Positions 1 to 64,000 of a DNA stretch of 64,000 bases are shown in pieces. Numbering within the stretch: the first letter of the stretch is position 1; each line of letters begins with the position of its first letter. The stretch lies in the NCBI GenBank assembly GCA_944384655.1, contig CALWUF010000015.1, positions 1 through 64,000 of the forward strand, read 5' to 3'. This stretch comes from an uncultured Butyricicoccus sp. Lineage in GTDB: Bacteria; Bacillota; Clostridia; Oscillospirales; Butyricicoccaceae. A program made the translations under genes and the position numbers. The notes under the pieces were generated by a model. It searched no databases, was not told where the DNA came from, and worked only from the letters and a program-made list of their open reading frames with translations.

Positions 1-10
1 TTGTATTCAT

Positions 11-95
11 GGCAAATAGGATGCCACCTGCCTTTCGGTTTTGTCTTAGCAACTCAACCTTACCACAGGTCATCCCTATTTGCCAACTTTTTTTA
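11..95 (+). terminator. Large stem-loop followed by a T run
   Basis: Bases 11-23 pair with 69-82 (one bulged C), and an inner CACCTG/CAGGT pairing continues the stem. A T run follows at 89-95. This could terminate a gene left of the window. A structured RNA on either strand cannot be excluded; I recognise no known riboswitch core in it. Confidence 0.4.
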
Positions 96-156
96 TCTTG
101 TGTCACACATCATTGTAACACCTACAAAAAATGCGGACAGGAATACATTTTTTCTG

Positions 157-186
157 TTGACAAACTGCATTTTTATGGGGTATACT
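157..186 (+). promoter_or_regulatory. Promoter of yceD-rpmF
   Basis: TTGACA at 157-162 and TATACT at 181-186, 18 bp apart, 27 bp before the yceD start. Confidence 0.75.
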
Positions 187-213
187 AATAATTGACCGTC
201 AGCGAGGATTGCT

Positions 214-717
214 ATGAAACTCGATTTGAAACGCATTGCGGTGACCGATGGGGAAACCATTCCGTTTTCCTACGACGCCGATCTCACAAAAGAGGAAATG
301 AACGGAGAATACCCCTTCCGTACGCCGGTTCATATCGAAGGCGAGGTTCGGAACCATTTGGGTGTTCTCAATCTGCACGCAACCGTTCGCGCGCTGTATC
401 AAACACGGTGCGCCCGCTGTCTGACACCTGTCAATGTGGATCTTGATGTACCGTGCGACATGATTTTGTCCGCTGAGGTACAGGACGATGAGCGGGACGA
501 TATCTATCAATTGGAAGGCGACAGCGTTGAGCTGGATGATATCGTAATTCCTGCATTGCTGTTGGAAATCCATATGACTTACTTGTGTAAGCCGGATTGC
601 AAAGGTCTGTGTCCGACCTGCGGCAGCAATTTGAATGAAGGTCCATGCGGCTGTGATGGGCGACAGATTGACAGTCGGCTGGCTGTCCTTCAGAAACTCC
701 TGGATCAGGACGACTGA
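214..717 (+). CDS. yceD: DUF177/YceD family protein
   Basis: Protein of 167 residues of the DUF177 (YceD) family. YceD is linked to 23S rRNA accumulation and is classically encoded just before rpmF, as here. The C-terminal third carries a cysteine cluster (CKPDCKGLCPTCG, then CGC) likely to bind a metal, and a conserved ALLLEIHMTYLCKPDC stretch. The ATG at 214 follows a GAGG ribosome-binding site, and a strong promoter lies at 157-186. rpmF follows after 56 bp. The family call rests on sequence pattern plus synteny; its precise role in ribosome assembly is inferred from the family. Confidence 0.85.
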   Translation: MKLDLKRIAVTDGETIPFSYDADLTKEEMNGEYPFRTPVHIEGEVRNHLGVLNLHATVRALYQTRCARCLTPVNVDLDVPCDMILSAEVQDDERDDIYQLEGDSVELDDIVIPALLLEIHMTYLCKPDCKGLCPTCGSNLNEGPCGCDGRQIDSRLAVLQKLLDQDD

Positions 718-773
718 AGATATGACTTTATCAAAAATGTACTTTCAGGATAGACAGAGGAGGTGTTACCGAA

Positions 774-956
774 ATGGCAGTACCAAAGAGAAAGACTTCA
801 AAAGCGAGACGTGATACGAGACGCAACAACGTTTGGAAGCTTTCTGTTCCGGGTATGGTCAAGTGCCCGAAGTGCGGCGAAATGAAGCTCCCGCACAGAA
901 TGTGCAAAGCTTGCGGTTACTACAATGGTCGTGAGGTTGTAAAGGTTTCCGAGTGA
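774..956 (+). CDS. rpmF: 50S ribosomal protein L32
   Basis: Complete 60-residue L32. It opens with the family signature [17 protein letters not shown] and has a zinc ribbon with two CxxC pairs (CPKCG and CKACG). GGAGGTG lies a normal distance before the ATG. It is the second gene of a two-gene operon with yceD and is followed by a strong hairpin terminator. Being the Cys-containing (C+) form, it should bind zinc. Confidence 0.97.
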
Positions 957-986
957 TTTCGGAGCACCTCAGCAGATTGACGAAGA

Positions 987-1025
987 AATAGAGAAGGCGG
1001 CAAGGGCTTCCTTCTCTATTTTTTT
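987..1025 (+). terminator. Terminator of rpmF
   Basis: Perfect 11-bp stem (987-997 with 1010-1020), 12-nt loop, then a T run. Confidence 0.85.
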
Positions 1026-1082
1026 GCTGTCAGGTATGAACTGGATTTTTATTACCATTTGTCTGTTTTCCTGCCGCAGCGC

Positions 1083-1111
1083 TTGACGGACTCGTTGAGA
1101 CATGCGATAAT
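1083..1111 (+). promoter_or_regulatory. Promoter of der-plsY-gpsA
   Basis: TTGACG at 1083-1088 and GATAAT at 1106-1111 with a 17-bp spacer. A leader of about 135 nt precedes the der start. Confidence 0.6.
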
Positions 1112-1152
1112 TTGAATAGAAGTATCTGAAACATGTAAAAGAAAAGGATTGA

Positions 1153-1228
1153 TGTCCCGGTGGAGCTGGGACAGCCGCAGGATGTTGACCTGTGTGAATC
1201 CTGCTGCAACGGATGCGTCCAGGCATCC
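1153..1228 (+). promoter_or_regulatory. Structured leader before der
   Basis: Three consecutive hairpins can form: 1153-1158/1168-1173, 1177-1183/1198-1204 and 1211-1216/1223-1228, each perfect over 6-7 bp. They fill the space between the promoter and the der ribosome-binding site. No known riboswitch consensus is recognised. Confidence 0.4.
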
Positions 1229-1252
1229 GCAGGCAGAAAGGAGTGTTCCATT

Positions 1253-2584
1253 ATGGCAAAGCCAATTGTTGCAATTGTCGGACGCCCCAATGTGGGTAAG
1301 TCCCAACTGTTTAATCGTTTGGCAGGTAAACGCCTGTCGATCGTGGAAGATACGCCAGGCATTACCCGTGATCGTTTATATGCCGACTCGGAATGGCGTG
1401 GACGGGCGTTCCAGGTTGTCGATACGGGCGGCATTGAGCCGAGTACGGACAACGAAATATTGAAATTTATGCGTATGCAGGCGGAAATCGCCATCAATGC
1501 GGCGGATGTCATTGTCCTGATGACTGACCTGCACAGCGGTATCACCGCCACGGATGAGGATGTTGCAACCATGCTGCGCCGTTCGCGCAAGCCGGTGGTG
1601 CTGGCGGTCAACAAATGTGACCGCCCGGGCAAGGAACCGCCGGAATTTTATGAATTTTATAATCTCGGTCTGGGTGAGCCATATGCGATTTCTGCATTGC
1701 ATGGCTATGGCACAGGCGATCTGTTGGACGCCTGCTATGAATATTTTCCGGAAGAAGAGGAAGATGAAATGGGCAGCCGCTATATTAAGGTTGCGGTCAT
1801 CGGTAAACCAAATGTCGGAAAATCTTCGCTTGTCAATCAGATTTTGGGTGAACAGCGCGTTATTGTGAGCGACATCGCGGGCACGACACGCGACAGTGTT
1901 GATTCGCGTTTTGAAAATGAAAAAGGCAAATATCTGTTCATTGATACGGCGGGTATCCGCAAACGCTCCCGTATTGATGAAAAAGTGGAGAAATTCAGCG
2001 TTATGCGTTCGCTTATGGCAATCGAACGGTCTGACGTGTGCGTTATCATGATCGATGCGACGGAGGGCGTTACCGAACAGGATACCAAGGTTGCAGGCGA
2101 GGCGCACGATGCAGGAAAGGCATGTATCATCGTCGTCAACAAGTGGGATCTTGTCGAAAAGGATGGCAAGACGATGGATCAGTATACACGCCGTGTGCGC
2201 GAAGGGCTGGCATATATGCCGTATGCGCCGGTGTTGTTTTTATCCGCAATGACTGGTCAGCGTGTGCCCAAACTGTTTGACACCATCAACGCCGTATATG
2301 AGCAAAATGGCAGACGGATTCCCACAGGACAGCTCAATTCCCTGCTGGCAGAGGCGACTGCGCGTGTACAGCCTCCTACAGATAAGGGACGCCGGCTGAA
2401 GATTTATTATATCACGCAGTCAGGCGTCCGTCCGCCTACGTTTGTCTGCTTTTGTAATGATGCGCGCCTGTTCCATTTCTCCTATCAGCGGTATTTGGAA
2501 AATCAGATCCGTGAGGTATATGGTCTGGATGGCACGCCCATCCGAATGATTATCCGCGAACGCAGTGATAAGGAGAACGGCTAA
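1253..2584 (+). CDS. der: Ribosome biogenesis GTPase Der (EngA)
   Basis: Protein of 443 residues, the usual Der length, with two tandem GTPase domains. The first P-loop GRPNVGKS starts near residue 10 and the second, GKPNVGKS, near 184. NKCD and NKWD base-specificity motifs are present, and a KH-like C-terminal domain follows. Der acts in maturation of the 50S subunit. The reading frame is open further upstream, but the ATG at 1253 is chosen because GAAAGGAG sits at normal spacing and MAKPIVAIVGRPNVGKS is the family N-terminus. plsY starts on the next base after its stop. Confidence 0.97.
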   Translation: MAKPIVAIVGRPNVGKSQLFNRLAGKRLSIVEDTPGITRDRLYADSEWRGRAFQVVDTGGIEPSTDNEILKFMRMQAEIAINAADVIVLMTDLHSGITATDEDVATMLRRSRKPVVLAVNKCDRPGKEPPEFYEFYNLGLGEPYAISALHGYGTGDLLDACYEYFPEEEEDEMGSRYIKVAVIGKPNVGKSSLVNQILGEQRVIVSDIAGTTRDSVDSRFENEKGKYLFIDTAGIRKRSRIDEKVEKFSVMRSLMAIERSDVCVIMIDATEGVTEQDTKVAGEAHDAGKACIIVVNKWDLVEKDGKTMDQYTRRVREGLAYMPYAPVLFLSAMTGQRVPKLFDTINAVYEQNGRRIPTGQLNSLLAEATARVQPPTDKGRRLKIYYITQSGVRPPTFVCFCNDARLFHFSYQRYLENQIREVYGLDGTPIRMIIRERSDKENG

Positions 2585-3193
2585 ATGGAATTGGTGATCA
2601 ATATTTTGATTCTAGCTGCCGTAGGCTATCTGCTGGGCAGCATTAACTCAGCCATTTTGGTTTCTAAATTGACCATGGGATATGATATCCGTACCAAGGG
2701 AAGCGGAAATGCCGGGCTGACCAATGCGTATCGATGCATGGGCACCGGCAGGACATTGCTGGTATTGGTGGGCGATGTTGCAAAAGCAGCGATTGCATTG
2801 TATATCGGCGGCATGTTGATGGGACCCATGGGTGAATTGATTGCAGGCGCATTTGTTATACTCGGGCATGTCTTTCCGTTATATTTCGGTTTCAAAGGCG
2901 GCAAGGGCGTGTTGGTTGGTGCGACGATGGTAGCCATGTTTGATTGGCGCATTGTGTTGATTCTGTTGGCGGTATTTATCCTGTTGGTCGGTGTGACCAA
3001 ATGGGTTTCACTCGGCTCCGTAGTAGGGGCGGCGATGTTCCCGTTCCTGACGTATTTTTTTTACCGGGATATCCCGATGTTTGTGATGACCGCTGCCATG
3101 GCTGCCGCAGTCATCTATATGCACCGCAGCAATATCGTTCGGATGCTGCATGGGGAAGAAAACAAGTTTACGCTGCATAGCGGTCATAAATAA
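2585..3193 (+). CDS. plsY: Glycerol-3-phosphate acyltransferase PlsY
   Basis: Integral membrane protein of 202 residues with several hydrophobic helices. It uses acyl-phosphate to acylate glycerol-3-phosphate, the first step of phospholipid synthesis. Diagnostic loops are visible: SGNAGLTNAYR, where the family usually has GSGNxGxTN, and FGFKGGKGV. It is translationally coupled to der, its ATG directly following the der stop. gpsA, which makes its substrate glycerol-3-phosphate, follows 42 bp later, so the two enzymes form a functional pair. Confidence 0.95.
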   Translation: MELVINILILAAVGYLLGSINSAILVSKLTMGYDIRTKGSGNAGLTNAYRCMGTGRTLLVLVGDVAKAAIALYIGGMLMGPMGELIAGAFVILGHVFPLYFGFKGGKGVLVGATMVAMFDWRIVLILLAVFILLVGVTKWVSLGSVVGAAMFPFLTYFFYRDIPMFVMTAAMAAAVIYMHRSNIVRMLHGEENKFTLHSGHK

Positions 3194-3235
3194 CAGGCGC
3201 TGCGCGGTGTGTGAGGAATACAGAGGAGTTTGTGC

Positions 3236-4243
3236 ATGAAGATTTTTGTAGTCGGTTGCGGCGGCTGGGGTATGGCGCTGTCCATCCTCCTGCATGAAAA
3301 TGGACATGATGTCACAAGTTGGTCGTTTTTTGAAGAAGAATGCCGTATGCTGCGTGAAGAACGGACCAATGAGCGCCTTTTGCCTGGCATCAAGCTGCCA
3401 GAACAAATCGAAATTACCAATGACCTGACGGGTGCGGCAGATGCGGATATCGTTCTGATGGCAGTGCCATCGTTTGCGGTGCACGCGACTGCACAGCAGC
3501 TTTCACACATCATTCCACCGCAGACGGTAATTGTAAATGTCGGTAAGGGTCTCGATCGTGACAATGGATATTGCCGCTTCTCCGAAACCATCATGAATGC
3601 GACACATAGAAAAAATCCGGTTGTTGCGTTGACGGGTCCGACGCATGCAGAGGAAGTTGCACGCGGGATTTTGACTGCGATTCTGGCGGCGTCTGAATCG
3701 CGGGCTGCGGCGATCCTTGTACAGCAGGCATTTATGAATGATCGCTTCCGCGTTTATATTTCGCCGGACATCATCGGTGCGGAATTGGGCGGCTGTTTTA
3801 AAAATATCATTGCACTGGCAGCGGGTATTTGCGACGGCATAGGTCTGGGAGACAATTCTAAGGCGGCGCTGATGACGCGCGGATTGACAGAAATTGCACG
3901 CCTTGGCGTCGCGTTGGGCGCGCGCAGCGAGACGTTTGCTGGATTGTCCGGTATGGGCGACCTGATTGTTACCTGTACGTCGATGCATTCGCGCAATCGT
4001 CGCGCCGGTATCAAAATTGGACAGGGCATAGATGTACACCAGGCAATGAAGGAAGTTGGCGCTGTGGTCGAAGGCTATTATGCAACGGAAGCAGGATATA
4101 TGCTTGCGCAGAAAATGGGCATTGATATGCCGATCACCTGCGCGATGTATGACCTGTTGTATCAGGACAAACCTGTTAAGGAATGCATTCAAAAGCTGAT
4201 GGCGCGTCCGCGCAAGAGCGAAATCGAAGAAATCTGGAGATAA
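3236..4243 (+). CDS. gpsA: NAD(P)-dependent glycerol-3-phosphate dehydrogenase
   Basis: Protein of 335 residues. It reduces dihydroxyacetone phosphate to sn-glycerol-3-phosphate in the cytosol, feeding PlsY. It has the N-terminal nucleotide-binding loop GCGGWGMAL, the GPTHAEEVARG segment and the catalytic KNIIALAAGICDGIGLGDN region. The ATG at 3236 is preferred over an in-frame TTG two codons earlier because AGAGGAG lies 7 nt upstream. It is the last gene of der-plsY-gpsA and is followed by a terminator. Confidence 0.96.
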   Translation: MKIFVVGCGGWGMALSILLHENGHDVTSWSFFEEECRMLREERTNERLLPGIKLPEQIEITNDLTGAADADIVLMAVPSFAVHATAQQLSHIIPPQTVIVNVGKGLDRDNGYCRFSETIMNATHRKNPVVALTGPTHAEEVARGILTAILAASESRAAAILVQQAFMNDRFRVYISPDIIGAELGGCFKNIIALAAGICDGIGLGDNSKAALMTRGLTEIARLGVALGARSETFAGLSGMGDLIVTCTSMHSRNRRAGIKIGQGIDVHQAMKEVGAVVEGYYATEAGYMLAQKMGIDMPITCAMYDLLYQDKPVKECIQKLMARPRKSEIEEIWR

Positions 4244-4291
4244 TGACGCACACGGCGTATGGCATGCATATTAATCCCATCAAATCGCAAC

Positions 4292-4327
4292 GCGGCGGAG
4301 GACAAAAACAGTCCTCCGCCGCTGTTT
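4292..4327 (+). terminator. Terminator of gpsA
   Basis: Perfect 12-bp GC-rich stem (4292-4303 with 4311-4322), loop of 7, then TGTTTT. Confidence 0.85.
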
Positions 4328-4362
4328 TGATTTATGGAATGAATTCTGAAAAAGGAGCATTG

Positions 4363-4391
4363 AAAAAAGCTCCCTGCAAATCGCAGAGAGC
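4363..4391 (-). terminator. Terminator of rpmB
   Basis: On the minus strand a 9-bp stem (4383-4391 with 4369-4377, one G-U) is followed by six T. Confidence 0.8.
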
Positions 4392-4412
4392 CAATTTATT
4401 TCCGTTGAGCAA

Positions 4413-4601
4413 TTAGATTGCGCGGGTAACCTTGCCGGAACGGAGGCACCGAGAGCAAACATTGACATGGCACGGAGTGCCGTTAACGATAGCCTTTACG
4501 CGGCGAACGTTGGGCTTCCAGGTACGGTTGGAACGTCTGTGCGAATGGGAAACTTTGATACCAAAAGTTACACCCTTGCCGCAAACTTCACACTTTGCCA
4601 T
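4413..4601 (-). CDS. rpmB: 50S ribosomal protein L28
   Basis: Complete 62-residue L28 of the zinc-binding form: MAKCEVCGK at the N-terminus and CSRCLRSGKV at the C-terminus supply two CxxC pairs. It is a single-gene unit on the minus strand with its own promoter and terminator. A strong AAGGAGGTGC ribosome-binding site precedes the ATG. Confidence 0.96.
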   Translation of the reverse strand: MAKCEVCGKGVTFGIKVSHSHRRSNRTWKPNVRRVKAIVNGTPCHVNVCSRCLRSGKVTRAI

Positions 4602-4645
4602 CTTTCCTGCACCTCCTTATCTTTATCATTTGAGTAACGGATATT

Positions 4646-4674
4646 ATAATACCACAACGAGGCGGGAAATGCAA
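4646..4674 (-). promoter_or_regulatory. Promoter of rpmB
   Basis: Minus strand TTGCAT (4669-4674) and TATTAT (4646-4651), spacer 17 bp. Confidence 0.55.
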
Positions 4675-4724
4675 GAGCAACGGGCAAAAATATTTGACAG
4701 ATGGAAAAAAACAGAGTGGGCGCA

Positions 4725-4753
4725 TTGCATTGGTCAAATGTATCCGTTATAAT
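4725..4753 (+). promoter_or_regulatory. Promoter of hprK
   Basis: TTGCAT at 4725-4730 and TATAAT at 4748-4753, spacer 17 bp. Confidence 0.65.
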
Positions 4754-4842
4754 AAGATATACAGTTGAGATAGAATATGATTGCATTGACATATGGGCTG
4801 AAACGATATGAGAATATAAAATAGCATAGGAGGCTGAAGGGT

Positions 4843-5781
4843 ATGCAACTGAAAGAATTCAGCGTAACATTGGGTCAACTGATTACTGAATTTAAGTTTG
4901 AAATTATTTATGGACCCGAAGGGTTTGAAAAAATTGAAATTACTACGGATGATGTCAATCGTCCTGGTCTTCAGCTTGCTGGTTATTTTGATTATTTTGA
5001 ACCAAATCGCCTGCAAATTATGGGCAAAGTTGAAAATACCTATGTAGAGCAGTTTGAAAGCGCAAAACGCTATGAAATTTTTGATCAGCTATGTTGTACA
5101 GGCATTCCAGCTGTTATCATCACACGGAATATCGAGGTATTTCCGGAGTTGGTCGAGGCTGCGAAAAAATATGACGTTGCTGTGCTCCGGACCAATGAAT
5201 TTACGTCGTCCGTCATGAATGCAATTGTCGCTTCCCTTAAGGTGTCACTCGCGCCGCGCATCACAATGCATGGCGTACTGGTTGAGATTTACGGTGAAGG
5301 TGTGCTCATTTTGGGTGACAGCGGTGTTGGCAAGAGTGAGACTGCCATTGAGCTGGTCAAACGAGGACATCGTTTGATCGCAGATGACGCCGTTGAAATT
5401 AAACGCGTTTCTGACCGGACTCTGGTGGGAACAGCACCGGAAATCATTCGTCATTTTATTGAATTGCGCGGCATTGGTATTGTCGATGTCCGTCGTATTT
5501 TTGGTATGGGTGCAATTAAGGATACTGAACGCATTGACCTGATTATCAATCTGGAACCGTGGGTGGAAGGCAAGATGTATGACCGTCTTGGTCTGGACAA
5601 TCAATATACGGATATCCTGGGTCTCAGCATCCCGTCGCTGACTGTTCCGGTACGTCCCGGACGTAACCTTGCGGTTATTATTGAGGTTGCCGCCATGAAT
5701 CACAGACACAAGTCGATGGGATACAACGCGGCAAAGGAACTCAACGAGCGCATGATGAAGTCAATGGGTATGAACCAGTAA
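4843..5781 (+). CDS. hprK: HPr kinase/phosphorylase
   Basis: Protein of 312 residues, full length for HprK. It phosphorylates and dephosphorylates Ser46 of HPr and so links glycolytic flux to CcpA-mediated catabolite repression. The P-loop GDSGVGKS is at residues 158-165, and the family signature RGIGIVDVRRIFG follows. AGGAGG precedes the ATG. It appears monocistronic, with its own promoter and a hairpin terminator. This marks a low-GC Gram-positive regulatory background. Confidence 0.97.
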   Translation: MQLKEFSVTLGQLITEFKFEIIYGPEGFEKIEITTDDVNRPGLQLAGYFDYFEPNRLQIMGKVENTYVEQFESAKRYEIFDQLCCTGIPAVIITRNIEVFPELVEAAKKYDVAVLRTNEFTSSVMNAIVASLKVSLAPRITMHGVLVEIYGEGVLILGDSGVGKSETAIELVKRGHRLIADDAVEIKRVSDRTLVGTAPEIIRHFIELRGIGIVDVRRIFGMGAIKDTERIDLIINLEPWVEGKMYDRLGLDNQYTDILGLSIPSLTVPVRPGRNLAVIIEVAAMNHRHKSMGYNAAKELNERMMKSMGMNQ

Positions 5782-5805
5782 ACAATCCATCGCGCGTGGC
5801 AGAAA

Positions 5806-5836
5806 GGGTCTGGCAATAGGTCGCCAGATCCTTTTT
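5806..5836 (+). terminator. Terminator of hprK
   Basis: A 9-bp stem (5806-5814 with 5823-5831, one G-U), then five T. Confidence 0.8.
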
Positions 5837-5949
5837 AGCAGCCCGATTTTATGTTTCATTCAAACATCAAAGGGAAATAGATGGGAAATGAATCGGCAGG
5901 ATAAAGCGAGGGAGGTATACAAAACCGGTAAAAAGTTCAATATTTTGGA

Positions 5950-5983
5950 AAAAATAGAAAAACCAGCCGTTTATAGGCTGGTT
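5950..5983 (-). terminator. Terminator of the tRNA-Gly gene
   Basis: An 8-bp stem (5976-5983 with 5961-5968) lies just past the tRNA 3' end on the minus strand, followed by a T-rich tract. Confidence 0.75.
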
Positions 5984-5987
5984 TTAT

Positions 5988-6061
5988 TGGAGCAGGTAAC
6001 GGGAGTCGAACCCGCTTATGCAGCTTGGGAAGCTGCCGTTCTACCGGTGAACTATACCTGC
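5988..6061 (-). tRNA. tRNA-Gly (anticodon CCC)
   Basis: On the minus strand a 74-nt cloverleaf: 7-bp acceptor stem GCAGGTA/TACCTGC, anticodon stem GCAGC/GCTGC with loop TTCCCAA, T-loop GTTCGAC, and CCA encoded at 5988-5990. Anticodon CCC reads GGG glycine codons. It has its own promoter and terminator. Confidence 0.95.
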
Positions 6062-6083
6062 AAACGAATTCCGTAACGTATTT

Positions 6084-6112
6084 ATTATACCATGCACAAG
6101 GGAATATTGCAA
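6084..6112 (-). promoter_or_regulatory. Promoter of tRNA-Gly
   Basis: Minus strand TTGCAA (6107-6112) and TATAAT (6084-6089), spacer 17 bp. Confidence 0.7.
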
Positions 6113-6163
6113 GCAAAATATCGATTTTTATGCGGCATAGAGAGGAAAGCGCATATAAGGCTG

Positions 6164-6192
6164 TTGATTATCGGCATACTGTATAGTATAAT
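6164..6192 (+). promoter_or_regulatory. Promoter of the TetR-family gene
   Basis: TTGATT at 6164-6169 and TATAAT at 6187-6192, spacer 17 bp. Confidence 0.65.
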
Positions 6193-6239
6193 ACAAACCA
6201 AATAAAACTGTACAGCGAAAGCTGGTTGGAGGAATAGAT

Positions 6240-6812
6240 ATGGCAGCGCAGAAAGAGGACAGAAGAATCCGTCGCACAAAGCGGCTGCTGCGGCAGGCAT
6301 TGGCGGAATTGATGAATGAAAAAGAGTTCAAGGATATTACCGTAAAGGAAATTACTGATCGCGCTGATTTAAATCGGGGTACCTTTTATTTCCATTATAC
6401 GGATACCTATGATCTGCGTGAAAAAATCGAGAATGAATTGGTACATGATTTTAAGGAAGTTATATCCAGCTACAGCCCTACACCGGAGAATTATTCTGCA
6501 AGGCACATGCTGGAGCAGGCTATCAGCTATATGGAAGAACAAAAATTCCTTATTCGGACATTGTTTCACAACAGTGGCGTAGGTGATGGTCTGCAAAGTA
6601 AATTTACAGCGGTCATTGAGGATATGGTGACCAACGTGCAGACACAATTAAAATTAAATGATACTGGCAAGCAGGCGAAATATATCTGTCGTTTTTGTTC
6701 GAGTGGAATCATTGGTTGTCTGAATATGTGGCTTCAGGAAGGGGAGGGCATGACAGGAAAGACGCTTGTCGACTGCTTAGATGATATGATTAACCGTGCG
6801 ATTGCAATTTGA
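6240..6812 (+). CDS. TetR/AcrR family transcriptional regulator
   Basis: Protein of 190 residues with an N-terminal TetR-type helix-turn-helix (KDITVKEITDRADLNRGTFY, about residues 25-45) followed by HYTDTYDL. The C-terminal ligand domain looks like those of YxaF/DhaS-like regulators; the ligand is unknown. GGAGGAAT precedes the ATG. No obvious target gene adjoins it: the next gene on this strand is pyrR, which has its own promoter, and the small gene downstream is convergent. Autoregulation is possible but no clear palindromic operator was seen. Confidence 0.85.
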   Translation: MAAQKEDRRIRRTKRLLRQALAELMNEKEFKDITVKEITDRADLNRGTFYFHYTDTYDLREKIENELVHDFKEVISSYSPTPENYSARHMLEQAISYMEEQKFLIRTLFHNSGVGDGLQSKFTAVIEDMVTNVQTQLKLNDTGKQAKYICRFCSSGIIGCLNMWLQEGEGMTGKTLVDCLDDMINRAIAI

Positions 6813-6834
6813 AGGGGAAGATTATCTATGTAAC

Positions 6835-6873
6835 ACGGGGGACAGCGTTTGTCGGAAGAGCTGCCCCCGTTTT
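6835..6873 (+). terminator. Terminator of the TetR-family gene
   Basis: ACGGGGG-A-CAGC (6835-6846) pairs with GCTGCCCCCGT (6860-6870) with one bulged base, followed by TTT. Confidence 0.65.
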
Positions 6874-6875
6874 CA

Positions 6876-7070
6876 TCATTGTACCATTTTGTCAACTGTA
6901 TTTGCCGCGTCCTGTGCTGCATGGCTGACCATACCGGCTGTTTTATGCGCTGTACGTGAGATATTGCGTCCGGTACTCGTTCCGGAGAGAGCGTAATTGA
7001 CTGCCATCACTGCTGCGGCAGCACCTGCAAGTCCGGTCACAACACCGGTCATAAAGGAACCTGTACTCAT
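6876..7070 (-). CDS. Small predicted membrane protein
   Basis: Reading frame of 64 residues, unrecognised. Residues 5-28 are hydrophobic and glycine/alanine-rich (FMTGVVTGLAGAAAAVMAV), suggesting one membrane helix; the rest is polar with Ala/His/Lys. The ATG at 7070 is preferred over a TTG one codon upstream because AAAGGGG lies 9 nt before it. It is convergent with the TetR-family gene. Length, ribosome-binding site and helix suggest a real gene, but no function can be assigned. Confidence 0.55.
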   Translation of the reverse strand: MSTGSFMTGVVTGLAGAAAAVMAVNYALSGTSTGRNISRTAHKTAGMVSHAAQDAANTVDKMVQ

Positions 7071-7243
7071 CAATGTCTTCCCCTTTCTGCGAGTCTGATA
7101 TCAGCATGCCCGCTGGATGAAAAATCTATACAGGAAAATATGGACAAGTATTTGAAAAATTCATTTTTCGACAATTGGACAAAATGCATGACGAAAACAG
7201 TCGTATCCTGTGCATTTTGACGGAAAGTTTGTCCGTATTTCAG

Positions 7244-7272
7244 TTTACAAAATCTCTTGTGCGGTATATAAT
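7244..7272 (+). promoter_or_regulatory. Promoter of the pyr operon
   Basis: TTTACA at 7244-7249 and TATAAT at 7267-7272, spacer 17 bp. The predicted start near 7279 gives a leader of about 160 nt before pyrR. Confidence 0.75.
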
Positions 7273-7297
7273 AAAATACAAGAAAAAATTGCACCTT

Positions 7298-7420
7298 TAA
7301 GCCGTTCCCGTGAGTTCGGCAAGGCGTTTGGAACAATGAGTGGGAAAGGGGCATTAGGCTTAGACTGCCCTTTTGGCTTTGCGGCTTCCGCCTTTTTGGT
7401 GCGGTGAGCCGTTTTTTATT
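7298..7420 (+). promoter_or_regulatory. PyrR-binding leader and attenuator of the pyr operon
   Basis: The hairpin at 7301-7320 (GCCG/CGGC) carries TCCCGTGAG in its loop region, matching the known PyrR-binding consensus UCCNGNGAG. About 60 nt later, 7382-7411 forms a terminator (CGGCT..CCGC/GCGG..AGCCG) followed by TTTTTT at 7412-7417. PyrR bound to UMP is expected to stabilise its hairpin, prevent an antiterminator and stop transcription before pyrR. The antiterminator itself was not modelled. Confidence 0.75.
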
Positions 7421-7440
7421 TTCCGATGGGAGGGGAACGG

Positions 7441-7977
7441 ATGAAGCAAGTGAAAAAGGCGGAAATCATGGATGAAAATGCCATGCAGCGCGCGATTAAC
7501 CGTATTTCATACGAGATTGTTGAACGCAATCACGGCAGCACTGGTATTGTGTTGGCAGGTGTGCGCACGCGCGGGGTATTCCTTGCCCAACGCATTGCAG
7601 ACAAAATCGCCGAGGTGGAAGGCATACGTCCGCTTCTGGTTTCGCTGGATATCACTGCATTCCGCGATGACAAACAGGGGAGTACGGATGCTGTGCAGTT
7701 GCCGGAGATTGAAAACATCGAACACAGCAAAGTGATTATTGTGGACGATGTATTGTCCACGGGCCGGACGGTGCGTGCAGCGATGGAAGCCGTGCTGCAT
7801 ATGGGGCGCGCCCAGTGCATTCAGCTTGCCGCACTCATTGACCGCGGACACAGGGAACTTCCCATTCGTCCGGATTATGTCGGTAAGAACCTGCCGACGT
7901 CCCGTGCGGAGACCGTCCGTGTTTATATGAAGGAATACGATGGCAGAGATTGCGTCGTTATTTTGACTGACGCATAA
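7441..7977 (+). CDS. pyrR: Bifunctional pyr operon regulator/uracil phosphoribosyltransferase PyrR
   Basis: Protein of 178 residues close in length to characterised PyrR proteins. The PRPP-binding signature VIIVDDVLSTGRTVRAAM is clear, as are DRGHRELPIR and NLPTSRAE, typical of PyrR. It binds the nascent pyr leader RNA in response to UMP and has weak UPRTase activity. The ATG at 7441 follows GGGAGGGG; an in-frame ATG at 7426 lacks a site. It heads pyrR-pyrF-carA-carB and has its cognate attenuator directly upstream. Confidence 0.96.
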   Translation: MKQVKKAEIMDENAMQRAINRISYEIVERNHGSTGIVLAGVRTRGVFLAQRIADKIAEVEGIRPLLVSLDITAFRDDKQGSTDAVQLPEIENIEHSKVIIVDDVLSTGRTVRAAMEAVLHMGRAQCIQLAALIDRGHRELPIRPDYVGKNLPTSRAETVRVYMKEYDGRDCVVILTDA

Positions 7978-8027
7978 ACCGAACAACCATTTTGAACATA
8001 CACAAACATCCACAGGAGGAAAAGACT

Positions 8028-8936
8028 ATGTCTGTCAATGCATTGGTGAGCAAAATCCGCGAAAAAAACAATCCGACTGTTGCAGGGCTGGATGCCCGCC
8101 TGGAGTATATCCCGGACCATATCACCGAAAAATATGTTGCAGAGTACGGCAAGACGTTACAAGCGGCAGCCGCAAGTATGATGGAGTTTAATAAGGGGTT
8201 GATTGACGCGCTGTACGACATCGTTCCGGCCATCAAGCCACAGGCGGCCTATTATGAACTGCTCGGACCGGAAGGCGCGGTTGTTCTGCGTGACACCATC
8301 GCATATGCGCATGAGAAGGGGATGTACGTCATCGCAGATATCAAACGCAACGATATCGGAGCTACGGCAACTGCATATGCACAGGCCTATTTGGGTCGCA
8401 GTGAGGTCTGCGGTGAGAGCGTGCCGGTTTATGACAGTGACTCCTGTACCGTCAATGCATATCTCGGCACGGATGGCATTGAACCATTTCTGACTGAATG
8501 CAAAAATCGTGATAAGGGCATTTATGTTCTCGTCAAAACGTCGAATAAATCTTCCGGTGAATTCCAGAACCGTTTGATGGGCGATCAGCCGCTATATGTC
8601 CGCATGGCAGAGAAAGTCGCGGAATGGGGCGAAAATTTGATGACAGCGTGTGGATATTCACAGGTTGGTGCGGTTGTCGGCGCGACGTATCCGGAAGAAC
8701 AGAAGATCATTCGGAAGATCATCCCGCACAGCTATTTCCTCGTACCGGGGTATGGCGCGCAGGGTGCAACAGCAAAGGATATTGCCAATGCGTTCAATGA
8801 CGACGGTTTGGGTGCAATTGTCAATTCTTCCCGCGGTATCATGTGCGCATGGAAGAAATGCAGTCTCGATTATCAGGAAGCTGCGCGTCAGGAAGCCATC
8901 CGCATGCGCGATGATATCGTAAGAGCAATCCGTTGA
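8028..8936 (+). CDS. pyrF: Orotidine 5'-phosphate decarboxylase, type 2
   Basis: Protein of 302 residues, the longer type-2 PyrF form. It converts OMP to UMP, the last step of de novo pyrimidine synthesis. The active-site segment DIKRNDIGATATAYA is present, as is the N-terminal VAGLDARLEYIP. The ATG at 8028 follows AGGAGGA. It lies 50 bp after pyrR in the PyrR-controlled operon. Other de novo genes (pyrB, pyrC, pyrD, pyrE) are not in this window. Confidence 0.95.
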   Translation: MSVNALVSKIREKNNPTVAGLDARLEYIPDHITEKYVAEYGKTLQAAAASMMEFNKGLIDALYDIVPAIKPQAAYYELLGPEGAVVLRDTIAYAHEKGMYVIADIKRNDIGATATAYAQAYLGRSEVCGESVPVYDSDSCTVNAYLGTDGIEPFLTECKNRDKGIYVLVKTSNKSSGEFQNRLMGDQPLYVRMAEKVAEWGENLMTACGYSQVGAVVGATYPEEQKIIRKIIPHSYFLVPGYGAQGATAKDIANAFNDDGLGAIVNSSRGIMCAWKKCSLDYQEAARQEAIRMRDDIVRAIR

Positions 8937-9006
8937 TTTACAAAATACCGTTGTGTTTTATTTGTTAAATTTTTTTGTCTATAGAAGATAAGGAGTGTAT
9001 GGAATT

Positions 9007-10104
9007 TTGAAAAAAGCCTATCTCCTGCTGGCCGACGGCACGCTGTTTGAGGGCGTAAGCGTCGGTGCAGAGGGCGCATCTATTGCGGAAATCGTGTTCA
9101 ATACCGGCATGGCAGGCTATCAGGAAGTACTGACTGATCCATCCTATTATGGGCAGAGCGTCTGCATGACCTATCCGCTCATCGGCAACTATGGCTTGAA
9201 TGCAGATGATTTTGAGTCGCGTAAGTGCTGGGTTTCCGGATTTATTATGCGTGAAGCCTGTGACTATCCATCCAACTGGCGCTGTGACCGTTCGCTGGAT
9301 GCCTATTTGAAAAAAGAAGGTGTTGTCGGTCTGGCAGGTATTGATACGCGTCGTCTGACCCGTATTCTGCGCAATAGCGGCGTTATGAATGGCATCCTGT
9401 ATTCTGAAGGATACGAGCCGGATGAAGCGATGATCGGACAGATGAAGGAATATCAGGTGACTGGCGCAGTCAAAGCAGTTACCATCCATGAACCGGCGGT
9501 TTATCCGGCAACAACCGAGCAGAAGCATCGCGTTGCGCTGCTCGATTTCGGTGTCAAGCGCAACATTCAGCGTGAGCTGTGCGCGCGTGGATGTGAAGTT
9601 ACCATCCTGCCCGCGTACACCGATCCGCAAACCATTCTGAACGGCGGATATGATGGCATTATGTTGTCCAACGGTCCGGGCGACCCGTCTGAAAATATAG
9701 AGATTATTGAAAATCTGAAAGTTCTGATCGGTTCAGGTATGCCTATTTTCGGCATTTGCCTGGGTCATCAGTTGTTGGCGCTCGCCATCGGCGCAGGAAC
9801 CAGGAAAATGAAGTTTGGTCATCGCGGCGTCAACCATCCAGTCAAAGATCTGGCAAAGGATCGCACCTATATCACCAGCCAGAACCATGGATATGCAGTG
9901 GTGGGCGATACAGTCAATCCTGAAGTTGCCCGCGTCAGCCATATCAATATCAATGACAATTCCTGTGAAGGCATTGAGCACATCAACGCCCCGATCTTCA
10001 CCGTTCAGTATCATCCGGAAGTCAAGCCGGGTCCGCAGGATACAGCGTATCTGTTTGATCAGTTTGTTTCCCTTATGGATGAGAAGAAAGGAGGCGCTCA
10101 ATAA
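9007..10104 (+). CDS. carA: Carbamoyl phosphate synthase small subunit
   Basis: Protein of about 365 residues: an N-terminal CarA domain followed by a class I glutamine amidotransferase. The catalytic cysteine is in FGICLGHQ, and the His/Glu pair is in [10 protein letters not shown]. It supplies ammonia from glutamine to CarB. The start is uncertain: AAGGAG at 8989-8994 abuts a GTG at 8995, so the TTG at 9007 (reading [15 protein letters not shown]) is preferred. Its stop overlaps the carB start by one base, so the subunits are translationally coupled. Confidence 0.95.
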
Positions 10105-13100
10105 TGCCGCTGCGCAAGGATATTCACAAAGTAATGGTACTCGGCTCCGGTCCGATTGTCATCGGTCAGGCAGCAGAATTCGATTATGCAGGCACACAGG
10201 CTTGCCGCGCACTGCGCGAGGAAGGTCTGGAGGTCATTTTGGTAAATTCCAATCCGGCAACCATCATGACTGACAAAGCGATGGCGGATAAGGTTTATAT
10301 CGAACCGATGACCATCCCCTGTGTACAGGAGATTATTAAAAAGGAACGTCCGGATTCCATCCTGCCGACGTTGGGCGGTCAGACCGGTTTGAATATTGCC
10401 ATGGAATTGGTTGCCAACGGGTTCCTTGAGGAATATGGGGTCAAACTGCTGGGTGCAAATCCGACCACCATCGACAAGGCTGAAGATCGCCAACTGTTTA
10501 AGGATACGATGGAGAAGATCAATGAACCGATCATCGCATCCAAAGTCGTGCACACCGTGGAAGATGCCGTTGCCTTCACGAAAGAAATCGGCCTGCCAGT
10601 CATCATCCGTCCAGCCTATACGCTCGGCGGCACCGGCGGCGGCATCGCGTATACCTGGGATCAACTGCGTGAGATTGCGGCGTCCGGTATCCTGTATTCC
10701 CGCGTCGATGAGATCCTCGTCGAGAAATGCATCGCCGGTTGGAAAGAAATCGAATATGAAGTCATGCGTGACGGCAAGGGAAATGTCATCACCGTTTGTA
10801 ATATGGAAAATGTCGATCCGGTCGGCGTGCATACCGGCGATTCGGTTGTTGTCGCACCGAGCCAGACATTGTGTGATTATGAGTATCAGATGCTGCGTAC
10901 TTCTGCGCTCAAGATCATCACTGAGTTGGGCATCGAGGGCGGCTGTAATGTACAGTTTGCGCTCAATCCGAATTCATTTGAATATGCCGTGATTGAGGTA
11001 AACCCGCGTGTTTCGCGTTCGTCTGCGCTGGCGTCAAAGGCGACTGGTTACCCGATCGCGAAGATTGCTGCAAAGATTGCGGTTGGCTATGGTCTGGATG
11101 AGTTGACCAATGCCGTCACCGGCAAGACTGCGGCTTGCTTTGAGCCGACGTTGGACTATTGTGTTGTCAAGTTCCCGCGCTGGCCGTTTGATAAGTTTGT
11201 CTATGCGGATAAGACTCTGGGCACACAGATGAAGGCGACCGGTGAAGTCATGGCGATTTCCAACAGCTTTGAAGCCGCAATGATGAAGGCCGTCCGTTCG
11301 ATTGAAATGAAGGTCGATTCGCTGTCTATGCCGTTGATTGCAAAGATGACAGACGAGGAGATCATCGCCAAGGTCAAAACCTGTGATTATGAACGCCTGT
11401 TCTCCATCTGCGAGGCATTCCGCCGCGGCATTATGACCATCGATGAGGTGCATGAGATCACGCAGATCGACACCTGGTTCCTCCACGGCTTTATGCGCAT
11501 TATCGACATGGAGCACATGTTGGAACAGGCAGAGGAAATGACCCCGGAGCTGTATCTGGCGGCAAAGAAATTTGGCTTTACTGACAAAGTGATCGAGCGT
11601 TTGTCCGGCAAGTCGGTTGAGAAGGTCACCCGCATGCCGGTCTATAAAACGGTCGATACCTGTGCGGCGGAGTTTGAAGCGGAAACCCCGTATTATTACT
11701 CGACATATGACGATGAGACCGAAGTCAAACCATTTGACGGACAGAAAAAGGTTTTGGTACTCGGTTCCGGTCCGATCCGCATTGGTCAGGGCATTGAGTT
11801 TGACTATTGTTCCGTTCATTCTGTCTGGGCGCTTCAAAAGCTCGGCTGTGAGACTGTGATTATCAACAACAATCCGGAGACGGTTTCCACGGACTTTGAT
11901 ACGGCAGACCGCTTATATTTTGAGCCGTTGACGCCGGAAGATGTCACAGGTGTTGTCCATGCAGAAAAGCCGGATGCAGCCATCGTGCAGTTTGGCGGTC
12001 AGACGGCAATCAATCTGGCAGAACATCTGGAAAAACTCGGCGTACCCATTCTTGGAACACCGGCATGGAGCATTGATGCGGCGGAAGACCGTGAAAAATT
12101 TGATGTTATTTTGAATAAGACCGGTATTCCGCGCGCCAAGGGCGAGACTGTATTCACAGAAGAAGAAGCCGTTGAAGTTGCAGACCGTCTGGGTTATCCG
12201 GTGCTTGTCCGCCCATCGTATGTTCTCGGTGGTCAGGGTATGGAAATTGCGTACAAAGAAGCGGATATCCGTGAATACATGCAGGTCATTACGCGCACCA
12301 AGATTGAAAACCCGGTTCTCGTCGATAAATATCTGATGGGACGTGAAATCGAAGTTGATGCGATTTGTGATGGAGAAGATATTCTGATCCCGGGTATCAT
12401 GGAGCATATGGAACGCGCTGGCATTCATTCCGGTGATTCCATTTCTGTCTATCCGTCTATCACAATTGAAGACAAGCACAAAGAAACGATTATTGATTAC
12501 ACAAAGAAGCTGTCCAAGGAATTGGCGGTTCTCGGTTTGGTCAATATCCAATTCGTTCTGTATAATGACGAAGTCTATGTCATTGAAGTCAATCCGCGTT
12601 CGTCCCGTACCATCCCCTATATCTCCAAGATTACAGGCGTGCCGATGGTCGATTTGGCAACCCGCTGCATGTTTGGTGAGAAACTGCGCGATATGGGTTA
12701 TGGCACTGGATTGTATCCGGAATGCGAACATTATGCGGTCAAGGTTCCGGTGTTCTCGTTCCAGAAACTGCGCGATCTGGATACGCAGCTTGGACCGGAA
12801 ATGAAGTCCACCGGTGAGGTTTTGGGCGTATCCACCTCGTTCCGCGAGGCGCTGCTCAAGGGCATGATGGGTGCAGGCTATGAGATGAAGAAAAAGGGTA
12901 AGGTTTTGATTTCCGTCCGCGATGCGGATAAGCAGGAAATTGTAACGGTCGCTGAACGCTTTGCCGAGTTGGGCTTTGAACTGTATGCGACCAGCGGCAC
13001 AGCCAATGTACTCAACCGCCATATGGTTGCAACCAACTCTGTTCGCAATGTCGATGAGCCGTCCCCGAATATGATAGATTTGATTGAATCGGGCGATATT

Positions 13101-13298
13101 GATTATGTCATCACAACTTCAGTCAAAGGCCGTCATCCGGAGTTGGGTGCGGTAAAGATCCGTCGATCTACAGTCGAACATGCCATTCCGTGCCTGACAG
13201 CCATTGATACCGCAAATGCACTGCTGCGTTGCCTGGAAGGCGATACGCGCATTGAGTCATGTGAACTGGTCGATATCAATACGGTTCATTTGCAGTAA
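10104..13298 (+). CDS. carB: Carbamoyl phosphate synthase large subunit
   Basis: Full-length 1064-residue CarB. It has two homologous ATP-grasp synthetase halves, each opening with a VLGSGPI-IGQ-EFDY motif (about residues 13 and 550), and a C-terminal MGS-like allosteric domain. It makes carbamoyl phosphate from bicarbonate, ammonia and two ATP for pyrimidines and arginine. No frameshift was seen. It is the last gene of the pyr operon here, followed by a strong bidirectional terminator. Confidence 0.98.
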
Positions 13299-13311
13299 TT
13301 GAAATGAAAAT

Positions 13312-13360
13312 AAAAATGACGTTTCCAAACGGTAAAACCGGGAGGAAACGTCATTTTTTT
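13312..13360. terminator. Bidirectional terminator between carB and the ttcA-like gene
   Basis: A 15-bp perfect stem (13312-13326 with 13344-13358) is flanked by A-rich and T-rich tracts, so it works for carB (+) and for the convergent minus-strand gene. Confidence 0.85.
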
Positions 13361-13366
13361 GTGCGG

Positions 13367-14095
13367 TCATTTTGCAAGATTATTTGTCAGTTCCCAGCCG
13401 CGCAGCGGATAGCGTTGAATCGCACCGAAAATGCGCTGCCGGACACCGTGGTTTTCCCGTTCCAATGAACGGATCAATTGCTTGATTTCTTCGCGTTTGG
13501 TGTTGCCATCCACGGGACATGGATTGTGCACCACGGGAAGTTCCAACCGTTTGACAACGGAACGGATGTAGGATTCCGGCGCATAAATCATGGGACGGAT
13601 TACGGTAATATCACGTCGATCCAGATACGTCTGTGGCAAAAAGCAATTGATACGTCCTTCATATAACAATGACATCATGAGTGTTTCAATGACATCATCA
13701 TAATGATGTCCCAGAGCGACTTTATTGCAGCCGTTGAGCTTAGCCGTATCATTGAGTGCACCGCGGCGCATTTTCGCACATAAAGAACATGGATTTTCTT
13801 CATTGCGGATATCAAACACAATGGTTTTAATCTCTGTGGGACGGATGATATATTCCACGTCCAACTGTTCACATAAGCGTGCAATGGGAGAAAAATCCAT
13901 TTCGTCGTAGCCCATGTCCAATGTGATCGCTTTGAGTGTATACTGATTTGGATAAAACCGACGCAAATTGGCGAGTGCAGCGAGCAGCACAAGGGAGTCC
14001 TTGCCGCCGGATACCCCCACAGCAATGGTATCACCTTCACGTATCATATGGTACTGATCCACCGCACGGCGGACATAAGACAGCATTTTCTGCAT
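13367..14095 (-). CDS. TtcA-family tRNA sulfurtransferase-like protein
   Basis: Protein of 242 residues with an N-terminal PP-loop ATPase motif SGGKDS (residues 29-34) and a CSLC pair in the middle. This is the layout of the TtcA/TtuA family, which thiolates tRNA bases such as C32. GHHYDDVIETLMMSLLYEG is typical of the family. The ATG at 14095 follows GGAGG; in-frame codons further upstream lack a site. It is convergent with carB and monocistronic. TtcA-like is firm; the exact tRNA position modified is inference. Confidence 0.85.
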   Translation of the reverse strand: MQKMLSYVRRAVDQYHMIREGDTIAVGVSGGKDSLVLLAALANLRRFYPNQYTLKAITLDMGYDEMDFSPIARLCEQLDVEYIIRPTEIKTIVFDIRNEENPCSLCAKMRRGALNDTAKLNGCNKVALGHHYDDVIETLMMSLLYEGRINCFLPQTYLDRRDITVIRPMIYAPESYIRSVVKRLELPVVHNPCPVDGNTKREEIKQLIRSLERENHGVRQRIFGAIQRYPLRGWELTNNLAK

Positions 14096-14268
14096 AGAAA
14101 ACCTCCAGCTTGATCGTATCAAAATAGAATCCAGCTTATTATATCGCAGAGAAGGGAACGTTGTACAGAGAAAAATTTAATTTGACCATGTAATCCTCAA
14201 AATCCATTGATTTTTCAAGAAGTCCGCCTGTTTTGAGTCCAAACCATATCTATTTACCCTGTTTTCTG

Positions 14269-14823
14269 TCATCCCTTATGAATGGACTTGTAATACTTCC
14301 AGAATGGAATGGCAAAGGAAACAAACATTGACAAATATAATACAAACATAATACCGAATAATACCATCAAACCACGATTCAAAGATGCACCAATTTGGCT
14401 TTGCATGATAATTTGCGGAATAATTACCAAAAAGAAAATGATTAAAAGAGGTATCATACGACCTGCAAAAACCCGTTTCATCATATCCAATCGGGAAGCA
14501 TCGTCACAGAAGATTTCTTCCTCTGTTCCGTCCATTTCAGAAGCTGCTTTGCGAAAATAGCTGTAACCCACATAATTCTGCAAATATTCCCAACCGCAAT
14601 CGGCAAATAATTGAATGTATTCACTTTTTTGAGACATGCTGTCGGGATTATAATCCAACTGATACACAACATCTTTTGGCTCACATTTTTGAAAATGATA
14701 CAAACAAAAACCATTCACTCGGACAAATTCCCAACCATTCTTGTGCTGTTCTCTCAAATAGTCTTCTTCTTTTTTCCATTGGGGAACAGAAAAAAATCTG
14801 ATTTCAGTCTTTGTGTTCTTCAT
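14269..14823 (-). CDS. DUF2812 membrane protein
   Basis: Protein of 184 residues: an N-terminal DUF2812-type domain (about 1-110, with FFSVPQWKKEEDYLREQ and GWEF) and two C-terminal transmembrane helices (about 123-145 and 153-172). DUF2812 proteins are commonly encoded directly after a PadR regulator, as here, where the start overlaps padR by 20 bp. They are probably membrane stress or transport accessory proteins, but no activity is known. The gene is clearly richer in A+T than the flanking core genes, suggesting transfer. Confidence 0.8.
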   Translation of the reverse strand: MKNTKTEIRFFSVPQWKKEEDYLREQHKNGWEFVRVNGFCLYHFQKCEPKDVVYQLDYNPDSMSQKSEYIQLFADCGWEYLQNYVGYSYFRKAASEMDGTEEEIFCDDASRLDMMKRVFAGRMIPLLIIFFLVIIPQIIMQSQIGASLNRGLMVLFGIMFVLYLSMFVSFAIPFWKYYKSIHKG

Positions 14824-15136
14824 TTTTTGCCTCCATCATGCTGTTATACAAGCGCTCGATCCGCTTCATTTCCAACTCAAGCACCTGTATTCCAAGGTCG
14901 GTAATGCAATAAATTTTACGTTTTTCTTCTTCCCGGACAAACCGGATCAAACCATCCTTCTCCATTTTGGATAGGCTGCCGTACAATGTTCCTGGACTGA
15001 GTTTGATTTCTCCATTTGTCAGCTGTTCCGTTTTTTTTACAATGCTGTATCCGTGCGCTTCTTCCCTGAGACATAGCAAAATATAGAAACCGGTTTCAGT
15101 CATTGGCACATATACTTTTTTTATATGAGAATTCAT
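14804..15136 (-). CDS. PadR family transcriptional regulator
   Basis: Protein of 110 residues with a PadR winged helix: FYILLCLREEAHGYSIVKK, LSPGTLYGSLSKMEKDGLI, then EEEKRKIYCITDLG. PadR proteins repress their own operon and a neighbouring membrane or efflux gene. The DUF2812 gene overlaps its 3' end, so both are one operon. Two near-identical palindromes sit in and just after its promoter (15161-15174 and 15200-15209), good autorepression operators. A start twelve codons further in (MTETGFYILL) is also possible. Confidence 0.9.
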   Translation of the reverse strand: MNSHIKKVYVPMTETGFYILLCLREEAHGYSIVKKTEQLTNGEIKLSPGTLYGSLSKMEKDGLIRFVREEEKRKIYCITDLGIQVLELEMKRIERLYNSMMEAKNEEHKD

Positions 15137-15160
15137 TGTCGTTTGTCACCCCTAAAACAC

Positions 15161-15174
15161 TGCGATGCATCGCA
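15161..15174. promoter_or_regulatory. Putative PadR operator 2
   Basis: Perfect 14-bp palindrome TGCGATGCATCGCA just downstream of the predicted padR transcription start. It shares CACTGCGAT with operator 1. Confidence 0.6.
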
Positions 15175-15187
15175 CTTAGATGTATAT

Positions 15188-15216
15188 AGTATAGCACTGC
15201 GATATATCGATGTCAA
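15188..15216 (-). promoter_or_regulatory. padR promoter with embedded PadR operator 1
   Basis: Minus strand TTGACA (15211-15216) and TATACT (15188-15193), spacer 17 bp. The palindrome CGATATATCG (15200-15209) lies entirely in the spacer, where a bound repressor would block RNA polymerase. Confidence 0.7.
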
Positions 15217-15400
15217 TAGCAATTACAAAATAGGGAAAGAGCAAACGTGTGTGCAACCGTATAACGGGATAAGGGGAACATATTGCAATAAATTTTTTTG
15301 TTTTCAAGGCTTACAGAGAAGTTTAATAAAATACCGGAACCTGTGTTAAAAGGTTGGAATCCCGCGAAATTCAAATTTTCATTTGGGTTTCGAGTATTTG

Positions 15401-15434
15401 AGAGAAAACAAGAGAAAACAAGAGAAAACAAGAG
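15401..15434 (+). repeat. Tandem 10-bp repeat upstream of rplM
   Basis: AGAGAAAACA occurs three times in a row (15401-15430) plus AGAG. It lies about 40 bp upstream of the rplM -35 box; A-rich phasing could act as an UP-like or bent element. The rest of 15217-15400 shows no gene. Confidence 0.6.
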
Positions 15435-15471
15435 TTTGATCCGTGGAAAATTAAAATAATTAAAAAACGTG

Positions 15472-15500
15472 TTGACTTTGCAAAAAAGATATGGTATAAC
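15472..15500 (+). promoter_or_regulatory. Promoter of rplM-rpsI
   Basis: TTGACT at 15472-15477 and TATAAC at 15495-15500, spacer 17 bp. Confidence 0.7.
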
Positions 15501-15506
15501 AGTAAA

Positions 15507-15543
15507 GCACCCGCAAAGTGCAGGAAAAAGTTGCACAGACGGG
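15507..15543 (+). promoter_or_regulatory. Putative L13 leader RNA
   Basis: Directly after the predicted start, CCCG/CGGG (15510-15513, 15540-15543) encloses an internal loop and an inner GTGCA/TGCAC hairpin (15518-15522, 15532-15536). A known ribosomal L13 leader family lies before rplM in Firmicutes, so autogenous control by L13 is likely. The match to that family was not computed. Confidence 0.5.
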
Positions 15544-15598
15544 AAAATGACTTTGTGAATGAAACATTCAGATAAAAATTATAATCGGAGGTTAGATC

Positions 15599-16030
15599 AT
15601 GTCCACTTTCATGGCTAAGGCTGAAAATATCGACCGCAAGTGGTATATTGTCGATGCAGCAGACAAGCCGCTTGGCCGTACCGCAGCAACTGTAGCAGCT
15701 CTCCTTCGCGGCAAGCATAAGGTAGAGTTCACCCCTAACGTAGATACCGGCGATTTTGTTATCGTCATCAATGCTTCTAAGGCTGTCCTGACCGGCAACA
15801 AGCTGCAGCAGAAGTATTATCGCAGACATTCCGGCTGGATCGGCGGTCTGAAGGAAACCCAGTATAAGACTCTCATGGCTGAGCGTCCGGAGCTGGCAGT
15901 GGAGCTGGCTGTTAAGGGTATGCTCCCCAAGAATTCCATTGGTCGTAAGGCTGCTACCCGCCTGAAGGTTTATGCAGGCAGTGAGCACAATCATGCAGCA
16001 CAGCAGCCGACTGTTTGGGCTGACAAGTAA
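15599..16030 (+). CDS. rplM: 50S ribosomal protein L13
   Basis: Complete 143-residue L13 with the typical start [20 protein letters not shown] and the conserved GMLPKN segment near the C-terminus. GGAGG precedes the ATG. It forms the usual rplM-rpsI operon with S9, 25 bp downstream, and has its own promoter and a probable L13-responsive leader. Confidence 0.98.
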
Positions 16031-16055
16031 TTCTTACAAGGAGGAAATTTGAGTC

Positions 16056-16463
16056 ATGTATACCCCTAAGAAAGCATATTTCTACGGCACCGGCAGAAGA
16101 AAGTCCTCTGTTGCAAGAGTTCGTCTTTTCCCGGGCGGTACTGGTGAGATCATCATCAACAATCGTACGCTCGACAATTACTTTGGTCTGGATACCCTGA
16201 AGCTGATCGTCCGTCAGCCGCTGGAGGCAACGAAGACCAGTGATAAGTTTGATATTGTCTGCACAGTAACTGGCGGTGGTTTCACTGGTCAGGCTGGTGC
16301 AATCCGCCATGGTATTTCTCGTGCACTGCTTCAGGCAAATGCAGAAGAATATCGTCCGGTTTTGAAGGCTGCTGGTTTCTTGACCCGCGACCCGAGAATG
16401 AAGGAAAGAAAGAAATACGGCCTCAAGGCAGCCCGTCGCGCGCCCCAGTTCTCCAAGCGCTAA
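16056..16463 (+). CDS. rpsI: 30S ribosomal protein S9
   Basis: Complete 135-residue S9 ending in the invariant basic tail [17 protein letters not shown] that reaches the P-site tRNA. AGGAGG precedes the ATG. The rpsI 3' end is known as an integration site for integrative elements in some Firmicutes, and here an AT-rich accessory patch begins just after it. No direct repeat of the rpsI 3' end was found at the far side of that patch. Confidence 0.98.
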
Positions 16464-16537
16464 ACTTTATCAAATTGGTTCAAAAAGCCCGGAAAATCAA
16501 GGATTTTGGGTTACAGGGAAGTATAATATTCCGATTA

Positions 16538-16574
16538 GGCGGCATAGCCCCATGCAAGGGCTATGCCGTCTTTT
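16538..16574 (+). terminator. Terminator downstream of rpsI
   Basis: A 13-bp stem (16538-16550 with 16558-16570, one G-U), then TTTT. Confidence 0.8.
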
Positions 16575-16737
16575 CCTGTTTATTGGCTTTTTCCGTTTCG
16601 TCTGCGGTTCGGCGGAGATCAGTTTTATCTTGTTCGGAGATACCGACTTTTTTATGTTCCTCTTTATACTCTGCAAATAGCTTCAAAAACCGTTCATGGC
16701 TGATTGTGCCGTTACTATCGTCCCCATGATTTCTTGT
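16561..16737 (-). pseudogene. C-terminal fragment of an unrecognised gene
   Basis: The minus strand is open for 58 codons to a TAG at 16561-16563, with an in-frame stop just upstream and no start. The product is charged and helical (NGTISHERFLKLFAEYKEE, ending in a Lys/Glu/Thr-rich tail), with protein-like composition. The ISxERFLKL-type segment faintly recalls serine recombinases, but too little remains to assign. It lies between rpsI and the transferred-looking MarR/MATE cassette, so it may be a remnant of the element that delivered the cassette. Confidence 0.4.
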
Positions 16738-16772
16738 CTAATATTAAAATTTGAATATTTGTAGGAATGTGC

Positions 16773-16801
16773 TTGACAAAAACTAACAATAGATGTAAGA
16801 T
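16773..16801 (+). promoter_or_regulatory. Promoter of the MarR-family gene
   Basis: TTGACA at 16773-16778 and TAAGAT at 16796-16801, spacer 17 bp, immediately followed by an operator-like palindrome. Confidence 0.7.
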
Positions 16802-16803
16802 TA

Positions 16804-16817
16804 CTTAGGAAACTAAG
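16804..16817. promoter_or_regulatory. Putative MarR operator, copy 1
   Basis: CTTAGGAAACTAAG, a 5-bp inverted repeat around GAAA, sits directly after the -10 box. The same 14 bp recur at 17298-17311. Confidence 0.65.
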
Positions 16818-16831
16818 AAAAGGAGCGCTAT

Positions 16832-17260
16832 ATGGTTTCACTTACAAAAAGTGCTGCAAGGTATGTCAGCAAACTTTCTAACAAACTTCGCCGGAAGTTA
16901 GATATGCTTTCTTCGAGAAAAGAGTTTAGTGGCTCACAAGGCAGGACACTTCATTTTTTGCTTGCACAGACAGAAGATGTTTTCCAAAAAGATATTGAAG
17001 AAGAATATAGCATACGTCCGTCCACCGCAACGGAACTGTTAAAGCAGATGGAAGCAAATGAACTTATTCGACGTGAACCTGTTTCCTATGACAATCGGTT
17101 AAAAAAGATTGTATTGACCGATAAAGCATTGCTGTATAAACATCAAGTTGTAGAGGATTTAACCGCATTGGAAGAAACTCTTACAAAAGGGATCTCAGAA
17201 GATGATATGAAAGTTTTTTTTCAAGTGGTTGAAAAAATGATGGATAACCTATCTGAATGA
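16832..17260 (+). CDS. MarR family transcriptional regulator
   Basis: Protein of 142 residues with a winged helix-turn-helix: DVFQKDIEEEYSIRPSTATE, LLKQMEANELIRREP, then a wing with YDNRLKKIVLT. MarR proteins release DNA when a small phenolic or drug ligand binds. Its operator-like palindrome occurs before itself and before the MATE pump, so it probably represses both. AAGGAG precedes the ATG. The gene is AT-rich relative to the ribosomal and pyr genes nearby, suggesting acquisition. Confidence 0.9.
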   Translation: MVSLTKSAARYVSKLSNKLRRKLDMLSSRKEFSGSQGRTLHFLLAQTEDVFQKDIEEEYSIRPSTATELLKQMEANELIRREPVSYDNRLKKIVLTDKALLYKHQVVEDLTALEETLTKGISEDDMKVFFQVVEKMMDNLSE

Positions 17261-17280
17261 AAGGTCAGATAGGTTATCCA
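17241..17280 (+). terminator. Perfect 16-bp hairpin between marR and the MATE gene
   Basis: 17241-17256 is exactly complementary to 17265-17280 with an 8-nt loop containing the marR stop. Only AAATTTT follows, so it may be a weak terminator or a stabilising hairpin that lowers read-through to the pump gene. Confidence 0.6.
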
Positions 17281-17297
17281 AAATTTTAACACATATA

Positions 17298-17311
17298 CTT
17301 AGGAAACTAAG
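17298..17311. promoter_or_regulatory. Putative MarR operator, copy 2
   Basis: CTTAGGAAACTAAG is identical to copy 1, 23 bp before the MATE start. Flanking bases (A before, AA after) are also shared. Confidence 0.65.
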
Positions 17312-17334
17312 AATATAGAAAGAGAGGACTTTTT

Positions 17335-18681
17335 ATGAACAAAACAAATCAATTTTCACAAGGGAAACTGTTTCCTTTAATTTTGAAGTATTCTATTCCG
17401 GCAGCAATTTCGCTTCTGATTACGGCGATTTACAATATTGTTGACCGTATTTTTGTTGGGAACTTTAATGGGACTTCTGCTTTAGCAGGGCTATCAATCT
17501 GCTTTCCGCTTTCTTATATGATGATGGCATTTGGACTTACTTGTAGTGCAGGTGGTTCCTCTCTATTCAGCTTGTTTGCGGGAAAAAATGAGCAGAAGAA
17601 AATGAATGCTTCATTTGGAAACGCTCTCATACTGGTTGTCATTTTTGAACTTATATTGACTGCAATTTTGCTGATTTTTGTCAATCCAATTTTGGAAGTT
17701 TTTGGAGTAACAGAAACCTCCTATTCGTATGCATTTGAATATTATCGCATTGTTGCATTAGGTTGTTTATTTCAAGGACTTACACAGGTTTTCTGTGATT
17801 TTGTCCGGGTATCGGGGAAACCTGTTTGGGGTATGTGTGTTACCGGCATAGGGGCAGTAACCAATATCGTTCTTGACGCTGTATTTGTAGCAGCTATGGA
17901 CTGGGGAGTAACAGGTGCAGCCTGGGCTACTGTAATCGGACAGATTTTTTCAACATTATTCGGTCTTTATCTTGTTTGGAAGGGATATACAAAAGTAGAA
18001 ATCAAAAAAGAGACGTTCCGTTTCAACTTCAATCTGTCTAAAAAAATTGTATCCTGTGGATTTGCCTTTTGGATTGCACAAATGGCAATGGGTTTAATTA
18101 GTTTGGTTTATAATAGTCAGTTGGGCAAATATGGCGGGGATACTGCCATTAGTGTATATGCTGTTGTTGCAAGTATTATGACCTTTGTTATTATGCCCGC
18201 AAGTGGTATCAGTCAAGGTATTCAGCCCATCGTAGGAAATAACTTTGGAGCAGGGAACTATAAACGAGTTATGGCAACGCTATATCAAGCATCTGCATTT
18301 TCAGTAGGTATTACCTGTATCATTTGGCTTATCGTTTTACTTTTCCCAAAATCTATTCTATTAGCATTTGGAGCAACAGAAGAAATGCTGCAATTAGGGA
18401 TTGTCGGGTTAAGAACAAATTTCTGTATTACACCTATTTTGGGATTTGTAATGCTTGCAACAACATTTTTCCAGTCGATTGCAAAGCCGATCCCTTCTGT
18501 TGTGATTACATTTTTAAGGCAGATTTTATTCCTGATACCCTTTATTTACATTTTCCCGATTTTATGGGGAATCAATGGCATTTTTGTTGCTCAGCCTGTC
18601 AGTGACGGCTTAGCGTTGATTTTGTCCATCATTCTTGTTGCAAGGGAGCAACGGCATTTATATAAAAGGCTTCCAAGGTAA
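17335..18681 (+). CDS. MATE family efflux transporter
   Basis: Protein of 448 residues with about 12 hydrophobic helices. The N-terminal family pattern is clear: YSIPAAISLLITAIYNIVDR, then FVGNFNGTSALAGL. It is expected to export cationic drugs or toxins using a sodium or proton gradient. It is the second gene of a MarR-controlled cassette: the same operator palindrome precedes both genes. AT-rich composition like that of the MarR gene and unlike the flanking core genes supports joint transfer. The substrate is unknown. Confidence 0.92.
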   Translation: MNKTNQFSQGKLFPLILKYSIPAAISLLITAIYNIVDRIFVGNFNGTSALAGLSICFPLSYMMMAFGLTCSAGGSSLFSLFAGKNEQKKMNASFGNALILVVIFELILTAILLIFVNPILEVFGVTETSYSYAFEYYRIVALGCLFQGLTQVFCDFVRVSGKPVWGMCVTGIGAVTNIVLDAVFVAAMDWGVTGAAWATVIGQIFSTLFGLYLVWKGYTKVEIKKETFRFNFNLSKKIVSCGFAFWIAQMAMGLISLVYNSQLGKYGGDTAISVYAVVASIMTFVIMPASGISQGIQPIVGNNFGAGNYKRVMATLYQASAFSVGITCIIWLIVLLFPKSILLAFGATEEMLQLGIVGLRTNFCITPILGFVMLATTFFQSIAKPIPSVVITFLRQILFLIPFIYIFPILWGINGIFVAQPVSDGLALILSIILVAREQRHLYKRLPR

Positions 18682-18749
18682 GTTTGGAGAAAAATTTCAA
18701 TAAAACGGATCAAACCAACTGAATATATCCGTTATCCAAGAGCCAGACG

Positions 18750-18793
18750 CAGAGCCGATAACACGCAAATTTCAAATGCGGTTATCGGCTCTG
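18750..18793 (+). terminator. Terminator of the MATE gene
   Basis: A 13-bp perfect stem (18750-18762 with 18781-18793) continues, after one bulged A, as CGCA/TGCG. The rest of 18794-18978 has no gene, only a hairpin at 18845-18884 and a TTCGTTTT/AAAACGAA pair at 18914-18953 that may terminate the convergent S1-domain gene. Confidence 0.75.
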
Positions 18794-18978
18794 TTGTTGT
18801 GGTTGAAGGAATATGTCGAGGACACCTTGAAAAAAGTTGACGGAGCAGAGATCTGACCACTTTTGAAAGTGATTAACGCTCTGCTTTGTTGCACCTGTTT
18901 GTCAGCCGTTAAGTTCGTTTTCCTGTAATACTTCTTTATCACTGAAAAACGAAAGGATTCAGAGATTTTGTTGCGTGT

Positions 18979-19893
18979 TTATTCGCAAATAGGATCAAAT
19001 TGTGTGCGGATAATCCGTGTTGTGCAGGTTTCAGGAGAATATTGCCAGAAGGACAGATGCCCATTGTCGATATAATAGGATAATGGGGGTGGTACAGTGG
19101 AAATATGCCCGATATGATCGATGAGATTCAGCTTAATTTTCATACGTTCCGGCAGGATAGATTTAATGTAACACGATACCGTTTCCCCGGGAACGACAGG
19201 GAAACGCTGTTCTGCCAGACCGGACAGATTGGGCGTCAATTCGATAAAAACGCCATAGTCTTCTACGCTGCGCACAATACCACAAACGGTCTCACCTGGG
19301 GCAAACCCAGCGGCATTTTGTTCCCATGTGCCGAGCAATTCTCGATGTGTGAGCGAAATACGTCCAGTTTCCTCATCTATACCGGAAATTACTGCACGCA
19401 GCATCTGTCCAACACGTACACGGTCAGATGGATGAAAAATACGGCTGACGGATAAATTTTCAATTCCAATGAGTGATACCAATCCGCAGCCTACGTCTAC
19501 AAAGGCGCCGAATGGTTCAAGATGTGTCACACGTACGGGAAGGATATCCCCAGGACGGTGTTCTGTGATCAGGGCATGCAGTGCCTCCTGTTGTGCGGTA
19601 CGGCGGGACAGATATGCGATATTGCCTTCAATGCGCTGGACATGGAAACACACGGGTTTACCAACTCGTGATAAAATAGCAATCTCCCGTGTCTGTCCGG
19701 TATCGATGCCAAGAGCACATTCTTCGCGCGGCATCAATCCACTCAAACCGTCCAGTTGAACAATGAGATTATGCCCTGCGTCACAGCGCATGGCAACAGA
19801 TTGTAAGATACTGCCATCCTGTGCGGCCGCATAGACGTCCTCCCGTTTGGGGATGGTTGTTTCCAGCTTTTCCGGTGCATAGCTTGGATGCAT
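18979..19893 (-). CDS. S1 RNA-binding domain protein
   Basis: Protein of 304 residues with at least two clear S1/OB-fold domains: GDILPVRVTHLEPFGAFVDV (about residues 117-136) and GETVCGIVRSVEDYGVFIEL (about 199-218), plus weaker S1-like units at the N-terminus and after residue 230. It resembles the short ribosomal-protein-S1-like proteins of Clostridia and may bind mRNA or act on the ribosome; catalytic residues are not expected. GGAGGG precedes the ATG. It stands alone on the minus strand, divergent from DUF951. Confidence 0.85.
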   Translation of the reverse strand: MHPSYAPEKLETTIPKREDVYAAAQDGSILQSVAMRCDAGHNLIVQLDGLSGLMPREECALGIDTGQTREIAILSRVGKPVCFHVQRIEGNIAYLSRRTAQQEALHALITEHRPGDILPVRVTHLEPFGAFVDVGCGLVSLIGIENLSVSRIFHPSDRVRVGQMLRAVISGIDEETGRISLTHRELLGTWEQNAAGFAPGETVCGIVRSVEDYGVFIELTPNLSGLAEQRFPVVPGETVSCYIKSILPERMKIKLNLIDHIGHISTVPPPLSYYIDNGHLSFWQYSPETCTTRIIRTQFDPICE

Positions 19894-20159
19894 AGATTCC
19901 CTCCGTTCTCAAAAGTCCATGGTTTTCTGCTCTGCTTTGACTATATGCAGCAGGCTGGCAAGACATGCGTATCAGTTTTCCGAAGAGGGGAATACAGAGG
20001 CGTGTGCAAACTTGTCTTTCACAGACAGGTATGATACACTGACAATAGGGGAGAATGGCTGCAATGGTTTGCATTTTCTCCGTTGGCATTTGATAGAGAA
20101 CAACAGAAGTAAACCGGAAAGGAAACTCATATTTGATATGGTATCGTGGGAGGAATACA

Positions 20160-20360
20160 ATGGACATTCGGCTGGGCGATATTTTGACAATGAAAAAGGC
20201 ACATCCATGTGGAAGCCGGGAATGGGAAGTGCTGCGTGTGGGCATGGATTTCCGGCTCCGATGTGTCGGCTGTGGGCATACGATTATGATCCCGCGCAGT
20301 AAAGCAGAAAAAAATATCCGTGGTATCGAACATGCAGACGGTACACAGGGAAAGGAATAA
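20160..20360 (+). CDS. DUF951 family protein
   Basis: Small protein of 66 residues matching the DUF951 pattern: DIRLGDILTMKKAHPCGSRE, EWEVLRVGMDFRLRC, then CVGCGH and IPRSKAEK. The three conserved cysteines suggest a small metal- or nucleic-acid-binding fold; function is unknown. The ATG at 20160 follows GGGAGGA. The next gene starts 4 bp after its stop, so it is probably co-transcribed with the uridine phosphorylase. A weak promoter candidate (TTGTCT at 20012-20017, TACACT at 20035-20040) lies upstream. Confidence 0.85.
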   Translation: MDIRLGDILTMKKAHPCGSREWEVLRVGMDFRLRCVGCGHTIMIPRSKAEKNIRGIEHADGTQGKE

Positions 20361-20364
20361 CTTT

Positions 20365-21123
20365 ATGTTGATCAATGGAAAACAGATGCATTTACGGTGC
20401 ACAGCGGAGGATATCGGACGATATGTGATCTTGCCCGGTGATCCCGGACGCTGTGGAACCATAGCGGCATTTTTTGACCGCGCCCATATGGTTTCGTCTA
20501 ATCGTGAATTTAACATCTGGACGGGTTATCTGGACGGACAAAAGGTATCTGTCTGTTCGACAGGCATTGGCGGGCCTTCTGCGGCGATTGCGCTGGAAGA
20601 GCTGGTGGAATGCGGAGCAGATACATTTATCCGTGTGGGCACATGCGGGGGTATAGATCCCGCCGTATGTGGCGGAGATGTAGTGGTAGCCACTGCCGCT
20701 GTGCGGCAGGAAGGCACTTCACGGGAATATCTTCCGTTGGAATATCCCGCGGCGGCAAGTTATCCCGTTGTGCGCGCGCTCACAGATGCCTGTGATGCGC
20801 TGGGCTATCACACGCATGTCGGTGTAATCCAGTCCAAGGATAGTTTTTATGGCGAAATTCGCCCGCAGTGCATGCCGATTGCGGCACAATTGCAGGAGAA
20901 ATGGCATGCATGGGCAGCAGCGGGCGTGCTCGCCAGTGAAATGGAAGCTGCCGCTTTGTTTATCGCAGGCGCCTGTCTGCATGTGCGCTGCGGTGCAGTT
21001 CTCAATGTGCTGTGGAATGACGAGAGCGAAGCGCCTGCTATACCGGAGGATGCAGCACAGCGTGGTATACGAGCCGCTGTTCAGGCACTCCGCCAATTGA
21101 TCCGCGAAGACAAACACACATAG
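20365..21123 (+). CDS. Uridine phosphorylase-like nucleoside phosphorylase
   Basis: Protein of 252 residues of the PNP/UDP phosphorylase superfamily. The phosphate loop LPGDPGR, STGIGGPSAAIALEEL, RVGTCGG and the late ASEMEAAALF motif that binds the ribose are all present. Uridine phosphorylase is the closest match, releasing uracil for salvage; a related nucleoside is possible. AAAGGAAT precedes the ATG at 20365. It is coupled to DUF951 and ends at a bidirectional terminator. Confidence 0.88.
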   Translation: MLINGKQMHLRCTAEDIGRYVILPGDPGRCGTIAAFFDRAHMVSSNREFNIWTGYLDGQKVSVCSTGIGGPSAAIALEELVECGADTFIRVGTCGGIDPAVCGGDVVVATAAVRQEGTSREYLPLEYPAAASYPVVRALTDACDALGYHTHVGVIQSKDSFYGEIRPQCMPIAAQLQEKWHAWAAAGVLASEMEAAALFIAGACLHVRCGAVLNVLWNDESEAPAIPEDAAQRGIRAAVQALRQLIREDKHT

Positions 21124-21128
21124 ACGAA

Positions 21129-21163
21129 AAAACGGAAGCAGATAAAACATCTGCTTCCGTTTT
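21129..21163. terminator. Bidirectional terminator
   Basis: A 15-bp perfect stem (21129-21143 with 21149-21163) with a 5-nt loop and A/T tracts on both sides. It serves the phosphorylase (+) and the LtaS-like gene (-). Confidence 0.85.
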
Positions 21164-21168
21164 GTGTG

Positions 21169-23043
21169 TCAGCTTGCCGCGCTTCCTGCGGCGGATTGAC
21201 TTGAACCCGTATCGCTGTTACCATCAGTATTACTGCTATCGCTATCACTGTCGCCCTCGCTGTCGAAGACATACTGATACTGTACAATTTTATAATCGTG
21301 TAAATCCTGCGCTGCCATTTCCAACGGCACAAAAATACCATTTTCATCTACGCAGCCGGTTGCCGAAATCACAGGATATTCTTCCTTCAGGCTGTACACA
21401 TATTCCTGATATTCGCTCATCTGTGCACCGGCAACGTCCAACGTCATTGGTCCGAGATAATTTGCACTGATACGTCCGGCATCATAGCTCTCAATGTCGT
21501 AGTTCGCCCAGATAAAGAATGGAACCGTATGTTTATCCATCTCGATTTCTGCCTCTGTTTTGGTGGAGTATCTGGTCAGACGGTTGTAGAATGAATTTTC
21601 GATGTACGGCATATGGTCGCCAAAGAAGACGATAATCGTCGGCTCATCCTGTTCACTGAAATATTCTACCAGTTGCTGAATTGCCTGATCGGATTCCTGA
21701 ATCAGAGAGAGATACTGCTTGGTATACGGATACAGTGAATCAAATTCAAATTCCACAGTTTCCGGGAAGTTGGAATATACGGTGTCATAACCGCAGTGAT
21801 TCTGCATTGTGACATTGAACATAAACAGCGGATCATCAGATTCCGCATTGTTCGATTCATACGTTTCAATAATCTTATCAAATGAAGAATTGTCACTGAC
21901 ATAGCGGCGTAAGTATTCGGTGGTCTCATCGTCGAAGCTGTCAATATCGAGGAATGTATCAAAACCCATCAGCGGATATGCGCGATTGCGCGCCCAACCG
22001 GAACCGTAATATGGATGCAATGCAACGGTATTGTAGCCTTGTTCCGACAGAACGGAAGCCATCGATTCCGTTTCATCATGGACATATTGCAGCATGGGGT
22101 AGCTGCCGGATTTGAAAAATGCATAGGTGTTGCTGGTCAGGAATTCATATTCCGTGTTGCATGTGCCGCCGCCGAATGCCGGGACAACCAATTGTCCGGT
22201 AATGGCATTGTCGTCTTCACTCATCGAGTGGACAAAAGGCATGACGTCATCGACATTTTCTAGATTCAAGTCGCCCAGAATGGACAGATCCGCAAAGGTC
22301 TCATCCATGATGGCGATGATATTCGGCTGTTCACCCGTGGATTGTGTGGTTTCCTCGCTGGATACAGAGGAGAGAATGGTCTTTGCATTCTCCTTGGAGT
22401 AATCACTCGGCGCCTCGTTGAACAGGGAATCCATGTTGATCGTAAAGTTGAGCGCCATACCGTTGCGGCGGTTGGCAGTGACCTGACGCCATGCGCTGAT
22501 GTAGAAATTATCCCGTCCAACCGTTGCAATCAGTGTGAAAGCGGTCAGCATTGCAGCGGAAACGGCAAGCGTTTGCACACGTCTGCGAACTTTTGGTACA
22601 GGGAATTTCATGCGCATGGTGATGACCCACCAGATGATGCAGCCGACCACACAAGCAATGACCTGTGGTGGGATGGTCCAAGTGAAGCCATCCAGTGCTT
22701 GCGCCGCAGTGGTTACTGCGTACAGATCCCACGGGACGACGGGGGAATTGCGGATATCAATCGAATAATAGTTGATGACGCCAAAGATGAGGAAAACCAG
22801 GTTGAGAAAAATGATAGAGAAACGGGTGCGCCCAGTCACCGCACGGAACAGAAGGAATACGCCATAATAAAACAGCAGATTCGCCCAGAAAGCAAAATTG
22901 GTGGGCAACATGCATTCACTGTCGCTTCCACCGAATTCCAGTACCTCGACCATGAGGAAAGTTGCCAGCGGCGTGATAGAAAAGAAAATAATTCCTATGT
23001 TGGACGCGAGAAACTGTTTACACAAAATTAACTTATTTTTCAT
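21169..23043 (-). CDS. LTA synthase family sulfatase-fold protein
   Basis: Protein of 624 residues: about five N-terminal membrane helices (residues 10-165), then an extracellular sulfatase-type domain. The likely nucleophile is the Thr in GGGTCNTEYEF; metal-site segments IAIMDETFAD, GWARNRAYPLMGFD and FFGDHMPY follow. Such enzymes transfer glycerol-phosphate or a related head group to envelope polymers. The C-terminus is a Ser/Asp/Gly-rich low-complexity tail of about 30 residues, unusual for the family. The ATG at 23043 follows GGAGG at 9 nt. It is monocistronic. Confidence 0.88.
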   Translation of the reverse strand: MKNKLILCKQFLASNIGIIFFSITPLATFLMVEVLEFGGSDSECMLPTNFAFWANLLFYYGVFLLFRAVTGRTRFSIIFLNLVFLIFGVINYYSIDIRNSPVVPWDLYAVTTAAQALDGFTWTIPPQVIACVVGCIIWWVITMRMKFPVPKVRRRVQTLAVSAAMLTAFTLIATVGRDNFYISAWRQVTANRRNGMALNFTINMDSLFNEAPSDYSKENAKTILSSVSSEETTQSTGEQPNIIAIMDETFADLSILGDLNLENVDDVMPFVHSMSEDDNAITGQLVVPAFGGGTCNTEYEFLTSNTYAFFKSGSYPMLQYVHDETESMASVLSEQGYNTVALHPYYGSGWARNRAYPLMGFDTFLDIDSFDDETTEYLRRYVSDNSSFDKIIETYESNNAESDDPLFMFNVTMQNHCGYDTVYSNFPETVEFEFDSLYPYTKQYLSLIQESDQAIQQLVEYFSEQDEPTIIVFFGDHMPYIENSFYNRLTRYSTKTEAEIEMDKHTVPFFIWANYDIESYDAGRISANYLGPMTLDVAGAQMSEYQEYVYSLKEEYPVISATGCVDENGIFVPLEMAAQDLHDYKIVQYQYVFDSEGDSDSDSSNTDGNSDTGSSQSAAGSAAS

Positions 23044-23080
23044 TCGTAAAAGCGCCTCCATTGGACTTTAAAACACGGAT

Positions 23081-23109
23081 ATTATACCTTTTCAGTAACA
23101 AAAAGTCAA
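23081..23109 (-). promoter_or_regulatory. Promoter of the LtaS-like gene
   Basis: Minus strand TTGACT (23104-23109) and TATAAT (23081-23086), spacer 17 bp. The -35 box overlaps the T-rich end of the dapL terminator. Confidence 0.7.
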
Positions 23110-23139
23110 GAGACGTGCAGGAAAGCCCCACACGTCTCT
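23097..23139 (-). terminator. Terminator of dapF-pyrG-dapL
   Basis: A 9-bp stem AGAGACGTG/CACGTCTCT (23131-23139 with 23109-23117), followed on the minus strand by a T-rich tract. A second pair, 23159-23168/23179-23188, lies between it and the dapL stop. Confidence 0.65.
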
Positions 23140-23199
23140 GGTGAAAATGTATAATTTCCGTAAAAAGTTTGATAAGGCACTTTTTACGTCAGAAAAGGT

Positions 23200-24381
23200 T
23201 CAGGAAAGCAGTTTTTTCATGCGTTCAACGGCTTCCTTTGTTTTTTCCCGGTTACCGAATGCAGTCAAACGGAAAAAGTTTTTGCCGTTTTCACCAAAGC
23301 CGGAACCCGGTGTGCCGACCACATTGGCATTCTCCAGAAGATAATCAAAGAATTCCCAGGAATCCATACCATTGGGGCACTTAAACCAAATATACGGCGA
23401 GTTTTTGCCGCCCGTATACCAGATACCCAGTTCATCCATTGCGTCTGCAAGAATGCGTGCATTTTCACGATAGTAATCCAGATGCTCCTGAACCTGCGCG
23501 ACACCTTCTTCGGTGAATACAGCGGCAGCGCCACGCTGTACAATATAAGCAACGCCATTAAACTTGGTGGTCTGGCGGCGCAGCCACATCTTGTTGAGGT
23601 TCATGCCTTCAAATTCCAGTTCCAGCGGGACGACTGTATACCCGCAGCGAGTGCCGGTAAAGCCTGCCGTCTTGGAGAACGAGCAGAATTCAATGGCGCA
23701 TTTTTTTGCACCTTCGATCTCAAAGATGCTGCGCGGCAGATTTTCATCCGAAATAAAGCACTCATAGGCTGCATCAAACAGAATCACTGCTTCATTTTCC
23801 AGTGCATAATCAACCCATGCCTTCAGACCAGTGCGGTCATATGCAGCGCCTGTCGGATTGTTGGGGGAGCAAAGATAGATGATATCTGCCTTGACAGCCG
23901 GATCCGGCAGCGGCAGGAATTGATTGGATTCATTTGCATCCATGTACAGGATGGTACGCCCTGCCATGGTGTTGGTATCGACATAAACCGGATAAACCGG
24001 ATCGGGAACAAGAACGGTATTGTCCTGGTCAAACAGATCCAGAATATTGCCTACATCGGATTTCGCACCGTCAGAAACAAAAATTTCATCTGCTTCAAGC
24101 TGTGTGCCGTGGGAAGCATAGTATGCCTGGATCGCATGTTTCAGGAAGTCATAGCCCTGTTCCGGACCATAGCCGTGAAAGCTCTCCTGACGGCTCAGTT
24201 CATCGACAGCGGCATGCATTGCGTCAATGGACGCCTGCGGCAACGGCAAGGTAACATCACCAATGCCCATGCGAATGACTGGGGCATCCGGATGCGCGGC
24301 GGTATAATCCGCAACCTTTTTCGCGATGTTGGCAAACAGATAACTTTGTGCGATGTTGGCAAAATTATGATTGACTTTCAT
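23200..24381 (-). CDS. dapL: LL-diaminopimelate aminotransferase
   Basis: Protein of 393 residues, a fold-type I PLP aminotransferase. [15 protein letters not shown] holds the PLP lysine, and [13 protein letters not shown] is diagnostic. DapL converts tetrahydrodipicolinate directly to LL-diaminopimelate, bypassing the succinyl or acetyl branches of lysine synthesis. It overlaps the end of pyrG by 17 bp and is the last gene of dapF-pyrG-dapL. Pairing with dapF, which acts on its product, makes function clear. Confidence 0.95.
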
Positions 24382-25987
24382 AGATCGTATCTCTCCTTCT
24401 CATAGATGCTGCAATAAACGCCTTAAACAGCGGATGAGCGCGGTTCGGGCGGGATTTGAATTCTGGATGGAATTGAACACCGACATAGAATGGATGTTCC
24501 ATGATTTCAACAGTCTCCACCAGTTCGCCTGACGGGGAAGTGCCGGAGATCGTCAAACCATTCTGTTCAAATTCCTGACGGAACTGATTGTTGAACTCAT
24601 ACCGGTGGCGATGGCGCTCAGAAATATTTTCCTGCTGATATGCTTCCGCCATCTTTGTATTCGGACGGATATGGCATGGATATGCGCCCAGACGCATCGT
24701 ACCGCCCTTTTTGAAGATGCCCTGCTGACTTTCCATCAGGTCAATGACACGGTGCTGGCTCTCCTGGTCAAATTCACCGGAGTTTGCATCTTCATAACCG
24801 AGCACATTGCGCGCATAAGAAATGACAGCAATTTGCATGCCGAGACAAATGCCAAAATACGGCACGTTGCGAACACGGCAATATTCCGCTGCGCAAACCA
24901 TACCTTCAATGCCGCGCGAACCGAAGCCGCCCGGCAGAATGATGCCGTCACAGCCGGACAGTAGCTTGTCCACAGAAGCATCATTGATTTCTTCAGAATC
25001 AATCCAATCGATTTCGACTTTTGTACCGTTTTCATATCCTGCGTGTTGCAGGGCTTCTGCGACAGACAGATATGCATCGTGCAGGCGGACATATTTTCCG
25101 ACCAGACCAATTTTGACACTGCCTCGACGGCTGTCGATACGATCGAGCATTTCATGCCATTCGCTCATATCGCCTTTGCGACAGTCCAGAACCAGTTCAC
25201 GGCAAACGATATCACAAAAATGGCTCTGTTCGAGCATCATGGGCGCCTGATACAGCACAGGTACGGTTTTATTTTCAATGACGCAGTCCGGTTGGACGTT
25301 ACAGAACATGGAAATCTTGTGGCGGATGTCGTCGGTCAACGGCTGGTCAACACGGCAGACGATCATATCAGGCTGAATGCCCAGACCACGCAATTCTTTG
25401 ACGGAATGCTGTGTCGGTTTGGATTTCGGTTCATCCGAACCGGAGATAAACGGAACCAATGTGACATGAATAAACAAGCAGTTGCGGCGACCAATTTCAG
25501 TGGATACCTGTCGGATTGCCTCAAGGAATGGCTGAGATTCAATATCACCCGTTGTACCACCGATTTCGGTGATAACAACATCAGCGTTGGTTTTTTTACC
25601 GACCGAATAAATAAACGATTTAATTTCATCGGTGATATGTGGGATGACCTGAACGGTTTCTCCCAGATATTTGCCGTCACGTTCTTTGTTAAGGACATTC
25701 CAATACACCTTGCCGGTGGTCAAATTCGAATATTTATTCAAATCCTCATCGATAAAGCGTTCATAATGTCCAAGATCAAGGTCAGTTTCTGCACCGTCTT
25801 CTGTGACATAGACTTCTCCATGCTGAAACGGACTCATCGTGCCCGGATCAACATTGATATATGGATCGAGCTTTTGTGCAGCAACTTTAAGACCGCGGCT
25901 TTTCAGCAATCGTCCAAGTGAAGCAGCCGTGATGCCTTTTCCGAGACCGGAAACGACACCTCCAGTTACAAAAATATACTTGGTCAT
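24365..25987 (-). CDS. pyrG: CTP synthase
   Basis: Protein of 540 residues. The N-terminal synthetase domain starts with [17 protein letters not shown]; the C-terminal class I glutamine amidotransferase has its Cys in FGICLGMQ and the partner His/Glu in GVQFHPEF. It converts UTP to CTP with glutamine. It is overlapped on both sides by diaminopimelate genes (4 bp with dapF, 17 bp with dapL), so pyrimidine and lysine/peptidoglycan genes share one transcript, an uncommon arrangement. Confidence 0.98.
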
Positions 25988-26826
25988 GCTTCCACGCTCC
26001 CTTCAAACACAGTCGTTGCCGAACCGCTGAGGAATACTGCCTCATCCGTATAACGGATGCTCAAATCACCGCCGCGCAGATGAATGGTAATCTCTTGATC
26101 CTTGGCGCAATGACCGTTCAAAACGGCAGCCACGGCGGCGGCGCATGCGCCTGTGCCACATGCCCAGGTTTCACCGCTGCCGCGCTCCCATACACGCATT
26201 TGCAGGGTATGATCGTCGATGACACGGATAAATTCTGTGTTTATGCGTTCAGGGAACATCTCATGGTTTTCGAATGAAGGACCGATTGCAGGCAGATCAA
26301 GCGTTTCCACGTCTTCATCCATAAAGATCACACAATGTGGATTACCCATAGAGACGCAGGTAACAGAATATTGTTTGCCATTCACGTCAAGTGGGACAGA
26401 GACAGCAAGATCACCCGTATACTTTGTCGGGATTTCGGATGGTTTGAGGATTGCCTTGCCCATATCGACGGTGACACGGACAATTTTGCCATTTTCTGCG
26501 ACCATGTTGAGCAGTTTGATGCCACTGAGTGTTTCCAGGGTCATCTCCGGTTTATCAATCAGACCATGGTCATACATATACTTACCAATGCATCGCGTTG
26601 CGTTGCCGCACATTTTTCCCTCGCTGCCATCCGCATTGAACATGCGCATTTTCGCATCTGCCACCTCAGACGGGCAGATTAACACGATACCATCGCCGCC
26701 GATGCCGAAATGACGGTCAGACAGGCGAATTGCGAGAGACTCCGGATCCGCAACTAGCTGCTCAAAACAGTTGAAATAAATATAATCGTTACCGCAGCCG
26801 TGCATTTTCGTAAAATTCAGCTTCAT
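25984..26826 (-). CDS. dapF: Diaminopimelate epimerase
   Basis: Protein of 280 residues. The two catalytic cysteines are visible in MCGNATRC (about residue 74) and [11 protein letters not shown] (about residue 217). It converts LL- to meso-diaminopimelate for peptidoglycan and lysine. GAGAGGAT precedes the ATG. It is the first gene of the operon; its stop overlaps the pyrG start by 4 bp. The leader is only about 70 nt, too short for a lysine riboswitch. Confidence 0.96.
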
Positions 26827-26900
26827 TTGCGTGTCATCCTCTCAAATTTGTAGGATTGTTTGCTGTGCTAGGGAATTCGCACACAAATACATTCGGGTTA

Positions 26901-26929
26901 ATTATACAGGGAAAACAGGGCTATTTCAA
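26901..26929 (-). promoter_or_regulatory. Promoter of dapF-pyrG-dapL
   Basis: Minus strand TTGAAA (26924-26929) and TATAAT (26901-26906), spacer 17 bp. Confidence 0.7.
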
Positions 26930-27021
26930 GTGAGTAAAGCGACAACATTACAATGAATTTTACCGGTTCCTTTGATTGTGTTTCGCAGTGCAAAGGGAAT
27001 GGAAAATTTTTGTTGTTTTCG

Positions 27022-27308
27022 CAGGTTCACGCCCAATTCTAAAACAGACTGATTTCTTTTTTCTTTCGTAAAAAGAAACTGGAAACGGGATGTTGTGTAA
27101 ACAACGAGAAAATCCAGCTGCCCGTCCGGCAGACGGATTCCAAAACAGACGTTTTTCTTTTGCTTGCGTTTCTTTTTTTGTAAAAAGAAACTGGAAACGG
27201 GATGTTGTGTGAACAACGAGAAAATCCGGCTGCCCGTCCGGCAGACGGATTCCAAAACAGACGTTTTTCTTTTGCTTACTTTTCTTTTTTTGTAAAAAGA
27301 AAAGTAAG
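27022..27308. repeat. 112-bp tandem repeat array with inverted-repeat junctions
   Basis: Two nearly identical 112-bp units (27068-27179 and 27180-27291) are flanked by a partial unit on the left and a short partial on the right. Each junction is an inverted repeat, seen best as a perfect 15-bp stem at 27275-27289/27294-27308. Each unit also holds small hairpins (GTTG/CAAC; GTCTGCC/GGCAGAC on the minus strand). Open frames in it on the minus strand come from the repeat and look spurious. Confidence 0.85.
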
Positions 27309-27878
27309 TCAGAAGGAGCGGATGATTTCTTCTGCGACATCGCGCTTGGTCTGGCGATAATTCATGGCGCGTTTTTCAATATACGCATGTGCTTCCGGTT
27401 CACTCATATGCCGTTCTGCCACAAGCAGACATTTGGCGCGGTCGATAATGCGGATATCTTCAATACGTTGGCGCAATAAACGGTTCTCTTTTTGCAGCGT
27501 ATATACGCGCATTCGCGAGGCATTGACCAAATGCAGCGTTTGATAGAAAAGTGGACGGGAGATTGGCTTGGCAATGACGAAAACACCGTCAGTTTCTACT
27601 CGCTCTGCCACAGAATCCGCAAGATCTGACTTGACAAGCATAAGCACACCAGCAGTTGTGGTATGACAGGCATGTACAGCGAATTCATGTCCAAATTCAT
27701 CTGTAAGCGGCGCATTGATTAGAATTAAATCCACATGATTTTCAATTAACACTCGGCGCGCTTCATTACAGGAACTGGTAACCAGGATTCGATCCGGGCG
27801 CTGTCCACCCGCCTGAATCAGCTCCAGAAGCATATCTGCACTTTTTTTAGATGCAGTTACCAATAATATTTTATCCAA
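27309..27878 (-). CDS. ANTAR-domain RNA-binding antiterminator
   Basis: Protein of about 189 residues: an N-terminal response-regulator-like receiver domain (about 1-115), a coiled coil (LQKENRLLRQRIEDIRIIDR) and a C-terminal ANTAR domain with RAKCLLVAERHMSEPEAHAY and the conserved MNYRQTKRDVAEEII. ANTAR proteins bind hexaloop RNA hairpins and prevent termination. It lies 78 bp after glnA. Leaders of the glt operon, glnN and amt contain matching hairpins, so these are its likely targets. Start: TTG at 27878, 8 nt after GAGAGG; a GTG at 27887 directly abuts that site. Confidence 0.9.
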   Translation of the reverse strand: MDKILLVTASKKSADMLLELIQAGGQRPDRILVTSSCNEARRVLIENHVDLILINAPLTDEFGHEFAVHACHTTTAGVLMLVKSDLADSVAERVETDGVFVIAKPISRPLFYQTLHLVNASRMRVYTLQKENRLLRQRIEDIRIIDRAKCLLVAERHMSEPEAHAYIEKRAMNYRQTKRDVAEEIIRSF

Positions 27879-27956
27879 TATTGACACCTCTCTGTGGCGT
27901 GAGACTTACATTTTATACTGCCATGGTACGAAAAGCAGCAGACACACCACAAGCTG

Positions 27957-29279
27957 TCAGTACGCAGAAAAATACAGCGAATCAATCATAGCAGATTTAT
28001 CTGATGCGTCAACATATCTGTTCCATTCGCTTGATTTTGCCGACAAATATGCGTGGATAATTTTCTCTGGCAGAGACCGATGCACAAATTCGCTGTTTTG
28101 TGCCGCTCTGATTGCTTCATTTAAGTTGCTCGGCAAACTGTCATATTCTCGTACAAGTGAAGCCGGAACATCATATAGATTCAGATTGCATGGATCGCAC
28201 AGCTTGAGACCGCGTTCAATGCCTTCCATGCCTGCCCGGATAAGCAAAGAGAATGCAAGATATGGATTTGCACATGGGTCGGGTGAACGCAGCTCCATAC
28301 GTTGATTGACACCATGCGCTGCCGGAATTCGGATGAGCTGCGAACGGTTTTGATGGCTCCATGTAATATACCGTGGCGCCTCATAATTGCCAAAACGATC
28401 GTAAGAATTGACCAACGGATTGAGAAATGCTGAAATTTCATAGCAGCGGGTGAGGATACCCATGATGAAACTCTCAACCACAGGTGAATGCGATTCATCC
28501 GGATTGCGGAACAGATTTTCCCCGTGCTGGAACAGCGACAGATTGATATGCAGACCATTGCCGGCATGATCACGGAACAATTTCGGCATAAACGATGCAT
28601 ACAGACCGTTTGATGCTGCCAATGTTTTGACTACGCTGCGGAAGGTAATCATATTATCCGCAGCGATAACCGCAGAATCATAGGCAAAATCAATCTCGTT
28701 TTGCCCAGGTCCCTGTTCATGATGGGACGCTTCCGGGCGCATATTCATTTCTTCCAACGTCAGGCATATCTGACGGCGTACATTTTCACCTTTGTCCAGC
28801 GGTGCAATGTCGAGATAGGATGCATTGTCATGTGGGATTTTTGTGGGCAGACCATCTTCATCTTGCCGCAGCAAATAAAATTCACATTCCGTACCGATTT
28901 TTACAGAATACCCCAGCCGCCGCATATCTTCCTGCGCCTGCCGCAGCACCTGACGACCATCACCTTCAAATGGTGTGCCATCCGGATATTTGATGTCACA
29001 GAAAAAACGCACAACACGACCTTGTGATGGACGCCATGGCAAAACAGAAAGTGTGGTCGGATCAGGGAATAACAACAGATCAGACATATCAATATTCATG
29101 AAGCCGCGGACTGCGGAGGCATCAAAGGTAATGCCTTCTTCAAAGGCACGGGATAACTCCCGCGGCATGATGGAAATATTTTTCTGCATGCCAAAAATGT
29201 CGCAAAAAGCCAATCGAATAAATTTTACATCATTTTCTGAGATGTACTGCATAACCTCACGATAGGTGTAATCGTTCAT
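27957..29279 (-). CDS. glnA: Glutamine synthetase type I
   Basis: Protein of 440 residues, the size of GSI-alpha. The N-terminal beta-grasp domain is followed by the catalytic domain with GTECEFYLL, EQGPGQNEIDF, GNGLHINLSL and NRSQLIRIPA. It condenses glutamate and ammonia. AAGGAG precedes the ATG. A strong terminator hairpin lies between gltB3 and glnA with no room for a promoter after it, so glnA is read either by read-through from the glutamate synthase operon or from an unseen promoter. The ANTAR regulator follows. Confidence 0.95.
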   Translation of the reverse strand: MNDYTYREVMQYISENDVKFIRLAFCDIFGMQKNISIMPRELSRAFEEGITFDASAVRGFMNIDMSDLLLFPDPTTLSVLPWRPSQGRVVRFFCDIKYPDGTPFEGDGRQVLRQAQEDMRRLGYSVKIGTECEFYLLRQDEDGLPTKIPHDNASYLDIAPLDKGENVRRQICLTLEEMNMRPEASHHEQGPGQNEIDFAYDSAVIAADNMITFRSVVKTLAASNGLYASFMPKLFRDHAGNGLHINLSLFQHGENLFRNPDESHSPVVESFIMGILTRCYEISAFLNPLVNSYDRFGNYEAPRYITWSHQNRSQLIRIPAAHGVNQRMELRSPDPCANPYLAFSLLIRAGMEGIERGLKLCDPCNLNLYDVPASLVREYDSLPSNLNEAIRAAQNSEFVHRSLPEKIIHAYLSAKSSEWNRYVDASDKSAMIDSLYFSAY

Positions 29280-29300
29280 AAAATCTCCTTATATGAAAAA

Positions 29301-29345
29301 CCGCAAAACGGACAGCAGAGAATACGAGATGAACTCTGCTGTCCG
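29301..29345 (-). terminator. Intra-cluster terminator between gltB3 and glnA
   Basis: A 12-bp perfect stem (29334-29345 with 29309-29320), 13-nt loop, then TTTTGCGGTTTTT on the minus strand. It probably reduces read-through into glnA. No AAMGGC-type hexaloop hairpin overlaps it. Confidence 0.75.
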
Positions 29346-29375
29346 CAATATGCATTTCATGCTTACCAAATAAAA

Positions 29376-30098
29376 TCAGTTAAAGGTATACATACGCTTA
29401 TATGGGCTGTTGGAATTCGGCGTCAGGACATAAAATCTCTCACGCAGGAGCGCGTCTGGATCGCCGCCGAAATTCTCACAATAATCCTTGACATGATCTA
29501 AAATAGAAGCCTTGTCTTCATCTGTTGCAACCTCTGCTTTGATCTGAACCGGGATGTCCGGTTCTTCATCACATCGCAGGAAGATACGTCCGCCATGCAT
29601 GCCGGTACCACAGAAAAATCCAGTCGGCTGTTTGCCTTCACAGCCCTTGCCGAGGACGATGATCACACCGCCGGCTTGATATTCACCCAGGAAAGAACCG
29701 GCTTTGCCGCCAATGACCATGACGGGGATATGGTCTTTATACTGTTTCATATGGATACCTGCGCGATAACCGGCATCGCCTTTGATCAGGATCTTACCAC
29801 CCCGCATGCCATAGCCTGTGGTATCGCCGCAGTTTCCGTCGATGATAATGGAACCGCTGTTCATGGTATCACCCGTTGCATCCTGTGCATTGCCATTGAC
29901 CAGAATGGTGGAGCCGTCCAGATATGCACCCAGCGCATTGCCTGGTGTACCAGTAATGATAATATTCTTCCCTCTGGAAGCGGCGCCGACATAGCGCTGA
30001 CCGATCAGATTATCCAGAAAAATTTCAGAGTCCTCACAGGCGCGAACCCAATTGTTGAGGTCTTCAAAATGCATGAGATCTACATTTAATTTCTTCAT
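29376..30098 (-). CDS. Glutamate synthase GXGXG domain protein (split GltB, domain 3)
   Basis: Protein of 240 residues made of the right-handed beta-helix found at the C-terminus of the glutamate synthase large subunit, with the repeated G-x-x-G-x-G pattern (for example GNCGDTTGYGMRGGKILIKG). In the full enzyme this domain holds the ammonia tunnel between glutaminase and synthase. Here it is a separate polypeptide, as in archaeal-type split GOGAT. It is the fifth gene of the glt operon, 18 bp after the flavoprotein gene. Confidence 0.88.
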   Translation of the reverse strand: MKKLNVDLMHFEDLNNWVRACEDSEIFLDNLIGQRYVGAASRGKNIIITGTPGNALGAYLDGSTILVNGNAQDATGDTMNSGSIIIDGNCGDTTGYGMRGGKILIKGDAGYRAGIHMKQYKDHIPVMVIGGKAGSFLGEYQAGGVIIVLGKGCEGKQPTGFFCGTGMHGGRIFLRCDEEPDIPVQIKAEVATDEDKASILDHVKDYCENFGGDPDALLRERFYVLTPNSNSPYKRMYTFN

Positions 30099-30116
30099 AA
30101 AGATTCGTCCTTTCCT

Positions 30117-31364
30117 TTAGTGCGGCTGTGCGAGCTTCTTCGCGCGTTCCGCTTTGGCAAATGCCATCAATTGCGGATGCTGACGAATCAGATCAAAGTC
30201 GATGGTATCCAGCGGAACCTGGTCGCGGATCAGGGAAGTATAAATACCGCCGCGATCTACATCGCCGATCAGGATAAAGCCAACCAATTTGTTGTCGCGG
30301 ACAACCAGTTTTTTGTATGAGTTCTCCGTAGTTGTTATGAATGCTTCGCCGTCATAGCTGCCTGCGGTGATCATATGCAGACCGAGGAAGCCGGATGCAT
30401 TCATCGGGAATGCCTGATCGAATACCTTGTCCCCGCCTGCCATATTGACGCCTGCGGCTTCACCCTGCTGATATGCATTCGGCAGGATTGCCAGAATACG
30501 GTCCGTATCTGCCGCAATGTCATGTGAAACCGTGCAGTCACCGGCAGCATAGACACCCGGCACTGTGGTTGCACTGTGGGTGTTTACCAGGATGCCCCGG
30601 TTGACTTCACAGCCAATTTCTTCTGCAAGGCTGGTATTGGGACGGACGCCGACTGCAACAACCAGAACGTCAAAATCCAGTTCCATACCACTTTGGAAGA
30701 TTGCGTGGTTCGGCGTGGAGAACCTGGCAACGGAATCAGACAGATAGAACTTCATGCCCAAATCTTCCAGATAACGCTGGAGGAAGGAGGAACCGTATTC
30801 ATCCAGTACATTGGGCAGGATGCGCGGCGCCATATCGACAATGGTCAACGATTTGGACAGATGAAGAATACCTTCCGCACACTTCAGACCGATCAGACCT
30901 GCGCCGATAATCAGTACATCTTTGTCCTTTTGCTCGCCCAGAAGCTCCGCCAGACGATGGGCATCATCCAGTGTCATAAAGGGCGTCTGACGTTCAACGG
31001 TATCCAGCCCCTCCATGGGTGGGACAAACGGACGTGAACCGGTGCAGATTGCCAGCTTGTCATACGAAACTTTTTCGCCATTTTCCAGGATAACAGCTTT
31101 GATATTTTTGTCAATGCTGGTGACTGTGCGACCGAGCATGGCTGTTACATGATTTGTTTCATAAAAATCGAGTGGGCGGTAATTCATCTTTTCCTCGGTG
31201 GTTTTGCCGAGCAGCAGATAAGAGATGAGCGGGCGACCATAGGTAAAATGCGGTTCACTGGAAATCAGGACGATTTCACCATATTTATCGACGGAACGGA
31301 TGCCTTCAACCGTACCAATCGCAGCAGTTGCATTGCCGATGATAACATATTTCACTTTGCTCAC
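30117..31364 (-). CDS. NAD(P)/FAD-dependent oxidoreductase of the split glutamate synthase
   Basis: Protein of 415 residues, a pyridine nucleotide-disulfide oxidoreductase fold. The FAD site is near the N-terminus (VIIGNATAAIGTVEGIR), the NAD(P) site is VLIIGAGLIGLKCAEG at about 150-165, and the second FAD motif VYAAGDC is near 275. Like NADH oxidase-type enzymes it probably passes electrons from NAD(P)H through the adjacent FeS protein to GltB2. The GTG start overlaps the FeS gene stop by 4 bp, indicating coupling. Confidence 0.88.
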   Translation of the reverse strand: MSKVKYVIIGNATAAIGTVEGIRSVDKYGEIVLISSEPHFTYGRPLISYLLLGKTTEEKMNYRPLDFYETNHVTAMLGRTVTSIDKNIKAVILENGEKVSYDKLAICTGSRPFVPPMEGLDTVERQTPFMTLDDAHRLAELLGEQKDKDVLIIGAGLIGLKCAEGILHLSKSLTIVDMAPRILPNVLDEYGSSFLQRYLEDLGMKFYLSDSVARFSTPNHAIFQSGMELDFDVLVVAVGVRPNTSLAEEIGCEVNRGILVNTHSATTVPGVYAAGDCTVSHDIAADTDRILAILPNAYQQGEAAGVNMAGGDKVFDQAFPMNASGFLGLHMITAGSYDGEAFITTTENSYKKLVVRDNKLVGFILIGDVDRGGIYTSLIRDQVPLDTIDFDLIRQHPQLMAFAKAERAKKLAQPH

Positions 31365-31789
31365 CTCTCCTCAAATACAATGGCATTGTTCGGACATCCG
31401 GCAACACATTGTGGTATACCGTCTGCATTCTTGGTACATAGCTCACATTTCTGAACTGCGCCCGCCTCTGAGGTGCTGATGCAGCCATACGGACAGGACA
31501 GAACGCAAGTATAGCAGCCGACGCATTTATCGGAGTCGATAGAAATGACACCGTCCTGAATGGAGAGCGCACCGGAAATACAACCCTTGACACACAGGGG
31601 ATTGTCACAATGGCGGCAGGAAACAGCAAAATTGATGCTGTCACTTTCTTCTACACGGATACGCGGGGCGATGGTTTTGCCTTTGAGCGCCTTTACCATA
31701 TCATCAACGCCGGAATTGGCAAATGCACAGTTATATTCGCAAAGATGGCATCCGAGACACCATTTCTCATTTACATATACTCGTTTCAT
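31361..31789 (-). CDS. 4Fe-4S ferredoxin-like electron-transfer subunit
   Basis: Protein of 142 residues with four cysteine clusters: CLGCHLCEYNC, CRHCDNPLCVKGC, CVGCYTCVLSC and CELCTKNADGIPQCVAGC. This is the arrangement of DmsB/HycB-type polyferredoxins with up to four 4Fe-4S clusters. It most likely wires the flavoprotein to the FMN synthase subunit of the split glutamate synthase. GGGAGG precedes the ATG. It sits between gltB2 and the flavoprotein gene. Confidence 0.9.
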   Translation of the reverse strand: MKRVYVNEKWCLGCHLCEYNCAFANSGVDDMVKALKGKTIAPRIRVEESDSINFAVSCRHCDNPLCVKGCISGALSIQDGVISIDSDKCVGCYTCVLSCPYGCISTSEAGAVQKCELCTKNADGIPQCVAGCPNNAIVFEER

Positions 31790-31807
31790 CTGATCAATCC
31801 GCCTCCC

Positions 31808-33313
31808 TTATTCACCAGCATGCTTGATGCCCAGGATTTCCAATTCCTTTTCGTTGAGACCGATGCCGCGGAGCATCAAACGGTTGCCGCGCAGCGCCTC
31901 AATGGAATTGATACCCATGCCGCCCATCATCTCACGAATTTCATGCCCCCAGGCGGTGAGCAGGTTGATCAGGCGTTCAGAACCAATATCCGGATTCAGA
32001 CGTTTTACCAGTTCAGGGCGCTGCGTTGCAATGCCCCAGTTACACTTACCGTTCTGACAGGTGCGGCACAGATGACAGCCGAGTGACAGCAGCGCAGCAG
32101 TTGCGATGTAAACGGCATCTGCACCGAGCGCAATTGCCTTGATGATATCAGCGGAGTTGCGGATGGAGCCGCCGACGACGATGGAAACATTGTCGCGGAT
32201 ACCTTCTTCCCGCAGACGCTGGTCAACCGATGCGAGTGCGAGTGCAATGGGAATGCCGACATTGTCGCGGATACGGGTGGGAGCAGCGCCTGTACCGCCG
32301 CGATACCCGTCGATGGCGATGATATCTGCACCGGAGCGCGCAATGCCGGAAGCAATTGCCGCAACGTTGTGTACAGCAGAGATCTTAACAATGACAGGCT
32401 TTTTATATGCGGTGGCTTCTTTTAAAGAATATACCAATTGACGCAGATCTTCAATAGAATAAATATCATGATGCGGGGCGGGGGAGATGGCATCTGTGCC
32501 TTCCGGAATCATACGGGTACGGGAAATATCCGATGCAACTTTTGTGCCGGGCAGATGTCCGCCGATGCCCGGCTTTGCGCCCTGACCAATTTTGATTTCA
32601 ATGGCAGCGCCTGCGTCCAGATAATCTTTTTCTACGCCGAAACGACCGGATGCAACCTGAACAATGGTGTTGTCACCCCATTTATAAAAATCTTCGTGCA
32701 GACCGCCTTCACCTGTATTATAATAGGTTCCCATGGCTTTGGATGCACGCGCCAGAGACTCGTGTGCATTGTAGCTGATGGAACCATAGGACATGGCGGA
32801 GAACATAACAGGAATGTCAAGCTCCAGACGCGGCGACAAATTCGGGATAATTTTGCCGTTTTCATCGCGTTCAATGGTGGTCGGTTTTTTGCCAAGGAAC
32901 GTGCGGATTTCCATCGGCTCACGCAGCGGGTCAATGGATGGATTGGTGACCTGGGAAGCATTGATTAACATCTTGTCCCAATAGATCGGGTAATTCTTCG
33001 GGTTACCCATGGAGGACAGCAATGTACCGCCGGAATTTGCCTGGCGATAAATTTCTTCAATGACTTCACCCGTCCAGTTGGCATTTTCGCGGAACTGATG
33101 ATTGGTCTTCGTGATCTTCAGGGCACGGGTCGGACACAGGGAGACGCAGCGATGGCAGTTGACACACTTGCTTTCGTCGGAGACCATTTTTTGAAGATCG
33201 GTATCAAAATGATGTACTTCGTTTGCGCATTGGCGTTCACAGACCCGACAGGCAATGCAGCGATCCGGATTGCGCAGAACTTCAAATTGGGGATATAAAT
33301 ACTCAATAGCCAT
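31808..33313 (-). CDS. FMN-binding glutamate synthase subunit (split GltB, domain 2)
   Basis: Protein of 501 residues. The N-terminus carries a two-cluster ferredoxin (CIACRVCERQC and CVNCHRCVSLC), followed by the FMN/3Fe-4S synthase barrel with MSYGSISYNAHESLARA, GQGAKPGIGGHLPG, ISPAPHHDIYSIEDL and the cluster CHLCRTCQNGKCNWG. It transfers the glutamine amide nitrogen to 2-oxoglutarate. The fused ferredoxin marks the archaeal/clostridial type. It lies 6 bp after the glutaminase gene in the five-gene glt operon. Confidence 0.93.
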   Translation of the reverse strand: MAIEYLYPQFEVLRNPDRCIACRVCERQCANEVHHFDTDLQKMVSDESKCVNCHRCVSLCPTRALKITKTNHQFRENANWTGEVIEEIYRQANSGGTLLSSMGNPKNYPIYWDKMLINASQVTNPSIDPLREPMEIRTFLGKKPTTIERDENGKIIPNLSPRLELDIPVMFSAMSYGSISYNAHESLARASKAMGTYYNTGEGGLHEDFYKWGDNTIVQVASGRFGVEKDYLDAGAAIEIKIGQGAKPGIGGHLPGTKVASDISRTRMIPEGTDAISPAPHHDIYSIEDLRQLVYSLKEATAYKKPVIVKISAVHNVAAIASGIARSGADIIAIDGYRGGTGAAPTRIRDNVGIPIALALASVDQRLREEGIRDNVSIVVGGSIRNSADIIKAIALGADAVYIATAALLSLGCHLCRTCQNGKCNWGIATQRPELVKRLNPDIGSERLINLLTAWGHEIREMMGGMGINSIEALRGNRLMLRGIGLNEKELEILGIKHAGE

Positions 33314-33319
33314 GATGGA

Positions 33320-34420
33320 TTATTCCTTTCCTTGCGCGTCTTCATTTAAGGTTACAATAACCGGCTCGCCGCCGCGCGGCGCCCAGATTTTATCCAGTTC
33401 CGGCTGGATGACGCGGATTGCGGCTTCTTCAGAGGCAATATAAACATCCTCATCCTTTTCACCCACGACCATAGAACGCAGTTTGAGGCGGTCATTGAGT
33501 GCCATCACGCCACCGGTAAAGCCGAGCATGATGGAAAATGGTCCGTTGATGAGCAGACCTGCGAATGCATCGCGCAGATATGTATATTCCGCTTTTTGCT
33601 GCGGCGGCATCTTTTCGATGGTGGACCAGAAGGGAGCAGCGACAACATGGGCGGCTTCTTCCAGGGTCAACCCTTTTCTGCGGATCAGGTAATCAAAAAT
33701 ATAAGTAATCGCTTCCGTATCAGTGAGCAGGTCACATTTGTAACCGTGCATTTCGATGGAACGGCGATTCGCGTCATAAGAAGAAATTTCTCCGTTATGC
33801 ACGATTGTAAAGTCCAGCATGGCAAACGGATGTGCACCGCCCCACCAGCCGGGGGTATTGGTGGGATACCGACCATGTGCAGTCCAGGAATATGCTTCAT
33901 ATTCTTCCAGCCGGTAATATAGCCCGACATCTTCCGGGAAGCCAATGGCTTTGAATACACCGCAGTTTTTGCCGCTGGAAAAGACATATGCGCCCGCAAA
34001 TTTATGGTTGATCCTGGTGACGCAGCGCACGACAAATTCATCTTCGGAAAGCTGTGTTTCAATCAGCTTATAACGGCGCGGTACGACAAAATAGCGCCAG
34101 ATCAGCGGTTCGTCCGTGATGGATGGATGCTTGCGGGTCGGGATGCGGGACATGGATGCAATTTCAAAGTGCTCTTCGAGAAACTTCTCACAGATATCCT
34201 TGACAGACGGATCGTCATAGAACAGATGGAATGCATAACAGTCCGCATATTCCGGATAGATGCCATAAGCGGCAAAACCGCCGCCCAGACCGTTGGAACG
34301 GTCATGCATCGTGGAAATAGAACGGATGATTTCAGTGCCGTCTGTCCGGCGACCGTCCTTGTGGAAGATGCCCGAGATCGCACATCCCGAAGGGATATGA
34401 TATTGACCTTCTTTTAGCAT
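33320..34420 (-). CDS. Class II glutamine amidotransferase subunit (split GltB, domain 1)
   Basis: Protein of 366 residues with a class II (Ntn) glutaminase fold: the likely nucleophile Cys13 in SGCAISGI, ARGRYPT-like HGRYPTNTPGWWGGAHPF, and VHNGEISSYDANR. It releases ammonia from glutamine for the synthase subunit. Ntn nucleophiles must be N-terminal, so twelve residues would have to be removed, as happens to longer GltB propeptides. AGGAGG precedes the ATG. It is the first gene of the glt operon, whose leader carries an ANTAR-type hairpin and terminator. Confidence 0.9.
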   Translation of the reverse strand: MLKEGQYHIPSGCAISGIFHKDGRRTDGTEIIRSISTMHDRSNGLGGGFAAYGIYPEYADCYAFHLFYDDPSVKDICEKFLEEHFEIASMSRIPTRKHPSITDEPLIWRYFVVPRRYKLIETQLSEDEFVVRCVTRINHKFAGAYVFSSGKNCGVFKAIGFPEDVGLYYRLEEYEAYSWTAHGRYPTNTPGWWGGAHPFAMLDFTIVHNGEISSYDANRRSIEMHGYKCDLLTDTEAITYIFDYLIRRKGLTLEEAAHVVAAPFWSTIEKMPPQQKAEYTYLRDAFAGLLINGPFSIMLGFTGGVMALNDRLKLRSMVVGEKDEDVYIASEEAAIRVIQPELDKIWAPRGGEPVIVTLNEDAQGKE

Positions 34421-34565
34421 GATAAATTCCTCCTAATATTCCTTCACATTATCAATAGGATACGAGTCAGCGTACTGAATGATGTCATTGCCGCATAGGA
34501 TATATCGTAAGAAATACACCGTTGTACTGATACGAAAAGCCGGGAACATGCCCCGGCAATGCCGC

Positions 34566-34631
34566 AAAAACAAAAAAGCGTCCATTCCATAACATACAGG
34601 CAAACTTGCCTTTGTGCTATGGAATGAACGC
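34566..34631 (-). terminator. Attenuator terminator in the glt operon leader
   Basis: A 14-bp stem (34618-34631 with 34578-34591, one G-U) whose long loop contains AGGCAA/TTGCCT, followed on the minus strand by TTTTTTGTTTTT. It lies about 150 nt before gltB1. Its 5' arm is shared with the hexaloop hairpin at 34624-34641. Confidence 0.85.
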
Positions 34632-34641
34632 CGTTGTTCAT
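34624..34641 (-). promoter_or_regulatory. ANTAR-type hexaloop hairpin, glt operon leader
   Basis: On the minus strand ATGAAC-[AACGGC]-GTTCAT forms a perfect 6-bp stem with a hexaloop having A at position 1 and G at position 4, the known ANTAR-recognition pattern. It starts within a few nucleotides of the predicted transcription start and excludes the terminator 3' to it. Confidence 0.7.
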
Positions 34642-34648
34642 TGCATTT

Positions 34649-34677
34649 ATTCTATAATAAAGGTCGGGAAACGTCAA
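34649..34677 (-). promoter_or_regulatory. Promoter of the glt operon
   Basis: Minus strand TTGACG (34672-34677) and TAGAAT (34649-34654), spacer 17 bp. Predicted start near 34642. Confidence 0.7.
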
Positions 34678-34811
34678 GCACTTTGCATAAGAAAAGTGAG
34701 ACATCCTGTAGATTTCATACAACTTGCATAGAATTTATACTTAAAAAGGAGCATGAATGGGGCAAAATAGTAAAACTTGACCAAAAATGGAGTAAAGTTA
34801 AAAAAATTAAG

Positions 34812-34840
34812 TTGACAGATTGGCGAGCTGAGGATATAAT
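34812..34840 (+). promoter_or_regulatory. Promoter P1 of glnN
   Basis: TTGACA at 34812-34817 and TATAAT at 34835-34840, spacer 17 bp: a consensus-grade promoter. Predicted start near 34847, upstream of the attenuator. Confidence 0.8.
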
Positions 34841-34851
34841 AAACAGCGTAA

Positions 34852-34867
34852 ACAGCAAAGGCGCTGT
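34852..34867 (+). promoter_or_regulatory. ANTAR-type hexaloop hairpin, glnN leader
   Basis: ACAGC-[AAAGGC]-GCTGT: 5-bp perfect stem, hexaloop with A1 and G4, closing pair C-G as in the glt leader. It starts about 5 nt after the predicted transcription start and is mutually exclusive with the terminator at 34860-34895. Confidence 0.7.
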
Positions 34868-34895
34868 GGATGATCCAATCCGCGGCGCTATTTTT
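34860..34895 (+). terminator. Attenuator terminator in the glnN leader
   Basis: An uninterrupted 12-bp stem with G-U wobbles (34860-34871 with 34878-34889), 6-nt loop, then ATTTTT. It is about 95 nt before the glnN start and after a strong promoter, so it acts on glnN. Confidence 0.85.
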
Positions 34896-34900
34896 ATTAC

Positions 34901-34928
34901 TTGCGGAAATCTCTTAAAGTAGTATAAT
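34901..34928 (+). promoter_or_regulatory. Possible promoter P2 of glnN, downstream of the attenuator
   Basis: TTGCGG at 34901-34906 and TATAAT at 34923-34928, spacer 16 bp. If active it would give glnN transcription that escapes the attenuator. Confidence 0.4.
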
Positions 34929-34989
34929 CTAATTAAGAAACAGTACAATTGTAATTCAAAAGATGCATTGTATGGAGGTGCGTTGTACA

Positions 34990-37065
34990 ATGAATAACAT
35001 TCCGGAAATATTTGCCGAGAACGTATTTAATGAAAACGTCATGCGCGATAAGCTGCCGAAAGAAGTTTTCAAAAAGCTGATGAAGACGATCGACCTCGGC
35101 GAGCCGCTCGACGTGAGCATTGCAAATGTCGTTGCAAATGCGATGAAGGATTGGGCAGTGGATAAGGGTGCAACCCATTATACGCATTGGTTCCAGCCGA
35201 TGACGGGTATTACCGCTGAGAAGCATGACTCCTTTATCAGCCCGACCGCAGGCGGCAAGGTGATCATGTCGTTCGGCGGCAAGGAATTGATCCAGGGCGA
35301 ACCGGATGCTTCTTCTTTCCCGTCCGGCGGTTTGCGCGCTACCTTTGAGGCGAGCGGCTACACCGCATGGGATCCGAGTTCCTATGCATTCGTCAAGGAC
35401 GGTACACTGTACATCCCAACTGCATTTTGTTCGTATACTGGCGAGGCGCTGGATAAGAAGACGCCGTTGCTGCGTTCTATGGATGCGATCAGCAAGCAGG
35501 CCTGTAGAATTATGGGCTTGTTTGGCAAAAATGTCAAGCGCGTGACGACCACGGTAGGTCCGGAGCAGGAATATTTCCTGGTTGATAAAAAATATTATGA
35601 TCAGCGCAAGGATTTGATCTTTACCGGTCGCACATTGTTTGGCGCAATGAGCCCGAAGGGTCAGGAGATGGAAGATCATTATTTTGGCACCATTAAACCG
35701 CGTATCGCTGCATTCATGGCTGACCTTGATGTTGAACTGTGGAAATATGGCTTGCTGGTAAAGACCAAACACAACGAAGTTGCACCGGCACAGCACGAAA
35801 TTGCGCCGATCTTTTCTACCACGAACATTGCGACGGATAACAACCAGTTGTTGATGGATATCGCAAAGAAGGTTGCGCTGAAGCATGGCATGGTTTGCCT
35901 GCTGCATGAGAAGCCGTTCGATGGCGTCAATGGTTCCGGTAAGCATAACAACTGGTCGATGTCCACCGATGCGGGTGAGAACCTGCTGAACCCGGGCAAA
36001 AATCCGAAGGAAAATGCACAGTTTATGCTGATTCTGACGGCTGTTATCACTGCGGTTGATAAGTATGCAAAATTGATGCGTCTGTCCGTCGCTTCCGCAG
36101 GCAATGACCATCGTCTGGGTGCAAATGAAGCGCCTCCGGCAATTGTTTCCGTATTCCTCGGCGACGAACTGGAGCGCGTTGTCTGCGATATCATTGAGGG
36201 CGGTTCATCCGCAGTTGGCGGTCAGTCGAAGATTGAGCTTGGCGTCACCACTTTGCCGGTATTCCCGAAGGATAACACAGACCGCAATAGAACCTCTCCG
36301 TTTGCTTTTACCGGTAACCGCTTTGAGTTCCGTATGCCCGGTTCGTCCCAGTCGATCGGCTGCATCAATATGATGCTGAACACCGCAGTTGCCGACGTAT
36401 TTAAGCATTATGCTGACGAACTGGAAGGTGCAGAAGACTTCCACAAGGCATTGAATGCACTGATCAAGCGCGAATTGACTGCGCATCAGCGCGTCATCTT
36501 CAATGGCAACGGCTATGATGATAACTGGGTTGAAGAAGCAGAGAAGCGTGGTCTGCCAAACCTGCGCAGTACGCCGGAGGCACTGGCTGCATATGATGAA
36601 TTCGTTGATCTGTTTGAAGAGACGGGTGTTCTGAGCGAAGCCGAATTGAAATCCCGTCAGGAAATTTTGCTCGAAGAGTATGCAAAAACCATCAAGATCG
36701 AGTCCCGCACCATGGTTGACATGGTCAAGAAGGATATTCTGCCGGCTGTTACCAGCTATGTCAAGGAACTGTCTGAGCTTGCATGTAATAAGAAGACACT
36801 GGGACTGAATGCAGATCTGGAAATCAAGCAGATTGAGCGTTTGTCTGCACTGGCTTCCGAGACCTATGACAAAAATGCTGCGCTGGAAGGCGTTATTGCG
36901 GGTGCGGCTGATGTCGAGGGTGCACAGCAGGCTGCATATTATGAGCATGAGACCGTTATCCCGGCGATGGGCGCCCTGCGCGCGGTTGTCGATCAAATGG
37001 AAGTCAATACTGCGGAGAAGTATTGGCCGTTCCCGGCATACGACAAGCTGCTGTTTGGCATCTGA
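34990..37065 (+). CDS. glnN: Glutamine synthetase type III
   Basis: Protein of 691 residues, the large GSIII form. The region from about 50 to 100 ([20 protein letters not shown]) is diagnostic, and the catalytic segments [14 protein letters not shown] and the nearby [14 protein letters not shown] are intact. It makes glutamine from glutamate and ammonia. The ATG at 34990 follows GGAGGTG at 9 nt. Its leader has a strong promoter followed by an ANTAR-type hairpin overlapping a terminator, so expression likely depends on nitrogen status. The cell also encodes GSI 6 kb away. Confidence 0.97.
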
Positions 37066-37106
37066 TATCTCCAGGCACATAAAATCACCATAAAACATCA
37101 TTTTTC

Positions 37107-37120
37107 ACACAAAGGCGTGT
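37107..37120 (+). promoter_or_regulatory. ANTAR-type hexaloop hairpin before amt
   Basis: ACAC-[AAAGGC]-GTGT: short 4-bp stem, same hexaloop and closing C-G pair as the glnN leader. Its loop and 3' arm are the 5' arm of the terminator at 37111-37165. The stem is shorter than the other two, so this site is weaker on its own. Confidence 0.55.
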
Positions 37121-37165
37121 ACACAATTCCCTGAATGGGAGAAGGTGTACACGCCTTTTCTTTTC
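37111..37165 (+). terminator. Terminator between glnN and amt, probable attenuator
   Basis: A 14-bp perfect stem (37111-37124 with 37145-37158) with an inner CCC/GGG pair in the loop, then TTTTCTTTT. It ends glnN transcription, and its overlap with a hexaloop hairpin suggests conditional read-through into amt. Confidence 0.85.
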
Positions 37166-37183
37166 TCTGTGGCTGCATACAGA

Positions 37184-37213
37184 CGTATTTGTATATTAGG
37201 GAGTACACATACG
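37184..37213 (+). promoter_or_regulatory. Interrupted palindrome in the amt leader
   Basis: CGTAT-T-TGTA (37184-37193) pairs with TACA-C-ATACG (37204-37213). It lies 45 bp before amt and could be an operator or RNA hairpin; no firm promoter was found near it. Confidence 0.35.
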
Positions 37214-37257
37214 CCGGTTTGTACAATATAAAATCTTTGACAAAGGGGAATATTCAT

Positions 37258-38970
37258 ATGGATACCACTTCGATTATGAGTGTGCTTGCGGATCATGCAT
37301 CCGCAATCGACACATCGTGGACACTGCTTGGCGCAGCCCTTGTCTTCTTCATGCAGGCAGGTTTTGCTATGGTAGAGACTGGCTTTACCCGTGCAAAGAA
37401 CGCTGGCAACATCATCATGAAGAACTTGATGGACTTTTCGCTTGGCACTCCGATTTATTGGTTGTTTGGCTTTGGCATCATGTTTGGCGGCAGCGGCGCA
37501 TTGATCGGCGGTCTGGATTTCATGACCAATGGCGGTGAAGGCGGATTCACCACGCTGATTTTCCAGACGGTGTTCTGTGCAACGGCTGCAACCATCGTTT
37601 CCGGTGCAATGGCAGAAAGAACCAAGTTCTCTTCCTACTGCATCTATTCCATGATTATCAGTGCAATTGTTTATCCGATTTCCGGTCATTGGGTCTGGGG
37701 CGGCGGCTGGCTGCAGCAGATGGGCTTTCATGATTTTGCCGGCTCTACGGCGGTACACATGGTAGGCGGTATTTCTGCCCTGATTGGCGCGTCATTCCTT
37801 GGTCCGCGTATTGGCAAGTATGGCAAGGATGGCAAGCCCAAGGCAATCCCTGGTCATTCTCTGACGCTCGGCGCATTGGGCTGCTTTATTCTGTGGTTCT
37901 GCTGGTTCGGTTTCAACGGCGCGTCTACCGTTGCGATGACCGACGGCGCATATGAGACAGCGGCTTCTGTCTACGTTACGACCAACCTGGCTGCTGCTGT
38001 TGCAACTGTTACCGTTATGTGCATCACTTGGATCCGCTACAAAAAGCCGGACGTTTCCATGACGTTGAATGGTTCTCTGGCCGGATTGGTAGCCATTACA
38101 GCGGGCTGTGATATGGTCACGCCGTTTGGTGCCGCAATGATCGGTATCTGCGCGGGATTCGCCCTTGTATTTGGCGTTGAATTTGTTGAAAAGGTTCTCA
38201 AGGTTGATGACCCGGTAGGCGCTGTAGGGGTGCATTGCGTCAACGGTGCAATGGGTACTCTTTTGACCGGTCTGTTCGCACAGGATGTCGGTCTGTTCTA
38301 TGGCGGCGGCACACATTTCCTTCTCATTCAGATTCTCGGTGTTGCTGCTGTTGCTGCATGGGTTGCTGTTACCATGACCATCGTATTTTGGGTCATGAAG
38401 CATACCATTGGTTTGCGTGTCAGTGAAGAAGAGGAAATTCGCGGTCTCGACATCATGGAGCATGGTTTGACTTCTTCCTATGCAGACTTTATGCAGGTTC
38501 CGACTGTCAATGGTCTGTATAAGCCGGAAGGTGAATATGCCCCCGCAACCACACCGGTTTCAATGGATGAGGCTGTCCCGGCAACGGAGGTTCCATCTAC
38601 TGGTTCTGATGGTCATAAATTGTCCAAAGTTGTCGTCATCTGCAAGCAGTCGCGTTTTGAGGAACTCAAAAATGCATTGGAAGAGATTGGCGTAGCCGGC
38701 TTGACCATGACCAATGTCCTCGGATGCGGTGTAGAAAAAGGCGCTACGGAGTTTTATCGCGGCGTTCCGATCAACGCAACCCTGCATCCGAAGATTAAAC
38801 TTGAAATGGTTGTCAGCCGTGTTCCGGTTGAACAGATCATTGATGTGTGCCGCAAGGTGTTGTACACCGGTCATATCGGCGACGGCAAGATCTTTATTTA
38901 CGATGTACAGAACGTCGTCAAGGTTCGTACCGGTGCAGTCGGTTACGACGCACTTCAGTATGAAGACTAA
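37258..38970 (+). CDS. AmtB ammonium channel fused to a PII (GlnB) domain
   Basis: Protein of 570 residues. Residues 1 to about 420 form an Amt/Mep channel with about 11 helices (AGFAMVETGFTRAKNAGNII, FNGASTVAMTDGAYETAA, GVHCVNGAMGTL). After a Pro/Ala-rich linker, residues 454-570 form a full PII domain; the T-loop GATEFYRG has its Tyr near residue 500, and VGYDALQYED ends it. PII normally plugs AmtB from the cytoplasm when nitrogen is sufficient; here channel and regulator are one chain. The ATG at 37258 follows AAAGGGG. It follows glnN. Confidence 0.95.
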   Translation: MDTTSIMSVLADHASAIDTSWTLLGAALVFFMQAGFAMVETGFTRAKNAGNIIMKNLMDFSLGTPIYWLFGFGIMFGGSGALIGGLDFMTNGGEGGFTTLIFQTVFCATAATIVSGAMAERTKFSSYCIYSMIISAIVYPISGHWVWGGGWLQQMGFHDFAGSTAVHMVGGISALIGASFLGPRIGKYGKDGKPKAIPGHSLTLGALGCFILWFCWFGFNGASTVAMTDGAYETAASVYVTTNLAAAVATVTVMCITWIRYKKPDVSMTLNGSLAGLVAITAGCDMVTPFGAAMIGICAGFALVFGVEFVEKVLKVDDPVGAVGVHCVNGAMGTLLTGLFAQDVGLFYGGGTHFLLIQILGVAAVAAWVAVTMTIVFWVMKHTIGLRVSEEEEIRGLDIMEHGLTSSYADFMQVPTVNGLYKPEGEYAPATTPVSMDEAVPATEVPSTGSDGHKLSKVVVICKQSRFEELKNALEEIGVAGLTMTNVLGCGVEKGATEFYRGVPINATLHPKIKLEMVVSRVPVEQIIDVCRKVLYTGHIGDGKIFIYDVQNVVKVRTGAVGYDALQYED

Positions 38971-39015
38971 TCAAAACAATCATCCTTCTATCAATCCCTA
39001 ATACATGTTCAAGGC

Positions 39016-39050
39016 AAAGGCTCGTATTGCTCCGGCGGTACGAGTCTTTC
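39016..39050 (+). terminator. Terminator of the amt gene
   Basis: An 11-bp stem (39016-39026 with 39039-39049, one G-U) followed by a short T-rich tract. Confidence 0.65.
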
Positions 39051-39054
39051 GCTG

Positions 39055-39083
39055 TTGTAATTGGACAAACTGCGTATTATAAT
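39055..39083 (+). promoter_or_regulatory. Promoter of apbE
   Basis: TTGTAA at 39055-39060 and TATAAT at 39078-39083, spacer 17 bp. Confidence 0.6.
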
Positions 39084-39112
39084 AAAAAGGACTTTGAACT
39101 GGAGGATTGGCA

Positions 39113-40117
39113 ATGAAAAAACGATGGCTTTGCACCGCAGCAGTGACGATACTCATGATGGCTGTGTTGGCGGGCTGCGGACAAAAGGAAGTAACGCAGG
39201 ACTTTTATGCCATGGATACTGCAATGAATATCCGGGCATACGGTTCAAACGCGCAGGATGCAGTCAATCAATGCGTGCGATATATCAATCAATTGGAGCA
39301 GGACATTTCACGTACACGGGAAGACAGTGATATCTATGCGCTCAATCATGCGCAGGGCGACTGGGTTGAACTTTCCGAACAGACAACCGATGTGTTGGAA
39401 CAGGCGCTCCGATTGGCAGAGGAGACGGAAGGTTGTTTTGATCCGACCATTGCGCCATTGTCTGATCTATGGGGCATTGGTACAGAAGATGCAAGGATCC
39501 CCGCACAGGCAGAGATTGACACGGCGCTGGAGCTGGTCAATTATCAAAATCTCCAGATGAATGGTACGAGCGCAGCGCTTCCGGAAGGCGCATGCATTGA
39601 CCTTGGCGGTATTGGCAAGGGCTATGCTGCGGATCAAGTGGCACAGATTCTGCGCGATGCAGGTGTGGAACGCGCTGTTATTACACTTGGCGGGAATATT
39701 TATGTCCTTGGCGAAAAAGAGGATGGCGTGCCATGGACCATTGGAATTACTGATCCGGATAGTGCAGGCGATTATTTTGCAACGCTTCAGGTCAGCGATA
39801 CCAGCGTTGTCACCAGCGGAGATTATGAACGCTACTTTGAACAGGATGGCGAACGATATTGCCATATTTTTGATCCGGAAACCGGTTGGCCGGCGCAGAC
39901 GGATCTGCGCAGTGTGACTGTGGTTTCTGAATGTTCGACGGATGCGGACGCATACACAACCGCGTTGTTTGTCATGGGCAGCGAGCGGGCGATGGAATTT
40001 TGTGAGGCGCATGATATTGAAGCAGTTTTTGTCAAAACCGATCATGTCGTTCATGTCACAGAAGGGCTCAGGGACAAATTTTCCCTGACCAGCTCGGAGT
40101 ACACGTATGAAGAATAA
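39113..40117 (+). CDS. apbE: FAD:protein FMN transferase (ApbE), lipoprotein
   Basis: Protein of 334 residues with a lipoprotein signal (lipobox LAGC, Cys near residue 22), so it acts outside the membrane. ApbE attaches FMN to Thr/Ser of flavoprotein subunits such as those of Rnf/Nqr or extracellular electron-transfer proteins. The core DLGGIGKGYAADQV, TLGGNIYVLG and the late STDADAYTTALFVMG Mg site are present. GGAGGA precedes the ATG. It overlaps the NusG-II gene by 11 bp. No substrate subunit is in the window. Confidence 0.93.
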   Translation: MKKRWLCTAAVTILMMAVLAGCGQKEVTQDFYAMDTAMNIRAYGSNAQDAVNQCVRYINQLEQDISRTREDSDIYALNHAQGDWVELSEQTTDVLEQALRLAEETEGCFDPTIAPLSDLWGIGTEDARIPAQAEIDTALELVNYQNLQMNGTSAALPEGACIDLGGIGKGYAADQVAQILRDAGVERAVITLGGNIYVLGEKEDGVPWTIGITDPDSAGDYFATLQVSDTSVVTSGDYERYFEQDGERYCHIFDPETGWPAQTDLRSVTVVSECSTDADAYTTALFVMGSERAMEFCEAHDIEAVFVKTDHVVHVTEGLRDKFSLTSSEYTYEE

Positions 40118-40493
40118 AATTCCTCTAAAATTGGGAGATTTTGCACTCTTTGCTGTAATTATCGCATTGGCATGCGGCGTTTGGATCCGGCTGGCGCTCA
40201 TGCAGACCGAGCAGACGTATGGTGAGATTGTAGTGGACGGCACGTTATACCGGGAAATAAAACTCGGTGGGACGGAGCAGGAAACCATCACATTGGAAGG
40301 CCGTACCGGTGAGGTCACAATTGAAATCGACGGTGACCGCATGCGATTTGTCTCATCGCAGTGTCCCGATCACACTTGTGAGCGCACAGGCTGGATTTCC
40401 CGCGTCGGGCAGTCGGCAGTGTGTTTGCCCAATCGGGTTATGATAAAAATTACCGGGATAAACCAGGACGGTGTGGATGCCGTCGCACAGTGA
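40107..40493 (+). CDS. NusG domain II-like membrane-anchored protein
   Basis: Protein of 128 residues with one N-terminal membrane helix (about 10-31), then an extracytoplasmic domain of the NusG-II type. The typical C-terminal motif SSQCPDHTCERTGWI and VCLPNRVMI is clear. Such proteins are regularly encoded between ApbE and Gx-type transporters in Clostridia, as here, and are thought to serve electron transfer or cofactor uptake; the role is not known. It overlaps apbE and lies 11 bp before the transporter gene. Confidence 0.85.
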   Translation: MKNKIPLKLGDFALFAVIIALACGVWIRLALMQTEQTYGEIVVDGTLYREIKLGGTEQETITLEGRTGEVTIEIDGDRMRFVSSQCPDHTCERTGWISRVGQSAVCLPNRVMIKITGINQDGVDAVAQ

Positions 40494-40504
40494 CAGGAGG
40501 GCGC

Positions 40505-41032
40505 ATGAACAAAACAAAGCGAATTGCATTGTGTGGTATGTTGACTGCGCTTGCACTGGCCTTGTCGCTCGCGGAGCGCATGATTCCACTGGAATGGATA
40601 GTTCCGATTCCGGGCGTTAAGCTGGGGCTTGCAAACGTTGTCACAATGTTTGCCCTGTTGTTCCTCAAGCCGAAGGAAGCATATGCTATTTTGTTTTGCC
40701 GTGTTGTACTTGCGGCGTTATTCGCCGGCAGTGTCACACAATTGTTATTCAGTTTGACCGGCGGTATGCTGGCATTGACAACGACATGGGTTTTGCTGCA
40801 CAAACAGGGTACATGGTTTTCTTTTTATGGCATCAGTGCCGCGTCAGCAGCGATGCACAATATTGGACAGGTGCTTGCCGCGATGTTCGTGATGCAGTCG
40901 GTAGACGTCATTGCCTATCTGCCGCTGCTGCTTGTGTCAGCGATCCCGATGGGATTTGTCACGGGTGCGATTTTGGATGTGATGCAAAAACACATGCGGC
41001 ATTTCAACTTGACTGGACACTTGAATGGATGA
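40505..41032 (+). CDS. Gx transporter family protein
   Basis: Membrane protein of 175 residues with about five helices. The N-terminal pattern ALCGMLTALALALSLAERM and PIPGVKLGLANVVTMFALL is typical of the family once named heptaprenyl diphosphate synthase component I and now grouped with ECF-type S components (Gx transporter). The substrate is unknown; linkage to ApbE suggests a flavin or quinone-related ligand (inference). The ATG at 40505 follows GGAGGG. Third gene of apbE-nusG-II-Gx. Confidence 0.85.
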   Translation: MNKTKRIALCGMLTALALALSLAERMIPLEWIVPIPGVKLGLANVVTMFALLFLKPKEAYAILFCRVVLAALFAGSVTQLLFSLTGGMLALTTTWVLLHKQGTWFSFYGISAASAAMHNIGQVLAAMFVMQSVDVIAYLPLLLVSAIPMGFVTGAILDVMQKHMRHFNLTGHLNG

Positions 41033-41125
41033 AATCAATCGAAGGATATCGCTATTTTTTCCCGTATAAAATTCTGCGTATATCGGAAAACTAAAGGCAA
41101 AATTCAGCCTTTGGAGGTAATACGC

Positions 41126-41554
41126 ATGAAGAAGAGAATCAGTGTATTGTGCCTGTCGCTTGCATTGCTGCTGACCATGCTGACAGGCTGCGGTACAGAG
41201 GATACAACAGACACTGGCACAACAAACGAGAATGGTTCGAGTGTTGTCGATGAAAATAACGATGGAATTGTCGGAAATGACGGCGATGGTTATGACGACA
41301 ACAATGACGGTACAGATAACAACGGTGATGATGGCAATAACACTGTCGATGGTGACGGGAACGGTACAGTATCCGGCGATATAGAAAGTGCAGTGGATGA
41401 CGTTGGACGCGCTGTCGAAGACGGTGCGGATGCAGTGGGCGACGCTGTTACCGGCAACGATACTGCCACCCGTGCGGATACCGACAACACCAACAACACA
41501 AATAACGCAAATACCAATACCAACAACGCAGATAACACAAATACCAATCGATAA
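41126..41554 (+). CDS. Low-complexity Asn/Asp/Thr-rich lipoprotein
   Basis: Protein of 142 residues: lipoprotein signal with lipobox LTGC (Cys near 22), then an acidic Asp/Asn/Gly/Thr-rich stretch to about residue 88. A short helical segment (SAVDDVGRAVEDGADAVGDA, about 90-108) precedes a C-terminal run of Asn/Thr repeats. The helical part recalls YtxH- or CsbD-like amphipathic stress proteins, but no family is recognised. GGAGG precedes the ATG. The repeats make it prone to length variation between strains. Confidence 0.8.
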   Translation: MKKRISVLCLSLALLLTMLTGCGTEDTTDTGTTNENGSSVVDENNDGIVGNDGDGYDDNNDGTDNNGDDGNNTVDGDGNGTVSGDIESAVDDVGRAVEDGADAVGDAVTGNDTATRADTDNTNNTNNANTNTNNADNTNTNR

Positions 41555-41572
41555 ACAGAACAAAAAAAGAAG

Positions 41573-41610
41573 GGTCTGCCGCAGAAAAATTTCTGTGACA
41601 GACCTTTTTT
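41573..41610. terminator. Bidirectional terminator
   Basis: Interrupted stem: GGTCTG/CAGACC outside and CAGAAA/TTTCTG inside, with A-rich and T-rich flanks. It serves the lipoprotein gene (+) and ilvA (-). Confidence 0.8.
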
Positions 41611-41623
41611 GTGGGGATAAGAA

Positions 41624-42838
41624 TTATGTGTTTCCGCCGAGTGTGACTGTATAGCCGTTATTTTCAATGGCATGCAGCAATGACTCGCCATGTTCTTTCC
41701 CACCGACTTCGCAGACAACATGTACAATTGCTTCGTCAATATCCAGATGTGCATTGACGCGGTCATGCTGGAACATGATGATGTTTGCATTCTGCGCTGC
41801 GATGATACCGGCAAGACGTTCCAGGGAACCCGGAACATCCGGCATGACAATAGAGAATTTTATGTGACGGCAGCGGGTGACAAGACCTTTTTCGACAATG
41901 CGGTGAATGAAGCTCACATCGATATTGCCTCCGGACAGCAAGCAGACCACTTTTTTGCCTCTGAAGTCATATTTGCCGGAGAGCAGTGCAGCCAGGGACG
42001 ATGCACCTGCCGGTTCAACCACCTGCTTGGTGCGTTCGAGCAGCAACAGGATGGTAGAGGCAATATCGTCATCGGACACAGTAATCACGTTATCGACAAA
42101 TGCGTTGATGTGTTCCATCGTCTTTGTACCAGGGCACTTGACCGCAATGCCGTCTGCAATGGTATGCACAGAATCAGACGCAAGGATGTTGTCCTGATGG
42201 AATGAATTGGCGATGGCAGGAGCGCCTTCCGCCTGTACACCAATCACCTGGATGCGGGGGTTGATCTGCTTGACACAGGCTGCAACGCCGGACAACAATC
42301 CGCCGCCGCCTGCCGGGACAAGGATGATATCGACAGCCGGAAGGTCGCGCAGGATCTCAAGACCAATCGTACCTTGACCTGCCATGACGTCTTCATCGTC
42401 AAACGGATGGATAAATGTTGCGCCGGTTTCCTCGACGATTTCCATCGCCTTGGCATAAGCGTCATCGTAGCACGAACCGGATAATACGACATTTGCACCA
42501 TACCCGCGGGTTGCAGACACCTTTGCAATCGGCGTAGACCGCGGCATACAGATCGTTGCCGGGATACCGATCTTGTTTGCGGCAAAGGCGACACCCTGTG
42601 CATGATTTCCGGCAGAAGAAGCGATGACAGACGTGAGTTCACCGCTCTCATATAACTTCATGATTTTGTTATAAGCGCCGCGCACTTTAAAGGAACCGGT
42701 TTTCTGTTGATTTTCGCACTTGAGGTAAACCTCTGCGCCGGTCATCCCGGAAAACGTAGTGGAAGAGGCCAGAGGGATATAATGAACGACAGGCTGTAAG
42801 CGCTGCGCTGCCTCGTCAATGTCTTTGATGCTGATCAT
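41624..42838 (-). CDS. ilvA: Threonine ammonia-lyase
   Basis: Protein of 404 residues, fold-type II PLP enzyme with the PLP lysine in TGSFKVRGAY, the phosphate loop PAGGGGLLSG and a C-terminal ACT domain (about 325-400, IVMPDVPGSLERLAGI). It deaminates threonine to 2-oxobutyrate. The single ACT domain matches the shorter clostridial/TdcB-like form, so it may be biosynthetic or catabolic. The start at 42838 is 13 nt from GGGAGG, longer than usual; no better start was found. Confidence 0.92.
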   Translation of the reverse strand: MISIKDIDEAAQRLQPVVHYIPLASSTTFSGMTGAEVYLKCENQQKTGSFKVRGAYNKIMKLYESGELTSVIASSAGNHAQGVAFAANKIGIPATICMPRSTPIAKVSATRGYGANVVLSGSCYDDAYAKAMEIVEETGATFIHPFDDEDVMAGQGTIGLEILRDLPAVDIILVPAGGGGLLSGVAACVKQINPRIQVIGVQAEGAPAIANSFHQDNILASDSVHTIADGIAVKCPGTKTMEHINAFVDNVITVSDDDIASTILLLLERTKQVVEPAGASSLAALLSGKYDFRGKKVVCLLSGGNIDVSFIHRIVEKGLVTRCRHIKFSIVMPDVPGSLERLAGIIAAQNANIIMFQHDRVNAHLDIDEAIVHVVCEVGGKEHGESLLHAIENNGYTVTLGGNT

Positions 42839-42888
42839 AGATGCGTTGGATCCTCCCAAAAAAGAATAACGATAAATAAGACTGTATT

Positions 42889-42917
42889 ATTGTAGCACTG
42901 CGCCAGAGTGATTGCAA
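42889..42917 (-). promoter_or_regulatory. Promoter of ilvA
   Basis: Minus strand TTGCAA (42912-42917) and TACAAT (42889-42894), spacer 17 bp. The short leader leaves no room for a T-box. Confidence 0.6.
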
Positions 42918-42946
42918 GCGCATGCGCGAGATTGTATGTGTTCCGG

Positions 42947-42975
42947 TTGTATTTCGCCAGTTTCCCTGATATAAT
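42947..42975 (+). promoter_or_regulatory. Promoter of the fumarase beta gene
   Basis: TTGTAT at 42947-42952 and TATAAT at 42970-42975, spacer 17 bp. Confidence 0.65.
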
Positions 42976-43008
42976 GAAACAAGAACCAACAGGAAAGAGG
43001 TTTATCAA

Positions 43009-43566
43009 ATGGCAAATTATGATTTGAATACAGCACAGTTGCGTGAATATGTCAATATCCTGCGGGCAGGTGATACGGTATCCCTGACCGGCACACTGTA
43101 TACCGCGCGCGATGCAGCACATAAGAAGATCCTTGCAGCGCTTGAGGCAGGAGAAGAGGTCCCGTTTGATCTTCAGGATTCCGTTGTCTATTATGCAGGT
43201 CCGACCCCTGCAAAGCCGGGACAGGTCATCGGTTCCTGTGGTCCGACAACCTCTGGACGCATGGATCCGTTTTCTCCCACTTTGATTGAAAAGGGACAGG
43301 TTTGCATGATTGGCAAGGGTGTGCGCAATCAGGCGGTACATGATGCTATGCAAAAATATGGCTGTGTGTATATGGTTGCCATTGGCGGTGCAGGCGCAGT
43401 GATTGCAGATTGTGTCAAATCGCTGGAGGTTGTGGCGTATGATGAACTGGGTTGTGAATCGGTCAAGCGGCTGACAGTGGAAAATTTCCCCGCTATTGTA
43501 TCCATGGATGCACAGGGCGGCAGCTTGTATGCCACCGGTATCGCCCAGTTCCGCACGGAAGAGTGA
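43009..43566 (+). CDS. Fe-S fumarate/tartrate hydratase beta subunit
   Basis: Protein of 185 residues equal to the C-terminal domain of class I fumarases (also TtdB). It has GDTVSLTGTLYTARDAAHK, YYAGPTPAKPGQVIGSCGPT and the later KGVRNQAV. It normally pairs with an alpha subunit carrying the 4Fe-4S cluster, which is usually the preceding gene; none is present here, where ilvA (-) lies upstream. AAAGAGG precedes the ATG. The HAD gene overlaps its stop by 4 bp. Confidence 0.92.
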   Translation: MANYDLNTAQLREYVNILRAGDTVSLTGTLYTARDAAHKKILAALEAGEEVPFDLQDSVVYYAGPTPAKPGQVIGSCGPTTSGRMDPFSPTLIEKGQVCMIGKGVRNQAVHDAMQKYGCVYMVAIGGAGAVIADCVKSLEVVAYDELGCESVKRLTVENFPAIVSMDAQGGSLYATGIAQFRTEE

Positions 43567-44273
43567 ACAGGAAACGCTGGAGCTGTGCGCTGCTCGATAT
43601 GGACGGGACGTTTTTTGATTTCCCGGCCTGTGAACGCCGTGCTTTTTTTCTCACGATGCAGGAATTTTCTATCGATGCGGATGAAGCCATGTATCAGCAT
43701 TACCGTGCCATTAACAAGGCGGCATGGCGGGAACTGGAAAGAGGGGAGCTCACGCATGAACAGCTTCGCCCGGAACGATTTCGCCGGCTTATGGCGCAAT
43801 TGGGACAACCGTTTCCGCACGGCGTGACGGCGGAACAGGTCGCGGAATATAATGTGCAGCGTATTGCGGAAGGCGGCATCTTATATGAAGGTGCGCGTGA
43901 GTTGTGGCAGCGCATCTATCGTCAATACCGGGTCTGTGTCCTCACCAATGGATCTGATTTGACACAATATAACCGGCTGCGGTGCGCCGGGCTGCTGGAC
44001 TATACACATGCCGTCGTCACCAGTCAGCGGGCAGGCATCGGTAAGCCGGCGGCTGGGATTTTTCAGTTTGCACTGGAGGAATTGGGCTGTCCCGACAAGA
44101 GCCAATGCGTGATGGTGGGGGATTCCCTGGAGGCGGATATCCGCGGCGCAGAAAATTTTGGAATCGACACGATTTGGTATAATCCCACAAAAGAACACCT
44201 GGAAACTGGTCAGGTTGACAAAGAGGTGAATGATTATTCCGCGCTGGCGAGTGCCCTTGCGCTCGAAGAATAA
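43563..44273 (+). CDS. HAD family phosphatase (YjjG-like)
   Basis: Protein of 236 residues of the HAD superfamily. Motif I is LLDMDGTFFDFP, motif II VLTNGSD, and motif IV VMVGDSLEADIRGAENFG. YjjG-type enzymes dephosphorylate nucleoside monophosphates, including non-canonical ones. The substrate here is not proven. The GTG start overlaps the fumarase beta stop (GTGA), so the two are coupled. Confidence 0.87.
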   Translation: MNRKRWSCALLDMDGTFFDFPACERRAFFLTMQEFSIDADEAMYQHYRAINKAAWRELERGELTHEQLRPERFRRLMAQLGQPFPHGVTAEQVAEYNVQRIAEGGILYEGARELWQRIYRQYRVCVLTNGSDLTQYNRLRCAGLLDYTHAVVTSQRAGIGKPAAGIFQFALEELGCPDKSQCVMVGDSLEADIRGAENFGIDTIWYNPTKEHLETGQVDKEVNDYSALASALALEE

Positions 44274-44339
44274 AAACACGTTCTCAAAGCATGCACAAAA
44301 TATTATCATTTTTGAAACTGTAAATGAACAGCGGTGAGA

Positions 44340-44368
44340 TTGACAATAAACCGTGGTTACGATACAAT
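44340..44368 (+). promoter_or_regulatory. Promoter of the hydrogenase gene
   Basis: TTGACA at 44340-44345 and TACAAT at 44363-44368, spacer 17 bp. Confidence 0.7.
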
Positions 44369-44423
44369 ACATTTTGTTAAGAATAAGACAAACTTCCGAA
44401 TGCAGGGAAAGGGAGAACCATTC

Positions 44424-45851
44424 ATGAGAAGCTTTGAAACTGACGTACAGTTAATAAAATACAAGGTTCTGCGTGCCGTCGCGGAACATGCGTTGCAGGA
44501 AAGGCTGGACGATTGTTATTATACTGTGCCGCACGAGGTTATTCCGGGTAAAAAGGCGACCATGCGCTGCTGTGTATATAAGGAACGCGCGATTGTCGGG
44601 GAGCGTGTACATAACGCCTTGGGCGGCGAACGCGGAAGCCATGTCATTGAGGTCATCGACATCGCCTGTGATGAATGTCCGGTTGATCGCTATTCGGTCA
44701 GCAATTCCTGCCGCGGCTGCCTGGCGCACCGTTGTATGAAGGTCTGCCCGCGCGGTGCAATCAGCAAAGGCGATGACGGTCGTGCAAAAATTGATCCCGA
44801 CAAGTGCATCCATTGCGGACGTTGCGCACAGGTGTGTCCATATGGTGCGATTACAGAGAATATTCGTCCGTGTGAACGAAGCTGTAAGGTCGGCGCGATC
44901 AAGATGAACGACCAGCAGAAGGCGGAAATCAATTACGATAAGTGTATCAGTTGTGGTGCTTGCGTGAGCCAGTGCCCATTTGGCGCGGTTGTCGATAACT
45001 CGTACATGGTAGATGCAATCAAGTTGATTCAGCAGGCCGATCACCGTGGATATTATACCGTTGCGATAGTCGCCCCCGCCATTGCTTCTCAGTTCAAGGG
45101 TGCAACGGTTGGACAGGTCAAGCAGGCGCTGCGTCATCTCGGTTTTCATGACGTTGTTGAGGCGGCACTCGGCGCCGATATGGTCGCAAAGAAGGAATCC
45201 AGAGAGCTGGCAGAAAAGGGCTTCCTGACCTCATCCTGCTGCCCGGCATTCGTGCGCTATATCCAGCAGCATGTGCCGGAAATGGCAGAGCATATTTCAC
45301 ACAATCTTTCTCCTATGGCGGAATTGGGTAAATACGTCAAGGAAAACAGTGCGTGGCCGGTTAAGACGGTCTTTATTGGACCGTGCACGGCGAAAAAATA
45401 CGAACAGAAGTTGGATACAGTCAAGCCGTGGATCGATTGTGTCATTACATTCGAAGAACTTCAGGCATTGCTGGATGCAGCGGGTCTTCCCCCGGAGGAG
45501 CAGGGAGAACTGCCGACGGACGATGCGTCGTATTTCGGTCGTATCTTTGCGCGCTCGGGCGGTCTGACCGAGGCGGTTGCGCAGAGCATCAAGGAGCAGA
45601 ACATTGACTTTGAACCGAAAGTTGCTGTGTGCAGCGGCATTGAACAGTGTAAGGTCGCTCTGCTCAAAGCGAAAATGGGTCGCCTGACGGAGAATTTCAT
45701 TGAGGGCATGGCGTGCGAAGGCGGCTGCATCAATGGTGCAGGTGCTATCAGTCATACGCCGAAGGACAAGATGACAGTTGATAAATTCGGCAAGGAAAGC
45801 CGCAAGGAAAGCATCAATATGTCGATTGGCAGTTACGAAACGAAATTCTAA
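44424..45851 (+). CDS. Monomeric [FeFe] hydrogenase, group B-like
   Basis: Protein of 475 residues. N-terminal cysteine clusters (CRGCLAHRCMKVC, CIHCGRCAQVC, CISCGACVSQC) form several 4Fe-4S sites, followed by the H-cluster domain: L1 TSSCCPAF, L2 GPCTAKKYE, L3 FIEGMACEGGC. These variants suit group B rather than the standard group A (TSCCPxW, PCxxK). It likely evolves or oxidises hydrogen with ferredoxin during fermentation; group B activity is poorly characterised. The ATG at 44424 follows AAAGGGAG. It is monocistronic, with no HydE/F/G maturases in the window. Confidence 0.9.
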   Translation: MRSFETDVQLIKYKVLRAVAEHALQERLDDCYYTVPHEVIPGKKATMRCCVYKERAIVGERVHNALGGERGSHVIEVIDIACDECPVDRYSVSNSCRGCLAHRCMKVCPRGAISKGDDGRAKIDPDKCIHCGRCAQVCPYGAITENIRPCERSCKVGAIKMNDQQKAEINYDKCISCGACVSQCPFGAVVDNSYMVDAIKLIQQADHRGYYTVAIVAPAIASQFKGATVGQVKQALRHLGFHDVVEAALGADMVAKKESRELAEKGFLTSSCCPAFVRYIQQHVPEMAEHISHNLSPMAELGKYVKENSAWPVKTVFIGPCTAKKYEQKLDTVKPWIDCVITFEELQALLDAAGLPPEEQGELPTDDASYFGRIFARSGGLTEAVAQSIKEQNIDFEPKVAVCSGIEQCKVALLKAKMGRLTENFIEGMACEGGCINGAGAISHTPKDKMTVDKFGKESRKESINMSIGSYETKF

Positions 45852-45868
45852 AACAACACAAGTGACAG

Positions 45869-45899
45869 CCGCCGGAAGCAGCGCTTCCGGCGGTTTTTT
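45869..45899 (+). terminator. Terminator of the hydrogenase gene
   Basis: An 11-bp perfect stem (45869-45879 with 45883-45893), then six T. Confidence 0.9.
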
Positions 45900-45964
45900 G
45901 TATTCAGCGGGCTGTCCGGCGCATAGGATAAGGGAGATAACACTGTGAAGAGAGGAGCAGGACA

Positions 45965-46510
45965 ATGCCACTTGTTTTTTTGAGCCCGTCAACCCAGGAA
46001 TACAATATGTATTATGATGGGAATGGGTCGGAAGAATATTATATGAATTTGATTGCAGACGCTATGATTCCCTATTTGGAGGCATCGGATATCACTGTTG
46101 CGCGCAATACGCCGGAGGATACTGCACTGACCAGTGCCCAAAAATCCAATGAGGCGGGTGCACAACTGCATTTGGCGCTGCATTCCAATGCTGCACCCGA
46201 AGACCTGGCAGGACAATTGCGCGGTACAGATGTATATTATTACACGGGCAGTACACAGGGCGAACGTGCAGCGGATATCATTGCAAACAATCTCAGCCTC
46301 ATTTCCCCGACGCCGCAGATGGTGGATAGTATCCCGACAACGCGGTTGGCTGAATTGCGGCGCACATCTGCCCCAAGTGTGTTGGTAGAAATTGCTTACC
46401 ATGACAATCCCGACGATGCGAATTGGATTCGCGGCAATATCCGCGATATTGCACGAAATTTAGCTGCGTCGGTGGCAGACTTCTTTGGTGTTCCGTTCCG
46501 TCAGCCGTAA
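45965..46510 (+). CDS. N-acetylmuramoyl-L-alanine amidase (Amidase_3-like)
   Basis: Protein of 181 residues with an Amidase_3 fold. Zinc-site segments are visible: LHLALHSNAAP (second His) and the catalytic Glu in PSVLVEIAYHDNPDDA. The first expected zinc ligand, a His near the N-terminus, is replaced in a region reading SPSTQEYNMYYDGNGSEEYY, so activity could be altered. No signal peptide is obvious. It heads an envelope operon: amidase, M23 peptidase, deacetylase, YmxH. Confidence 0.82.
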   Translation: MPLVFLSPSTQEYNMYYDGNGSEEYYMNLIADAMIPYLEASDITVARNTPEDTALTSAQKSNEAGAQLHLALHSNAAPEDLAGQLRGTDVYYYTGSTQGERAADIIANNLSLISPTPQMVDSIPTTRLAELRRTSAPSVLVEIAYHDNPDDANWIRGNIRDIARNLAASVADFFGVPFRQP

Positions 46511-47489
46511 CGCGGGGCGCCGTTGGCTTCTGTTGACCGCCCTTGCGGCAGCGATCGGATTGTTGATCTTTGCCGGGCATCGTATGTCTGAAAACGTTGC
46601 TGTTCCCACAGGCGATTACATCCGTTATGTGGAATTTGATGTGCCTGCGACAGCATTGCAACGGGCATTGGATGTGGATGTGCGCACAGAGGGTGAGATT
46701 GACTGGGTTGACCTGCTGTCCGCGCTCGCCTGCCGATATGGCGGGGATTGGTCGCGGTATCAGGCGACCGATCTGGACGCCATTGCTGCGGAAATGGAAG
46801 GCGGACAGAGCGCTGCGGAAAACGGCAAGTATTTTTCCTATTATCGTGAGGCGTATGGTGCGGTGTTAGATGGTCTGCTCGGAGATTTTTGCGAACAGCG
46901 GACGGATGATGTGGGCAATACGGTTTGGCAGCATCAATATGGGCTGAAAGCCTTCTGCCCGATTGCAAAAGGATTTGCATACACGGAATCGGATGATTTT
47001 GGTGCATCGCGCAGTTATGGGTATAAACGCCGCCATCTGGGACACGATATGATGGGATTGACCGGCACGCCAATTGTTGCAGTGGAGTCCGGGACAGTTG
47101 TCATGCTGGGTTGGAATCAGTATGGCGGTTGGCGCGTGGGTATCCGCAGCAGTGATGGCAGGCGGTATTGGTATTATGCACATCTGCGGCAAGACCGCCC
47201 CTATGCCGCCGGTCTTGCGGAAGGACAGCAGGTGACAGCGGGCGACGTCATCGGCTATATGGGTCGCACTGGATACTCCGCAGAGGAAAATGTCAGCAAC
47301 ATTGTCACACCACATCTGCACATCGGCTTGGAACTGATTTTTGACGAAAGTCAGTTTGAGTCAGACAATGAAATCTGGGTGAATTTGTATCCGCTTATGC
47401 AGTTGCTGGCGAAACACAGTTGCGAGACTGTGCGGGCAGAAGATGGCGAGTATACCCGAAAATATGCCTTCAAGGAGGGGATAGGGTGA
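46488..47489 (+). CDS. M23 family metallopeptidase, membrane-anchored
   Basis: Protein of about 333 residues: one N-terminal membrane helix (about 14-31), a middle domain of unknown fold, then a LytM/M23 peptidase domain. Zinc ligands are in GHDMMGLTGTPI (with RHLGHD) and in TPHLHIGLE. SpoIIQ-like proteins of this type cleave or bind peptidoglycan, often in sporulation or division. The start is uncertain: a GTG at 46488 or TTG at 46485, both inside the amidase gene, without a strong ribosome-binding site. Confidence 0.85.
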   Translation: MFRSVSRNAGRRWLLLTALAAAIGLLIFAGHRMSENVAVPTGDYIRYVEFDVPATALQRALDVDVRTEGEIDWVDLLSALACRYGGDWSRYQATDLDAIAAEMEGGQSAAENGKYFSYYREAYGAVLDGLLGDFCEQRTDDVGNTVWQHQYGLKAFCPIAKGFAYTESDDFGASRSYGYKRRHLGHDMMGLTGTPIVAVESGTVVMLGWNQYGGWRVGIRSSDGRRYWYYAHLRQDRPYAAGLAEGQQVTAGDVIGYMGRTGYSAEENVSNIVTPHLHIGLELIFDESQFESDNEIWVNLYPLMQLLAKHSCETVRAEDGEYTRKYAFKEGIG

Positions 47490-48358
47490 AGAGACGCCAC
47501 AGAAGAGAGATCGTACTGCTCGCCTGCCTGCTGATTGTGTCGGGTATTTGCGCATTGCGTTGGAACGTGCAGCAGGCTTCAGCGGAGGTAGAAGTGATTT
47601 CCGTGCCCGTTGCGATGTATCACAGCGTGACGGATGAAGGCGAATCGCCAGGACAGTATGTGATTTCCCCATCCATGTTGGAAAACGACTTGAAATATCT
47701 GCAAAGGCAGGGATATCAGACGGTTACAGTCACAGATCTCGTTGCGTATGCGACAGCAGGCGCGTCGCTGCCCGAAAAGCCGGTCATGTTGACCTTTGAT
47801 GACGGCTATTATAACAATTACAGCAATGCATATCCGCTGCTCAAACAATATCACATGCGTGCCGTCTTGTCGGCAGTTGGCACACTCACCGAACAGTTTA
47901 CGGAGAGTGGGGATACTGGGCATGAGATTTGGTCCTACTGCACGGGAGAACAACTCAAAGAGATGTCGAATTCCGGTGTGATGGAGATTCAAAATCATTC
48001 GTATGATTTTCATTCTCTCAGCCCGCGCCGCGGCTGCCTGCGCAAAAGCGGAGAGGATGAGGCGGCGTATCGGGAGATTTTTGTCAGCGATACCAAACAG
48101 GCGCAGGACTTGTTTGTCTCATTGGATATTCCGAAACCCATCTGTTATACCTATCCCTATGGTGCGCGCAACGATGAGACGGATATGCTGGTAAAGCAAT
48201 GTGGCTTTGTTGCTACATTGAGCTGTGAAGAAGGTGTGGCATATATCACGCGTGATGCGGCGTGTCTGACAGGTATCCGGCGGTATAATCGTGATGGTCG
48301 AGTGACGAGCGAACAATTTTGGAGCAACTTGCTCGCTGTGGTGGAGAAGGGGGATTGA
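47486..48358 (+). CDS. Polysaccharide deacetylase, membrane-anchored
   Basis: Protein of 290 residues with an N-terminal signal/anchor (about 8-25), then a NodB-type domain. AMYHSVTD, the metal motif MLTFDDGYYNNY and EIQNHSYDFHSL (H-x-x-x-H) are present, and the product side has TYPYGARN. It probably deacetylates peptidoglycan or another wall glycan. The GTG at 47486 follows AAGGAGGGG and overlaps the M23 stop (GTGA). Confidence 0.9.
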   Translation: MKRRHRREIVLLACLLIVSGICALRWNVQQASAEVEVISVPVAMYHSVTDEGESPGQYVISPSMLENDLKYLQRQGYQTVTVTDLVAYATAGASLPEKPVMLTFDDGYYNNYSNAYPLLKQYHMRAVLSAVGTLTEQFTESGDTGHEIWSYCTGEQLKEMSNSGVMEIQNHSYDFHSLSPRRGCLRKSGEDEAAYREIFVSDTKQAQDLFVSLDIPKPICYTYPYGARNDETDMLVKQCGFVATLSCEEGVAYITRDAACLTGIRRYNRDGRVTSEQFWSNLLAVVEKGD

Positions 48359-48359
48359 C

Positions 48360-48686
48360 ATGCGTTGTGAGAACAAACGGCATCGCGATGACAACCGGTG
48401 CAGGTCGTGCAGCCGCATTGTAGATCTGCGGTGTAAGGAAGTCATCTGCATTGGGGATGGCAGCCGATTGGGATTTGTGAGCGATGTGGAAATTGATACC
48501 TGTACCGGTCGGCTGGTTGCCATTGTCGTTCCCGGACGCGGCAAACTGGGTTTTTTTGGAAGACAGAACGATTGTGTCATTCCATGGGAGGCCATTCGCC
48601 GCATTGGAGATGATATCATTTTGACCAGCTTTTGCCCGCAGGAATGCTGCCCGCCGAAAGAACGGGAAATCCATCGATGTGATTGA
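48360..48686 (+). CDS. YlmC/YmxH family PRC-barrel protein
   Basis: Protein of 108 residues of the YlmC/YmxH type: SRIVDLRCKEVICIGDGSRL, then GFVSDVEIDTCTGRLVAIVV and a C-terminal cysteine-rich tail (CPQECCPP). Family members are linked to sporulation in Bacillus and Clostridium. The N-terminal 17 residues are basic and extend beyond the usual start. It follows the deacetylase by 1 bp and ends the envelope operon, which hints at a spore cell-wall role for these genes. Confidence 0.85.
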   Translation: MRCENKRHRDDNRCRSCSRIVDLRCKEVICIGDGSRLGFVSDVEIDTCTGRLVAIVVPGRGKLGFFGRQNDCVIPWEAIRRIGDDIILTSFCPQECCPPKEREIHRCD

Positions 48687-48739
48687 TGCAAAACCATGTC
48701 GGTAAACTGTAAAATTTGCGGGGGAATCAAAAGTTTTTC

Positions 48740-48768
48740 TTGCGTTCCAATGGATGATATGGTAAAAT
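48740..48768 (+). promoter_or_regulatory. Promoter of rpsB
   Basis: TTGCGT at 48740-48745 and TAAAAT at 48763-48768, spacer 17 bp. Confidence 0.65.
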
Positions 48769-48790
48769 GAGCAAGTATGAAAAATACACA

Positions 48791-48852
48791 CGCATCGGGA
48801 GACGCGGCGTGGTGCTCCGGAAACGGGGTCGCCGCCGAAAAGGAACGATGCG
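48791..48852 (+). promoter_or_regulatory. Structured leader RNA of rpsB
   Basis: Three nested helices: CGCATCG/CGATGCG (48791-48797, 48846-48852), GCGGCG/CGCCGC (48804-48809, 48830-48835), and CTCCG/CGGGG (48815-48819, 48824-48828) capped by a GAAA tetraloop. It ends about 12 nt before the rpsB ribosome-binding site. Autogenous control by S2 is a reasonable guess. Confidence 0.6.
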
Positions 48853-48879
48853 GAGGAAAAAACTAAGGAGGACATTTCA

Positions 48880-49605
48880 ATGTCAGTTATTTCTATGAAG
48901 CAGCTGCTGGAGGCAGGCGTGCACTTCGGTCATCAGACCAGAAGATGGAACCCGAAAATGGCGCAGTACATTTTCACTGAGAGAAACGGTATCTACATCA
49001 TCGATCTGCAGAAAACCGTAAAAAAGCTGGAAGAGGCTTATTTCTTTGTCCGTGATACCGCTGCAGCCGGTGAGTCCATCCTGTTTGTCGGCACTAAGAG
49101 GCAGGCGCAGGACGCAATTCGTGAAGAGGCGGAACGCGCTGGCATGTATTACGTCAACGCAAGATGGCTGGGCGGCATGCTGACAAACTTTACCACCATG
49201 CGCACCCGTATCGCTCGTCTGAACCAGCTCAAGAAGATGCAGGAAGACGGTACCTTTGATCTGCTGCCGAAGAAGGAAGTTATTAAGCTGCAGCTCGAAA
49301 TTGCCAAGCTGGAGAAGTATCTGGGCGGCGTCAAGGATATGAAGAAGCTGCCGGGCGCAATGTTTGTTGTTGATCCGCGCAAGGAAAAGAATGCAATTGC
49401 TGAGGCTCGCAAGCTGAAGATCCCGGTAGTTGCAATTGTCGATACCAACTGTGATCCGGATGAAGTTGACTACGTTATCCCCGGCAACGACGATGCAATC
49501 CGTGCAATTAAGCTGATCTCTTCCACCATGGCAAACGCTGTCCTGGAAGGTAAGCAGGGTGAACAATTGGCTTCCGAAGAGGAAGAAGCACAGGCTGCTG
49601 AGTAA
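48880..49605 (+). CDS. rpsB: 30S ribosomal protein S2
   Basis: Complete 241-residue S2: N-terminal [20 protein letters not shown] and the [20 protein letters not shown] signature. The C-terminus is an acidic tail rich in Glu/Ala. AAGGAGG precedes the ATG. It precedes tsf as in most bacteria, but a terminator separates the two and gives graded expression. A structured leader and its own promoter lie upstream. Confidence 0.98.
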
Positions 49606-49618
49606 GAATGAAATATAG

Positions 49619-49652
49619 AAAAGCCCGCCGCGCTGAACGGGCGGGCTTTTTT
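49619..49652 (+). terminator. Terminator between rpsB and tsf
   Basis: An 11-bp perfect stem (49619-49629 with 49640-49650), T run. tsf probably depends on partial read-through; no strong promoter was seen in the remaining 36 bp. Confidence 0.85.
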
Positions 49653-49688
49653 CACAAACCAGACGAATAACAGGGAGGAAATTACATC

Positions 49689-50621
49689 ATGGCATTTACT
49701 GCAAAGGATGTTAAAGCACTGCGTGAGCAGACCAACGTTGGTATGATGGACTGCAAAAAGGCACTCCAGGAAGCAGACGGCGATTTCGACAAGGCAATTG
49801 AAATCCTGCGCGAGAAGGGTCTTGCAAAGGCTGCCAAGAAGGCCAGCCGTATCGCAGCGGAAGGCATTGTCTGCATTGAGGTTTGCGACACATGTGGCGC
49901 TGCTGCAATCGTAGAAGTAAACTCTGAGACCGACTTCGTTGCAAAGAACGCCGATTTCCAGCAGTTTGCATCCGACGTTGCAAAGGTTGTCATCAAGGAA
50001 AACCCGGCAGACGTCGAGGCATTGAAGAACTGCAAGATGGGTGATGTTACCGTTGAAGGTGCATTGCAGGAGAAGGTTCTGACGATCGGTGAAAACCTGC
50101 AGATCCGCCGCTTCGAGCGTTATGACGACAGTACCGTAAATGTTGGCTACACGCATATGGGCGGTGTGATTGGCGTTCTGGTCGCTTTGGAGGTTTCCGA
50201 CGACCTGAAGGGCAATCCGGTTGTCGCAGAGCTGGGCAAGGACATCGGTATGCAGGCGGCTGCAATGCGTCCGCTGTTTATGGACAAGTCTGATGTTGAC
50301 CAGGCTACGCTGGACAGAGAGAAGGAAATTCTGCTGGCACAGGCCATGGAAGAGAATAAGACCGCTGCAAAGCCGAAGCCGCAGCAGATCATCGAAAAGA
50401 TGGTTATGGGCCGCATCGGCAAGTACTACGAGGAAAACTGCCTCCTTCAGCAGGCATTTGTCAAGGAGAACAAGGTTTCTGTCGAGAAGCATATTGCAGC
50501 TGTAGCTAAGGAGCTGGGCGGCTCCATTAAACTGGCGAAGTATACCCGCTTCGAAAAGGGCGAAGGCATCGAGAAGAAGCAGGACGATTTCGCAGCAGAA
50601 GTTGCATCCATGGCAAAGTAA
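49689..50621 (+). CDS. tsf: Elongation factor Ts
   Basis: Full-length 310-residue EF-Ts, the nucleotide exchange factor for EF-Tu. The N-terminal UBA-like VKALREQTNVGMMDCKKAL contains the TDVGMMDCK-like signature, and EVNSETDFVAKN follows. AGGGAGG precedes the ATG. It follows rpsB and is ended by a terminator. Confidence 0.98.
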   Translation: MAFTAKDVKALREQTNVGMMDCKKALQEADGDFDKAIEILREKGLAKAAKKASRIAAEGIVCIEVCDTCGAAAIVEVNSETDFVAKNADFQQFASDVAKVVIKENPADVEALKNCKMGDVTVEGALQEKVLTIGENLQIRRFERYDDSTVNVGYTHMGGVIGVLVALEVSDDLKGNPVVAELGKDIGMQAAAMRPLFMDKSDVDQATLDREKEILLAQAMEENKTAAKPKPQQIIEKMVMGRIGKYYEENCLLQQAFVKENKVSVEKHIAAVAKELGGSIKLAKYTRFEKGEGIEKKQDDFAAEVASMAK

Positions 50622-50647
50622 TCAGAGTATATTGTAGATATGCGATT

Positions 50648-50680
50648 CAGCCTCCTGCATTTGCAGGGGGCTGTTTTGTT
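50648..50680 (+). terminator. Terminator of tsf
   Basis: A stem of about 11-12 bp (50648-50659 with 50662-50673), tight loop, then TTTTGTT. Confidence 0.8.
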
Positions 50681-50707
50681 GTAAACGGCACAGAAAGGAA
50701 CAACACA

Positions 50708-51679
50708 ATGGCAAAACGAGGGAATTTGATGACATTCCGTGAAGATGTCCAGGTCGTAGATGCGACCATTCGCGACGGTGGTCTGTGCAATAATTTTTAT
50801 TTTACAGACCAGTTTATCCGTGACCTGTACAAAGCGAATATTGAAGCGGGCGTCGATTATATGGAATTCGGGTATAAGGCGTCAGCAGATTTGTTCAACG
50901 CAGAGGAATTTGGCAAGTGGAAGTTTTGCAATGATAAGGATATTTATGATGTTGTGGGTGACAATGACACCGATTTGAAGATTGCCGTTATGGCGGACGT
51001 CGGACGTACCAATTATAGACGTGATATCGTCGAGCGCAGCAACAGCCCGATTGATCTTGTCCGTGTTGCCACGTATATCAATACCATGCCGGCTGCCATT
51101 GACATGATCGAGCATTGCGCGAAGATGGGGTATGAGACTGCGTGCAACATTATGGCGGTCTCCAAAGCGCATCGGGAAGATTTACAGGAAGCTCTGGACA
51201 TGATTGGCAAGAGTGCTGCCGATACCGTCTACCTGGTTGACAGCTATGGTTCACTGTATCCGGAAGAAATCCGTGCATTGTCTGAGATGTATCTGGAAAA
51301 AATGGACCAGTATGGCAAGAAAGTCGGTATCCATGCCCACAACAACCAGATGCTGGCATTTGCGAATACCATTGAGGCATGTGCAACCGGGGTGAGCATG
51401 CTGGATGCAACCATGAATGGTATGGGTCGGGGCGCAGGCAACTGTATGATGGAACAACTGCTGGGCTTTTTAAAAAATCCAAAATATCAACTCTGCCCGG
51501 TGCTGCATTTCATCGAACAGCATATGCTTCCATTACAGGAAGAGGGCATCATCTGGGGATATAATACGGCATACCTGCTAACTGGACGATTGAATATGCA
51601 TCCACGTTCTGCAATTGCGTTCTCTAAGGCGCATCGCCACGATTTTGAACGATTCTACCTCGATCTGGATCAGGAATAA
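50708..51679 (+). CDS. DRE-TIM metallolyase family aldolase
   Basis: Protein of 323 residues of the HMGL-like/DRE-TIM family. The catalytic DATIRDGGL is the DRE motif variant (Arg-Asp), and the metal histidines are in GIHAHNNQ. Closest in pattern to 4-hydroxy-2-oxovalerate aldolases, but without the usual acetaldehyde dehydrogenase partner, so the substrate is unknown. GAAAGGAA precedes the ATG. A LysR regulator lies 178 bp downstream with its own promoter. Confidence 0.82.
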   Translation: MAKRGNLMTFREDVQVVDATIRDGGLCNNFYFTDQFIRDLYKANIEAGVDYMEFGYKASADLFNAEEFGKWKFCNDKDIYDVVGDNDTDLKIAVMADVGRTNYRRDIVERSNSPIDLVRVATYINTMPAAIDMIEHCAKMGYETACNIMAVSKAHREDLQEALDMIGKSAADTVYLVDSYGSLYPEEIRALSEMYLEKMDQYGKKVGIHAHNNQMLAFANTIEACATGVSMLDATMNGMGRGAGNCMMEQLLGFLKNPKYQLCPVLHFIEQHMLPLQEEGIIWGYNTAYLLTGRLNMHPRSAIAFSKAHRHDFERFYLDLDQE

Positions 51680-51688
51680 GCGGAATAG

Positions 51689-51743
51689 TTGCCGGTCCGT
51701 TTGTGCCGGCAGGTTTTTTGTGCATTGTGTATCTGCACAAAAA
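51689..51743 (+). terminator. Terminator of the aldolase gene and adjoining inverted repeat
   Basis: TTGCCGG/CCGGCAG (51689-51695, 51706-51712, one G-U) then six T. The T run is also the first arm of a perfect inverted repeat TTTTTGTGCA/TGCACAAAAA (51715-51724, 51734-51743) about 24 bp before the lysR -35 box; that repeat might be an operator. Confidence 0.7.
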
Positions 51744-51766
51744 GCAAAATATGTAACAAACGTATA

Positions 51767-51795
51767 TTGTACAAAACTTCTATATGCGGTATAAT
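51767..51795 (+). promoter_or_regulatory. Promoter of the LysR-family gene
   Basis: TTGTAC at 51767-51772 and TATAAT at 51790-51795, spacer 17 bp. Confidence 0.7.
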
Positions 51796-51857
51796 TACTC
51801 ATAGGGGATGCCGGACACAGGATTTCTGTTATGCAATAAACAGAGGAGGACATGGGA

Positions 51858-52742
51858 ATGACCTTGCGGAATCTGCGGATTTTTTTGGCTGTAGCCGATT
51901 GTGGAAGTATGAGCGAAGCCGCAAAGAAAATGCATATTGCACAGCCGTCTGTCAGTGGAACGATTGGAGAAATTGAAGAACAATATGGCGTGCGTCTGTT
52001 TGAGCGCCTGGGACGGCGTCTGTATATTACGCCGACAGGGATGCAACTGTCTGAATACGCCCGGCATATCCTGTCAATGTATGACGCCATGGAACAGCGC
52101 CTTAAGAATGCGGATGAAACCGACATGCTGCGGGTGGGTGCGACTGTCACTGTGGGTACATGCATTTTGGGAGGTATGCTGCAACGATATATTTCAGAAA
52201 CGCAGAATCAGCCGCCGCGCGTTGTCGTAGACAATACACGCGTCATTGAACAGCAATTACTCAGAAGCGAACTGGACGTCGCTGTCATCGAAGGCAAAGT
52301 CACCAGTCCTGATCTCATTACACAATTCATGATGAACGATCCGTTGATATTGGTATGTGCGCGCGACAAAAACCCGTTTGGTGCAAAAAAATCTGTTCGA
52401 TTGACAGATTTGCAGGAAATCCCGTTTATTTTGCGCGAGGAAGGCAGTGGCACGCGTGAGGTGTTTGAGAGTGTTATGCCGCATATCAATATACAATGGG
52501 TGTGCAACAACAGTGAAGCCATCCTGCGTGGCGTGGAGATGGGCTTTGGCATGACGGTGATTTCGCGCCGCCTGGTGTCAGAACGCCTGCGCACCGGAGT
52601 GCTGACAGAAATCCATATCGCGGATGCGGAATTGAATCGTCAGTTCAGCATTGTCTGGCACAAGAATAAATATCTCGGCAAAAGTATGAACCAGTTTATC
52701 GACATATGCTCGCAGTACGGCGCGATGTTTGGCGGGCGATGA
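51858..52742 (+). CDS. LysR family transcriptional regulator
   Basis: Protein of 294 residues: N-terminal helix-turn-helix (LRIFLAVADCGSMSEAAKKM, then QPSVSGTIGEIEEQYGVRLF) and a periplasmic-binding-like effector domain. It resembles CysB/CysL-type regulators, but the ligand is unknown. The ATG at 51858 is chosen because GGAGG lies 8 nt before it; another ATG at 51852 is too close. The target could be itself or the aldolase upstream. It converges with the polyphosphate enzyme. Confidence 0.9.
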   Translation: MTLRNLRIFLAVADCGSMSEAAKKMHIAQPSVSGTIGEIEEQYGVRLFERLGRRLYITPTGMQLSEYARHILSMYDAMEQRLKNADETDMLRVGATVTVGTCILGGMLQRYISETQNQPPRVVVDNTRVIEQQLLRSELDVAVIEGKVTSPDLITQFMMNDPLILVCARDKNPFGAKKSVRLTDLQEIPFILREEGSGTREVFESVMPHINIQWVCNNSEAILRGVEMGFGMTVISRRLVSERLRTGVLTEIHIADAELNRQFSIVWHKNKYLGKSMNQFIDICSQYGAMFGGR

Positions 52743-52761
52743 TGTCATGCAAATACAAAAG

Positions 52762-52790
52762 AAAGCCCATGCTGCTTGGCATGGGCTTTT
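52762..52790. terminator. Bidirectional terminator
   Basis: An 11-bp perfect stem (52762-52772 with 52779-52789) between two convergent genes, with A/T flanks. Confidence 0.8.
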
Positions 52791-52808
52791 CCGTTGAGTT
52801 TTGTGGCA

Positions 52809-54287
52809 TTACAGCCGCGCTTCAATTGCATCGTTCAGCGTTTGAATGGCTTTGAGACGTCCAAATTTTTTGTCCTGCGATTCCACGATGGTCCACGGTG
52901 CATATTCAGTGGACGTCAAGCGAACCATATCGTTGACAGCGGTTTCATACAGGCTCCATTTTTCACGATTGCGCCAATCTTCATCCGTAATCTTCCACTG
53001 TTTTTCCGGTGTGTTCTGGCGTTCTGTGAAGCGGCGGAGCTGCTCATCTGAGTCGATGTGCAGCCAGAATTTGATGAGGATAGCGCCCCATTTCTCCAAT
53101 TCATATTCAAATTCGTTCAGCTCCTGATAGGCGCGTTTCCATTCTTCTTCCGTACAGAAGCCTTCGAGACGTTCTACCATGACACGTCCATACCATGTGC
53201 GGTCAAATACGGCAATGTGACCGTCTTTCGGCAGGTTTTGCCAAAAGCGCCACAGATGATGGTGCATTTTTTCCACCGGCGTCGGGGACGCAATTGGAAT
53301 CACTTCATAACCGCGCGGGTCGAGCGCTGAGGTCAGGCGCTTGATCTTGCCGCCCTTGCCCGCGGCATCCCAGCCCTCATAGGCGATTATGATCGTGATG
53401 CGCTCGCGATAGACGATGTTGTGCAGTTTGGAGAGCTTTTTCTGCTCATGCCGAAGGATTGAACGGTATTTTTCATCATCAATGCGGCGATACAGCGGCA
53501 CCTCCTCCAGCTTGGGCTTTTTGACCAGATGGAAATTGTGTACCTGGGATTGGTATTCCGATGGGACAATGGTTTTCGGCTCGTCCAATGCCGTGCGGAT
53601 GGAATCAACGATGATGCTGTAAATTTCATTCATGGCGCTGCGGCGTTCCTGCGCGCTGATGATGTGCCATGGTGCAAAGACTGTATTGGTCTTTTCCAGC
53701 ATTTCGTCATAGACACGATAATATTCTTTATAGTGTTTGTTGCGGAATTTATCCAGGTCTGTCACACGCCACCGCGTATTTTTGTTTTCCAACAGCTTGG
53801 ATTGGCGTTTGGCCTGTTCTTTGGAGGAGATATGGAGGAAGAATTTGATAATCAAACAGCCGTCCTGAGACAATTGACGTTCAAACGTGTTGATGCTCTC
53901 CATGCGGCTATAAGCCTCCGCTGCGCTCAAGTTATTCTCAATGCGGGCGCGGGAAACCTCCGGGTACCAGCTTTCATCAAAAATTGCCATCTTTCCCCTT
54001 TGTGGCATACGCAGCCAGTGCCGCCATAGGAAGGGATGGCGCTGTTCTTCCGGTGTCGGATCTTTGGTATTGTGCACTTTAAAGAACCGGGGATCGAGCG
54101 TTTGAATCATGCTGGCGATCATGCTGCCCTTGCCGGATGAATCCCAGCCCTCGAACAGCACAATGACGGGCAGTTTGCTCTCTTTCATGCGGTGTTGTAA
54201 ATTTGCCAGATCGCCGCGCACAGCCTTCGTCTCCAGGCGATATTCGATATCAGTCATACGGCGGTTGAAATCAATACTGCTCAGCAT
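52809..54287 (-). CDS. pap: Polyphosphate:AMP phosphotransferase (two-domain PPK2)
   Basis: Protein of 492 residues with two tandem PPK2 domains. Walker A motifs are GWDSSGKG (first domain, about residue 47) and GWDAAGKGG (second, about 305); each has a lid/Walker B region (IFDESWYPEV and VFDRTWYGRVMVER). Class II, two-domain PPK2 enzymes phosphorylate AMP to ADP with polyphosphate. The second domain keeps all the motifs; the first is the more diverged, as in the family. GGGAGGG precedes the ATG. Monocistronic. Confidence 0.92.
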   Translation of the reverse strand: MLSSIDFNRRMTDIEYRLETKAVRGDLANLQHRMKESKLPVIVLFEGWDSSGKGSMIASMIQTLDPRFFKVHNTKDPTPEEQRHPFLWRHWLRMPQRGKMAIFDESWYPEVSRARIENNLSAAEAYSRMESINTFERQLSQDGCLIIKFFLHISSKEQAKRQSKLLENKNTRWRVTDLDKFRNKHYKEYYRVYDEMLEKTNTVFAPWHIISAQERRSAMNEIYSIIVDSIRTALDEPKTIVPSEYQSQVHNFHLVKKPKLEEVPLYRRIDDEKYRSILRHEQKKLSKLHNIVYRERITIIIAYEGWDAAGKGGKIKRLTSALDPRGYEVIPIASPTPVEKMHHHLWRFWQNLPKDGHIAVFDRTWYGRVMVERLEGFCTEEEWKRAYQELNEFEYELEKWGAILIKFWLHIDSDEQLRRFTERQNTPEKQWKITDEDWRNREKWSLYETAVNDMVRLTSTEYAPWTIVESQDKKFGRLKAIQTLNDAIEARL

Positions 54288-54438
54288 ACGTTTACCCTCC
54301 CGTCTTGGTGATGAAAAATAACAAATCTGTTGTATATAGTATAACAGAAATTGTCACAAAATTCATCTACAATCTACACAATTTGACGAATCATGTTTGT
54401 GCACAATGATAAATAGGCGGAAAAACGTACGGTTTTGC

Positions 54439-54467
54439 TTGCAATAGAATTCAAAAACTGATATAAT
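54439..54467 (+). promoter_or_regulatory. Promoter of perR-rbr
   Basis: TTGCAA at 54439-54444 and TATAAT at 54462-54467, spacer 17 bp. AT-rich sequence at 54475-54496 partly resembles a Fur/PerR box, but the palindrome is poor. Confidence 0.65.
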
Positions 54468-54516
54468 TTAAACATAAGAATTGTTATTGATATCGATTAA
54501 AAAGTGGGGTGACCGG

Positions 54517-54897
54517 GTGAAGTATTCCAGACAGAGAGAGCTGATCCGGGAAGCGGTCAACCAGTCGGGCGAACATCCCACTGCGGACGCTGTGTACCAG
54601 AAGGTGCGCCAGAAAGAACCCACGATCAGCCTTGCAACGGTGTATCGTAATTTGAATCAGTTGGCAGAAAATAATATGATTCGACGTGTCGTTGTCCCCG
54701 GAGATTCGGATCATTTCGACCGTGCGATGGAGTATCATGAGCATATGATCTGTACGAGGTGTGGCAGTGTTGTGGATGTTTGGCCGGAACACCCGCTGTT
54801 TGAACAGTTTCAGGCTCTTCCAGGCATTTGCTGTACCGGCTATGAGCTGGTTCTATATGGTCTGTGCTCCGAGTGTGCAGATCAAAAAGAACAATAG
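54517..54897 (+). CDS. perR: Fur family regulator, PerR-like
   Basis: Protein of 126 residues. The winged helix reads HPTADAVYQKVRQKEPTISL followed by ATVYRNLNQLAE. The metal-sensing segment is HFDRAMEYHEHMICTRCG, and CTRCG plus CSECAD supply the structural zinc cysteines. PerR senses peroxide by metal-catalysed His oxidation. The GTG at 54517 follows GTGGGGTGA. The gene before rubrerythrin is a usual PerR target, supporting PerR over Fur. Confidence 0.85.
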   Translation: MKYSRQRELIREAVNQSGEHPTADAVYQKVRQKEPTISLATVYRNLNQLAENNMIRRVVVPGDSDHFDRAMEYHEHMICTRCGSVVDVWPEHPLFEQFQALPGICCTGYELVLYGLCSECADQKEQ

Positions 54898-54938
54898 ACA
54901 ACCATTGGTGCGTATAAGCGCAGAAAGGATGGATCATC

Positions 54939-55478
54939 ATGGAATTCAAAGGTTCAAGAACGGAAGCAAATCTTGCCGCTGCATTTGCAGGCGAATCGCA
55001 GGCGAGAAATAAGTACACGTACTATGCATCCAGAGCGAAGAAGGACGGCTATGAACAGATTGCTGCACTGTTCCTCGAAACCGCAGAAAACGAGAAGGAA
55101 CATGCAAAGATTTGGTTTAAACTGTTGCACGATGGCGCAGTTCCAGACACAATTGCCAACCTGAAGGACGCAGCCGCAGGCGAGCATTATGAGTGGACAG
55201 ACATGTATGCAACGTTTGCAAAGGAAGCGCGTGAAGAAGGCTTTGAAGAAATTGCAATTCTGTTTGAAAAGGTCGGTGAGATCGAGAAAGAACATGAGGC
55301 GCGGTATCTCAAGCTGCTGGAAAATGTAGAGAACGGCATTGTATTCTCCCGAGAGGGTGACGCCATCTGGAAATGCCGCAATTGTGGACACATTGTCGTC
55401 GGCAAGCAGCCGCCGCAGGTCTGTCCGGTTTGCGCACATCCACAGGCGTACTTTGAAATCAAGGCTGAAAATTATTGA
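54939..55478 (+). CDS. rbr: Rubrerythrin
   Basis: Protein of 179 residues: an N-terminal four-helix di-iron domain ([20 protein letters not shown] and the later EKEHEARY) followed by a rubredoxin domain with CRNCGH and CPVCAHP. It reduces hydrogen peroxide in anaerobes using electrons from a rubredoxin/NADH system. AAGGATG precedes the ATG. It lies 41 bp after perR and is almost certainly peroxide-induced through it. Confidence 0.97.
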
Positions 55479-55494
55479 TTGTATTGCCATTCTG

Positions 55495-55526
55495 GCGGCG
55501 GAAGCGAACGCTTCCGCCGCTTTTTT
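55495..55526 (+). terminator. Terminator of perR-rbr
   Basis: An 11-bp perfect GC-rich stem (55495-55505 with 55510-55520), then six T. Confidence 0.9.
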
Positions 55527-55569
55527 CGTCATGCGGTATAAAACGATATCGGCAAGGAAAACTAAGGCA

Positions 55570-55598
55570 TTGACAGGCGACAGAAGTTGTGCTATGCT
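55570..55598 (+). promoter_or_regulatory. Promoter of copA-csoR
   Basis: TTGACA at 55570-55575 and TATGCT at 55593-55598, spacer 17 bp. Confidence 0.75.
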
Positions 55599-55611
55599 GA
55601 CGTACAGAGGG

Positions 55612-55628
55612 ACACCCCGTGGGGGTGT
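55612..55628. promoter_or_regulatory. Putative CsoR operator
   Basis: ACACCCCGTGGGGGTGT, a GC-rich inverted repeat of the CsoR operator type (C-run/G-run around a short centre), about 14 bp after the -10 box. Copper-free CsoR bound here would block transcription. Confidence 0.7.
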
Positions 55629-55655
55629 ATGAACATGTGTTATGGAGGTGAGCCA

Positions 55656-58454
55656 ATGGTTCAGCAAAAGAAGTTTCGCGTGACAGGTATGACATGCACG
55701 GCATGCTCTGCGCATGTGGAAAAGGCTGTGCGCGCGGTAGAGGGCGTTCGGCAGGCGGATGTCAGCCTGATGATGAACCGTATGACCGTTTCATTTGACG
55801 ATACAGTCACGAGCGCCGGAGAAATCTGTGCGGCAGTTGCGCATGCAGGGTACGGCGCATCGGAAGAGGGTACATCAGGCACGGCAGAACAACAGGGCAA
55901 TCCGTTGGAACAGCAGAAGCAGGAGATAAAAACACGGCTGATCGGATCGATTGTATTTCTCATTCCATTGATGTATCTTTCTATGGGACATATGATGGGA
56001 TTGCCATTGCCCGGAATTTTTGTGGGATTGGAGAATGCGATTACGTATTCGCTCACACAGTTTCTGATATGTCTGCCGATTGTCTATCTGAATCGCGCAT
56101 TTTTTATCAATGGATTTAAGACGTTGTGGCATCGCGCGCCCAATATGGATGCGTTGATTGCGGTCGGCGCATCAGCCGCGCTGATTTATGGTGTCTTTGC
56201 CATTTATCGCATGGGTGTTGGTTTGGGTACAGGAGATATGGAGCTGGTCAGACAGTATCATATGGATCTGTATTTTGAATCTGCCGGTACGATTTTAACG
56301 TTAATTACTGTCGGAAAATATTTAGAGGTGCGTGCACGAAGCAAGACTGGGTCGGCGATTGAATCATTGATGAAGCTCGCACCGCAGACGGCGCTTGTCG
56401 AACGGGATGGCAAACAGATAGAAATCAGTGTGGAAGAGCTGCATACGGGTGATATTGTGGTTCTGCGCCCAGGTGATCGTGTTCCCGTGGACGGGATCGT
56501 CGAGGAGGGCAGCTCAAGCGTGGATGAATCCGCAATCACGGGTGAATCCATTCCGGTAGAAAAGACAGTTGGCAGTCAGGTCGTGACAGCGACGGTCAAC
56601 GGCAAGGGTTTTTTGAAAATCCGTGCTCAGCGCGTCGGTGAGGATACGACGCTGTCACAGATCATTCGTTTGGTCGAAGAAGCAGCGGCGTCCAAGGCGC
56701 CGATTGCCCGGCTGGCAGACCGCATTGCCGGCATATTTGTGCCGACGGTTATGATCATTGCACTGGCGTCGGCAGTCATTTGGCTGTTGTGCGGTGCGAC
56801 AGCAGAGTTTGCATTGTCCATCGGTATTGCGGTATTGGTTGTAAGTTGTCCGTGTTCGCTTGGTTTGGCAACGCCGGTCGCCATCATGGTCGGCACGGGC
56901 AAGGGGGCGGAAAATGGCATTCTGTTCCGTTCGGCGCAGGCGCTGGAGGAACTGCACAGTATTGATACCGTCGTGCTGGATAAGACCGGTACGATTACCG
57001 AAGGTCGTCCCCGTGTGACCGATGTGCTGCTCACAGGGCTGGTAACAGAGGATATGCTGGTACGTGTTGCAGCGTCAGTCGAGGCATACAGTGAACATCC
57101 GCTGGCAGAAGCGGTGGTACGTTATGCGGAAGAAAAAAATATTGAGCCGGAGAAGGTAAACGAATTTGAACCGATTTTCGGGCGCGGTGTCAGGGCGACG
57201 TTGGGAACACACCACTATCTGGCGGGTAATGCGGCGCTGATGCAGGAAAATAATATTGATTTGTCCGGTGTGGCGCCGCAGGTGGATGCGCTGACGCGTG
57301 GCGGTAAAACCCCGCTGTATTTTGCACGGGAAGATGGTCTGCTCGGCGTGCTGGCAGCTATGGATTCTGTCAAGCCATCGAGTGCGGAGGCAATTCACAT
57401 GTTGCGTGACCTCGGATTGGAGGTACACATGTTGACGGGAGATAATCGTGTGACCGCAACTGCCATCCAGCGGCAGCTTGATATTGACACCGTTGAGGCA
57501 GAGGTTCTGCCGCAGGACAAACAGGCACATATCGCTGCGCTGCAAAATACCGGAAAAAAGGTTGCTATGGTCGGTGACGGCGTCAACGATGCCCCTGCAC
57601 TCGCATGTGCGGATGTCGGCATTGCTGTGGGCGCGGGTACGGACGTTGCGATTGACAGCGCAGGTGTCATTCTGATGCGCAGTGACCTGCGCGATGTTGC
57701 GGATGCCGTTCGCCTGTCGCGTGCCGTTTTGCGCAATATCAAACAAAATTTATTCTGGGCCTTCTTCTATAATTCAGTGGGTATTCCACTGGCAGCAGGT
57801 GTCTTTTATGCGGCGCTCCAGTGGCGGTTGACCCCGATGTTTGCGGCGGCAGCGATGAGCCTGTCCAGCGTGTGTGTTGTGACCAATGCACTTCGTCTGC
57901 GCGGTTTCCGTCCGCTGGCGCGCATGCAGCAGGAGCAGGTACAGCCAGAACGCAAAACAATGGGGACACAGGAAACAATAGAATCGACAGCAGAGAAAGG
58001 AAGTCAGACAATGAAAGCAACAATGAAGATCGACGGAATGATGTGTATGCATTGTGTCGGGCGTGTGAGCGATGCATTGAATGCGCTGGAGGGCATTTCG
58101 GCAAACGTTGTGCTGGAAGACAACGCGGCATATCTTGATATTTCCGGCGACATAGATGCAGCGCTTGCGGTGGCAAAGCAAGCGGTGACCGATGCGGGAT
58201 ATACGGTCACCAACGTTGCGTTGGCAGGTTCAGCGCAAACAGCAACGCTGAAGATCGACGGGATGATGTGTATGCATTGTGTTGGTCGTGTCAGTGATGC
58301 GTTGAACGCGCTTGACGGTGTTCGTGCAAACGTCGTGCTGGATGACAAGGCAGCCTATCTGGAGATTTCCGGCGACGCAGATGCAGCGCTTGCAGCGGCG
58401 AAGCAGGCAGTGATTGACGCGGGATATACGGTGACTGGAATGGAGCGCGGTTGA
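55656..58454 (+). CDS. copA: Copper-exporting P1B ATPase CopA with N- and C-terminal HMA domains
   Basis: Protein of 932 residues. An N-terminal HMA domain (GMTCTAC, Cys14/Cys17) is followed by membrane helices, the transmembrane CPC motif (398-400), DKTGT (Asp442), the HP motif in EHPLAEAV and [10 protein letters not shown]. After the last helix and a polar linker come two nearly identical HMA domains (GMMCMHC at about 794-800 and 869-875). C-terminal HMA pairs are rare in CopA. The linker contains AAAGGAAG and an in-frame ATG at 58011, so a free two-HMA chaperone may also be made. Confidence 0.95.
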
Positions 58455-58455
58455 T

Positions 58456-58719
58456 ATGCGTGCAGATAAGGAAACGGTCAGTCGTTTGCTGCGTACAGCA
58501 CGCGGACAAATTGATGGAATTTTGCGTATGATCGATGAGGATGCATATTGTATTGATATTTCCAATCAGGTTATGGCGGCACAGTCGGTGCTGAGACGCG
58601 TAAACCGCGAAATTATCAGCGCTCATCTTGAGGGCTGTGTGCTCGATGCCATGGAAAATGGCACGGGAGAACAAAAAATGAAGGAAATTATGAGCCTGAT
58701 TGATAAGCTTTCCAAATAA
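58456..58719 (+). CDS. csoR: CsoR family copper-sensing repressor
   Basis: Protein of 87 residues of the CsoR/RcnR family. The copper triad Cys32, His57, Cys61 is intact (DAYCIDISNQ, SAHLEGCV), which marks CsoR rather than a nickel or sulfur sensor. It starts one base after copA stops and would be made from the same transcript, giving negative feedback. Its likely operator lies at 55612-55628, just after the copA promoter. Confidence 0.93.
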   Translation: MRADKETVSRLLRTARGQIDGILRMIDEDAYCIDISNQVMAAQSVLRRVNREIISAHLEGCVLDAMENGTGEQKMKEIMSLIDKLSK

Positions 58720-58762
58720 CAGGCAAAACGAACCGTGGGCTTGTGCAAATTGCAAAAATACA

Positions 58763-58791
58763 TTGCGATAACAGGGGAAGTTTGATATAAT
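58763..58791 (+). promoter_or_regulatory. Promoter of pfk
   Basis: TTGCGA at 58763-58768 and TATAAT at 58786-58791, spacer 17 bp; a leader of about 95 nt follows. Confidence 0.65.
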
Positions 58792-58890
58792 AAAAACAAT
58801 AATCATCTCCGGTCATATAGATAGTGCGCACACGGGAGCAAGGATGTGCAGCCTGCGGAGATATAGACGGAAAATCGAGGAGGCAAAATC

Positions 58891-60081
58891 ATGAAACGCA
58901 TCGGCATGCTGACCAGCGGCGGTGACTGCCAGGGACTGAACTCTACCCTGCGCGGCGTTGCAAAGGCGCTGTATGAGGAATATGGCAAGGAAGTTGAAAT
59001 CTACGGTTTTCGCGATGGCTATCGCGGTCTGATCGAAGGCGATGTGCGCCTGATGTCTCCGCGGGATTTTTCCGGTATTCTCACCATCGGCGGCACGATT
59101 CTCGGAACCTCCCGCCAGCCATTTAAAAATATGCGCGATAAGGACGAGAACGGTGTGGATAAGGTCACCAAGATGATCAACACCTACAAAAAGATGGAAC
59201 TCGACTGTCTGGTTATTCTGGGTGGCAATGGCACCACCAAGACAGCCAATCTCCTGCGCGAGGAAGGTCTGAATGTCATTTCTCTGCCGAAAACCATTGA
59301 TAATGACTTGTGGGGCACAGAAGTCACCTTTGGTTATCAGACCGCAATGGATATTGCCACGGATGTGATTGATAAGATCCATTCCACAGCTATGTCACAC
59401 AGCCGTGTGTTCCTGGTTGAAATTATGGGTCACGGCGCAGGCTGGCTGACGTTGACCGCAGGCATTGCAGGCGGTGCGGATATCATTTTGATTCCGGAAA
59501 TTCCGTACAATTTGGAATCCATTGTTGCCAAACTGGAAGAGCGTCGCAAGAACAACCATCCGTTCACCATCGTTGCGGTCGCAGAAGGCGCGATCTCCCA
59601 GGAAGAAGCGCAGATGTCCAAGAAGGAATTCAAGGCATCACGTGCGCAGATGACGGATCCGTCTATCAGCTTCCGCCTGGCGCGTGAGTTGAGCGAGGCA
59701 TGTGGACAGGAGATTCGCGTCGTCAATCCGGGTCATTTCCAGAGAGGCGGCGGACCGGACGCCTATGACCGAATTTTGACGACTCGTCTTGGCACGGGCG
59801 CTGCCCGTTTGATTAAACATAAGCAGTACGGCAACATGGTAGCGATCCGCAATGATCGGATTATCGCCGTTCCGCTCAGCGAAGTTGCAGGCAAGCTGAA
59901 GACTGTCCCGGTGGATAACGATCTGGTTCAGGCAGCACGGGATATCGGCATCAGCTTCGGTGACGAGAAGGTCAAGAAGGACAAAAAAGATAAGGACAAG
60001 AAGGATAAAAAAGATAAAGAAAAAGACAAAGAAAAAGATAAGGAAAAAGACAAGGAAAAGAAAGAAAAGAAGGACAATTGA
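58891..60081 (+). CDS. 6-phosphofructokinase with a lysine/acid-rich tail
   Basis: Protein of 396 residues. The catalytic core (about 1-358) has TSGGDCQGLNS, LGGNGTTKTA and PKTIDND. Glycine after GGN favours ATP, while Lys before TIDND occurs in PPi-dependent and some group III ATP enzymes, so the phosphoryl donor is uncertain. Residues 360-396 are almost only Lys, Asp and Glu, built from short K-D/K-E repeats, an unusual extension. The gene is monocistronic with its own promoter and terminator. Confidence 0.93.
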   Translation: MKRIGMLTSGGDCQGLNSTLRGVAKALYEEYGKEVEIYGFRDGYRGLIEGDVRLMSPRDFSGILTIGGTILGTSRQPFKNMRDKDENGVDKVTKMINTYKKMELDCLVILGGNGTTKTANLLREEGLNVISLPKTIDNDLWGTEVTFGYQTAMDIATDVIDKIHSTAMSHSRVFLVEIMGHGAGWLTLTAGIAGGADIILIPEIPYNLESIVAKLEERRKNNHPFTIVAVAEGAISQEEAQMSKKEFKASRAQMTDPSISFRLARELSEACGQEIRVVNPGHFQRGGGPDAYDRILTTRLGTGAARLIKHKQYGNMVAIRNDRIIAVPLSEVAGKLKTVPVDNDLVQAARDIGISFGDEKVKKDKKDKDKKDKKDKEKDKEKDKEKDKEKKEKKDN

Positions 60082-60107
60082 TTCCTTTTGATGGAAACAA
60101 CAATGGA

Positions 60108-60139
60108 GGCTGTCCGGCAGGAGTTGCCGGGCAGCCTTT
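60108..60139 (+). terminator. Terminator of pfk
   Basis: A 12-bp stem (60108-60119 with 60125-60136, one G-U), then TTT. Confidence 0.7.
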
Positions 60140-60160
60140 GCCGGTCAACGGAGTGTTCGT

Positions 60161-60889
60161 ATGAATATCACGGTAATTTATGGCTCACAACGCCATGGCA
60201 GCACATGGCATATTGCGCAAAAATTTATCTCGCGGTTGTCATGTGGCGGGGAGGTGCGGGAATTTTACCTGCCGTCTGCACTGCCGGAGCTATGTACAGG
60301 CTGTGGCATCTGTTTTATGCAGGGTGCGCGGTATTGTCCACATCGGCAGTATGTTGAGCCGATTGTACGCGCACTTGATCAAGCGGATCTCATTGTTCTG
60401 GCGAGTGCCACCAGTGTGTTCCATGTCACAGGGGCAATGAAAAATATGCTGGATCATATGGCATATCGCTGGATGGTTCATCGTCCGTCTCCTACGATGT
60501 TTACCAAACAGGCAATTGCAATCACAACAGCGGCAGGCAGCGGTATGAAACCGACACTCAAGGATATGACAGATTCCCTGTCATATTGGGGCGTGGGCAG
60601 GATATGGACCTATGGAAAGGCTGTGCGCGCGATCCATTGGGACGGTGTTTCACCCCATATGAAACGCAACATTGACCGCGAAGTTGTGCGTCTGTCGCAA
60701 AAAATCGGCGCAGGCGGCAGCGCTGTTGTGCCATCCGCAGACATCCGTCGCAGATTCCATTTGCTGCGTATGGCATATCAAGTTCGCGGTCTTTCACCGT
60801 TGGATCATGAATATTGGGGCGTGCAAGGTTGGTTGGGAAAGACGCGTCCGTGGGATACGGTTGACCGGACGCCAGAGGATTTGAAATGA
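60161..60889 (+). CDS. Flavodoxin-like NADPH-dependent FMN reductase family protein
   Basis: Protein of 242 residues. The N-terminal flavin phosphate loop reads YGSQRHGSTWHIA, and a CTGCGICFMQGARYC segment (about 46-60) could hold a redox or metal site, as in iron-sulfur flavoproteins. Residues 80-120 (LASATSVFHVTGAMKNMLDH) fit the NADPH-dependent FMN reductase family. The C-terminal 60 residues are an extension. Substrate unknown. It is coupled by a 4-bp overlap to the nitrilase-family gene. Confidence 0.82.
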   Translation: MNITVIYGSQRHGSTWHIAQKFISRLSCGGEVREFYLPSALPELCTGCGICFMQGARYCPHRQYVEPIVRALDQADLIVLASATSVFHVTGAMKNMLDHMAYRWMVHRPSPTMFTKQAIAITTAAGSGMKPTLKDMTDSLSYWGVGRIWTYGKAVRAIHWDGVSPHMKRNIDREVVRLSQKIGAGGSAVVPSADIRRRFHLLRMAYQVRGLSPLDHEYWGVQGWLGKTRPWDTVDRTPEDLK

Positions 60890-61665
60890 AAGCAGCGTTG
60901 ATACAGCTTTGTGTTTGTGACAGTGAGACATCCGAACAGCGTTGGGAGCGCGTGGAACAGTTGCTCGCCGGTCTGGATGATGTGGATTGTATCATGCTGC
61001 CTGAACTATGGGGCGTTGGATTTTGTAATTTTGACCGTTATCTGCGCGAAGAGGAACCTTTGCAAGGGCTGACGGTTTCCCGGCTGATGGTATGGGCGCG
61101 GCGGCTGCACTGCTATCTTGTGACCGGCAGTTTTATTGAATGCACACCCGATGGAAGACGCTATAATACCACTGCTGTGCTCGATCCGGACGGGCAGTTG
61201 ATTGGCAGTTATCGAAAAATCCATTTGTTTGGTTATGATTCGCAGGAACCTGCACTGCTCACACCTGGCGGGCATACAGCGGAGGTGTCTACATCCTATG
61301 GAATTATTGGGCTGTCCACCTGTTATGACCTGCGCTTTCCGGAGCAGTTCCGGCATATGGTGGACAACGGTGCGCAACTGTTTGCCGTGACAGCCGCATG
61401 GCCGCAACAGCGGCTGGATGACTGGCGGCTGTTCTGCCGTGTGCGGGCGCTGGAAAATCAGAGCTTTTTGCTGGCGTGCAATCATACCGGTGATTGCGGT
61501 GGAACCATCGGCGCAGGGCACAGCATGGCAGTTGCACCGGATGGAACGGTGCTCGCGGAAGCGGGCGCAGAAGAACAGATATTGATGGCAGAGCTTGATT
61601 TCCAAGACGTACAGCAGTTTCGCAGACAGTTTCCAGCGCTGCATGACCGCGTACCGGTCAAATGA
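60886..61665 (+). CDS. Carbon-nitrogen hydrolase (nitrilase superfamily, omega-amidase-like)
   Basis: Protein of 259 residues with the Glu-Lys-Cys triad in MLPELWG (Glu about 40), YRKIHLF and LSTCYDLRFPE. YDLRFPE and RALENQSFLLACN are typical of omega-amidase/Nit2-like enzymes, which hydrolyse 2-oxoglutaramate-type amides; a nitrilase proper is unlikely. It overlaps the flavodoxin-like gene by 4 bp (ATGA) and is followed by a weak terminator. Confidence 0.88.
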   Translation: MKAALIQLCVCDSETSEQRWERVEQLLAGLDDVDCIMLPELWGVGFCNFDRYLREEEPLQGLTVSRLMVWARRLHCYLVTGSFIECTPDGRRYNTTAVLDPDGQLIGSYRKIHLFGYDSQEPALLTPGGHTAEVSTSYGIIGLSTCYDLRFPEQFRHMVDNGAQLFAVTAAWPQQRLDDWRLFCRVRALENQSFLLACNHTGDCGGTIGAGHSMAVAPDGTVLAEAGAEEQILMAELDFQDVQQFRRQFPALHDRVPVK

Positions 61666-61693
61666 ACAGCCGTCTGAGTATAGGCGGCTGTTC
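61664..61693 (+). terminator. Terminator of the nitrilase gene
   Basis: An 11-bp stem (61664-61674 with 61683-61693, one G-U) beginning at the stop codon; the T tract is short. Confidence 0.55.
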
Positions 61694-61707
61694 GTTTGTC
61701 AGAATGA

Positions 61708-61736
61708 TTGCAGGATGCACGAGGATGCGGTATCAT
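61708..61736 (+). promoter_or_regulatory. Promoter of selD-yedF-yqeB
   Basis: TTGCAG at 61708-61713 and TATCAT at 61731-61736, spacer 17 bp. Confidence 0.5.
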
Positions 61737-61783
61737 AAGAATAAAATACTGCAATATCGTGATTCTATTCAAAGGAGAACGCA

Positions 61784-62815
61784 ATGAAAGAAATCAACAG
61801 GATGTTTTGCAAAGGCGGCGGCTGTACAGCGAAGTTGGGACCTGCCGTACTCGAACGCGTATTGTCCCAATTGCCCCGACCGGCGGATGAACAACTATTG
61901 GTCGGGTGTGAGTCGTCAGATGATGCCGCAGTGTATCGGTTGACCGATGATATTGCCGTTGTGCAGACATTGGATTTTTTTCCGCCGATGCTGGAAGATC
62001 CCTATCTGTTCGGGCAGATTGCAGCAGCCAATGCGCTCAGTGATATTTGGGCAATGGGCGGTACCGCAAAAACTGCGCTCAACATTGTGTGTTTCCCGCA
62101 GAACATGAATCTGAATATTTTAGGTGCGATCATGGCAGGCGGCAGTGAGAAAGTATGCGAGGCGGGAGCAAGTCTGGTCGGTGGACATTCCATTGCGGAT
62201 AGCGACGTCAAATATGGGCTGTCAGTCATGGGTACCGTACATCCGGATAAAATCCGCATGAATCATACATGCCGCATCGGTGACTGCCTGATTTTGACCA
62301 AACCGTTGGGCGTCGGTTTGATTATGACGGCAAACCGCGTCGGACAGGCAAAACAGGCGTGGTTTGATGCGGCAGTACAGTGTATGACAACGCTCAACCG
62401 TTGGGCATGTGAGGCGTCGATGCCTTATGAAGTACATGCCTGTACGGATGTCACAGGGTTCGGCTTACTGGGACATCTTCATGAGATGATACAACCCACC
62501 TATTCGGTGGTGGTGCGCGCTGATGGCATTCCGATATTGGATGGTGCGCGGCAATGTGCAGAGGAATTTTTGCTGACTGCTGCAGCGCAGCGCACGCGCA
62601 ATTTTCTCAAGGGAAAGGTACGGTTTGCGGTTGACGATTTTGCCCTGGAGGAAGTATTGTTTGACCCGCAGACCTCTGGCGGACTGCTCATGAGTGTGCC
62701 GGAGAAACAGGCGCAGGCATTGCTGGCAGATATCCGTGCGCTGGGCTTACCCTGTGGTATGATTGGAACGGTTGTGCCACGTCTGGATTGTGATATCATT
62801 GTCGTTTCATGTTGA
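61784..62815 (+). CDS. selD: Selenide, water dikinase (selenophosphate synthetase)
   Basis: Protein of 343 residues, full length. It makes selenophosphate from selenide and ATP. The active-site loop [10 protein letters not shown] has Cys at the catalytic position (in many Clostridia this is selenocysteine; here it is TGT) and the conserved Lys. ESSDDAAVY and TLDFFPP (metal/ATP) and the [13 protein letters not shown] block are present. GGAG precedes the ATG. It is followed by yedF and yqeB, so selenium here serves labile-selenium enzymes. Confidence 0.95.
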
Positions 62816-62863
62816 CAGCTTGTAAAAATAGATATAGTTGAAATAGAAAAGGAGAGTACTGGG

Positions 62864-63469
62864 ATGATAACGGTAGATGCAAAGGGTATGGCGTGCCCGC
62901 TTCCGGTTGTAGAGGCAAAAAAAGCGATGGCGCAGGCGACAAAAGGGGAGACGATCCGTGTTCTGGTAGACAATGAAATTGCTGTGCAAAATCTGACAAA
63001 AATGGCACAGCAGAAGAATTGTGCCGTATCTGACAGCGCAACAGATGACGGGAACTATTCTGTTGAAATCACACTGGGCGAACAGACTACAGTCCGGGCA
63101 GAGGAACCGGCAACCTGCCTGCCTGTGCCGTCCGGAAAAACGGTGGTTGTGTTGTCTTCCGACACGATGGGCGGTGGAAGCGACGAGTTGGGCGCTGCGC
63201 TCATGAAGGGTTTTGTCTTTGCATTGACGCAGATGGATACCGTACCGGATACGGTTTTGATGTACAATGGCGGCGCAAAACTGTCCAGTGAAATACCGGA
63301 GACCATTGCAGACCTGAAAAAACTGGAAGAAGCAGGCTGTGAGGTGTTGACCTGCGGCACATGCCTGAATTTTTATGGTCTGACCGATCAACTGGCAGTT
63401 GGCAGCGTGACCAATATGTATGTCATCTGTGAGACCATGAGCCAGGCAGGAAAGGTGATTCGTCCGTGA
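62864..63469 (+). CDS. yedF: Sulfurtransferase-like selenium metabolism protein YedF
   Basis: Protein of 201 residues: an N-terminal TusA/SirA-like domain with GMACPLPVVEAKKAM (Cys11) and a C-terminal DsrE/F-like domain carrying the cysteine motif EVLTCGTCLNFYG. YedF regularly accompanies SelD and selenium-dependent molybdenum hydroxylase genes. It may carry selenium or sulfur; the biochemical role is unproven. AAAGGAGAG precedes the ATG. Its stop overlaps yqeB by 4 bp. Confidence 0.93.
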   Translation: MITVDAKGMACPLPVVEAKKAMAQATKGETIRVLVDNEIAVQNLTKMAQQKNCAVSDSATDDGNYSVEITLGEQTTVRAEEPATCLPVPSGKTVVVLSSDTMGGGSDELGAALMKGFVFALTQMDTVPDTVLMYNGGAKLSSEIPETIADLKKLEEAGCEVLTCGTCLNFYGLTDQLAVGSVTNMYVICETMSQAGKVIRP

Positions 63470-64000
63470 GCCGATTGGTTGTTGTGCGCGGCGCGGGCGA
63501 TCTGGCCAGCGGTGTGTTGGCACATTTACATCGCTGTGGATTTGCTGTACTTGCATTGGAGTGCCATCAACCTGCCGCAATCCGACGGCTTGCGGCATTT
63601 TGTGAGGCGGTTTATGACGGCACGCAGATCGTTGAGGGCATTACCTGTCGCCGTATCGATACCCCGGCGCAGGCGTGGGAAGTGATTGCACGCGGTGAAA
63701 TCCCATTGCTTGTGGACGAACAGGCGGAATGCCTTACAGAACTTCAACCAACAGCAGTGGTGGATGCTATCATAGCCAAGCGGAATTGTGGCACACATGC
63801 AGATATGGCATCGATTGTCGTAGCGCTCGGTCCAGGGTTTACCGCGCCGGATGATTGCCATGCAGTCATTGAGACCATTCGTGGGCATCATTTGGGACGT
63901 CCGATTTACAATGGACAGGCTTTGCCGAATACCGGTGTTCCCGGTCTCATCAAAGGATTTGGTGCACAGCGCGTCATGCATTCACCTGCGGCGGGTATTT
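63466..64000 (+). CDS. yqeB: EF2563-family selenium-dependent molybdenum hydroxylase system protein YqeB (partial)
   Basis: Open for 178 codons from a GTG at 63466 to the window end; the C-terminus lies outside. Motifs VRGAGDLASGV, AKRNCGT, and APDDCHAVIETIRGHHLGRP match the EF2563 (YqeB) family, a XdhC-related accessory factor for selenium-dependent molybdenum hydroxylases. It overlaps the yedF stop (GTGA). Together with selD and yedF it predicts xdh-like hydroxylase genes just to the right. Confidence 0.92.
   Translation, partial: MSRLVVVRGAGDLASGVLAHLHRCGFAVLALECHQPAAIRRLAAFCEAVYDGTQIVEGITCRRIDTPAQAWEVIARGEIPLLVDEQAECLTELQPTAVVDAIIAKRNCGTHADMASIVVALGPGFTAPDDCHAVIETIRGHHLGRPIYNGQALPNTGVPGLIKGFGAQRVMHSPAAGI

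Follow-up and report, generated by a model that had tools for sequence, protein, structure and literature searches.

A lone hexaloop at the predicted 5' end of the glt leader as a putative target of a NitR-like ANTAR antiterminator in a Butyricicoccus-like bacterium

The glt-glnN locus and its three hexaloop switches

The window (the whole stretch of DNA analysed, 64,000 nt) was found to carry a glt-glnA operon on the minus strand and, divergent from it, glnN and an amtB fusion gene on the plus strand (Table 1). Among named organisms, the nearest relatives of the locus are found in Butyricicoccus-like Clostridia. The operon ends with the gene of a NitR-like protein, the only ANTAR gene in the genome, and in most of the related loci examined, including those of Treponema and Fibrimonadales bins, the ANTAR gene likewise follows glnA immediately.

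Table 1. Genes and regulatory features of the glt-glnN locus
Feature	Position	Strand	Remarks
NitR-like ANTAR protein gene	27309-27887	minus	Last gene of the glt-glnA operon
glnA, glutamine synthetase type I	27957-29279	minus	
Further glt genes: 4Fe-4S (ferredoxin-like) protein, pyridine nucleotide oxidoreductase, GXGXG subunit	29376-31789	minus	
Glutamate synthase FMN-domain subunit with 4Fe-4S	31808-33313	minus	Pfam Glu_synthase
First glt gene, class-II glutamine amidotransferase subunit of glutamate synthase	33320-34420	minus	Pfam GATase_2
glt leader intrinsic terminator	34565-34632	minus	U-tract about 34577-34565
glt single hexaloop hairpin, AATGAAC[AACGGC]GTTCATT	34623-34642	minus	Predicted antiterminator; 5' arm 34642-34636, loop 34635-34630, 3' arm 34629-34623
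glt promoter, TTGACG-17 nt-TAGAAT	34649-34677	minus	10/12 matches
glnN promoter, TTGACA-17 nt-TATAAT	34812-34840	plus	12/12 matches
glnN leader hexaloop hairpin, ACAGC[AAAGGC]GCTGT	34852-34867	plus	
glnN leader terminator	34860-34896	plus	Uses the 3' arm of the same hairpin
glnN, glutamine synthetase type III	34990-37065	plus	Pfam GSIII_N
Third switch, ACAC[AAAGGC]GTGT	37107-37120	plus	glnN-amtB gap; loop 37111-37116
Terminator overlapping the third hairpin	37113-37163	plus	
amtB fused to a P-II (GlnK) domain, one frame	37252-38970	plus	Pfam Ammonium_transp and P-II

The hairpin of the glt leader begins 6 nt past the end of the -10 box, and its first base is where the transcript would be expected to start (about 34642) on the basis of the promoter; promoter and hairpin follow one another in the same order in relatives. 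The terminator stem, of 18 pairs, runs from loop base G4 (34632) through the 3' arm of the hairpin to approximately 34577. The two mutually exclusive structures thus have the 3' arm in common, together with loop bases G4, G5 and C6. The leader folds at -39.5 kcal/mol compared with -16.3 for shuffled sequences (z -7.8), and the hexaloop hairpin by itself at -6.7 kcal/mol. A further terminator-like hairpin without a hexaloop lies between the switch and the glt start codon (34539-34557, minus strand). Comparison with Rfam returned no relevant match above the gathering score.

A first-pass annotation of this DNA had described the glt hairpin with its AACGGC loop and a terminator starting inside it, and the sequence is as it stated. 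It had also proposed that the same terminator/antiterminator switch is present in the divergent glnN leader; the overlap is indeed seen in both leaders and the closing pair agrees, but the loops are not identical (AACGGC versus AAAGGC), having A1, A2, G4, G5 and C6 in common together with the C-G closing pair. The third copy, in the gap between glnN and amtB, was added here, as were the location of just one hexaloop where the RNA is expected to begin and ANTAR/NitR as the likely regulator. This third switch has no clear promoter of its own, and sites of its CAC type are kept in relatives. It probably attenuates read-through coming from glnN.

The frequency expected by chance was estimated from Markov-simulated copies of the window, counting AANGRY hexaloops on a stem of at least 4 pairs with an overlapping terminator. 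Three such sites were observed against 0.075 expected per 64 kb on both strands, and simulated 570-nt intergenic regions (n = 4000) contained one site in 0.05% of cases and two sites in none. Another A1/G4 match, at 4289 (AACGCG), is probably due to chance, with 1.25 expected per window.

The organism's own genome was also searched by pattern. One site (C30:19520-19529, minus strand; about 5521 in L273) has a promoter, a single AAAGGC hexaloop and a terminator with no close same-strand gene downstream; it could be a short RNA titrating the ANTAR protein, or chance. At another (C28:15050-15059, minus strand; about 6051 in L272), a promoter-like sequence, an AAAGGC hexaloop and a weaker terminator are closely followed by the gene of a LuxR-type regulator.

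Conservation of the hexaloop and its association with the ANTAR gene

The sequences preceding the first glt gene were collected by gene homology alone, which gave 52 distinct regions. An A1/G4 hexaloop overlapping a terminator was found in 50 of these, with the 15 alternative letter pairs for loop bases 1 and 4 totalling 11 as a control, although this, like most of the comparative evidence, comes from related genomes which are not independent. The two exceptions retain a hexaloop hairpin, with the loop GATGGC in one (L092) and AAAGGC with a weak U-tract in the other (L040). A leader of this kind also occurs in Thermoclostridium caenicola, which can be cultivated. The loop consensus is AANGRY, with A1, A2 and G4 near-invariant.

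Compensatory stem changes, to which the first-pass annotation had pointed as a check, are present in relatives, the core pairs being GAAC/GTTC, GGAC/GTCC or AAAC/GTTT. The outer pairs are looser, and one of the family's genera has a stem of only four pairs. In an alignment of 58 rows, changes on both sides were found at five of the seven stem pairs, and the covariation score of 0.314 (shuffled mean 0.194) was equalled in none of 500 shuffles and drops when the pairing partners are slid. As the stem search demanded 4 pairs, full pairing of the inner four is partly by construction; the letter changes are not. The 3' arm of the terminator was also found to change together with the arm common to hairpin and terminator.

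Among 87 genomes of the family, the exact glnN hexaloop pattern was identified in 40, and its reversed control in none. It is present in 38 of the 52 genomes with an ANTAR gene versus 2 of the 35 without (Fisher p ~1e-10, uncorrected for kinship and therefore only indicative, since kinship makes the genomes non-independent). In one of these two (G036) the ANTAR gene appears to have been cut by the end of a contig, as the operon appears to be that of locus L045, where the contig breaks off within this gene; in the other (G074) the pattern match and glnN are on different contigs. Where the glnN upstream region of an ANTAR-less genome is readable, the switch occurs in G036 only. Neither the ANTAR gene nor the glt genes were detected in a genome of the same genus which is 88% complete (G033). 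Its glnN upstream region (L111) keeps the promoter and the terminator, but only GGC remains of the hexaloop, which may be a natural loss.

These observations bear on two explanations which dispense with an RNA-binding protein. The leader might act as a protein-free attenuator, with constant read-through or a response to the rate of transcription or to pausing in the leader, given that the two exclusive structures arise from folding alone and that the G033 terminator is kept without its hexaloop. This is considered very unlikely, as A1, A2 and G4 are near-invariant and the presence of the loop follows that of the ANTAR gene; A1 and A2 are paired in none of 68 terminators, so terminator pairing cannot account for their conservation. 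The inverted repeat could otherwise be read as a DNA operator for a dimeric repressor or activator, being a near-perfect palindrome directly 3' of the -10 box, a common location for operators. Several features make this highly improbable: the 6 nt between the arms are conserved and lack symmetry (AANGRY), G-U pairs are tolerated in the stems (10 of 58 at one pair), almost all copies overlap a terminator, the element tracks the gene of an RNA-binding ANTAR protein, and the three copies in the window differ in their half-sites (GAAC, CAGC, and ACAC) with the loop nearly unchanged.

One hexaloop in place of two

The ANTAR target has been defined as two hexaloops, which are 5-12 nt apart in eut genes (PMC3369931). 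A single stem-loop was bound less well by EutV and deletion of the upstream loop, P1, abolished induction (PMC3369931), so that under the published model a single hexaloop should fail. According to the 2022 structure of EutV, the minimal binding site is one hexaloop, with both loops still needed for antitermination (PMC8934654). The same study calls for work on single-loop motifs; beyond that suggestion, no description of a single-hexaloop antiterminator was found in the literature searched, which consisted mostly of papers outside subscription.

No second hexaloop (P1) was found within 25 nt upstream of the glt hairpin, and with the -10 box ending 6 nt before the hairpin there is no room for one. 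The same holds across relatives, as the -10 box ends 1-12 nt before the hairpin in 112 of 117 sites with a recognisable promoter, again leaving no room. A convincing second loop was identified in only one of 139 distinct related sites, a relative's glt leader (L070, 3320-3375, plus strand) in which AAAGAT is followed by AAAGGC 8 nt apart. Seven upstream loops had been flagged in relatives, that of L070 among them; five overlap promoter hexamers and were rejected, and one (L034), a possible second loop, lies 22 nt before an amtB-type site. As a positive control, a comparable scan of the Klebsiella nasF leader recovers both of its loops (AATGGC and AAAGGC). A search around the family's other ANTAR genes yielded no dual-hexaloop site, and an Acetoanaerobium locus provided no usable control.

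The dual-hexaloop targets of Enterococcus faecalis eut (EutV), Klebsiella nasF (NasR) and Pseudomonas aeruginosa amiE (AmiR) resemble the leaders described here in having an A1/G4 hexaloop whose 3' arm lies in the terminator, and these systems likewise combine a genome-encoded ANTAR protein with nitrogen genes. Both nasF loops fit AANGRY, and the second is identical to many found in this study. The difference is the second hexaloop 5-12 nt upstream, required by EutV (PMC3369931), where the leaders here have one. Judged by its sequence, the glt leader matches an ANTAR target with regard to the A1/G4 hexaloop, exclusivity with the terminator and the accompanying ANTAR gene, without the second hexaloop.

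For Clostridium saccharobutylicum, antitermination of GS/GOGAT genes by NitR when nitrogen is limiting has been reported (Stutz, 2007, cited in PMC6316151). In C. thermocellum, the cluster Clo1313_2030-2036 is co-expressed as a whole, ANTAR gene included (PMC4676874). As in the present locus, the ANTAR protein is encoded within a glutamate synthase/glutamine synthetase cluster in both, but no hexaloop target is described for NitR in the portions of these two sources that were available (PMC6316151; PMC4676874). ANTAR antitermination of nitrogen genes is already known, and what differs is the single hexaloop at the expected 5' end. The RAT elements of SacY, BglG and LicT also consist of one protein-bound hairpin overlapping a terminator; however, they belong with another protein family, have a RAT sequence of 29-30 nt (PMC3369931) and show no sequence relation.

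A requirement for two loops could also be satisfied in trans, with one NitR dimer bridging the loops of the nascent glt and glnN RNAs, about 220 bp apart. Within the family the two elements keep their divergent arrangement (78 sites, with a spacing of mostly 200-240 nt), as they do at several loci outside it, and the EutV dimer in the crystal contacts the loops of two RNA molecules, although the EutV authors judged such bridging unlikely (PMC8934654). There is no divergent partner within 450 nt at 25 sites outside the family and at 16 amtB-type sites inside it. As so many sites stand alone, bridging of divergent RNAs cannot be a general requirement and was rejected as such; for the glt leader it is regarded as highly doubtful.

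The NitR-like protein and the proposed switch

The NitR-like protein has a C-terminal ANTAR domain (PF03861, E 2.3e-16) and can be aligned with Rv1626, EutV, and AmiR. Its AlphaFold model (mean pLDDT 93) gave a top TM-score of 0.78, to RNA-bound EutV. The RNA-contact residues of EutV include Met172, Tyr164, Lys143, and Lys147 (PMC8934654). In alignment with the PDB sequence, Met172 corresponds to Met and Tyr164 to His (as in AmiR), both Lys143 and Lys147 correspond to Arg, and Arg142 is replaced by Ile. The residues aligned to the EutV contacts, His167, Met175, Arg146, and Arg150, are kept in 43-45 of 45 homologues.

The receiver domain is degenerate, with Asn58 at the site of the phospho-acceptor Asp found in EutV, and as a result phosphorylation of the NitR-like protein is unlikely. 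Of the 45 homologues, 34 carry Asn at this site and 11 carry Asp. No N-terminal acidic pair was seen. A conserved P-L-x-D-E motif lies just past the phospho site in the NitR family (the protein described here and homologues in L032-L078). Glutamine synthetase, as a constant neighbour, is a candidate partner of NitR by analogy with TnrA in Bacillus (PMC6316151).

Taken together, the glt leader very probably functions as an ANTAR-type transcription antiterminator, in which the NitR-like protein would bind the single hexaloop at the 5' end and prevent formation of the terminator. We infer from the sequence a scheme that comprises the start site, NitR binding, the direction of control, the nitrogen-limitation signal and positive feedback. 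On the minus strand, RNA polymerase would start at about 34642, and the first structure made would be the hairpin with the AACGGC hexaloop. Left unheld, its 3' arm and G4-G5-C6 would pair with downstream RNA as the terminator, giving a transcript of about 70 nt. The active NitR-like protein, presumably under nitrogen limitation, would bind the hexaloop and block the terminator, whereupon the polymerase would read on into glt-glnA-nitR, the position of nitR within the operon providing positive feedback. The glnN leader and the glnN-amtB gap would be further targets of this protein.

On a wider scale, the balance tilts slightly towards a widespread class of ANTAR targets with a single 5'-end hexaloop, occurring in Clostridia and in Treponema and Fibrobacterota bins, recognised by NitR proteins whose receiver is degenerate and overlooked in earlier surveys that required two hairpins; such NitR proteins may sense nitrogen via glutamine synthetase and not via a kinase. 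Why two loops are needed when one is sufficient for binding is stated as an open question in PMC8934654. A large natural set of single-loop sites would make this question directly testable, in that either NitR dispenses with the recruitment loop or this loop is replaced by the location at the 5' end. The single hexaloop is also a simple sequence mark by which the nitrogen regulons of gut Clostridia can be recognised.
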